From: Fidelibacterota bacterium
GTDB taxonomy: Bacteria; Fidelibacterota; UBA8477; JABMPR01
Direction of reading: 5' to 3'
DNA: 36,607 nt
Assembly: GCA_013202495.1 (NCBI GenBank)
Contig: JABMQQ010000148.1
Coordinates: forward strand, 1 to 36,607
In this document: positions 1-36,607 of the stretch, piece by piece
Position numbering within the stretch: position 1 is the stretch's first letter
Layout: every line of letters begins with the position of its first letter
Notes under the pieces: generated by a model
Database searches by the model: none
Seen by the model: the letters and a program-made list of their open reading frames with translations, nothing else
Told to the model about the DNA's origin: nothing
Program-made: the position numbers and the translations under genes

Positions 1-387
1 CGGTATACAACGGGGCTTTATTCGTCCATTTGGGGAATATCTGAGCCAAGATTTATCCCTTTATTTCTTTTCCAAAGTTTGGGTTTTTTAGGGGTTAAAA
101 TATTCATCGGTATTACGCCGATCTTTCTCTGTTTTTTCCCCGCCTTTTAACGGCCAGCATGATACAATCCTGTCAAAATAATGACAAGTAGTTTATCAAT
201 TTCAAGGCACTAGAAATCGGGATAAATAATATCACCATAAAGTTCTTGAAACCTGTTATTAACAAATATTTTTAAGGAAAAATACGTACATGAAATCTCT
301 AGGAGAATTAAAAACATCTCTCATTATAGGCTACGTCTATTTTTTATTGAATAATGCCCAGAACGCGGAAACCAGGAGTAATGAACG
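1..387. other. Left-edge stretch without a supported gene
   Basis: I see no convincing gene here. The first plus-strand frame is open from the window edge to a TAA near position 150 (about 49 codons, hydrophobic and low in complexity), so it could be the end of a gene outside the window, but nothing in it is recognisable. A short inverted repeat with arms TGTCA and TGACA separated by six bases lies near 173-188. The rest is AT-rich leader sequence for the tfoX-like gene that starts at 388. Confidence 0.4.
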
Positions 388-714
388 ATGGCTGTATCAG
401 ACGATTTTCTTGAATACCTTTCAGATCAACTCTCGATGTGGGGAGAAGTTACTTCTCGAAAAATGTTTGGTGGTGCCGGACTCTACCGTGATGGTAAAAT
501 GTTTGCTCTAGTATCGGATGATGTTGCCTATTTGAAGGTAAACGAAACGAACAAAGACAAGTTTTTAGCCGCCGGGTCATCACCCTTCCAGCCTTATCCA
601 GATAAACCAGCAATGATGTCATATTATGAAATCCCCCCGGATATTCTGGAGAATCCGGAAGAATTGATGTCCTGGGCACAAGAATCACTCCTAATTCAAA
701 AGACCAAGAAATAG
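388..714 (+). CDS. TfoX/Sxy N-terminal domain protein
   Basis: This 108-residue protein matches the TfoX N-terminal domain over nearly its whole length: an opening helix, then the conserved stretch around SRKMFGGAGLYRDGKMFALV (residues 23-42), and a later region with PYPDKP and a YYEIP segment. Full-length Sxy/TfoX competence regulators carry a second C-terminal domain that is absent here. Stand-alone N-domain proteins are widespread and their role is mostly unknown, so a competence function should not be assumed. The start is supported by AGGAG nine bases upstream. The gene precedes a YcaQ-type glycosylase gene by 16 bases on the same strand, so the two are probably co-transcribed. Confidence 0.85.
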   Translation: MAVSDDFLEYLSDQLSMWGEVTSRKMFGGAGLYRDGKMFALVSDDVAYLKVNETNKDKFLAAGSSPFQPYPDKPAMMSYYEIPPDILENPEELMSWAQESLLIQKTKK

Positions 715-730
715 GTACATCGGCAATAGA

Positions 731-1939
731 ATGATAGAGTCACTCTCCCTTGAACAGGCTAGAAAACTGGTCTTGCTGTCACAAGGATTACCTCCGGTAA
801 ATCAAAACGGTAGTGCAGTTTCAGCGACCCTGTCATCTATTGAACATCTCGGCTATATACAGATCGACACTATCTCCGCCATTCAGCGAGCTCATCATCA
901 CACCTTATGGAACAGAAATCCCCGCTATAAAATTTCTCACCTAGATGAACTGGTCCGGGATAAACATATTTTTGAATACTGGTCCCATGCAGCCTCCTAT
1001 CTGCCCATGCATGACTTTCGCTACAGTCTGCCTCGCAAACTGGCCATAGCCTCGGGGAATCAAGGTCATTGGTGGGGGCGCGATGAAAAGCTCATGGATA
1101 CAGTACGCCAACGCATTGCTGCTGAAGGTCCTTTGATGGCCAAAGACTTCGAGTATACCGGTAAAAAGATGGGGGCCTGGGAAAGCAAGCCAGCCAAGCG
1201 GGCTCTGGAATATCTATTTATGCAGGGTGAGCTTATGTCACCCTACCGCGTAAATTTCCACAAAGTATATGATCTGGCTGAGAGAGTATTACCTGCAGCG
1301 ATTGACACTACTCCGCCTACCCCGGAGGAACACGTCAGGTTTCTAATTATCCGATATCTGCAGGCAAATGGACTGGGCCAGTCCTCAGAAATCGCCTATT
1401 TACGGAGAAACACTAAAGCGACAGTGTCTGTTACCGTTGAAGAAATGGTTTCGAGTGGTGAGTTGCATCAGATCAATGTTGGGGGGGATAACGGGAATAT
1501 TTATTATGCTCTGCCAGCTTCATTGGAGCTTTTGAGTAAACCTCTGGCTCTCAACAAACTCAAAATACTCTCACCCTTTGATAATCTGCTTATCCAGCGC
1601 AAGCGCATGCAGGCGTTGTTCGGTTTTGACTATCAACTTGAATGTTATCTGCCTGAGACAAAACGTCAGTACGGCTATTTCTCTCTACCCGTTTTGTGGG
1701 ACGGTAAGCTGGTTGCGCGAATGGATTGCAAGGCTGACCGAAAAAAAGAACTCCTGCATATTCATCATTTGATCCTAGAGTCCGGCCTTAAAAAGATAAA
1801 TGACTTTGCTCGCGCCTTATCTATAGAGTTGAAATCTTTTATGAAGTTTAATGATTGTGAGCATCTTCAATTACAGCGTTGCTCACCTGTCAGCTTTAAA
1901 TCAGAACTGCAAGAGCTTTTGAGCAATACGCCGTCATAG
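731..1939 (+). CDS. YcaQ/AlkZ-family winged-helix DNA glycosylase
   Basis: The 402-residue product belongs to the HTH_42 (DUF1006) family of winged-helix proteins, which includes AlkZ and E. coli YcaQ (AlkX), glycosylases that excise bulky alkylated bases and unhook interstrand crosslinks. The N-terminal LSLEQARKLVLLSQGL helix is typical. The family catalytic element is a Gln-hydrophobic-Gln or Gln-hydrophobic-Asp motif; here I read Q44-I45-D46 within GYIQIDTIS, followed by the conserved AHHHTLW stretch. The QxD form is, as I recall, that of the YcaQ-like branch. Length matches the family. It follows the tfoX-like gene closely. The ribosome-binding site is weak. Family assignment is firm; crosslink repair activity is inferred. 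Confidence 0.88.
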   Translation: MIESLSLEQARKLVLLSQGLPPVNQNGSAVSATLSSIEHLGYIQIDTISAIQRAHHHTLWNRNPRYKISHLDELVRDKHIFEYWSHAASYLPMHDFRYSLPRKLAIASGNQGHWWGRDEKLMDTVRQRIAAEGPLMAKDFEYTGKKMGAWESKPAKRALEYLFMQGELMSPYRVNFHKVYDLAERVLPAAIDTTPPTPEEHVRFLIIRYLQANGLGQSSEIAYLRRNTKATVSVTVEEMVSSGELHQINVGGDNGNIYYALPASLELLSKPLALNKLKILSPFDNLLIQRKRMQALFGFDYQLECYLPETKRQYGYFSLPVLWDGKLVARMDCKADRKKELLHIHHLILESGLKKINDFARALSIELKSFMKFNDCEHLQLQRCSPVSFKSELQELLSNTPS

Positions 1940-1993
1940 TCTCAGCCGGCTCCAGGACTAGCGCCCTTCTATGGCAATAAACAGGTTGACCCT

Positions 1994-2866
1994 TTAGGTT
2001 TTCCCTCGTCCCCGCATGGTGGGATCCAGGGCGTCTCGAAGTCCTTCACCAAAAAGATTGAAACCAATGACCATAACAGCCACTGCCAGACCAGGAAAAA
2101 CGGATATCCACCATTCACCACGGAGGTGCATACGGCCAAAGGCTATCATGGAACCCCAACTGGGTTCTGGTGGTTGAGCCCCTAAACCGATAAATGAGAG
2201 CGAGGCTTCCGCCATGACAGCGCCGGCAATACTCATGGTAAAAGCTACAATCACAGGCGCTAGACTATTGGGTAACACGTGACGCATGATGATGCGTATT
2301 TGTGAATAGCCCAGGGATCGCGCTGCCGTTACATATTCCTGTTCCACGATGGTCAATACTTGAGAGCGCATGATTCTGGCCATTCCCGGCCAACTCACCA
2401 GGCCAATAGCCAGCATAGCCACCTCAATGCTAGGTCGCGGTACGGCGGCGGTAATTCCGATCATAAAAAGTAGGGCTGGAAACCCGAACATTACGTCGGT
2501 AAAGCGCATAATAATGGTTTCGGTCCAGCCTCGGAAGTAACCAGCAATCAGACCCAAAATGGCGCCGATAAATAAAGATATGGAGCTGGCTATAATACCG
2601 ACTTTCAAGGAGATGCGTGCACCGTAAATAATGCGGGAAAGGACATCCCGACCTTCTTCATCTGTCCCCAGCCAATGTTGTGTGGAGGGGGGTTGCAGGC
2701 TAATATCCAGATCTGCATCGTAAGGATCATAAGGGGCGACCCAATGGGCAAAGACACCGACAAAAACCAGGAGAATCACAAGGAAAAGGCCGAATAGGGC
2801 AACCTTGTTTTTACGAATCTGCCGAATGGTTTCTGTGGTGATACTACCGCGCATGGAGAACACCAT
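1994..2866 (-). CDS. ABC transporter permease, DppC/OppC type
   Basis: This 290-residue inner-membrane protein is the second permease of a peptide/nickel-type (PepT) ABC importer. It has the N-terminal DUF-type first helix after a charged lead, the HWLGTDEEGRDVLSRIIYGAR block diagnostic of OppC/DppC, and an EAA coupling loop (AARSLGYSQIRIIMRHVLPN) that docks with the ATPase. It ends in a typical LGEGLRDALDP-like tail (GEGLRDALDPTMRGR). It lies downstream of the DppB-type gene, separated by 54 bases that contain a 20-bp palindrome. The first ATG is listed; an ATG four codons later is equally possible. No ATPase or binding protein is encoded nearby, so the substrate cannot be assigned; peptides are most likely. 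Confidence 0.93.
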   Translation of the reverse strand: MVFSMRGSITTETIRQIRKNKVALFGLFLVILLVFVGVFAHWVAPYDPYDADLDISLQPPSTQHWLGTDEEGRDVLSRIIYGARISLKVGIIASSISLFIGAILGLIAGYFRGWTETIIMRFTDVMFGFPALLFMIGITAAVPRPSIEVAMLAIGLVSWPGMARIMRSQVLTIVEQEYVTAARSLGYSQIRIIMRHVLPNSLAPVIVAFTMSIAGAVMAEASLSFIGLGAQPPEPSWGSMIAFGRMHLRGEWWISVFPGLAVAVMVIGFNLFGEGLRDALDPTMRGRGKT

Positions 2867-2883
2867 CTTTATGGTTCATCAAC

Positions 2884-2903
2884 GCCGGGATTCGAATCCC
2901 GGC
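2884..2903. repeat. 20-bp perfect palindrome between dppB- and dppC-like genes
   Basis: Positions 2884-2903 are fully self-complementary around a central TTCGAA. The core GGGATTCGAATCCC recurs at 7979-8002, again between two minus-strand genes. There is no T-run on either side, so a simple intrinsic terminator is not supported. It may be an intercistronic REP-like stem-loop or a binding site. It resembles a tRNA T-arm but no tRNA surrounds it. Confidence 0.75.
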
Positions 2904-2920
2904 CTGGTCGTGCACCCGGA

Positions 2921-3847
2921 TCATTTCTTACCCCCCAATCGTATGCGCGGATCAATGACACCATACAGAATGTCGACAATGAAATTGGCCGTCACAAAAA
3001 TCAGGGCTGTGACCAGGACCGCTCCCTGGATGACAGGAAAGTCACGCTTCAAAATGGCATTCAAGGCGAGACGTCCAATACCGGGCCAGTTAAAAATCGA
3101 TTCGGTTAAAACAGCTCCAGAGAGGTAGGATCCAAAATCTACACCAATAATGGTAATGACTGGAATCAGGGTGTTCTTAAGGGCGTGTTTCACTACAACG
3201 ATAAAAGTTGAAAGCCCCTTGGCTTTGGCTGTCCGGACATAGTCCTGGGAAAGGACTTCCAGCATATTCGCTCGGGTGACGCGGGCCAGAAATGCTGCGC
3301 TACGAGTTCCAAGTGTGATAGCTGGCAAAATAAGGTAGGGTAAACACCCATAGCCCGTAAGGTATGGCCACCCCACAGCCCTAGCTCCAATTACCATGAG
3401 CAATCCCACCCAAAAGACTGGCGCCGAAACTCCCAATAGTGCTATCCCCATGGTTGTTCGATCCAACCATGAATGTGGTTTTATGGCTGAGACCACTCCC
3501 ACAGAAATTCCCAGTAAAATCGAAACAAACATGGCTCCCGTAGCCAAAAGCATGGTGGCGGGGAAGCGTTCCATTATCATTTCAGTGACTGGTTTTTGTG
3601 AAATAAATGAAACCCCCAGATCACCATGGGCCAGACCCCAGAGATAATGACCAAATTGTTTCCAGAGGGGGTCATTCAAGTGAAACTGTTCACGCAATCG
3701 CTCCAGCGCTTCTTCTTCATAGCGTTCACCCACCATGGAAAGCACAGGATCGCCAGGGACTATATACATAAGTATAAATGTCAAGAGAATGATGCCAAGA
3801 ATCACTGGCACGAGCTGCGCAAAGCGATTTAGAATATATTGAAGCAT
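2921..3847 (-). CDS. ABC transporter permease, DppB/OppB type
   Basis: The 308-residue product is the first permease of a PepT-family ABC importer. It opens with the characteristic helix YILNRFAQLVPVILGIILLTFIL, followed by PGDP and the HGDLGVSF block typical of DppB/GsiC. The EAA loop reads YVRTAKAKGLSTFIVVVKHALKN in the second half, and the C-terminus IDPRIRLG is also typical. Six membrane segments are expected. It is the first gene of a two-permease unit with the DppC-like gene. The remaining importer subunits must be encoded elsewhere, as is common in this phylum-level neighbourhood of bacteria where permease pairs are unlinked from their ATPases. Substrate unknown. Confidence 0.93.
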   Translation of the reverse strand: MLQYILNRFAQLVPVILGIILLTFILMYIVPGDPVLSMVGERYEEEALERLREQFHLNDPLWKQFGHYLWGLAHGDLGVSFISQKPVTEMIMERFPATMLLATGAMFVSILLGISVGVVSAIKPHSWLDRTTMGIALLGVSAPVFWVGLLMVIGARAVGWPYLTGYGCLPYLILPAITLGTRSAAFLARVTRANMLEVLSQDYVRTAKAKGLSTFIVVVKHALKNTLIPVITIIGVDFGSYLSGAVLTESIFNWPGIGRLALNAILKRDFPVIQGAVLVTALIFVTANFIVDILYGVIDPRIRLGGKK

Positions 3848-3948
3848 TGATCCATTATAAGCAATTGAACGAAACTTAAAACTTGAAACTTATCATCCTG
3901 AGTGCTTTCTGTCCTTTTCCTGTAACGCTTATTCATTAAGCTGTCCCC

Positions 3949-4755
3949 ATGGCGAACCTCGATCAAACCTTTCTTATTAATCTTGCCTTAAGCTTTCTTG
4001 TTGGCTCGATCTGGGTTACCACTGTAACTGTCATCGCTGAACGCTATGGCAGTAAAATCGGTGGGTTTATCGGCGGACTGCCTTCGACTATCGTGATTGC
4101 CCTGCTGTTTATTGGTCTCACTCAGTCTACTACTGATGCCTCCCGGGCTGCGGTGATGATTCCTCTGGTTATGGGGGTAAATGGCATTTTTATCATGATC
4201 TACCTGGCAACAGTACATCGTGGTTTGATCAAGGCTTTGGCCATCGCCCTCTTCTTCTGGTTTATTGCAAATGGATCGATTGTATTGGGTGGAATTGAAG
4301 GGCTCTGGATTTCAATCGCGGGGTGGCTGATCCTTCTCGGTATCAGTTACTACATTACAGAACATGTCATGGTCATTGCTTCCAAGGGAGGCATTCGGGT
4401 TCCCTATACCCTGCAGCAAATGCTTATCCGGGGCATGGAGAGCGGGTTTATCATTTCCATGGCTGTGCTGGTGAGTCGTCTCGCCGGTCCCATTATTGGC
4501 GGCATCTTTTCAACCTTCCCCGTTATTTTTATGTCAACCCTGTATATCACCTACCGTACAGGCGGACCCGAATTTTCCCGAGCAGTGGCGAAGACACTTA
4601 TGTTGAGTGGAATGATCAATGTTGGCGTTTATGCCGTTGTGGCTCATTTTGCCTATCAACATACTGGCTTGTTGGCTGGAACACTCATCTCTATGGGGGT
4701 ATCAATTTTCTCTGCCTCTTTTACCTATCGTGTGATACGTCGCATGACTCAATAG
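3949..4755 (+). CDS. Polytopic membrane protein with internal duplication, unknown function
   Basis: I do not recognise this 268-residue protein with certainty. It is almost entirely hydrophobic, with about eight or nine predicted membrane segments. Two regions echo each other: GSKIGGFIGGLPSTIVIALLFIG near residues 34-56 and GPIIGGIFSTFPVIFMSTLYI near residues 176-198, each a Gly-Gly turn followed by (L/F)-x-ST or STFP. This suggests a duplicated four-helix half, as in many small transporters. It is transcribed divergently from the DppB-like gene and lies 106 bases before the AI-2E-type permease gene on the same strand. A role in export or transport is plausible but not demonstrable from sequence. 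Confidence 0.75.
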   Translation: MANLDQTFLINLALSFLVGSIWVTTVTVIAERYGSKIGGFIGGLPSTIVIALLFIGLTQSTTDASRAAVMIPLVMGVNGIFIMIYLATVHRGLIKALAIALFFWFIANGSIVLGGIEGLWISIAGWLILLGISYYITEHVMVIASKGGIRVPYTLQQMLIRGMESGFIISMAVLVSRLAGPIIGGIFSTFPVIFMSTLYITYRTGGPEFSRAVAKTLMLSGMINVGVYAVVAHFAYQHTGLLAGTLISMGVSIFSASFTYRVIRRMTQ

Positions 4756-4861
4756 GGCGAGTTAGCCTCAATTTTTTACAAGCTCCCTGCACATATTGCT
4801 ATTCGCAGTCTTCGTTCATTTCGTAGTAAATAAAACATAAATACTCTGCTAGATTCCAAGC

Positions 4862-5911
4862 ATGTCAGGAAATGTTCATATCGGCTTTAACCGGGTACAG
4901 CGGTTCCTACTGACCATGGCAGCTTTTGTCGTGGTGGTTGCAGGAATGCGGGCTTCTCAAGACATCCTAATTCCCTTTCTCCTGTCGCTTTTCATTGCCA
5001 TTATTGTAACCCCCTTATTGAATTGGTTGCGCAGTAAAGGCATGCCAACCTGGGCAGCCATTCTTGTGATTATCCTGGCTATCCTTATCATTGGTTTTCT
5101 CATTGCTGTGCTGGTTGGCTCGTCACTCACAGATTTTTCCAACTCTCTCCCAGCCTATCAAAAGGGTTTACAACAGAAGCTCACTGATCTTCTGACCTTT
5201 TTTGAGGACAAGGGCTTCAAGATTGTAGATCAGACCTTTATGGAATTCATTGACCCCGGCGCAGCCATGCGCATGACATCCAGAGTGCTTACTGGTATGG
5301 GAAACCTCCTGGGAGATACCTTCCTCATTCTTTTGGTTGTGGTGTTCATGCTGCTTGAAACTGCTACTTTCAGCCAGAAAATTGAGAAGGCCATTCCAGC
5401 AGGATCACCTGAGACGGATCGCTTGAATATCTTTCTCCAGAATATCAATCGTTATATGGTGATAAAAACCTGGACCAGTCTCGGAACGGGTGCCATTGTG
5501 ACCATATGGTTGAGCATCTGGCGGGTAGACTACGCACTTCTCTGGGGCTTGTTGACCTTCTTGTTAAATTATATTCCCAATATTGGTTCCATTATGGCTG
5601 CTGTTCCACCGACCCTGCTAGCTCTGGTTCTCCTGGGACCATGGACGGCTCTTGCGGTCGCCCTGGGTTATCTGGCTGTCAACATGTCTATAGGCAGTTT
5701 TCTTGAACCGCGACTCATGGGCAGGGGTCTGGGGCTTTCTACCCTGGTAGTATTTCTGTCCCTCTTGTTCTGGGGTTGGGTGCTTGGACCGGTAGGTATG
5801 ATTCTTTCTGTTCCCTTGACCATGACCATGAAAATTGGTCTCTCAAGTTTTGACGAAACTCAGTGGCTTTCTGCCATGTTGGATGGTAGCTCCAGCGTTA
5901 AAAAAAGCTAG
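4862..5911 (+). CDS. AI-2E/PerM-family membrane transporter
   Basis: The 349-residue protein fits the AI-2E transporter (PerM, formerly UPF0118) family in length and topology: paired N-terminal helices (DILIPFLLSLFIAIIVTPLLNWL), a long amphipathic extracytoplasmic region, then C-terminal helices bearing the family hallmark around LNYIPNIGSIMAAVPPTLLAL (residues about 237-257) and the EPRLMGRGLGLSTLVVFLSLLFWGWVLGPVGMILSVPLT block. Members act as exporters of the quorum signal AI-2, as Na+/H+ antiporters or in unknown roles, so substrate assignment is open. The gene is probably co-transcribed with the preceding membrane protein gene. It converges with recO. Confidence 0.92.
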   Translation: MSGNVHIGFNRVQRFLLTMAAFVVVVAGMRASQDILIPFLLSLFIAIIVTPLLNWLRSKGMPTWAAILVIILAILIIGFLIAVLVGSSLTDFSNSLPAYQKGLQQKLTDLLTFFEDKGFKIVDQTFMEFIDPGAAMRMTSRVLTGMGNLLGDTFLILLVVVFMLLETATFSQKIEKAIPAGSPETDRLNIFLQNINRYMVIKTWTSLGTGAIVTIWLSIWRVDYALLWGLLTFLLNYIPNIGSIMAAVPPTLLALVLLGPWTALAVALGYLAVNMSIGSFLEPRLMGRGLGLSTLVVFLSLLFWGWVLGPVGMILSVPLTMTMKIGLSSFDETQWLSAMLDGSSSVKKS

Positions 5912-5976
5912 CCCATCTCTTTTTTCACTAATTAAAATTTGATTGTGTCGTCCTGGAAAATCAAGGTTTAACGGAA

Positions 5977-6732
5977 TTACCCATAGAGTTGTCGCAGCAC
6001 TTTCAGGGATTTCATGCCTCTGGATGATTCGATATGGTGGAAGGTAAATTGCCAGAGAAAATCCCACAGGGTTCTTCGTTCCCGGGCATTCAGCGCGGTT
6101 TTTTCAAGGTTATCCCAATTCGTATCCAGCAGATTTTGGACAGCTAGCAGAACTTCACCACTGACATGAATAGAATCATTGCCGGGTTGATGGCATTTCA
6201 CACATTCCAGTTGTGGGCTACCAGGACCCAGGGAGGCTCCCTCTTCCAGTGCTTCTCTACAGATTGAGCAGTGGCCAACATGTGGTCGAAAGCCGAGTTC
6301 GCGAAGGAGATGGGTGTGATAATACCAGTACGCCTCAGCTGAACTAACCTCCCGATTGCTGAGCCGTGAGAGACTATCAACCAGAAGTTGAAATAAGTGG
6401 GGGTGGCTCTCTTCGTCCTCAACAGAACGATCCATCAACTCTACCATCACCTGGGCCAGAGTTAGGCGATCAAAATCCTCTTCTAGTCCAAAAAATCCAT
6501 CGATCAATTCTCCAGATTTAAACAGTTGTAAATCAGAAGTCACTTTGGAATAGTAAATCACCTGAATGTGGCGCGTTGGTTGAAACAGGCCCATGGCCTT
6601 GCTTTTTGGGGAGCGTACCCCTTTGGCGATGAGCTTGAGGCGCCCGACTTCACGAGAATACAGTGTGATTATTTTGCTGGTATCTCCATGGTTCAAAGTT
6701 TTGAGAACAATGGCTTCTGCTTTTTCTATCAT
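5977..6732 (-). CDS. recO: DNA repair protein RecO
   Basis: RecO (251 residues) helps load RecA onto SSB-coated DNA in the RecFOR recombination pathway and anneals complementary strands. The N-terminal OB fold begins with EAIVLKTLNHGDTSKIITLYSREVGRLKLIAKGVR, the family signature. The C-terminal domain keeps a four-cysteine zinc site: C155, C158, C177 and C180. Its ATG overlaps the stop codon of the upstream MFS gene in an ATGA arrangement, so translation is probably coupled. Length is normal for the family. It is the last gene of the nudix-MFS-recO group and converges with the AI-2E-type gene. Confidence 0.95.
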   Translation of the reverse strand: MIEKAEAIVLKTLNHGDTSKIITLYSREVGRLKLIAKGVRSPKSKAMGLFQPTRHIQVIYYSKVTSDLQLFKSGELIDGFFGLEEDFDRLTLAQVMVELMDRSVEDEESHPHLFQLLVDSLSRLSNREVSSAEAYWYYHTHLLRELGFRPHVGHCSICREALEEGASLGPGSPQLECVKCHQPGNDSIHVSGEVLLAVQNLLDTNWDNLEKTALNARERRTLWDFLWQFTFHHIESSRGMKSLKVLRQLYG

Positions 6733-7964
6733 TTATCAGAAACCTCACAATTGAGTCGGTGGACAAAGAACAGGGCTGAAATCATTGCCACTGATCCCAA
6801 AATGAATACAGGGGTGTAGCCCAGCCAGACAATGACAAATCCAGAAATGAGAGGGAAGAGGGCGATGGTGAGATTGAAGGCACCATTGATTCCTGAATAC
6901 AGGGCTCGATTATCGTTTTCAGAGATTTCGATAAGCACACCACCCAAAGAGATTTTTTGAGCAGAAATAGCCACACCACTAAGAAAGAAGATGGTTTGAA
7001 AGAGTGCGTAGGGCGCCCAAGTGGATAGGATTAAGGCCAAAACAGGCAGGCTGGCACCGATAAAAATCCAGACCATCATAACGCCTTTAAAGGCATGGTT
7101 TTTTACAATACGCGACCATAATAAATTTGAAAGAACCATGCCTGAAATACCGATGAGTAAAAAGTTGCCAATGTCATCAGCGGTCAAAGAATACGTGTCT
7201 TTAGCCAGCACCACGTAAAAAGGTGTCAGGGTGGTGGCAAAACCAGCCAGGTTGTTCACGATAATGAAGTTTCTCAGGTTTGCATCTTCCCGCAGATAAC
7301 CAGGGATGAATTTGAATATTTCCAGAATGGAGCTGCTTTCATAGCGGCTGGCCACTGGCTTTTCCCGCAGAACGACAAACCCTAGAGATGCCAGAAACAA
7401 ACAACCCGCTGCAGCAATAAACAAAATTTCATAATTCATGGGGTAGGCGAATCGTTTGAGCAGCTCTCTGGCGATCAAGGCAGAAATCAACACACCGATA
7501 CTGGAGAGAAACTGACGCAGTACAAAAAATCGCTTCCTTTGATCGCCCACAATACTCTTGCCTAAAATGTCCGTATATGAAACACCGGCAAAAGAGCCTG
7601 ATGTGGTAAACACCAGCATCCAGGCATAAACCAGAAAGATCATGAAGGCAGGATTAATGCTGGTTAGGCGGGAAAGGGTCCAGGCTACACCAGCCAAGGC
7701 TGCGACTCTAAGATAGATTCCGAGCAGTAAGAATGGTTTTTTACGGGGCTTAGGGGTCAGATATCCGGCAAAGAGCAACTGGGTCAGCATGGGAGCGCCA
7801 ACCATGATGGCAGTTAAAATACCCACATGAATCTGACTGCCACCAACCTCAACAATCAAACCAGGCAAAACCGTATTTACCTCGGTAAAGGTAACGGTAA
7901 ACCCAAGCCAGGAGGCATGCCATACAAAGGCTCTAAAGTTGTGTTGGGAGTTATCTTGATTCAT
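6729..7964 (-). CDS. MFS transporter
   Basis: This 411-residue protein has the length and twelve-helix hydrophobicity pattern of a major facilitator superfamily carrier. Visible family features are the N-terminal helix with TFTEVNTVLPGLIVEVGGSQ, a loop between helices 2 and 3 with basic residues (TPKPRKKPFLLLG), and the central cytoplasmic loop with REKPVASRYESS. It resembles the YqgE-like or BtlA-like uncharacterised carriers that carry an LGKSI...RKRFF loop between helices 4 and 5. The substrate is unknown. It shares a 4-base overlap with recO and lies after the Nudix gene, from which it is separated by a 24-bp palindrome. Confidence 0.85.
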   Translation of the reverse strand: MNQDNSQHNFRAFVWHASWLGFTVTFTEVNTVLPGLIVEVGGSQIHVGILTAIMVGAPMLTQLLFAGYLTPKPRKKPFLLLGIYLRVAALAGVAWTLSRLTSINPAFMIFLVYAWMLVFTTSGSFAGVSYTDILGKSIVGDQRKRFFVLRQFLSSIGVLISALIARELLKRFAYPMNYEILFIAAAGCLFLASLGFVVLREKPVASRYESSSILEIFKFIPGYLREDANLRNFIIVNNLAGFATTLTPFYVVLAKDTYSLTADDIGNFLLIGISGMVLSNLLWSRIVKNHAFKGVMMVWIFIGASLPVLALILSTWAPYALFQTIFFLSGVAISAQKISLGGVLIEISENDNRALYSGINGAFNLTIALFPLISGFVIVWLGYTPVFILGSVAMISALFFVHRLNCEVSDK

Positions 7965-7978
7965 TGTGGCAAGATACT

Positions 7979-8002
7979 AGGCTGGGATTCGAATCCCAGC
8001 CT
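7979..8002. repeat. 24-bp perfect palindrome, second copy of the TTCGAA-centred element
   Basis: Positions 7979-8002 are perfectly self-complementary. The central 14 bases (GGGATTCGAATCCC) are identical to those of the element at 2884-2903, while the flanking stem bases differ in a compensating way (CCGG in one copy, GCTGG/CCAGC in the other). It lies between the Nudix stop codon and the MFS start codon. Compensatory change in the outer stem argues that pairing is what matters. Confidence 0.75.
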
Positions 8003-8031
8003 TGAGATTGAACTCAACTGATATCACAGCT

Positions 8032-8484
8032 TTAATTGTCTGTATTTGACATGACGCCAAGAGCCTCTTTTCCAAGCAGTCGGATATCATTTTCAATCTC
8101 TCTACCTTCCAATTCTTCTGTGTCAAACCATCTCAATTCAATAGACTCTCCGGCATCTGGCGTTACTTCAAATGAGTCTGCTAGAGCAAAATAGATCATA
8201 TCAATATGTTGGTGATAGGGATTGATGTTTTCTAAAAGCAGGTGTCGTGGTCCCGGTATTTCCTGGGCATTATCAGAATGAATGGTTGGAGCGGAGTGAA
8301 CCAGCTCCACATCGAGACCTGTTTCTTCTTTGACTTCTCGTATAGCGGCAACATGAGGTAGCTCATCCCTATCGATATGCCCGCCAGGCGGCAACCACAT
8401 TTTCAAACTTCTGTGGAGATGTAATAGGGTTTTACCTTTATAAACAACAAAGGTGGTGGCTGTAAAGTGACGCGTGATCTCCAT
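8032..8484 (-). CDS. Nudix hydrolase
   Basis: The 150-residue product contains a complete Nudix box: G35, E41, then R49-E50-V51-K52-E53-E54-T55-G56-L57, fitting GX5EX7REUXEEXGU. These acidic residues bind the divalent metals that drive hydrolysis of nucleoside diphosphate-linked substrates. The upstream LPPGGHIDRDE segment and later LLLENINPYHQHIDMIYFAL are typical of small cytosolic Nudix enzymes of the MutT or ADP-ribose type, but the substrate cannot be told from sequence. AGGAG five bases before the ATG supports the start. It is divergently transcribed from the hypD-like gene and heads the nudix-MFS-recO group. Confidence 0.93.
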   Translation of the reverse strand: MEITRHFTATTFVVYKGKTLLHLHRSLKMWLPPGGHIDRDELPHVAAIREVKEETGLDVELVHSAPTIHSDNAQEIPGPRHLLLENINPYHQHIDMIYFALADSFEVTPDAGESIELRWFDTEELEGREIENDIRLLGKEALGVMSNTDN

Positions 8485-8579
8485 GAAGTCTCCTGTCTTG
8501 TGTGCTTCGTGACGCTAAAATGGTTGTGTTTGATACGGTTTCCAAGCCTCTTCAATCTTGCGGCTTCGTGTTATTGGCA

Positions 8580-8608
8580 TTGACGCGAGGGTGGCCCGTC
8601 TTTATAAT
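8580..8608 (+). promoter_or_regulatory. Sigma-70-type promoter for the hypD-like operon
   Basis: A -35 box TTGACG (8580-8585) and a perfect -10 box TATAAT (8603-8608) are separated by exactly 17 bases. Transcription would begin near 8615 and leave a leader of about 23 bases before the GTG at 8638. The match to the housekeeping consensus (11 of 12 bases) is the best seen in the window. No flanking palindromic operator is obvious. Confidence 0.75.
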
Positions 8609-8637
8609 GCTGCTTCACGGGGGTTTTATCTTAGAGG

Positions 8638-11124
8638 GTGGTAAAACTGAAATCGATAAAAGAATTAAACGGTCACCTGGAATCTAACCAGACTCCTGAG
8701 CGTCCCGCCTCGGCAGAGGGTAATTTCTATGACGAACTGGGGATGGATGTTATTGGTCCTGGTATGAACACCAGGATTCAACGACTGCGGAAAATGAGTT
8801 TTGAGGCAGAGCCCAGCTTGTCCATTGAACGAGCCCTGCATCAGACTGCCTTTTATAAGGCGCATTTCGGAAAACACTCTACCCCTGTCTTCCGAGCCCT
8901 AACCTTTCTGGACCATTGCAAAAAAAAGACCCTCTATCTTGGTGATGATGAACTTATTGTAGGCGAGCGCGGACCTTTTCCAAAGGCCGTCCCTACATTT
9001 CCTGAATTAACCTGTCATTCCGTTGAAGATTTTCATGTGTTAAACACCCGAGATCAACAACGCTATACCATCAGTCAGGCTGACATTGATACCTATGAAA
9101 AAGAAATAATTCCTTATTGGAAAGGCAGAACCCAGAGAGAACGAATATTTAATCATGTCCCTGATACCTGGCGTCAAGCCTATGAAGCCGGCTTATTTAC
9201 AGAGTTCATGGAGCAGAGAGCGCCAGGCCACACTGCTTTAGATGGTAAGATATATAAAAAAGGTATGTTGGATTTTAAGCGTGATATTCAAGCACATATT
9301 GACTCGCTCGACTTCTTGAATGATCCTGAAGCTACAGACAAGCTTGAACAGCTAAAGGCAATGGATATTTCCTGTGATGCCGTGATTCTTTTTGCCAATC
9401 GTCATGCTGATCTTGCGGAGGAAAAAGCTCAGGAGGAGACCAATGCACAGCGTAAAACGGAGCTATTGAAAATTGCTCAGGTCTGTCGCAGGGTTCCCGC
9501 CCATACACCCCAGACTTTCTGGGAGGCCTTACAGATGTACTGGTTTGTTCATCTTGGAACCATTACAGAGCTCAATGGCTGGGATGCCATGAACCCTGGT
9601 CATTTCGACCAACATCTCGCCCCTTTTTATGAAAAAGAGGTCGCCGAAGGCAGTCTGACTCGAGAAGAGGCTAAGGAACTGCTCTGCTGCTCCTGGATCA
9701 AAGTGAACAATCAGACGGCTCCGCCAAAAGTCGGTATTACAGCAAAAGAAAGTGGCACCTATAACGATTTTACCAATATCAATATCGGTGGCTTGACTCA
9801 AGATGGTAGCGATGGCGTCAGTGAGGTATCTTACATCATGTTGGAGGTTATAGAAGACCTCCATTTGCTGCAACCTGGAACCTCTGTTCACATCAGCCCC
9901 AAAACTCCTGATGAGTTTCTCCATTCTGCTGCAAAGGTGATCCGGCAAGGTCACGGTTATCCCTCTGTCTTTAATCCTGAAACCTACATCCAGGAAATGG
10001 TTGATATGGGTAAATCTCTCAGGGATGCTCGGGAAGGTGGCTGCAGCGGGTGTATCGAAGTCGGCGCTTTTGGCAAAGAGGCCTTTCTGTTAACTGGATA
10101 CCTAAATGTGCCTAAAATTCTTGAAGTAACTCTCAATAATGGAATAGACCCCCTCACGGGCAAGACGGTAGGTATTCAAACTGGGAACCCAGAATCTTTC
10201 GGTTCATATAAAGCGCTTTATAGCGCCTTTCTTGAACAACTCAGCTATATCGTGGATCAGAAAATCCGGGTGAGCAATTATATCGATACCATGTTTGCCA
10301 AATATGCTCCCGCTCCCTTTCTTTCCGTGTTGATAGATGATTGCATCTTAAAGGGTCGTGACTATTACAATGGCGGTCCCCGTTATAACACCAACTATAT
10401 TCAGTGTACCGGACTGGCAACGGTTACAGATAGTCTTTCCACCATCAAAACCCATGTTTTTGAAAAACAGAGTTTGAGCATGAAGGCTCTCCTTGAGGCT
10501 GTATCAAAAAACTTTAGCGGTGAAGAAAAACTACGACAGACTATAGTAAACTGGACTCCCTTTTTTGGAAATGATGACGATAGAGCTGATGGTATCGCTG
10601 TACAGGTTTATGAAGATCTGCTCAAGGTCATCGATGGCAAACCCAACACCAAGGGCGATGTCTTTCATCTCAACATGCTTTCAACAACCTGCCATATCTA
10701 TTTTGGTAAAGTTCTGGGAGCCACACCCAATGGACGTCTTGCTGGGAAATCCATATCGGACGGGACTTCACCCTCGCATGGGTGTGATATCAACGGACCC
10801 AGTGCTGTTATAAGCTCCCTGACAAAGTTGGACCATACACGCTCAGGAGGTACCCTCTTGAATCAGAGGTTCTTGCCTAGTTTGTTAAAGAGAGATGCAG
10901 ACATTAAAAAGCTGGGGAGTTTGATTCGGAATTATTTCAAGCGCGGGGGACACCATATCCAATTCAATGTGGTTGATACAGCAACCCTGAGAGCTGCGCA
11001 AAAAAATCCTGAAGATTATAAAGACTTGTTGGTCCGCATGGCTGGCTACAGTGATTATTTCAATGACATGAATGCTGATCTACAGCAAGAAGTAATTGAC
11101 CGCACAGAAAACGAATCTTTTTAA
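8638..11124 (+). CDS. hypD: Glycyl radical enzyme, trans-4-hydroxy-L-proline dehydratase (HypD)-like
   Basis: The 828-residue enzyme is a glycyl radical enzyme of the PFL-like fold. The thiyl Cys is C472 with acid E474 in GCSGCIEVG, and the radical Gly is G803 in VRMAGYSDYF. The spacing of 331 residues equals that I recall for Clostridioides difficile HypD (C434, G765). Residues matching its active-site His160, Asp278 and Phe340 are present with a constant offset of 38: H198 (RAPGH), D316 (WDAMNP) and F378 (YNDF). HypD dehydrates trans-4-hydroxy-L-proline to pyrroline-5-carboxylate. The listed GTG follows the promoter directly; about 40 N-terminal residues exceed the clostridial protein, so ATG 8743 or 8764 could be the true start. 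The activase gene follows after 11 bases. Confidence 0.88.
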   Translation: MVKLKSIKELNGHLESNQTPERPASAEGNFYDELGMDVIGPGMNTRIQRLRKMSFEAEPSLSIERALHQTAFYKAHFGKHSTPVFRALTFLDHCKKKTLYLGDDELIVGERGPFPKAVPTFPELTCHSVEDFHVLNTRDQQRYTISQADIDTYEKEIIPYWKGRTQRERIFNHVPDTWRQAYEAGLFTEFMEQRAPGHTALDGKIYKKGMLDFKRDIQAHIDSLDFLNDPEATDKLEQLKAMDISCDAVILFANRHADLAEEKAQEETNAQRKTELLKIAQVCRRVPAHTPQTFWEALQMYWFVHLGTITELNGWDAMNPGHFDQHLAPFYEKEVAEGSLTREEAKELLCCSWIKVNNQTAPPKVGITAKESGTYNDFTNINIGGLTQDGSDGVSEVSYIMLEVIEDLHLLQPGTSVHISPKTPDEFLHSAAKVIRQGHGYPSVFNPETYIQEMVDMGKSLRDAREGGCSGCIEVGAFGKEAFLLTGYLNVPKILEVTLNNGIDPLTGKTVGIQTGNPESFGSYKALYSAFLEQLSYIVDQKIRVSNYIDTMFAKYAPAPFLSVLIDDCILKGRDYYNGGPRYNTNYIQCTGLATVTDSLSTIKTHVFEKQSLSMKALLEAVSKNFSGEEKLRQTIVNWTPFFGNDDDRADGIAVQVYEDLLKVIDGKPNTKGDVFHLNMLSTTCHIYFGKVLGATPNGRLAGKSISDGTSPSHGCDINGPSAVISSLTKLDHTRSGGTLLNQRFLPSLLKRDADIKKLGSLIRNYFKRGGHHIQFNVVDTATLRAAQKNPEDYKDLLVRMAGYSDYFNDMNADLQQEVIDRTENESF

Positions 11125-11135
11125 AGCCGCTTCTC

Positions 11136-12077
11136 TTGATAACCACCACTCTTCAAGCCAAAGACCAAACGAGTTCCAGCCTCATTTTTGATATCAAGCG
11201 CTATGCTATTAATGATGGCCCTGGTATCCGAGTCACTGTCTTTTTCAAGGGCTGTCCGTTGTCCTGTGTGTGGTGTCACAATCCAGAAAGTCATTCCAAG
11301 TCGATACAAAAAATGTATAGCCGGGAAAAATGTATTGGCTGCGAAGCTTGTATAGAGGCTTGTGAGCAAAACGCCTGCATTCTTACTGCTGGCGGTATTG
11401 TCACAAATCAGGACCTTTGTATTCTGTGTGGCAAGTGTGCAGAGGTTTGCCCCACCAAGGCAACAGAAATGTCGGGAGAGCAGCTCATGATAAAAGACAT
11501 CATGGCGGTTATCTCTAGCGAAAAGTCGCTTATGGATGAATCTGGAGGTGGGGTTACTTTTTCTGGAGGCGAACCACTTATGCACCCCGATCTCTTGATC
11601 CCTCTTCTGGATGAGTGTGGAAGCCGGGGAATTCATCGATGCGTCGATACAACTGGGCTTGCCAGCACTGAATTGCTGATTCAGATTGCAGCCAAGACTG
11701 AGTTGTTTTTGTTCGATTTGAAAATGATGGACTCGGAAAAGCACCTCAGATATACCGGTGTCAACAATACAACCATTCTGAACAATTTGCAGCTCCTGGC
11801 TAAAACCGATGTAGATATCATCATCAGAATACCGCTAATCAAAGATGTAAATGATGATGATCAAAACATTCAGGCCTCAGCGAAATTTATTGCCGCTTTG
11901 CCAGGAAAGACGAGAGAGGTCAACCTCCTGCCCTTCCACAATTCGGCTGCTAAAAAACATGAAAAACTGGGTCAAAGTTATGACACAACCCTGATGGATG
12001 AACCTGACCAAAAACGTCAGTTGGAAATTGTCGAAGTTTTCAATGGGTTTGGGGTCATTGCCAGTATTGGCGGATAA
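11136..12077 (+). CDS. Glycyl radical enzyme activase (radical SAM)
   Basis: This 313-residue radical SAM protein should install the glycyl radical on the preceding HypD-like enzyme. The SAM-binding 4Fe-4S motif CxxxCxxC is in GCPLSCVWCHNPE, and the SAM contact GGE is in TFSGGEPLMHPD. Between them lie two ferredoxin-type CxxCxxCxxxC clusters (CIGCEACIEAC and CILCGKCAEVC), the insert typical of activases of non-PFL glycyl radical enzymes. The only standard start in frame is the TTG at 11136, 11 bases after the hypD stop codon; conserved sequence begins near SLIFDIKRYAINDGPGIRVTVFFKG. Tight spacing suggests translational coupling. Oxygen-sensitive clusters imply activity under low oxygen. Confidence 0.93.
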   Translation: MITTTLQAKDQTSSSLIFDIKRYAINDGPGIRVTVFFKGCPLSCVWCHNPESHSKSIQKMYSREKCIGCEACIEACEQNACILTAGGIVTNQDLCILCGKCAEVCPTKATEMSGEQLMIKDIMAVISSEKSLMDESGGGVTFSGGEPLMHPDLLIPLLDECGSRGIHRCVDTTGLASTELLIQIAAKTELFLFDLKMMDSEKHLRYTGVNNTTILNNLQLLAKTDVDIIIRIPLIKDVNDDDQNIQASAKFIAALPGKTREVNLLPFHNSAAKKHEKLGQSYDTTLMDEPDQKRQLEIVEVFNGFGVIASIGG

Positions 12078-12252
12078 AGCGCAGCAAGCATAATTTTAAG
12101 CTGGTATCTTTTTTCTACTCCACTCAAAAAACGCTGATTAGATCATATGTTAACTTTATCACAACAGCCCTTTTCGGCTCGCTTCTATTTTGGAAACAAC
12201 CCGCTCTCCACTTAGCTTGCGGGCTAAACTAAAGGAGTTTGTTTCGGCATAC

Positions 12253-12825
12253 ATGTTTAACCGATTTTTTATATTGCGCCCGCTCTTGATACGTGGTGTC
12301 TTGCTGCTCCTTGTGCCGCTGCTTTCTATTCAAGCCCAAAGGATTCGTGTGAATCCCGATACGCGGATGAAGGCTGTCTTTTTAATTAATTTCACCAAAT
12401 ACATAAGCTGGACAACCCTGGATACGGTTAAAAATTTCACAATAGGTGTTTATGGGTTAGATGATATTCTACTCCCCTTAAGGCAAATGTCAAAAGAACG
12501 CGCTTCTGAGGGTCAAAAAATTGAGGTTGAGCGCGTAGAAAGTGTTGAAGAAATTGAAGTTTGCGATATTCTTTTTGTCCCCATCAATCAAACCGATGCT
12601 TTTCACGAATTGCGTCCCAAGATCCCACCTCAAAACATTCTGTTGGTTGGAGAATCGCTTGGCTTTGCCACCAGCGATGGCGCCATTAACTTCATAAAGC
12701 GTGATGGAAAAATAAAACTGGAAATCAATCGCAAGGCGCTCCAGGCGGCAAATCTGACGGCTAGTTCTCATTTGTTAAAGCTGGCAATTTTAGTTGGTGA
12801 AGAGGAAGCCCCTTTCCGTGATTAA
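12253..12825 (+). CDS. YfiR-like periplasmic protein (DUF4154)
   Basis: From the ATG at 12253 the product has 190 residues, the length of Pseudomonas YfiR. A Sec signal peptide (basic n-region, Leu-rich core, probable cut after A28 in SIQA-QR) precedes a DUF4154 domain with KAVFLINFTKYISW, an ILLVGES strand and the C-terminal INFIKRDGKIKLEINRKAL block. YfiR represses the membrane diguanylate cyclase YfiN through its periplasmic sensor domain. Only one Cys (C102) is present after the signal, so the two disulfides of Pseudomonas YfiR are lacking. A TTG at 12190 would give 21 more residues, but these are not signal-like. The next gene overlaps by 8 bases and encodes a CHASE8-type kinase, a likely partner. 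Confidence 0.85.
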   Translation: MFNRFFILRPLLIRGVLLLLVPLLSIQAQRIRVNPDTRMKAVFLINFTKYISWTTLDTVKNFTIGVYGLDDILLPLRQMSKERASEGQKIEVERVESVEEIEVCDILFVPINQTDAFHELRPKIPPQNILLVGESLGFATSDGAINFIKRDGKIKLEINRKALQAANLTASSHLLKLAILVGEEEAPFRD

Positions 12826-14296
12826 ATTTCAAGATCTGTCAATCAAATTAAAGCTGATTTCAATTCAACTTTTCACGACCCTATTTATCCTGGTTTTCTT
12901 TGTAGGTATCTATCTGTATAGCCAGTATCACCAATATGAAGTCCGTGCATTTACCCGCATGTCAACTCTGGCGGAAATTTTAGGCTCGAATAGCATTTCG
13001 GCTCTATTGTTTTTTGACAATGATGCGGCAACTGATGTGCTGGAATCTCTAGAAACCCAAACCGATGTTCTCAATGCAGTGGTTTATGACCACAACGGTG
13101 ACGCTTTTGCCCGTTTTGACCGAAAAGGTTATGCCGGCTACAGCTTTGGTCTTTTGGATGTCGAGAGAAAAACGGCCGTGGCTGGGCATTTTGTTCTTAC
13201 AAAAAAAATTATTTTCGATGATTTAAAAGTCGGATGGATAGCCTTAAGGTTGGATTCAAGTAATCGGCGGTCAGAGTTACTTGAGGCGGTCTGGCAGTCC
13301 TTTTTGCTCTTTATTGCGGGTATAATTCTAGCTGGACTTTTGTCAATCCGTGCTCAAAGACCGATTTCCGATTCCATTGGCACGCTGGCTGAGACGGCCA
13401 AACAGATTAAAGAGTCAGGTGACTACACCATTCGAGTAAAATCAGGCTCCCGGGATGAGATCGGTCTGCTTGTGGGCAGTTTTAACGACATGCTTGAAAA
13501 AATTCATGACCATGAACAACACCTTGAAAAGCTCGTAGCTGAGAGAACAGTTGAGTTGGAGGCGGCCAAAACAAAAGCCGAAGAGTCTGACCACTTGAAG
13601 TCTGCATTTTTAGCTTCTATGTCCCATGAGTTAAGAACTCCATTGAACTCCATAATCGGATTTACCGGTATCCTCCTCCAGGGTATGGCCGGTCCTTTGT
13701 CAGAAGAGCAAACCAAGCAGCTCAGCATGGTAAAGGGAAGTGCTTCACATCTATTAGAGTTGATTAATGATATACTTGACATTTCAAAAATCGAATCCGG
13801 TCGTGTACAGGTTTATGATGAAGCCTTTAAAATAGATCTGTTGCTGGTTATGGCTGTGAGTTCTCTGCGGCCCTTTGCTGAAAAAAAGGGGTTACGCTTG
13901 AGACATAAAATCGAGTCAGGTCTCCCAAAACTTTACACCGACAAGAGACGTCTGGAACAGGTCTTGATTAACTTGATCAACAACGCCATCAAGTTTACTG
14001 AAACCGGTGAAATAATTGTTAACTGTTACCATAAAGAAGATCTGTTAAATATCGATGTCATTGATACTGGTGTTGGCATCGGTGAAAAGGATTTGGAAAC
14101 CATTTTTGAAACCTTCCGACAGATCGACACCGGGCTTGACCGCGTGAAAGAAGGCTCCGGTCTTGGGCTGGCTATCAGTAAAAAATTAGTAGAATTGTTG
14201 AGTGGCACCATCAATGTTGTAAGTGAACCCGGCATCGGCAGTACTTTTTCTATTGTCTTGCCCCTCCAGGTGGAGAAATCATCAGATGAAGATTAA
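12818..14296 (+). CDS. CHASE8-HAMP sensor histidine kinase
   Basis: With GTG 12818 as start (AGAGGAAG nine bases upstream) the kinase has 492 residues. Order: membrane helix 13-33; a periplasmic sensor of about 120 residues with the CHASE8-like run RMSTLAEILGSNSISALLFF and AVVYDHNGDAFARF; second helix 158-177; HAMP 180-232; short coiled coil; HisKA with phospho-acceptor H270 in SHELRTPLN; HATPase with N box (NLINNAIKF), G1 (DTGVGI) and G2 (GSGLGL). It should autophosphorylate and pass phosphate to the receiver encoded next. The CHASE8-HAMP front end is the arrangement of YfiN, here joined to a kinase instead of GGDEF. A TTG at 12794 is an alternative start. Confidence 0.93.
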   Translation: MIKFQDLSIKLKLISIQLFTTLFILVFFVGIYLYSQYHQYEVRAFTRMSTLAEILGSNSISALLFFDNDAATDVLESLETQTDVLNAVVYDHNGDAFARFDRKGYAGYSFGLLDVERKTAVAGHFVLTKKIIFDDLKVGWIALRLDSSNRRSELLEAVWQSFLLFIAGIILAGLLSIRAQRPISDSIGTLAETAKQIKESGDYTIRVKSGSRDEIGLLVGSFNDMLEKIHDHEQHLEKLVAERTVELEAAKTKAEESDHLKSAFLASMSHELRTPLNSIIGFTGILLQGMAGPLSEEQTKQLSMVKGSASHLLELINDILDISKIESGRVQVYDEAFKIDLLLVMAVSSLRPFAEKKGLRLRHKIESGLPKLYTDKRRLEQVLINLINNAIKFTETGEIIVNCYHKEDLLNIDVIDTGVGIGEKDLETIFETFRQIDTGLDRVKEGSGLGLAISKKLVELLSGTINVVSEPGIGSTFSIVLPLQVEKSSDED

Positions 14297-14657
14297 AACA
14301 CTTATTATTGAAGACAATGAAAACAACATGTACCTGATTTCATTTTTGCTTCAAAATAATAATCATGAAATTCATCAAGCTTATGATGGACAGGAGGGAG
14401 TTGAGCTTGCGAAAATAGTGCAACCTGATTTAATTTTGCTGGATATTCAACTTCCCAAAATGAATGGCTATGAAGTAGCTGTAGAGCTTCGAAAAGACGA
14501 TGCTCTCAAAACGGTTCCCATTGTGGCTATCACCTCTTATGCCATGCCAGGCGATCAAGAAAAAGCCTTAAGTGCTGGATGCACTGGGTATATAAAGAAA
14601 CCCATTAATCCCGACACCTTTTTGGGTGAAATCGAAAGTTATCTAGATAAAAAGTAG
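14286..14657 (+). CDS. Single-domain response regulator (CheY/DivK type)
   Basis: The ATG at 14286 overlaps the kinase gene by 11 bases and gives a 123-residue protein that is only a receiver domain. The acidic pair is E9-D10, the phospho-acceptor is D53 in LILLDIQLPKMNGYE, the switch Thr is T83 and the conserved Lys is K105 before P106. The sequence is of the DivK-like kind often found downstream of hybrid-type kinases. With no output domain it must act by protein contact or as a phosphorelay intermediate. Overlapping genes make the upstream kinase its obvious phosphodonor. I see no terminator hairpin with a T-run immediately downstream. Confidence 0.93.
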   Translation: MKIKTLIIEDNENNMYLISFLLQNNNHEIHQAYDGQEGVELAKIVQPDLILLDIQLPKMNGYEVAVELRKDDALKTVPIVAITSYAMPGDQEKALSAGCTGYIKKPINPDTFLGEIESYLDKK

Positions 14658-14841
14658 CTCATCTTCAGAATAGTGTCAACTTGAAGTCGAACAGACTTTG
14701 CAATACACTGCCTTCTCTTAAGTTTAACACCCCATACAAACATCAGAGCACATTGGCTTTATAACGAATATTTTCAGCTTGTGCTGCCTATTTCGATTAA
14801 TTTCTGCTCTTATTTCTAACTGACTGGACAACGGGGAGAGT

Positions 14842-15342
14842 ATGCCTGCTATAGCACACATTGGCGTGGGCCTCGCATCTAAAAGAATTACTCCAAAAAT
14901 CAACGTGGGGTGGCTCATCCTGGCTTCAGAGTTTATAGAAGTCATCTTTATGATTTTATGGGCTGTCGGTGTCGAAACTATTCCCACAGATCAGACCGGG
15001 TCATACTCACCATTTTCACACAGTGTTGTCATGGGTGTTTTCTGGTCCGTCCTTGCTGGATGTTTTGTGCTTTGGATGAGTAAAAACCGGAAAACTGCTT
15101 TACTTATCGGGTTTCTCGTATTTAGTCACACCTTTCTAGATGTCATCGCCTCGCCCAAAACTGCCTTCTATGCTGCAGACACAGGCATTCCCATTTTCTT
15201 TGATGTCGCCCAGACGATCGGGCTGGGACTGTGGCGTTATGAAGTTGTGGCCTATATCGGAGAGTATGGATTTGTTCTCATAGGGCTGCTGATCTATTTG
15301 TTGGAGCGTAAAAGACTTAAGCGAATGGATCTAACTTCATGA
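14842..15342 (+). CDS. Membrane protein, DUF457/YdjM-like (membrane-bound hydrolase-like)
   Basis: The 166-residue protein has about four membrane segments and the spaced histidines of the DUF457 (YdjM, LexA-regulated) family: AHIGVG at residue 5-6, PFSHSVVMG near 58-60 and SHTFLDVIASP near 100. These positions are often described as those of a membrane-bound metal-dependent hydrolase, but no activity is established for most members. Its stop overlaps the start of the following GNAT gene by four bases (ATGA), so the pair is translationally coupled. It lies 184 bases after the response regulator gene, with no clear functional link to it. Confidence 0.75.
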   Translation: MPAIAHIGVGLASKRITPKINVGWLILASEFIEVIFMILWAVGVETIPTDQTGSYSPFSHSVVMGVFWSVLAGCFVLWMSKNRKTALLIGFLVFSHTFLDVIASPKTAFYAADTGIPIFFDVAQTIGLGLWRYEVVAYIGEYGFVLIGLLIYLLERKRLKRMDLTS

Positions 15343-15824
15343 TCTTCCGAGAAATACTGGCTTCGGAAGCCCGGTTTTTAAAAGAGATGTTGTATGAATC
15401 TCTTTTTGTTCCAGAGGGTAAGAAATCATATCCTCGCTCGGTTCTGGAGTTACCAGAATTATTAAAGTACTATGAGGATTGGGGATCAATTCCCCATGAT
15501 TTAGCCGTAGTGGCTGAGGAGAGTGGACAGTTGGTTGGTGCTGTCTGGGGTAGGGCTCACCAACCCCCACGAGAGGGCTATGGTTTTGTTGGCATTGATA
15601 TCCCTGAGATTGGCGTGGCAGTTTTTCCTGCGTTTCGAAATCAAGGCGTCGGTACTGAACTTATCAATACAATATCAGCACAATATCAGGTCTGTAAACT
15701 CTCGGCCATCTCTTTGAGCGTAGACCGAAATAATCCGGCTAAAGCCCTATATGATCGTTTGGGTTTTCTTGTTGTGAAAGAAAATGAGCATGATTTTATC
15801 ATGCAAAAAATGCTTAATCCCTAG
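15339..15824 (+). CDS. GNAT-family N-acetyltransferase
   Basis: This 161-residue protein has the GNAT fold signature: the beta-4 strand IGVAVFPAFRNQGVGTELINTIS, where RNQGVG is the acetyl-CoA pyrophosphate-binding loop (Q/R-x-x-G-x-G/A), followed by the later LSVDRNNPAKALYDRLGF motif that ends the domain. An N-terminal segment with ASEARFLKEMLYESLFVPEG resembles small-molecule or ribosomal-protein acetyltransferases of the RimI-like group; the substrate is unknown. It overlaps the DUF457-like gene by four bases and converges with ctaB. Confidence 0.9.
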   Translation: MIFREILASEARFLKEMLYESLFVPEGKKSYPRSVLELPELLKYYEDWGSIPHDLAVVAEESGQLVGAVWGRAHQPPREGYGFVGIDIPEIGVAVFPAFRNQGVGTELINTISAQYQVCKLSAISLSVDRNNPAKALYDRLGFLVVKENEHDFIMQKMLNP

Positions 15825-15848
15825 CGGTATGGGGTAAGTTGGTTTTTT

Positions 15849-16709
15849 TTAGAAATCCATACGGTTGGCAGCCATGCTCACAAACAGGACGGGTAGATAA
15901 ATCAACATATAGCGGAAAAACTGTTTGGCTGTGGCCAGTTCACGATTGCTATAAAAACGGGTGACCATCACAATGGCTCCCATGGTCACCAGGGTTGCAA
16001 TTCCCAGATAGATTACACCGGAAACTTTAAAAATAAATGGCACAAAGATCAGGGGTACATTGACCAGGGTGTACCACAAACTCTGGCGGAAAGAAGCGTC
16101 CTCACCAGCGACAAAGGGTAATTGTTTACCTCCTGCAGCCAAGTATTGATCTTTATAGCGATAACAGATCACAAAGGTATGTGGAATCTGCCACAAAAAA
16201 ATCATGAGCGACATCCACAAAATCATCAAATCCACTCCCTGGGTCACAGAATACCACCCGATAAAAGGAAGCAATGCGCCTGGTAGTGATCCAACAGGAG
16301 TGCTCATGGTTGAACGCGATTTCAAGGGTGTGTAGGTCCAGACATAAAGCCCGCCGCACAGAAATGTGGCCAGTGCTGTAGTGGGGTTGATCAGTACATA
16401 TTGCAACGCGATTCCCAGGACAAAGAAGGCTAGGCCTGCTATCAGGGCAGTCCCTGGGGATATTTGACCAGATGGAATGGGACGACCCTGGGTTCGGGTC
16501 ATTTTTGCATCTCCATGGCGCTCATAGTATTGATTGAGGGCAAAGGTGGCTCCGTTAGCCATGCCTGTGGTTAGAACCAGAATGATGAGAGAGGTCCACT
16601 GAAACGGCAATCCCGTTTCATTCAAAGCATACATATGCGCGAAAACCACCATGAGCATAATCATGGGAATGGGTTTCAGGCGAAAGAGTTGTATGTAGGC
16701 TTTTAACAT
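15849..16709 (-). CDS. ctaB: Protoheme IX farnesyltransferase (heme O synthase)
   Basis: CtaB attaches a farnesyl group to heme b, giving heme o, the precursor of heme a for the oxidase encoded next to it. The 286-residue integral membrane protein shows the UbiA-superfamily motif at residues 59-79 (N59, E63, D67, then M70-T-R-T and RPIPSG), the second polar loop around CYRYKDQYLAAGGKQLP, and eight or nine hydrophobic segments. Q60 replaces the first Asp often seen in proteobacterial proteins. It lies in the same orientation as the cox genes but after a 234-base gap full of stem-loop repeats, so it may have its own promoter or depend on read-through. Confidence 0.95.
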   Translation of the reverse strand: MLKAYIQLFRLKPIPMIMLMVVFAHMYALNETGLPFQWTSLIILVLTTGMANGATFALNQYYERHGDAKMTRTQGRPIPSGQISPGTALIAGLAFFVLGIALQYVLINPTTALATFLCGGLYVWTYTPLKSRSTMSTPVGSLPGALLPFIGWYSVTQGVDLMILWMSLMIFLWQIPHTFVICYRYKDQYLAAGGKQLPFVAGEDASFRQSLWYTLVNVPLIFVPFIFKVSGVIYLGIATLVTMGAIVMVTRFYSNRELATAKQFFRYMLIYLPVLFVSMAANRMDF

Positions 16710-16764
16710 TGTTTCGGTCTTTAATTAAGTAGTACTGTCCTTAATGCGGCTTTCTTCTTTTGTC

Positions 16765-16936
16765 AACTCGAGCACTTCGGCCTCGCTCAGTATAAACTCC
16801 GTCGAGAGGTTCTGGTTTTCAGGATAGATATTTATCCCTCGACTCCGCTTGGGATGACGGTTTCTGTGTCACCCTGAGGCTCTCGAAGGGCGACAACTTG
16901 ATTGTGTCGTGCTTCGACAGGCTCAGCATGACACAA
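16765..16936. repeat. Cluster of imperfect stem-loop repeats between coxB and ctaB
   Basis: The gap holds at least two inverted repeats. One has 11-base arms at 16902-16912 and 16926-16936 with a single G-T wobble and the loop sequence TTCGACAGGCTCA. The other pairs 16868-16875 with 16887-16894, also with one wobble. A third related unit, containing CTCGACTCCGCTTGGGATGAC, lies at about 16838-16858. Phrases such as GCTTCGACAGGCTCAG are familiar to me as dispersed intergenic repeats in FCB-group genomes. They could form transcript hairpins that stabilise the cox mRNA end or stop transcription before ctaB. Confidence 0.7.
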
Positions 16937-16943
16937 CAAAACA

Positions 16944-17891
16944 TTACTCCGACAATTCCTTGATATGATCAATGATGGCCTGGACTTCATCGGCTGTCAT
17001 GGGTAAGGGAGGCATGAGGGGCTGATAACCCTTCACAATATCCTTTGATGGCTCCAGAATTGAGATCTTCAAATAGGCATCATCCACTGTGATTTCACGT
17101 TCCTCGCCATTTGTGACCACCACTTCTGTTTTTCCATATAACCCCTTAAATGAAGGGCCAATCAATTTGGTTCCGTCGCTGCTGTGGCAGGCAAAGCAGC
17201 CCTTTGAAGTAATCAAAGATAGCCCTGGATTTTCGGCCTGTTGTTTTATAAAGCCCGCGGATTGTTCATCCAGCCAGGCTTGATAATCAGGCTTGGTCAG
17301 TACGTGAACCTTGGTAATCATTTGGGCGTGGTTTAAACCGCAATATTCAGCGCAGAACAGGTCAAAATCACCAATCTGGCTGGCCTCAAACCAGGTGTAG
17401 TTGTCTTTCGCCCCGGCGGCTTTGGGAACCACATCCATTTTCACGCGGAAGGCGGGGACATAAAAAGAATGAACCACATCATTTGAATGCAGGGGCAGAT
17501 AAATCGGTGTGTCAGCTGGAACCGTAAGACCCTGAGCTGTGTTTTGCTCGAGACCGTTGGGGTAGGTGAATTTCCACCACCACATACCAGCATCTACCTT
17601 AATTTCCATGGCGTCTTTGGGTACATTTCTCATCTTTAGAAAACCCTGAAGGCCAAAATAGAAGAAAAGCATGACTAGAATTGTGGGGATAATCGTCCAA
17701 ACAATCTCAAGAGCAGTATTGCCGTGTAGGTTTGATGGAACCGGATTATTCTTACGATTGTACTTAATGATACTGAAGATGATGAAGCCGGTAATAAAGA
17801 TCAGGAAGAACAGACTTACCCACAGAATAAACCAAAAGGCAAAGTCTACATCTTGTTGAAAAACTGAGGCAGGGTTATAATTTACATTCAT
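16944..17891 (-). CDS. coxB: Cytochrome c oxidase subunit II with fused cytochrome c domain
   Basis: The 315-residue subunit carries the CuA electron-entry site of a caa3-type oxidase. Two membrane helices (about 20-43 and 62-85) lead to a cupredoxin domain with all CuA ligands: H141, C180, E182, C184, H188 and M191 in the block from 177 to 191. A C-terminal class I cytochrome c domain follows, with the heme motif C232-F-A-C235-H236 and a probable axial Met at 293 in PLMPPLP. The fusion lets an external donor reduce CuA directly. There is no cleavable signal or lipobox at the N-terminus. It overlaps the subunit IV gene by four bases and is the last cox gene, an unusual position. Confidence 0.96.
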   Translation of the reverse strand: MNVNYNPASVFQQDVDFAFWFILWVSLFFLIFITGFIIFSIIKYNRKNNPVPSNLHGNTALEIVWTIIPTILVMLFFYFGLQGFLKMRNVPKDAMEIKVDAGMWWWKFTYPNGLEQNTAQGLTVPADTPIYLPLHSNDVVHSFYVPAFRVKMDVVPKAAGAKDNYTWFEASQIGDFDLFCAEYCGLNHAQMITKVHVLTKPDYQAWLDEQSAGFIKQQAENPGLSLITSKGCFACHSSDGTKLIGPSFKGLYGKTEVVVTNGEEREITVDDAYLKISILEPSKDIVKGYQPLMPPLPMTADEVQAIIDHIKELSE

Positions 17892-18187
17892 GCTATCCCC
17901 CTGAAGGCGTAGTCTGAAAAGGTGAGCAAAAATAGGGTCGCCAGAGTAATAATAGCCAGGGCGACAAAGAGTTTGAAGATCAGCGGTTCATGATTCAGGT
18001 GCATAAAGAAATAAAGCACCAGCCCTGCTTTTACAGCCGCAACTGACATGGCTATAATCAAGGCTCCAGCATTTCCAATATCAAGACCGGACAACAACAC
18101 CGTGGCAATTGTCAGAAAAATGAGGGCAGAAAAAACGATGATGGATCCGCGAGGACTAAAAGACTGCTCTTTTGTATTCATATTCAT
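17888..18187 (-). CDS. Cytochrome c oxidase subunit IV-like (CoxD/CtaF)
   Basis: This 99-residue membrane protein has three hydrophobic segments and belongs to the small prokaryotic oxidase subunit IV family. Typical features are GSIIVFSALIFLTIATVLLS, a middle segment with MSVAAVKAGLVLYFFMHLNHEP, and a final helix ending in LTFSDYAFRG. The Lys-containing KAGLVLYFFMHL motif is the best marker of the family. It lies five bases after coxC and overlaps coxB by four bases, consistent with a structural subunit of the same complex. Its contribution to the oxidase is stability or assembly rather than catalysis. Confidence 0.88.
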   Translation of the reverse strand: MNMNTKEQSFSPRGSIIVFSALIFLTIATVLLSGLDIGNAGALIIAMSVAAVKAGLVLYFFMHLNHEPLIFKLFVALAIITLATLFLLTFSDYAFRGIA

Positions 18188-18192
18188 ACCCC

Positions 18193-18858
18193 CTATGCTA
18201 CCAGATAGTAAAGTGGAAAGAGGAAAATCCAGATCACATCAACCAAATGCCAATAAAGGCCACAACGCTCGAGAACACCTGCATTGTCCGGGTTAATACT
18301 TCCTTTAGAGATCCAGAAGTAGACAATGCCCATCCAGACAGCACCAATGATGATATGCAATGCGTGTGTACCCGTCATTATGAAGTAAAGGCCATAAAAG
18401 AGGACTTGTCCATCAGGCAACATTTCAGGTCCTGGTGTCAAAAGTGGCGACCCCTTGCCTTCAGCAATTGCAGCACTGGTCTGCAAAAACAGGTGGTGGG
18501 CAAATTTAGCATTCCACTCAAAACCTTTAATGATTAAAAATGTGGTTCCCAGACCCATGGTAATCAGGAGCATGGATTTCGCCAACTTTACCCGTCCTGC
18601 CTTCATGGCATTTAAAGACAATACCATGGTAAGGCTGCTGGCCAAGAGGATAATCGTATTCGTAGTACCAATACCCGTGTTCAAGCTTTCGGCCGCAATT
18701 TTGAAATCATTCAAATGGGCAGACCTATACACGCCATAAACGATAAAGAAGGCTCCAAAAAGAAGGAGTTCTGTAAAAAGGAATAGCCAGAAACCTAAAC
18801 GGGTTCCCTCTTCATCGTGATGATGAAAAGCCTCTACTGTCACGGCTTGCTCACTCAT
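18193..18858 (-). CDS. coxC: Cytochrome c oxidase subunit III
   Basis: Subunit III (221 residues, five predicted helices, the short bacterial form) stabilises the catalytic core. Typical blocks are GFWLFLFTELLLFGAFFIVYGVYR after a His/Glu-rich lead, TNTIILLASSLTMVLSLNA, and the closing TGTHALHIIIGAVWMGIVYFW with a GLYWHLVDVIWIFLFPLYYL helix. The LYWHxVDVxW motif is a family signature. Its start overlaps the coxA stop codon by eight bases. Nothing appears truncated relative to short A-family subunit III proteins. Confidence 0.95.
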   Translation of the reverse strand: MSEQAVTVEAFHHHDEEGTRLGFWLFLFTELLLFGAFFIVYGVYRSAHLNDFKIAAESLNTGIGTTNTIILLASSLTMVLSLNAMKAGRVKLAKSMLLITMGLGTTFLIIKGFEWNAKFAHHLFLQTSAAIAEGKGSPLLTPGPEMLPDGQVLFYGLYFIMTGTHALHIIIGAVWMGIVYFWISKGSINPDNAGVLERCGLYWHLVDVIWIFLFPLYYLVA

Positions 18859-20548
18859 CTCTTGCTCCCTTAGACGTTCCCGCTTTCACTTCAGCCCTGA
18901 AAGCATCATAGTCATAGGGATGTCTAGTGACAATCGGGTCTTCATCAAAATTATAGAGTGTCGGGGGTGATGCTGTCTGCCATTCCAGGGTTGATGAATT
19001 CCAGGGGTTTTCCTCGCTGCTTATTTGTCCTTTACGCAGGCCGTGAATCCATGTGATAAACATCAGGATGACACCCACAACCAAGATCCAGGATCCAATG
19101 GTTGATGCTTGTTGCAGATTGGTAAAGAGGGGAATGTCTGGGTAGGTGTGATAGCGCCTGGGCATGCCATAAAACCCGAGAATAAACATGGGTATAAATA
19201 GGGCGTTAAAACCTGTAAACATGAACCCAAACGTCGCAGTAGCCAGTTTTTTAGAATACATTTTACCAAACATTTTTGGGAAGTAGTGGAAGATGCCACC
19301 AATAATTCCAAACGCCGCTCCGCCAAACATTGTATAGTGAAAGTGAGCCACAATAAAATCGGTGTCATGGAGGTGGATATCAGTGGACAAAGACCCCAGG
19401 AACATGCCGGTAAGGCCGCCAATACTAAAATTGAAGACAAAACCCAGGGCAAACAGCATGGGCGGGGTCAATGCAATAGAAGCCTTGTAAAGGGTAGCTA
19501 TCCAATTAAAGACCTTGATGGCCGTTGGAATAGCCACAAAGAAAGTCAAAAAAGAGAAGATAATAGAGGCTACATCAGACATTCCTGTGGCAAACATATG
19601 ATGAGCCCAGATTAAATAACCTACACCAGCAATACTGCATGACGCAATGGCAATACTCTTATATCCAAAAATTGGTTTCTGACTGTTGGTAGGGATAATC
19701 TCACTGACCAGACCCATTGAGGGCAAGATCATCACATAAACCGCGGGGTGGGAGTAAATCCAGAAGAGATGTTGAAACAAGATGGGATCGCCCCCTTTGT
19801 TGGGGTCAAAAAACCCAACAGGCATCATCCTTTCAAGAACAATCATCAATAAAGTAATACCCACAACAGGAGTCGCCAGCACCTGTATCCAAGAGGCTGC
19901 ATAAATTGACCAGGAAAACAGAGGCATTTTAAAATAGCTCATGCCTTTTGCGCGCATCCTGTGAATAGTAATAATAAAGTTTATTCCCGTCAGGATAGTT
20001 CCCCAGCCCAAAATAAAAGCTGCCGTCAACATCCAGGAAACGGAGTCAAATTGTGTCCCAAACATGGAAATGGTTCTGGTTGTCACAGAGTAGGGCGGTG
20101 TAAAGGTCCAGCCCGTGTCAGCCCCACCCAAAAGAATTCCAACTACGGCCATAATTGCACCAAACAAATACAGCCAGTACGAGAGTAGGTTGACACGGGG
20201 AAAAGCAACATCCTTGGCTCCGATCTGTAGAGGCAGAAAGAAATTACCAAGAACTGCAGGTGCACCTGGAACAATAAAAAGAAAAATCATAATCACTGAG
20301 TGAAGCGTGAAAAAAGAGCCATACCACTCTACGGGAATGATTTCCCAGCCACTGGCGGCTGGATAAAATTTCTGGAGTTTGATTAAAAACCCAAGGCAAA
20401 CAGCCAAAAAGAAGAAGGAGAACATTGTGAAACCGTACATAACACCGATTCTTTTGTGATCTGTCGATGTTATCCAGCTCATAAAACCAGTGGTCCACCG
20501 ACTACCGGTGTGACTATTCAAGTAGCTGGTGCTGCTAGCTGTTTCCAT
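18851..20548 (-). CDS. coxA: Cytochrome c oxidase subunit I, A2-type (caa3)
   Basis: The 565-residue catalytic subunit reduces oxygen to water and pumps protons. Heme a ligands are H83 (TLHSVIM) and H404, the heme a3 ligand is H402 (AHFHY), and CuB ligands are H267, H316 and H317, with cross-linking Y271. The proton-channel Glu of A1 oxidases (HPEVY) is Ala269 here, within Y265-S-H-P-A-V-Y271; this YSHPxVY form marks A2-type enzymes such as Thermus and Rhodothermus caa3. K-channel residues T342 and K345 (PTAIK) are kept. The gene begins two bases after sco and overlaps coxC. The DxxxN region is visible in QIGAKDVAFPRVN. Confidence 0.97.
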   Translation of the reverse strand: METASSTSYLNSHTGSRWTTGFMSWITSTDHKRIGVMYGFTMFSFFFLAVCLGFLIKLQKFYPAASGWEIIPVEWYGSFFTLHSVIMIFLFIVPGAPAVLGNFFLPLQIGAKDVAFPRVNLLSYWLYLFGAIMAVVGILLGGADTGWTFTPPYSVTTRTISMFGTQFDSVSWMLTAAFILGWGTILTGINFIITIHRMRAKGMSYFKMPLFSWSIYAASWIQVLATPVVGITLLMIVLERMMPVGFFDPNKGGDPILFQHLFWIYSHPAVYVMILPSMGLVSEIIPTNSQKPIFGYKSIAIASCSIAGVGYLIWAHHMFATGMSDVASIIFSFLTFFVAIPTAIKVFNWIATLYKASIALTPPMLFALGFVFNFSIGGLTGMFLGSLSTDIHLHDTDFIVAHFHYTMFGGAAFGIIGGIFHYFPKMFGKMYSKKLATATFGFMFTGFNALFIPMFILGFYGMPRRYHTYPDIPLFTNLQQASTIGSWILVVGVILMFITWIHGLRKGQISSEENPWNSSTLEWQTASPPTLYNFDEDPIVTRHPYDYDAFRAEVKAGTSKGARDE

Positions 20549-20550
20549 AA

Positions 20551-21363
20551 TTAGCTGTCCTCATTTTCGTTTGATATGGCTGGTTTATTGTGGAAGGCAA
20601 ACGTTAAAACCAGCACTGTTATCAGGATTGATGCAAGGATCAAAACCCCGGTAACTTTTAGGAAGTTAAAATAGTAACCTCGGCCTTCTGGCTCTTCAAC
20701 AAAACAAAAGTTTACGATTTTACGGAGTGTGGGTGCCCACTTACCCTCCATGGCATTGGTTACTGAAACCATCACTTCGACTGGAAGGAAGTATAGTCCG
20801 CGGATATAGCGGGAAATAATACCGCTTGGTGATAAAATGATTAGTGACGAGGCATGCATAAATCCCTCTGCTTCATCTGGGGCATATTTAAACCCAACTG
20901 ATTCTGTTAACGTTCGTATGGTGGCAGAGTCGGCTGTCAAAAATCTGAAAGAAGATTCCGGTATTTGGGTTTTACCCTCAAACAGATTGAGGTAGGATTG
21001 CTTTTTGAGGGCGGCGATCTCATGGTCCTCGTTGGGATCAAAACTAACAGCCACCACATTGTATTTATCTCCAGGCAGAAATGCTGAGGGAGATTGATTT
21101 ATAACATCTACAATGGCGTTGAGAAAGGGGTTACAGATAGAAGTACAGTTGTAATATACCAGCGCCAGGACAATGGGACGACCTTCACTGGCTGTTGCCA
21201 GGGTAATGGGTTGGCCGGTTTCATCAAAAAAGCTCAAATCCAGATCAACTTTTTGCCCTAAAAAGCTATCATCGATACCAACTTCAGGTTGAGATATACC
21301 CTCCTCGGCTATTGCGAAAGAGAATGATATAAGGCTTATTATTATTAAGTGTTTGATTAGCAT
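20551..21363 (-). CDS. sco: SCO1/SenC copper chaperone
   Basis: Counted from the ATG at 21363, preceded by GGGGTG and downstream of a good promoter, the product has 270 residues: a signal peptide, a thioredoxin-like Sco domain and a C-terminal membrane helix near residues 226-250. Copper ligands are C73 and C77 (CTSIC) and H170 (FMHASS). Sco proteins deliver copper to the CuA site of subunit II, which is encoded in the same operon. An in-frame ATG at 21438 would add 25 residues but lies upstream of the proposed -10 box. The extra C-terminal helix is common in Sco-like proteins of this broad group. Confidence 0.93.
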   Translation of the reverse strand: MLIKHLIIISLISFSFAIAEEGISQPEVGIDDSFLGQKVDLDLSFFDETGQPITLATASEGRPIVLALVYYNCTSICNPFLNAIVDVINQSPSAFLPGDKYNVVAVSFDPNEDHEIAALKKQSYLNLFEGKTQIPESSFRFLTADSATIRTLTESVGFKYAPDEAEGFMHASSLIILSPSGIISRYIRGLYFLPVEVMVSVTNAMEGKWAPTLRKIVNFCFVEEPEGRGYYFNFLKVTGVLILASILITVLVLTFAFHNKPAISNENEDS

Positions 21364-21409
21364 GTTCACCCCAGTCAAAATAAACTCATACTTACTACGT
21401 AGACCATTG

Positions 21410-21438
21410 ATGATAATTTTGGTCACTATCCATTGCAA
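21410..21438 (-). promoter_or_regulatory. Probable promoter of the sco-cox operon
   Basis: On the minus strand, TTGCAA (21433-21438) and TATCAT (21410-21415) are separated by 17 bases, a fair sigma-70 match. The leader to the sco ATG at 21363 would be about 40 bases. The position favours the ATG at 21363 over the longer reading. Confidence 0.45.
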
Positions 21439-21493
21439 GCAGGAAATTTGCGTCTGGAAATATTTGTTTCTGTTTAAAGTAGTCGGTGAATTG

Positions 21494-21509
21494 GAGTTAG
21501 ATCTAACTC
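21494..21509. promoter_or_regulatory. 16-bp perfect palindrome upstream of the sco-cox operon
   Basis: GAGTTAGATCTAACTC is fully self-complementary and lies about 56 bases upstream of the proposed -35 box of sco. It is downstream of the DUF1456 stop codon. Size and position fit a dimeric activator or repressor site, but no regulator gene in the window is an obvious partner. Confidence 0.5.
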
Positions 21510-21557
21510 TTACTGTTACTTAATTGTCGGTGGAATTAGATATATATAACAACACGG

Positions 21558-22034
21558 TCACTCTTTGTCCGGATCAACCTTTCGATATTTTACCTGCATA
21601 CCATTGAGAAAATTGCGCAGGATTTGATCTCGCAAGGGCCGGTAGTGTTTGTGGTCTGGTTTGCGGAAAAAAGCGCTGAGTTCGTATTTGCTGACCTTCA
21701 GGTCAGCCAGCATCAGAACATCCAGCAGTTCCTCGGCTCGCAAATTCAAGGCGATCTGTAGTTTTTTCAATATCACATTATTGGTGAGTTTTTTTTCTGG
21801 TTTTGGAACAGGACCTTCTTTTCTGCCGCGCTTTTCAATAATGAGACCGTTTAAAAAGACAGCCAACTCATCATCATAAAGAATTTTATAGGCAGGGTCT
21901 TCTTCTCTTTTCATCCAGTCGCTAATTTCTGTACGGGTGACCTTGTGGTTAGCCAGGGCAAAAATTGCGATCATCTTATCATCACTAAAATCAAAGGTGT
22001 ATCTGATTCTTCTCAGGATGTCGTTTTTGGTCAT
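21558..22034 (-). CDS. DUF1456 family protein (YehS-like)
   Basis: The 158-residue product consists of two tandem DUF1456 repeats, first at about residues 3-68 (NDILRRIRYTFDFSDDKMIAIF ... FLNGLIIEKRG) and again at 85-150 (NNVILKKLQIALNLRAEELLDVL ... FLNGMQVKYR). Each repeat has a conserved helix pair and an FLNGL-type ending. The family is widespread in gamma-proteobacteria and FCB bacteria and has no established function. AAGGAAG just upstream of the ATG supports the start. It lies between Ni-SOD and the cox cluster on the same strand. Confidence 0.92.
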   Translation of the reverse strand: MTKNDILRRIRYTFDFSDDKMIAIFALANHKVTRTEISDWMKREEDPAYKILYDDELAVFLNGLIIEKRGRKEGPVPKPEKKLTNNVILKKLQIALNLRAEELLDVLMLADLKVSKYELSAFFRKPDHKHYRPLRDQILRNFLNGMQVKYRKVDPDKE

Positions 22035-22084
22035 TTCACTTCCTTCTCAGGCAGTGCCGTAAACCCAACTGCGCCTGTGGTCTT

Positions 22085-22549
22085 TTAATGTTTATGCTCT
22101 GGATAATAGGCCGCCAGGGCTGATATGCTTTTCTTGAGAGCCTTAACTGATTTTAAATCTGCGTTTTGTTTGGCCTTCATGGCTGCCAAAATCACAGCAT
22201 GATGATGTTTCAGTCTCTCTGCATAATCTTTTTGAGATGGTTTCACTCGCTGTGTTAAGTAATAGTCGCTAATTGTATCGATGACTTTCTGGGCGTGATC
22301 TTCCTTGTTCATAACCCAACGGATCATTTGGTTTTGTGATTGAACATCCATTTTTCCAGTCAGCTCAATCATCTTGTTGACGGACTTCTCTACAGTGGCC
22401 GCATCTTCCAGCATGGACAGAAGTCTGGCATAATCATCATATATTCCACAGGGAATCTGACAATGGGCCTGTGCTGACTGGGGCAGGATAAAGCCAGCGC
22501 TTAGCAGAATTGTGATGGCAAAAAGAATGCTTGGATATGTTTTATTCAT
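22085..22549 (-). CDS. sodN: Exported nickel superoxide dismutase
   Basis: This 154-residue protein has the Ni-SOD hook HCxxPCGxY as H29-C30-Q-I-P33-C34-G35-I-Y37. In known enzymes the N-terminal His, Cys2 and Cys6 bind nickel and superoxide is dismutated to oxygen and peroxide. Ahead of the hook is a Sec signal peptide (Lys at 3, hydrophobic core 8-22) ending AQA at 26-28, so signal peptidase I would cut exactly before H29 and make the active N-terminus. The remainder is the expected helical bundle of about 120 residues. No sodX-type peptidase gene is adjacent, fitting this route. AAGGA eight bases upstream supports the start. Confidence 0.94.
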   Translation of the reverse strand: MNKTYPSILFAITILLSAGFILPQSAQAHCQIPCGIYDDYARLLSMLEDAATVEKSVNKMIELTGKMDVQSQNQMIRWVMNKEDHAQKVIDTISDYYLTQRVKPSQKDYAERLKHHHAVILAAMKAKQNADLKSVKALKKSISALAAYYPEHKH

Positions 22550-22576
22550 GATTGGTTCCTTTTTTTGTCTGGTGAA

Positions 22577-23389
22577 TCAACTCAGTTGATCTTCGATTTG
22601 ATGGAGGTAATCATCAACCTCTTTTTCCAGGCTCTGGTTTCCCGTGGTTTCCCTTATTGAGTTATAAAGCTCCGCGGTCTCGCGAAGGGCCTGCAGGCAA
22701 TCCCGGGCATCATAGGAGGGCAAGGTAGCACGTAGTCTTTTTAATTCTTCCTGGCTGACATGACGCTCAATTTTTCGAAGACCCTGCGGTCGGGCTCCAC
22801 TTTTCTTCAATATTATGGGACCCAATACGTTGACCCGTAAAAATCCAATGGCATCAACTGCCTCAAATATTTCACCACGTCCAATTTTTGTGGCAGTATA
22901 GTGGACCCAGATCCAAAACCGCTTTTCGATCCATGCAGGATCTGGCTGGGGAAATTCTGCTTGGGTTAGATTGACCTGATGGCTAATCACGTCCTCGCGT
23001 TCCCATAGGACAATCGGGTTCTCAACCTTATCTCCAATATCGTCCATGGAGACAAACTTAAAATCAATGTGAAGCAGGGGTGGCCCAAAAAGACAAATAA
23101 GCAAACGTGGTTCACCAACATGTTCTCCTGTAAAGCTTTCGAGGAGAGCTCCGATCTTTTTAACAATACTGGAGCGCTCAGTCAATACTGCCTGATAGTG
23201 CTGGGGATCGATATAAACCACCAGGTCTAAATCACTAAATTCATCTATCTCATCCAGCAAATAGGAACCGCCAACGGCCACACCAAGGATGCGTGGATCA
23301 GCTTTTAACCTCGGGACCGCTTTCTCAATAAAGTCTCGATGTGTGTCCGGAAGATTTCCGTGTGGTTTATGGTCCTGTGAGGCTTGCAT
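22577..23389 (-). CDS. Nucleotidyltransferase domain protein
   Basis: The 270-residue product has a DNA polymerase beta-type nucleotidyltransferase active site: GGSYLLDEIDEFSDLDLVVYI at residues 41-61, containing GS and the D-x-D metal-binding pair, with a third acidic position likely in LLHIDFKFV. This resembles aminoglycoside nucleotidyltransferase-like proteins of the DUF4111 kind. The C-terminal half is helical (WIEKRFWIWVHYTATKIGRGEIFEAVDAIGFLR). Substrate unknown; resistance should not be inferred. It sits 28 bases upstream of the Ni-SOD gene in the same orientation. Confidence 0.85.
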   Translation of the reverse strand: MQASQDHKPHGNLPDTHRDFIEKAVPRLKADPRILGVAVGGSYLLDEIDEFSDLDLVVYIDPQHYQAVLTERSSIVKKIGALLESFTGEHVGEPRLLICLFGPPLLHIDFKFVSMDDIGDKVENPIVLWEREDVISHQVNLTQAEFPQPDPAWIEKRFWIWVHYTATKIGRGEIFEAVDAIGFLRVNVLGPIILKKSGARPQGLRKIERHVSQEELKRLRATLPSYDARDCLQALRETAELYNSIRETTGNQSLEKEVDDYLHQIEDQLS

Positions 23390-23489
23390 TTGTGTGGGTG
23401 TGGGCTAAGGGATGATCTGCCAACGCCGTGCGCTTCCCGGTAATGGGTATTGGTGGGGAAAAGGTCATTTGGGGAGTAAAAACTCCTGT

Positions 23490-23660
23490 CTAACTATCAG
23501 AGGGCTCTTCTGAAGAGTCTTCTTCGTTTGTCTCTGGCGATTCACCATCGAGCTTTTGCTGTAACTTGGCTTCTTCTTTGAGTTTCTTTTTCTCTTCTTT
23601 CTTCTTCTTTTTCGCAAGGTCTCTCTGGTGTTTTGCAAAAGCGTAATTTGGCTTGGCCAT
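23490..23660 (-). CDS. 56-residue lysine-rich small protein
   Basis: A short minus-strand frame encodes 56 residues. It opens with MAKPNYAFAKHQRDLAKKKK, continues as a Lys/Glu helix, and ends in an acidic Ser/Glu/Asp tail. AAAGGAGAG a few bases before the ATG is one of the strongest ribosome-binding sites in the window. I recall similar small proteins starting with KPNY and a Lys/Arg-rich helix in many Gram-negative bacteria, without known function. A charged helix of this kind could bind nucleic acid or ribosomes, but that is speculation. It is upstream of the nucleotidyltransferase gene. Confidence 0.75.
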   Translation of the reverse strand: MAKPNYAFAKHQRDLAKKKKKEEKKKLKEEAKLQQKLDGESPETNEEDSSEEPSDS

Positions 23661-23738
23661 TAACTCTCCTTTTTAATGTCGTTAAATGAAAATCTATTCA
23701 ATCCTGTTGAGCGTCTTAACCTAAGGGCGTCTTGATCT

Positions 23739-23768
23739 TTGACAAAACACAAAGGTCAAAAATATTAG
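23739..23768 (+). promoter_or_regulatory. Possible promoter and inverted repeat upstream of the isocitrate dehydrogenase gene
   Basis: TTGACA (23739-23744) matches the -35 consensus; a weaker -10 candidate (AATATT at 23761 or TATTAG at 23763) follows after 16 to 18 bases. The segment also forms an inverted repeat, TTTGAC and GTCAAA separated by 11 bases, which overlaps the -35 box and could be an operator. Confidence 0.4.
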
Positions 23769-26120
<2,352 letters not shown>

Positions 26121-26146
26121 TTTCCGGTCGAAAGATTGCTGTAATT

Positions 26147-26180
26147 AAAGGGGTGTCTCGTGCTGTACTCCTTTTTTGTT
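26147..26180 (+). terminator. Intrinsic terminator after the isocitrate dehydrogenase gene
   Basis: Arms AAAGGGGT (26147-26154) and ACTCCTTT (26167-26174) pair with one G-T wobble around a 12-base loop and run into a T-rich tract (TTTTTTGTTTT). It begins 27 bases after the stop codon. Confidence 0.7.
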
Positions 26181-26210
26181 TTGGGGGTTTCTTCTCTTGT
26201 CATCCCATTT

Positions 26211-26330
26211 ATTACCCCGGCATTTATGCCGGGGTGTTACCACTAAACAAAAAGGGTTTTAACCCTGACCGGTTGGGCTAAAGCCCCTGCTTTAATTGTT
26301 CCGATTATCCCCGCGCTAAAGCACAGGTTA
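26211..26330. repeat. Cluster of four small palindromes upstream of arsR
   Basis: Within 120 bases there are a 10-bp stem ACCCCGGCAT/ATGCCGGGGT (26214-26235), a 6-bp stem AGGGTT/AACCCT (26253-26266), GGGCT/AGCCC (26275-26286) and a short GC-TAAA-GC unit near 26314. The CCCCGGCAT-type and GGGCTAAAGCCC-type motifs are dispersed intergenic repeats in many bacterial genomes. No gene is visible in this stretch. They may be inert repeat debris or transcript hairpins. Confidence 0.65.
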
Positions 26331-26430
26331 ATTTTCCCTTTGTTGCTGAACGGGTGGCGTGTCCCGAAGATTCTTGTCGTCAATTCATTTCGGTGGAAGA
26401 AAAACATTGGGAATCACACAACACGCCTTA

Positions 26431-26452
26431 CATTTCGCCATATAACGAAATG
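26431..26452. promoter_or_regulatory. Operator-like inverted repeat at the arsR start
   Basis: CATTTCG (26431-26437) and CGAAATG (26446-26452) form a perfect 7-bp inverted repeat with an 8-base spacer that contains a -10-like TATAAC. The repeat ends seven bases before the arsR ATG at 26460. A third copy of CATTTCG lies at 26387-26393. Location and symmetry fit autorepression by a dimeric ArsR protein. Confidence 0.65.
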
Positions 26453-26459
26453 GATATAT

Positions 26460-26825
26460 ATGAGAGCTGCCACAAATATTTATAAAGCCTTATCTGACGC
26501 GAACCGGTTGCGGATTCTTATGATGCTAAGAAATAAACCTCTGTGTGTGTGTGAGATCGTGGATATTCTTGAGTTGGCAAATTCTACTGTATCAAAACAC
26601 TTGTCCATTTTACGCAATGCCAACCTGGTCATGGATTCTAAAAGTGGCCGTTGGGTGAACTATCGTATATCGACCTCGGAAGAATCACCAGATATTGAAA
26701 TCGTTCTTGCCCATCTTGACAAAATGCTTGATCGGGATGAGCAGGTTGCCAGTGACAACAAAAAAGTCAGGGCTGTTGATCGTTATGTCATTTGCGCACC
26801 GGCTGGTTTGACAGTCACGGATTAA
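26460..26825 (+). CDS. arsR: ArsR/SmtB-family metalloregulator
   Basis: From ATG 26460 the product is a 121-residue winged-helix repressor. Residues 27-35 (PLCVCEIVD) match the As(III)-binding helix of classical ArsR (ELCVCDL), with C29 and C31 as likely metalloid ligands; C112 near the C-terminus may be a third. The recognition helix is NSTVSKHLSILRNANLV. Binding of arsenite or antimonite would release DNA. It heads an operon of four redox and transport genes and has an inverted repeat at its start. A longer frame reaching to 26340 would include the operator and a low-quality extension, so I reject it. Confidence 0.93.
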   Translation: MRAATNIYKALSDANRLRILMMLRNKPLCVCEIVDILELANSTVSKHLSILRNANLVMDSKSGRWVNYRISTSEESPDIEIVLAHLDKMLDRDEQVASDNKKVRAVDRYVICAPAGLTVTD

Positions 26826-26870
26826 AGCAATCACGTTGTTTTCGGAAAAACAAATTTGAGGGGAAATCGC

Positions 26871-27275
26871 ATGAGTCGGGGGCTTTTAAATATAGTTGGC
26901 TTGATCTTTGGGCTAATTCTGGTTGCTTGCTCAGTTGAGACAATGGAAACCAAATTACCAAAACCACCTGTTGACCCACGTATCACATTTATTGAGTTGG
27001 GTTCTGTCAGATGTATACCATGCAAGAAAATGCAGCCCGTGATGACATCTATTGAAAGGAAATATGGCGGTCAGGTCGAAGTTATTTTCTATGATATCTG
27101 GGAGGCAGATCAAAAAGAATATGCTTCGCAGTATGGTATTAAACTTATCCCCACACAGATCTTTCTTGACTCAACGGGTACAGAGTTAATGCGACACGAG
27201 GGCTATTTTCCTGAAGCTGAGATAGATTCCCTCCTCGTCCATTATGGTTTGATCGCTAAACCGATAACTGGATAA
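26871..27275 (+). CDS. Thioredoxin-like lipoprotein
   Basis: The ATG at 26871 follows a good ribosome-binding site (GAGGGGA). The 134-residue product has a lipoprotein signal ending LVAC with C20 as the lipidated residue, then a thioredoxin domain whose active site is C48-I-P-C51 in VRCIPCKKMQP. The cis-Pro is in KLIPTQIFLD. It is therefore a membrane-tethered extracytoplasmic thiol oxidoreductase. The following gene, one base away, encodes a CcdA-type electron carrier that would keep the CxxC reduced. In this ArsR operon the reductant could serve the permease or metalloid chemistry outside the membrane. Confidence 0.9.
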   Translation: MSRGLLNIVGLIFGLILVACSVETMETKLPKPPVDPRITFIELGSVRCIPCKKMQPVMTSIERKYGGQVEVIFYDIWEADQKEYASQYGIKLIPTQIFLDSTGTELMRHEGYFPEAEIDSLLVHYGLIAKPITG

Positions 27276-27276
27276 A

Positions 27277-27978
27277 ATGAACAGTCTTTTCGATACTCTC
27301 ACACAGGCTGTTTCAGGCCAGTTCGGACTGGCTGTCGCTGCATCGTTTGCATGGGGAGTCTTGAGTATTCTGTTAAGTCCTTGCCATCTGACCAGCGTAC
27401 CACTGGTTATCGGCTACATTTCCAGACAGAATGAGGCAAAGGGAAAGCATAGCGCCTTGTTGGCCCTGACCTTTGCCCTGGGTATTCTGACCTCCATCAC
27501 CTTGATCGGAATTATCACGGCCTCCATGGGACGACTGTTGGGCGATGTCGGTATGTGGGGTATGTGGTTGAGTGCTATTCTCCTTCTTGTCTTTGGCTTA
27601 TATCTTATGGATATCATCAACCTGGGGTGGATTGGGTGGAAGATGCCAAAGATAGAACGAGCTGGATATTCAGGAGCTTTACTATTGGGGCTCGTCTTTG
27701 GTGTCGGACTTGGCCCTTGTACTTTTGCCTTTCTCGCTCCCGTCTTAAGTGTTGTGATCCCAATGGCTCAAGATTCTTTTTTTAAGGCCATTATTCTCAT
27801 CCTGTCTTTTGGAACTGGTCACAGTCTTGTCTATGTCGCCGGAGGAGGATTGGCGTCACTCATCGTGCGCTATATTAATTGGTCTGGGAATAGTCGTGGT
27901 CCTGTTTATGCAAAAAGAATTCTGGGGTTACTGGTATTTATGGGTGGGGTGTATTTTGGATACGCGATGTTATCGTGA
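27277..27978 (+). CDS. CcdA/DsbD-type transmembrane thiol electron carrier
   Basis: This 233-residue protein has six hydrophobic segments and the two conserved Cys-Pro or Pro-Cys turns of the CcdA/DsbD-beta family: C36 in LLSPCHLTS and C148 in GLGPCTF. The pair forms the disulfide that carries electrons from cytosolic thioredoxin to extracytoplasmic acceptors. Its start is one base after the thioredoxin-lipoprotein stop codon, so the two are coupled and probably functional partners. The gene is followed by a triple GTGAAAA repeat leading straight to the permease ATG. Confidence 0.92.
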   Translation: MNSLFDTLTQAVSGQFGLAVAASFAWGVLSILLSPCHLTSVPLVIGYISRQNEAKGKHSALLALTFALGILTSITLIGIITASMGRLLGDVGMWGMWLSAILLLVFGLYLMDIINLGWIGWKMPKIERAGYSGALLLGLVFGVGLGPCTFAFLAPVLSVVIPMAQDSFFKAIILILSFGTGHSLVYVAGGGLASLIVRYINWSGNSRGPVYAKRILGLLVFMGGVYFGYAMLS

Positions 27979-27995
27979 AAAGTGAAAAGTGAAAA
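27975..27995 (+). repeat. Three tandem copies of GTGAAAA between two operon genes
   Basis: The 7-base unit GTGAAAA occurs three times in a row from 27975, overlapping the stop codon of the CcdA-like gene and ending at the permease ATG (27996). No ribosome-binding site is visible between the genes, so the number of copies sets the distance between stop and start. Confidence 0.8.
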
Positions 27996-29012
27996 ATGTT
28001 AAGTAAATATCGGCGACTTCTTTTTTTAATATTGTTGATCGTTTGGGTTGTACTCTATTCTAACCTGGCAGCCTTCGCTGATTTTTTTGTTTCATTGCTA
28101 CCAGTTGAACCCACGAGTCATCTGGGTGAAGCGATGGCTTTCTTTGTTTATGATGCGCCCAAAGTCCTTTTACTCCTTGCTGCCGTTGTCTTTGTGATGG
28201 GAATTATCAACACCTGGTTCACCCCGGAGCGGACCCGAGCCCTTTTAGCCGGACGCTCTCTGGGTCTCGCCAATATCCTGGCTGCATCACTCGGAGTTGT
28301 CACCCCCTTCTGTTCTTGTTCTGCGGTCCCCCTGTTTATCGGTTTTGTTCAAGCCGGTGTACCTCTGGGTGTTACCTTTTCATTTTTGATCGCAGCTCCC
28401 ATGGTAAATGAGATTGCCCTGACATTACTTTTCGGGTTGTTCGGCTGGAAAATAGCTCTGCTTTATCTATGCCTGGGGTTGATGGTGGCCATCTTTGGCG
28501 GGTTGGTGTTAGGACGTCTGAAGCTTGAAAAGTATCTGGAACAATGGGTTCAAGACATACCCACAAAGCAACTTTCGTTTGAATCTGAGAGGATTTCTTT
28601 TTCACAGAGGCTTGAAGCTGGTTCGGTGGCAGTAAAAGATGTGGTTGGTAAAGTCTGGGTCTACATTTTATTGGGAATTGGTGTGGGTGCATTTATACAT
28701 GGCTATGTCCCTGAAAATTTTATGGCTTCTTTCATGGGAAAAGATGCGTGGTGGTCTGTGCCCCTGGCTGTAATCATTGGGATTCCCATGTATAGCAGTG
28801 CCGCTGGGATTATTCCTGTGGTTCAGGCTCTGTTGGCCAAGGGTGCTGCAATGGGAACAGCCCTGGCGTTTATGATGAGTGTTGTGGCACTATCACTACC
28901 AGAGATGATCATTTTACGCAAGGTCTTAACCATTAGGCTAATAAGTATCTTTATTAGTATTGTCGCCACAGGTATTCTGTTCGTTGGTTTAATCTTTAAT
29001 TTGGTTTTATAG
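27996..29012 (+). CDS. DUF318/YraQ-type permease (ArsP-like)
   Basis: The 338-residue membrane protein belongs to the UPF0718/DUF318 permease family, which includes ArsP, an exporter of methylated trivalent arsenicals. The family marker is TPFCSCSAVPLFIGFVQAGVPLG with C106 and C108; a second symmetric repeat is IPMYSSAAGIIPVVQALLAKGAAMG near residues 263-287, where the cysteines are absent. About eight helices are predicted. ArsR control and neighbouring thiol carriers suggest a metalloid or thiol-reactive substrate, but family members also export other compounds. The assignment to ArsP itself is inference. Confidence 0.88.
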   Translation: MLSKYRRLLFLILLIVWVVLYSNLAAFADFFVSLLPVEPTSHLGEAMAFFVYDAPKVLLLLAAVVFVMGIINTWFTPERTRALLAGRSLGLANILAASLGVVTPFCSCSAVPLFIGFVQAGVPLGVTFSFLIAAPMVNEIALTLLFGLFGWKIALLYLCLGLMVAIFGGLVLGRLKLEKYLEQWVQDIPTKQLSFESERISFSQRLEAGSVAVKDVVGKVWVYILLGIGVGAFIHGYVPENFMASFMGKDAWWSVPLAVIIGIPMYSSAAGIIPVVQALLAKGAAMGTALAFMMSVVALSLPEMIILRKVLTIRLISIFISIVATGILFVGLIFNLVL

Positions 29013-29024
29013 GAGCAAGTTTAA

Positions 29025-29264
29025 ATGCTAAAGGTAAAAGTTTTAGGGGGTGGATGTGCAAACTGCAAGGTCACATATAAGTTGATCGAAGATGTTGCTC
29101 GTGAAAAAGGTACTGAAGTTGATCTGGAAAAGGTGGAAGACATACAGGATATAATGGCTTATGATGTCATGTCTACACCTGGTGTTGTTATTGAGGAAAC
29201 TGTGGTGCATCGTGGTGGGGTGCCTTCGCGAAAACAGGTTGAGGAGTGGTTCTCCAAAAACTAA
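29025..29264 (+). CDS. Mini-thioredoxin (MTH895/TM0996 family)
   Basis: This 79-residue protein is a small thioredoxin-fold domain of the family named for MTH895 and TM0996 (redox-active disulfide protein 2). The active site is C11-A-N-C14 in GGGCANCKVTYKL and the cis-Pro region is STPGVVIEE. It is cytosolic, with no signal sequence. Members of this family commonly follow DUF318 permease genes, as here (12 bases downstream). A ribosome-binding site (AGGAGC) precedes the start. A role in passing thiol electrons or substrate to the permease is plausible and untested. Confidence 0.93.
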   Translation: MLKVKVLGGGCANCKVTYKLIEDVAREKGTEVDLEKVEDIQDIMAYDVMSTPGVVIEETVVHRGGVPSRKQVEEWFSKN

Positions 29265-29596
29265 CAACACCATTTAGTTTTATAAAACAGTCCCTGGTTT
29301 TTAGTAAATATTCCGTATCCAGTTTATCTGCTGTATAACTACGTTATCATCCATGACTAAATTGGTTTTTGGTATATTTCTCGGAAATATTCTCAAGCGT
29401 TAAGACCATATTCTGTCTCCAGGTGACTACAATAAGTTCTCTTTTTCACGCCTTAATGCGACCTTTTGTTGGATATTATAGCTGCATATGTTTGCGTTAG
29501 CGCTTAATTAGGACGGGGAATAATTTTATTTGTTAATACTTTAAACTCAGAATTGAGATCCTAGAATATATTTGAATCTGAATGAGACAGGGATAT
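29265..29596. other. AT-rich convergent gap without a gene
   Basis: The 330 bases between the ArsR operon and the GNAT gene (convergent ends) hold no frame I can support. A 12-bp palindrome GTTTTATAAAAC (29277-29288) lies just after the mini-thioredoxin stop codon but lacks a GC-rich stem, so it is not a convincing terminator. Confidence 0.5.
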
Positions 29597-30076
29597 TTAG
29601 GTGTTTAACACAATTGTTTTTGGCTTGGTGTATTCAAAAAGTTGGTAGTTTGATTTTTTCATTCCTAATTTTGTATAGACATTTTGTGCTTTCACATTGT
29701 CATCATCAACATAAAGTCTTAGACCAATAATTTCACTATCCTTGTCAATCTGTGTTTTAATAAACTCATACATAAGTTTATATAAACCGCGCTTTCTATA
29801 TTCCTTTTTAACAAAGACACTTTGGATCCACCAAAATATACCATTTCGCCAATCACTCCACTCATATGTGATCATGAGACATGCTTTTACTAACCCTTCT
29901 ATTTCACAGACGATGTAGAATCCATGTTCGGGATTTTCGAAGATAGCCTCAACCCCAGGGAGTAATATTGAAGTATCTAGTGAAATGTCTTCAGTTTCCA
30001 GCGCCATGGCCTGATTGAAGCCAACGATGGTCAGAATATCGTCTCTGGTGGCCCTACGGATGATTGGAGTTGCCAT
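29597..30076 (-). CDS. GNAT-family N-acetyltransferase
   Basis: The 159-residue product is a GNAT acetyltransferase. The N-terminal IIRRATRDDILTIVGFNQAMALETE is typical of this fold; the acetyl-CoA loop is in SVFVKKEYRKRGLYKLMYEFI (R-K-R-G-L-Y), and the domain closes with LRLYVDDDNVKAQNVYTKLGM. Substrate is unknown. Its start shares one base with the stop codon of the PhoU-like gene (TAATG), so translation is probably coupled, which links it loosely to phosphate transport. The region is AT-richer than the first half of the window. Confidence 0.9.
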   Translation of the reverse strand: MATPIIRRATRDDILTIVGFNQAMALETEDISLDTSILLPGVEAIFENPEHGFYIVCEIEGLVKACLMITYEWSDWRNGIFWWIQSVFVKKEYRKRGLYKLMYEFIKTQIDKDSEIIGLRLYVDDDNVKAQNVYTKLGMKKSNYQLFEYTKPKTIVLNT

Positions 30077-30750
30077 TATCGATTCTTTTTTGGCTTAAAG
30101 CCTATCCGATCGTAAGGGTTTATCACGCTTGAGATAATATTACGGAGATGAGCATTAATGCGCTTGAGATATCTGAAATACAAAACCAGAATAGCTACAC
30201 TTGAAGTATCTAAGTCTTCTTCATTTTTCATTACAAGTTTTTGAATATACTTATCACAAGTCCGACCAATTTCTTTGGTCTCAGAATAAATTTGAAGCGC
30301 CTGGTCCTCGTCACCTATTTCTATACATTCGGGCGCTTCTTTAAACATTTTCTTTATAGAGCTTTCGATTTCGTGGAGTTGGTCTTTAGTTTTCTTTCCC
30401 TGTATTTCATCAGGATGCATTTCCGTGAGATCAACTATGTTTTTTATATAGTCACCAATCCGCTCAACGTCGACGATAACTGTCGATAAAACTAATCCTG
30501 CAGCAAGACTATCATTACCCTGCACCGTGAGGTGAGTAATGACCTTTCGCCGTATGTCTCTTTCGTATTTATTGATGAGTTTGTCTTTTTTAAATATTAA
30601 CTTTTGAACAGTTTTACGATTGTCTCCCCATAAAGCATCGGTTGCATCATCAAACATCTCAGCGTCGATGTTTATAGCTTCATATGTTAGATCCCAAGCT
30701 TCGTTCAATAAATTATCGCTGGTCCATAAGTTTCTTATTTCTTTCCACAT
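30076..30750 (-). CDS. PhoU-domain protein
   Basis: The 224-residue all-helical protein resembles PhoU/DUF47 proteins. It has two related three-helix bundles: one around DDATDALWGDNRKTVQKLIFKKDKLINKYERDIRR and LVLSTVIVDVERIGDYIKNIVDLTE (residues about 33-110), the second around EIGRTCDKYIQKLV and LVLYFRYLKRINAHLRNIISSVINP. The E/D-R-I-G-D and K-R-I-N-A-H-L motifs are the metal-binding repeats of the family. It follows the Na/Pi cotransporter gene by 22 bases and probably modulates that carrier, as PhoU domains fused to NptA-type carriers do. Confidence 0.88.
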   Translation of the reverse strand: MWKEIRNLWTSDNLLNEAWDLTYEAINIDAEMFDDATDALWGDNRKTVQKLIFKKDKLINKYERDIRRKVITHLTVQGNDSLAAGLVLSTVIVDVERIGDYIKNIVDLTEMHPDEIQGKKTKDQLHEIESSIKKMFKEAPECIEIGDEDQALQIYSETKEIGRTCDKYIQKLVMKNEEDLDTSSVAILVLYFRYLKRINAHLRNIISSVINPYDRIGFKPKKNR

Positions 30751-30772
30751 AATCTTTAACCTTTAGTTTTAA

Positions 30773-31882
30773 TTAACCAAATACTATAAACAGAATTGGC
30801 ACAAAATATATCATTGAATATAAAAATAGGAATGTGATCAAATTCTTTTTTGATATGGATACATACGCACTGACTTTCTCAGCCAGAGTGATTGGGATAA
30901 ATTTAAGTGGATAAAAAATGAGTATTCCAAAAATATTAAATGCGAGGTGTGCAAAAGAGGCGGTCACAGCCACTGGATTCCCAGTAGCCAGGGCAGCCAG
31001 GAGCGCTGTGCCAGTGGTACCTATATTAGCTCCCATTGTATAGGGGAATATTTTTCTTAAACTGACTATCCCTGCGCCAGCAAGAGGTACAATCAGGGAA
31101 GTGGTTACAGAGCTGCTCTGTACAATAAAGGTCATTCCCATTCCCCAGGTCATCCCTAAAAGATCATTTTTAAAAAGATATTTATTTATAATTATCTCAA
31201 TTTTATCAACAACCAAAGATCGAATTGTTTTAATAAGTAAACCTAAAGCAGCAAACATTCCAATGATGGATAAGATCATTAGTACTATTTCATTGTAAGG
31301 TACGTTAGACATTAGAGAATCTATTAAATGTATTACAGGATTTAAAATTGCTTTAAGGGGGTTAAACATTTTCATACCACCTACACCCTCGAAACTCTTA
31401 TTTAAAAATATTGCCACTTTCTGAACGAAGTGAAATTTTAGTTCTAAGGGGAATATTACAATCACTGCACTAATATTAAAAAAGTCATGGACCACACCAG
31501 CAGCAAAGGCTCTTTTAAACTCCGCTTTTCTACCAACATGCCCCAGGGACACAATAGTATTTGTCACAGTCGTTCCAATATTTGCTCCCATGATAATTGG
31601 AATGGCATTTTCTAAGTTCACGACACCACCTGCCACTAAACCTACAACTATGGATGTCGTGGTCGAGGAACTCTGAATAAGCGAGGTGGCGACGATTCCA
31701 ATGATAAGCCCCGTAAATGGATTTGAAGTCGTTTGAAGCATAGCCTCAGCGAATTCTTTACCAAAAAGTTTGAAGCTGTGACCAAGAAGTTTAATTGCAA
31801 GGAGGAATAGATATATGGTAACAATAACAGTTAATATCTTAATTATCTTTTGGCGTGTTTCCGGGTTCAAAATATCCCTCAT
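30773..31882 (-). CDS. Na+/phosphate cotransporter (NptA/PNaS family)
   Basis: This sodium-phosphate symporter homologue has 369 residues from the ATG at 31882. Two inverted repeats carry the hallmark QSSS motifs: SLIQSSSTTTSIVVGLVAGG and FIVQSSSVTTSLIVPLAGAG, each followed by a GANIGTT motif (IPIIMGANIGTTVTN and FPYTMGANIGTTGTA). About eight to ten helices are predicted. A longer reading starts at 31924 but adds an atypical N-terminus and runs into a 10-bp inverted repeat that looks regulatory, so I prefer the shorter form. The PhoU-like gene follows. Uptake of phosphate driven by sodium is the expected role. Confidence 0.92.
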   Translation of the reverse strand: MRDILNPETRQKIIKILTVIVTIYLFLLAIKLLGHSFKLFGKEFAEAMLQTTSNPFTGLIIGIVATSLIQSSSTTTSIVVGLVAGGVVNLENAIPIIMGANIGTTVTNTIVSLGHVGRKAEFKRAFAAGVVHDFFNISAVIVIFPLELKFHFVQKVAIFLNKSFEGVGGMKMFNPLKAILNPVIHLIDSLMSNVPYNEIVLMILSIIGMFAALGLLIKTIRSLVVDKIEIIINKYLFKNDLLGMTWGMGMTFIVQSSSVTTSLIVPLAGAGIVSLRKIFPYTMGANIGTTGTALLAALATGNPVAVTASFAHLAFNIFGILIFYPLKFIPITLAEKVSAYVSISKKNLITFLFLYSMIYFVPILFIVFG

Positions 31883-31913
31883 AGAGTATGAATACCTAAT
31901 GGAGCAAGTCAAA

Positions 31914-31944
31914 GATAATGACAATATTACCCACTGTCATTATC
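31914..31944. promoter_or_regulatory. 10-bp perfect inverted repeat upstream of the Na/Pi cotransporter gene
   Basis: GATAATGACA (31914-31923) and TGTCATTATC (31935-31944) pair perfectly around 11 bases. It begins 32 bases upstream of the preferred ATG at 31882. There is no T-run, so an operator or leader hairpin is more likely than a terminator. It overlaps the alternative start at 31924. Confidence 0.6.
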
Positions 31945-32628
31945 AGCAAGGTAATTTAGCGACTCTTCAAATCAATTGAATTATAATCATAAAATCATCG
32001 AATAACTCCGCTATACCAAAAGAATGAGCTCTCGTGATTTGAATTAACTCTCAAAGTAGTGAAAAAGTACAATATCGATGTAAATGTAATATTTACACAA
32101 ATGGTGATATTTATACCAGACAAACAAAGAACAATCTTATTTCCCCCTATCTGTATGCACAAACATGCATATAAACGATGAAATATTGTCTTATCATCTA
32201 CGACCAAAAGGTCGGTATTATACTATAGTATTATTCTTTTAATATATTTAGTAGTGGTAGTATAGTGATCCATAATTGTTAATAACTTTAAGACTACATG
32301 ATACTAAACTTAATAAAACAAAATAGATAACCAATTATTATTATGCAATTAATTATGTTGATATATGATATAGGAATGTGGAGAGATGTTCTTCTGCTGG
32401 TAGCGGACCCATCCTTGTTAACATGACTTCCTGAGACTGTCCAAATATGGTCAATGTGGATAACTGTTTTGTTGATAGTTAGTACAACTTTTGAAAAAAA
32501 ACATAAGTAATTAAAAAACAAGTCATCTTTTGGGAAATATCAGTGCAGCACCTGTTTATAACATATCGAAATAACAACGATGAACCAATTTTAAATATTG
32601 AAAAAAGTGAGACATTCTAATACTGAAT
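31945..32628. other. Long AT-rich intergenic region
   Basis: About 680 bases with no convincing gene on either strand. Short frames at 31995-32207 and 32294-32521 (minus) have no ribosome-binding site or family resemblance. A patch near 32380-32460 is richer in GC than its surroundings and could be a gene remnant or an RNA, but I see no recognisable fold. The upstream region of the Na/Pi gene lies at its left end. Confidence 0.5.
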
Positions 32629-32655
32629 AAAAAAGCCTCACTTAAAGTAAGGCTT
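32629..32655 (-). terminator. Intrinsic terminator of the prolyl isomerase operon
   Basis: On the minus strand, arms AAGCCTTACTT and AAGTGAGGCTT form a stem with one mismatch, followed by TTTTTT. It lies 32 bases after the stop codon at 32687 and closes the three-gene isomerase unit. Confidence 0.85.
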
Positions 32656-32686
32656 ATGTCGATTTAAAAGTTGGCGTTAGACAAAG

Positions 32687-33958
32687 CTATTTTATTTGGA
32701 TATACATTCGATTTCGCTGATCGTCTACCCAGGATTGATATCTATCGCGCTTCTTGTATTCCAAGGACATGTTCTCAACATCGAACCAATGGTCAGATAG
32801 GTTCACCTTCCCACCAGCCAACCGTTTGTGCACCATAATCAGGTGAAACTGATCTGAGCTGTATATAGGCATTGATAGGTTTTCAATAGGGATATTTAGG
32901 AGCAGCTCATGTATATCCTCGGGCAGCAGAGATATGTCCGTCATACCCATTCGACCCTTGCGAGACTTCATAAATTCATCAGTTACGTAGATTTCGACCT
33001 GTGCAGCAATCGTTGTCTTTTCAGCAAGGATATCATCTCTAATTACAGAGAGCTTGTCATGGGTAAACTGTTTATCAGTATCATCTGCAACAGGCATAAG
33101 TAAAACATGAGAGATATTGACCTGCTCTCCTTGCCTGTCATCAAGACGTAAGAGGTGCAACCCAAACTGGGTTTCAACAATGCCACTCATTTGACCCACA
33201 TCAAGAGAGAAAGCAGCCTCTTCAAAAGGTTTAACAAAAACTCCGCGACCCACGAGACCGAGACTACCTCCATTGGCTGCAGATCCAGGATCCATAGAAT
33301 ATTGTGTAGCCGCATCTTCAAAACTGATACGACCTGACTCAATATCGTTCTTAATGGATAGTAATTGAGAAAGAAGTTTTTCCATTTTATCCGCACCCAT
33401 TTCAACCGTCACGGAGAGTATGGAAAAATCAACCTGGGGATTTTTTTCTGGAAAACTGTCCTGCCAGGTTTCATAAAAATCTTCGACCTCACGACGGCTG
33501 ACCTTGATACCACTAAAGAGCTCCATTTTAACTTGCTCAACCAGAAGGTTTGTGCGTATCTGATCCTCATAGTAGGATTTGATTTTGTAATGGTCTACAC
33601 CAAAAGCTTCGGCAGCTTTCCTCAGACTTCCATACTGCATTTCTATATTTTGCAGGGATTGATCCAGCTGCATTTGTACACTTCTGTCTTCTACCTCAAT
33701 GGTCTCCTGGCGAGCATATTCCAACAAAACCTGCTGGTTAAGGAGTTCATCCAGAGCACGCACGCGCAGCTGCTGAAGCACTTCAGGAGAAGAGTAAGAG
33801 GGTAGTTGAGCCTGCATGGCAAAGAGCTGGGTCACCTGGTCCACCTCAGAATAGAGAATGGCCTTTTCTCCAACAATGGCTGCCACGCCATCAATCAATT
33901 GTTGGGCGCTGGCATTCAAAGCAAAGAGCGTGGTGAGAATGAAAACAAAATGACGCAT
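32687..33958 (-). CDS. SurA-like periplasmic peptidyl-prolyl isomerase
   Basis: The 423-residue protein has a Sec signal peptide (cut likely after ASA at 16-18, giving a QQLIDGVAAIVG start), a SurA N-terminal helical chaperone region with DGVAAIVGEKAILYSEVD and LDELLNQQVLLEYA, and a parvulin domain at about residues 175-275 whose core is GGSLGLVGRGVFVKPFEEAAFSLDVGQMSGIVETQFGLHLLRL. A degenerate second parvulin-like region follows. SurA escorts outer-membrane proteins through the periplasm. It is the last of three consecutive isomerase genes, 10 bases after the preceding one, and is followed by a strong terminator. Confidence 0.93.
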   Translation of the reverse strand: MRHFVFILTTLFALNASAQQLIDGVAAIVGEKAILYSEVDQVTQLFAMQAQLPSYSSPEVLQQLRVRALDELLNQQVLLEYARQETIEVEDRSVQMQLDQSLQNIEMQYGSLRKAAEAFGVDHYKIKSYYEDQIRTNLLVEQVKMELFSGIKVSRREVEDFYETWQDSFPEKNPQVDFSILSVTVEMGADKMEKLLSQLLSIKNDIESGRISFEDAATQYSMDPGSAANGGSLGLVGRGVFVKPFEEAAFSLDVGQMSGIVETQFGLHLLRLDDRQGEQVNISHVLLMPVADDTDKQFTHDKLSVIRDDILAEKTTIAAQVEIYVTDEFMKSRKGRMGMTDISLLPEDIHELLLNIPIENLSMPIYSSDQFHLIMVHKRLAGGKVNLSDHWFDVENMSLEYKKRDRYQSWVDDQRNRMYIQIK

Positions 33959-33968
33959 TGATTATTAC

Positions 33969-34781
33969 CTATTCTGTAGAACTATTATAGAGAACACTCT
34001 TGTTAAAGAGAATACTTCCAGACTTTCTGAGACTGTCTACAAGCTGTGTTTCAATATGACGTTGACGATTAATAGAGAGCCTGGCAGCAATTTCTTCCCA
34101 GACCTCATCAAGGCTTTTGAGAGATCCACGGTCATGCCAGGTTTTCACCTCTACAAGATGATATCCAAGATCGGTCTTAATTGGACCAAAAATCCCGGGA
34201 CGCTTCTTTTTAAGAAGGTATTCTTTGACTTCAGGAAACAGGTTTTCCACTTTAAACAAGCCGGTTTCCTTGGGGTGCATTGCTACCAGAGACTGTTTCT
34301 TTTCGAGATCACCCTTTTCTATGGCTTTTTCAAGTTCACGGGCATCGTCACGAGAGGGTAAAAGGACATGAAAACCAAAAAATTCATTACTCTGGCGCTT
34401 GAACGACTCCAGATTTTTCTGGTAATAGGCCTCTATTTCATCACGGGCAACATCACCCTGATCCTTTAAAATCACATCCAGTTGTTTATCGGCCAGCAAG
34501 CGGCGACGATAGGTTTCCACCCTATAGTTAAACATGGGGTCCCGATGAATCAGATTCTTCTCTGCTTCCTGTGCTAAAAGAGTCTCTCTGATCCAGTTTT
34601 CGACCAGCAGGGATTTTTGAAGACTATCTAAAGACATGAAGCCAGGGTACATCAAGACTAACTCATCCAGAGAGAGCTGCTCATGGTTGACCTTGGCAAT
34701 AAGGTTATCATCCTGGCCATCAGAGCAAGAAGCCAACCCCGCCAGGAGGGAGATGACCAGAACGATATACAATTTATTCAT
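33969..34781 (-). CDS. Parvulin-like lipoprotein (prolyl isomerase family)
   Basis: The 270-residue product has a lipoprotein signal (LAGLASC, C19 lipidated), a SurA-N-like helical stretch (VNHEQLSLDELVLMYPGF ... ENWIRETLLAQEAEKN) and a short parvulin-like domain at about 130-212 ending GPIKTDLGYHLVEVKTW. The glycine-rich core is partly lost (the usual GGDLG is HPKETGLFKV), so catalytic activity may be weak and a chaperone role more likely. It lies between two larger isomerase genes with 9 to 10 base spacing. Location on a membrane leaflet facing the periplasm is expected. Confidence 0.85.
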   Translation of the reverse strand: MNKLYIVLVISLLAGLASCSDGQDDNLIAKVNHEQLSLDELVLMYPGFMSLDSLQKSLLVENWIRETLLAQEAEKNLIHRDPMFNYRVETYRRRLLADKQLDVILKDQGDVARDEIEAYYQKNLESFKRQSNEFFGFHVLLPSRDDARELEKAIEKGDLEKKQSLVAMHPKETGLFKVENLFPEVKEYLLKKKRPGIFGPIKTDLGYHLVEVKTWHDRGSLKSLDEVWEEIAARLSINRQRHIETQLVDSLRKSGSILFNKSVLYNSSTE

Positions 34782-34790
34782 TTATAAGGA

Positions 34791-36506
34791 CTATTTTTCG
34801 CCTGCCAGATTATCATAAAAAACATGGGCGGCTGAATAATTAACCTTAACAGAATAATCCTTTTGGAGTCGCTTGTAGACATTTTCGGTACGCGAGGCTC
34901 GCAATTCACTCAGGATTTCCGTTCTAACGCGCCCCTTGACCTTGCTGTAAGGTTTTGGTCCTTCAGGAATGATATCATCCAGCTGGATGACTGAATAACC
35001 ATTTCCGAGCTTTAAAGGGCCTGCGATATCTCCAATCTCCATAGAGAAGGCAGCTTTTCCCATGGCGCCATAACGACCCTCTTGAAAAGCGGGCAATAAT
35101 CCGCCACCTTCTTTGGTGGCTTTTCTTTCAGTATAACGTAAAGCCAGCTTTTCAACGAGTTCACCTGCATCAACGCGCTTTTTCAGGGCTACGGCGAAGA
35201 GGCTGTCTTTTACAAAAACCTCTCTCACGAGCACCTTCTTTTTATCCATATACTTATCAGCCTTGTTTGCATCATAAAAAGCAAGCAGCTCCTCTTCGCT
35301 GGGGGTGAGGTCTGAATTGATTTCTTGCGCTACGAAAGCGTCATAAGCATATCGCTCAACGAGATCGTTGATTTTTCCGGCAAAGTCTTCGTCCTGCTCA
35401 AACTTATTGTCATAACCATAACTGATAATAAGGTTTTGAGTAATAATCTGATCTATAATTCCCAGGAATTGATTTTCGGTAACAAAGCGTGGCTTTTGAC
35501 CATCATCGAGCATTTTGATCTCTCCGACCAACCAATCACTCCCGAGCTCTTCACCCTTTAGCTTAAACAGGGGGGCTTGAAAATTGAGCTTTATGAGCAT
35601 TTCATCCATGGCGTCTTTTTTTACCGAGGAGCCATCAAAAAGCATGAAAAACTCATGAACGTTTCCAGTAATAATTTCGAACCCAGCAGCTTTTTTCTGC
35701 TCTTCCAGAAACTGGTTTGCCATCTGACCAAGCTCGGCGCTTTTTTCGCGACTTGCCTGTTGTTTGAGTGAGTTCTTTTCGGTTTCGAAATCACCTCGTT
35801 CAAGCTCTCGCTTTGCCTCTAGCTTGATGATGTGAAAACCAAAATCTGTTTCAACGACATCAGAGACTTCTCCGGGCTCCAGCTTAAAGGCTGTTTCCTG
35901 AAAAGGACCAACCATTTTTCCCCAGCCAAACCAACCAAGATCTCCACCATTCTCTTTACCGGAAGGATCATCAGTGAATTCACTGGCCAGCTCCTCGAAG
36001 GTCTCACCCTTTGAAAGGCGGTTATTGATCTGACCCATAAGCGCCAGAGCCTCAACCTTGGTTCGTTCTGAGCGAGAGCGAGAGGTGCCCTGGAACTGCA
36101 GCAAAATATGTCGCGCGTTCAATTCAGTGCCGGAGCGCTCATAGACTTCCCGGACATACTCATCGCTGATTACAGCATCAAGAATAACCTTAGTATAGAC
36201 ATACTGAAGCATCTGTCTTTTTTCGGCCTTCATTTTCTTGTCTTGAATATCATCGGTCTCACCTAATCCCTGATCTACAGCAGCACGTGAAAACAGAGCC
36301 TTTCTTACATGTTCATCCACCTTGGAATCCATGAAGTCGTGATCCTTTTCAGCAAAGCGAGAGGCCGGGTTTTTGGAAGTAAAGTCTTCCAGAGAGATAG
36401 CTTTTCCATCTATAGTGGCGAGCGTGTCATTATCCATGTTTGAGCATGCAAAGACCAGCATAAGCAGACCCAGCGAAAAGAGGGTCGTAGTAAAGCGAGA
36501 GTTCAT
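34791..36506 (-). CDS. Lipoprotein peptidyl-prolyl isomerase with two parvulin domains
   Basis: This 571-residue lipoprotein (LVFAC, C21) heads the isomerase operon. After a SurA-N-like region it has a well-kept parvulin domain at 128-234, with ARHILLQF, ELASEFTDDPSGKENGGDLGWFGWG and ETDFGFHIIKLE. A long middle segment separates it from a second, weaker parvulin domain at about 423-515 (VLVREVFV ... GGGLLPAFQEGRYGAMGKAAFSMEIGDIAGPLKLGNGYSVIQL). The layout resembles PpiD or PrsA-type foldases. AAAAGG eight bases before the ATG supports the start. It should assist folding of secreted or outer-membrane proteins. Confidence 0.92.
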   Translation of the reverse strand: MNSRFTTTLFSLGLLMLVFACSNMDNDTLATIDGKAISLEDFTSKNPASRFAEKDHDFMDSKVDEHVRKALFSRAAVDQGLGETDDIQDKKMKAEKRQMLQYVYTKVILDAVISDEYVREVYERSGTELNARHILLQFQGTSRSRSERTKVEALALMGQINNRLSKGETFEELASEFTDDPSGKENGGDLGWFGWGKMVGPFQETAFKLEPGEVSDVVETDFGFHIIKLEAKRELERGDFETEKNSLKQQASREKSAELGQMANQFLEEQKKAAGFEIITGNVHEFFMLFDGSSVKKDAMDEMLIKLNFQAPLFKLKGEELGSDWLVGEIKMLDDGQKPRFVTENQFLGIIDQIITQNLIISYGYDNKFEQDEDFAGKINDLVERYAYDAFVAQEINSDLTPSEEELLAFYDANKADKYMDKKKVLVREVFVKDSLFAVALKKRVDAGELVEKLALRYTERKATKEGGGLLPAFQEGRYGAMGKAAFSMEIGDIAGPLKLGNGYSVIQLDDIIPEGPKPYSKVKGRVRTEILSELRASRTENVYKRLQKDYSVKVNYSAAHVFYDNLAGEK

Positions 36507-36607
36507 TTCATTAACCTTTTAATAATATTAGAGATATCAATTATCATTATCGTCGGAAAATTTAGACGAGCGATTAAGGCTTTCCAAGAATATTCTAAGG
36601 GAACCCA

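Follow-up and report, generated by a model that had tools for sequence, protein, structure and literature searches.

A YfiR-like protein encoded with a CHASE8-HAMP histidine kinase and a single-domain receiver in a Neomarinimicrobiota genus

The closest described relatives of the locus reported here are the YfiBNR systems of Pseudomonas aeruginosa and Escherichia coli, in which YfiR is paired with YfiN/DgcN. YfiR represses YfiN by binding to it (PMC3375315), and it has been proposed that YfiR, through a hydrophobic site towards its C terminus, shields an exposed phenylalanine of YfiN (F70, in the motif AAVVF) (PMC3375315). P. aeruginosa YfiR contains two disulfides, Cys71-Cys110 and Cys145-Cys152 (PMC4655355). 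Divergent Yfi systems have also been reported that keep the contact residues but carry GGDEF-EAL, HPT, sensor histidine kinase or MCP domains in place of GGDEF (Malone et al. 2012, PMC3375315). In addition, NCBIfam holds models for both partners of a kinase form, NF053591 (TOL_0243 family YfiR-like periplasmic protein) and NF053592 (HK_near_YfiR_like; sensor histidine kinase, YfiR-like protein-associated). Given that report and those models, the pairing of YfiR with a kinase is already known, and the locus described here is a divergent example of it. In a search of the open-licence literature, no experiments on YfiR paired with a kinase were found.

The window, that is, the whole stretch of 36,607 nucleotides that was analysed, carries three overlapping genes on the forward strand. 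The first (12253-12825; ATG at 12253, stop at 12825) encodes a YfiR-like protein of 190 aa (DUF4154, PF13689), the second (12818-14296; GTG at 12818) a sensor histidine kinase of 492 aa with the order TM-CHASE8-TM-HAMP-HisKA-HATPase, and the third (14286-14657; ATG at 14286) a single-domain receiver of 123 aa with no output domain, recognised by its motifs and by Pfam. The first two genes share 8 bases and the last two share 11; an open reading frame check together with Pfam bears out the gene coordinates, both overlaps and the domain order of the preliminary description. In-frame TTG codons are found upstream of the kinase start (12794) and in the YfiR frame (12190), so that the exact starts of both proteins are unproven. 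In one relative (L075) the 8-base overlap is present too and the 11-base overlap is not, the kinase stop lying 3 bases ahead of the receiver. In the genome of the window (86% complete), DUF4154 and CHASE8 each match once, at this locus (12253-14657). The window kinase is 87-91% identical to the kinases of four loci from Candidatus Neomarinimicrobiota MAGs, and on this ground the window is taken to belong to that group. As in YfiBNR, a DUF4154 protein accompanies a CHASE8-HAMP front end with the motif phenylalanine, and the hydrophobic pocket residues are present; unlike YfiBNR, the output is HisKA-HATPase plus a receiver, with GGDEF absent, and three of the four YfiR cysteines are missing. None of the five scanned neighbours (HypD, activase, NUDIX, YdjM-like, GNAT) is a YfiB-like (OmpA-like) gene. 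The locus resembles the divergent systems of Malone et al. (PMC3375315) in pairing a YfiR homolog with a histidine kinase whose front end is YfiN-like, and differs in its separate receiver and its place in Neomarinimicrobiota, the examples considered from that paper belonging to other taxa.

The assignment of the YfiR-like protein is supported by both profile and structure. It matches Pfam DUF4154 at 4.7e-32 (111.5 bits, above the cut-off of 24.9), and its top NCBIfam family is NF053591 (1e-27), where a score of 97 bits falls short of the cut-off of 125; likewise, NF053592 is the top family of the kinase front end, with 149.8 bits against a cut-off of 194. At a threshold of 1e-5, NF053591 matches all 61 members of the YfiR alignment and NF053592 all 60 of the CHASE8 alignment, the model of YfiR proper matches 40 of the 61, and the DgcN/YfiN model (NF007423, 2.5e-19 for the window kinase front end) all 60. 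The N-terminal hydrophobic helix of the YfiR-like protein is predicted to be a signal peptide. Its AF2 model (pLDDT 90) has as best Foldseek matches the P. aeruginosa YfiR structures (4yna_C, 1.5e-7; 4yn9_A, TM 0.75 by target length), followed by a weaker likeness to a single-domain substrate-binding protein of Rhodothermus marinus (8wgl, 5z6v; E ~1e-5), and by these two methods the protein has the YfiR fold. A phmmer search of the PDB with the single sequence returned one chance match only, and a profile search with the YfiR-like family recovers YfiR.

In an alignment of the window protein with 60 of 69 YfiR proteins (those omitted being mostly divergent or near-duplicate), its sole cysteine, Cys104, aligns with P. 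aeruginosa Cys110, the positions of Cys71, Cys145 and Cys152 are taken by Gly65, Ala139 and Asn146, and both P. aeruginosa-type disulfide pairs are absent. The Cys110 equivalent is kept in 52 of the 61 aligned proteins and the Cys71 equivalent in 23. The preliminary description had counted one cysteine, as the alignment to P. aeruginosa YfiR confirms, and had held that redox disulfides cannot be the switch. This stands for intramolecular disulfides, which a single cysteine rules out, and a redox switch of the P. aeruginosa kind is rejected, as only the Cys110 equivalent is left; it does not stand for intermolecular disulfides, which are compatible with the sequence. The kinase also has one cysteine, residue 403, in the ATPase part. 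Judged from the alignment, the residues that line the pocket in P. aeruginosa YfiR have hydrophobic counterparts in the window protein (F151 to I, I160 to I, F162 to L, I169 to L, V176 to A, V180 to L, L181 to L and L183 to L).

The kinase matches Pfam CHASE8 (PF17152, 12944-13246) at 1.9e-13, and its score of 51.0 bits against a cut-off of 27 upholds the earlier reading of the periplasmic domain as CHASE8. HAMP (1.8e-10, 41.4 bits, cut-off 25), HisKA (3.6e-22, 78.6 bits, cut-off 26.9) and HATPase_c (2.5e-26, 92.7 bits, cut-off 26.4) follow, and the receiver matches Response_reg at 5.1e-25, above the curated cut-off. The H, N, G1 and G2 boxes could be located, the kinase has kept the HExxT motif, which is associated with phosphatase activity, and the phospho-acceptor aspartate of the receiver sits in LLDIQLP; to judge from these motifs, the phospho-acceptor regions are intact. 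The window motif SALLF aligns with AAVVF of YfiN, placing kinase F65 (codon 13010-13012) at the position of F70. This residue is invariant in an alignment of the window with 59 of 74 CHASE8 fragments (omitting mostly divergent or near-duplicate ones). The window pair thus has the motif phenylalanine on CHASE8 and the hydrophobic pocket on YfiR that mark the Yfi core module. The front end of the kinase was modelled with a pLDDT of 91.9. A single long helix spans residues 9-64 of this model and stops just ahead of F65, and F65 is therefore probably located at the membrane-distal tip of CHASE8. Foldseek placed this front end closest to an integrative WalK-YycH model (9a5d, 4.4e-10), then to two integrative MCP models and then to a LapD ortholog, in its periplasmic domain (4u64, 7.2e-4). 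WalK-YycH is similar in that an extracytoplasmic accessory protein acts on a kinase with a PAS/Cache-like sensor and HAMP; YycH is membrane-anchored and is not known as a DUF4154 protein. The match to the LapD ortholog is consistent with the LapD-like architecture proposed for YfiN (PMC3838380). Nearly all of the 28 matches in a PDB profile search with the front end were limited to the TM2/HAMP part.

The arrangement is conserved among relatives of the window. DUF4154 and CHASE8 occur together in 15 of the 19 genus genomes, and the other four lack the two; the kinase follows the YfiR gene in all 15, window included, and the receiver follows the kinase in 14, being missing in L080. Conservation of the gene order in related genomes, on which the preliminary description depended, is thereby confirmed (kinase in 14 and receiver in 13 of the 14 relatives fetched). 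In a sample of 245 genomes of the phylum, DUF4154 was found in 26 and CHASE8 in 31, with both in 25, DUF4154 alone in one, CHASE8 alone in six and neither in 213. Five of the 14 relatives have a fourth gene after the receiver (L047:8312-9508, L048:8380-9555, L049:8342-9517, L050:8416-9558 and L074:1273-2460), encoding a receiver-kinase fusion, and the three scanned with Pfam have the order receiver-HisKA_2-HATPase_c. Such a fusion suggests a phosphorelay. The window lacks this gene, and no full-length copy was found in its genome (86% complete), where the best match is 52% over residues 168-395 and without the receiver part.

The genes around the cassette differ in how far they travel with it. 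A NUDIX gene related to that of the window flanks the cassette in all 14 genus relatives. Upstream, at 8638-12077 of the window, lie genes for a trans-4-hydroxy-L-proline dehydratase (the glycyl radical enzyme HypD; 1163 bits against an NCBIfam cut-off of 1100) and its activase. This pair precedes the cassette in the window and six of the 14 relatives and is absent there in eight, and the idea that the cassette works together with these dehydratase genes is for that reason unsupported. On the opposite strand (15849-20548), the cassette is adjoined by a gene for a prenyltransferase of the UbiA family and by genes for the cytochrome c oxidase subunits COX2, COX4-like, COX3 and COX1. In several relatives the cassette is followed by open reading frames whose first residues are identical to those encoded by the UbiA gene.

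DUF4154 was also searched for in three further groups, the class of genome G247 and the phyla of G249 and G245, which include loci with the titles Sedimenticola, Cytophagales and Geobacter, and was found in 18 of 143, 26 of 198 and 12 of 99 genomes of these groups, respectively. With the window's own phylum, the four groups yielded 118 DUF4154 open reading frames, window excluded. A CHASE8 gene, as detected with HMMs built from the same loci as were counted, adjoins 85 of the 118 and lies downstream in 84 of these 85. The 85 partners comprise 67 histidine kinases (23 with attached receivers), six GGDEF proteins and one MCP, the last two outputs being recognised by motif only, and 11 other or truncated proteins, several of them at contig or locus ends, which are counted in the total. 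All six GGDEF cases fall in the class of G247. When the 14 cassettes of the window's genus are removed, kinases still make up 53 of 71 partners. The kinase is thus the usual CHASE8 output in the groups sampled, and these counts suggest that the diguanylate cyclase version is a minority form in them. The preliminary description had implied that YfiR-kinase pairing is rare; with kinases in 67 of 85 CHASE8 partners, the report of Malone et al. 2012 and NCBIfam models for both partners, this idea is rejected.

The DUF4154 family has other contexts as well, since 29 of the 118 open reading frames, all counted in the total, have no CHASE8 neighbour. In four more cases an N-terminal DUF4154 and a histidine kinase are fused in one open reading frame (L135:4979-7309, L136:4912-7044, L137:4768-7149 and L138:3232-5514); PAS was found in three of them and CHASE8 was undetected. 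A DUF4154 gene on the reverse strand of L110 (5009-7417) lies downstream of a DAHL-sensor histidine kinase without CHASE8, possibly a further type of partner. Another without a CHASE8 neighbour (L126:5676-6497) is followed by a Peripla_BP_2 binding protein, which hints at an uptake-linked role. On the reverse strand of L145 (5026-6330), a protein of 434 aa combines CarboxypepD_reg, a TonB C-terminal domain and a weak DUF4154 match (7.9e-07). The genome G246, to which locus L038 (titled Thiotrichaceae) belongs, has nine DUF4154 matches in 4.7 Mb, several without an adjacent CHASE8. Finally, at L058:4415-6551 (reverse strand) the one MCP partner, a CHASE8-like chemoreceptor, adjoins a YfiR-like gene amid other open reading frames with MCP motifs.

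Two further lines of evidence bear on direct contact between YfiR and CHASE8. Phenylalanine occupies the F65 position in 84 of 85 YfiR-adjacent CHASE8 rows (the window plus 84 of the 85 partners, one short fragment having been removed by a length filter), the exception being the MCP of L058, in which it stands one position earlier in that alignment. Among 22 CHASE8-like controls from genomes without DUF4154, the position holds phenylalanine in five and tyrosine in three, and among the seven controls scoring at least 80 bits phenylalanine is found in two; the average control is a more divergent CHASE8 protein, which weakens this test. They comprise 14 of 17 CHASE8 matches from 14 DUF4154-free genomes and all eight matches from six more, and CHASE8 proteins distant from DUF4154 in DUF4154-bearing genomes are in neither set. 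In addition, across 49 kinase pairs, with two of the 14 genus pairs retained, YfiR distances correlate with those of CHASE8 (r 0.77), which is partly due to shared descent, and the kinase core, although on one polypeptide with CHASE8, correlates at 0.30 with either YfiR or CHASE8. None of 2000 permutations of the YfiR-CHASE8 comparison reached 0.77, the largest value being 0.23. Such a pattern would be expected of a module in which YfiR and CHASE8 stay together as the outputs change. Gene order, co-occurrence, the partner-specific phenylalanine and correlated divergence, all read from sequence, together support the partnership proposed in the preliminary description.

We consider it likely, with some confidence, that a periplasmic switch of the Yfi type here controls a two-component system, and that the locus is a divergent member of the described class. 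The four DUF4154-kinase fusions found in other genomes also speak for this reading. The YfiR-like protein would be exported to the periplasm, where, as conservation suggests, its hydrophobic pocket would receive F65 at the membrane-distal tip of CHASE8. By analogy with YfiN, we infer that the effect of YfiR on the kinase is repression and not activation, and bound YfiR would most likely keep it non-signalling. Removal or alteration of YfiR in response to a signal would then let the CHASE8-TM-HAMP unit switch the kinase, which would phosphorylate the single receiver encoded in the overlapping gene. The two neighbours might instead be co-inherited without direct contact. The genus does share its flanks, the NUDIX gene included, and inside it vertical descent would be enough to preserve the gene order, but adjacency recurs in three other groups with CHASE8 almost always downstream, the phenylalanine is partner-specific, and YfiR tracks CHASE8 and not the kinase core, so we regard mere synteny as very improbable.

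More weight, within an unlikely range, is due to a reading in which the YfiR-like protein binds CHASE8 as a ligand-loaded activator, in the manner of a small periplasmic binding protein, its solute-bound form switching the kinase on. Such a role would fit the likeness of the YfiR model to the Rhodothermus marinus substrate-binding protein, and the inputs known for YfiR are not evident here, there being no OmpA-like gene among the five scanned neighbours, no TonB-dependent receptor directly upstream in any of the 14 relatives and neither of the disulfide pairs. The Foldseek likeness to YfiR itself is stronger, however, and the relative YfiR represses YfiN through binding (PMC3375315), both of which argue against an activator.

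The census also bears on what may lie above YfiR. With an HMM for which ten of the receptors themselves served as input, a TonB-dependent receptor was found directly upstream of 51 of the 118 DUF4154 genes (for example in L054, L088, L128, L066, L160, L146, L132, L156, L162, L103, L098 and L135), including all four kinase fusions; the same slot holds a receptor for six of 530 other open reading frames longer than 300 aa at the same loci. Pfam identified the TonB-receptor Plug in twelve of thirteen long upstream open reading frames chosen mostly by length, L135 and L098 among them, and the thirteenth, in L110, is the DAHL-domain kinase. In the window's genus no receptor lies upstream of the cassette (0 of 14), and DUF4154 genes outside the cassette do have one (L051, L057 and L066). 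Malone et al. (PMC3375315) do not use the word TonB in their main text, and no study linking YfiR with a TonB-dependent receptor was found in the open-licence literature. These gene neighbourhoods suggest an outer-membrane input to YfiR-kinase systems through a TonB-dependent receptor. It is tempting to extend this, as a possibility that we rate below even chances, to a general picture in which YfiR and CHASE8 form an envelope plug-in receptor module with mainly kinase output, commonly fed by a TonB-dependent receptor encoded upstream in a relay from outer membrane through periplasm to inner membrane; the genus cassette would then have lost or unlinked its receptor, and the disulfide-free YfiR-like protein would itself be the sensor.

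The locus extends the kinase version of the Yfi module to a genus of Neomarinimicrobiota. The small size of the pair (190 aa and 492 aa), its lack of paired cysteines and its predicted contact residue make YfiR control of kinases testable, and the census suggests that TonB-dependent receptors may be partners of these systems.
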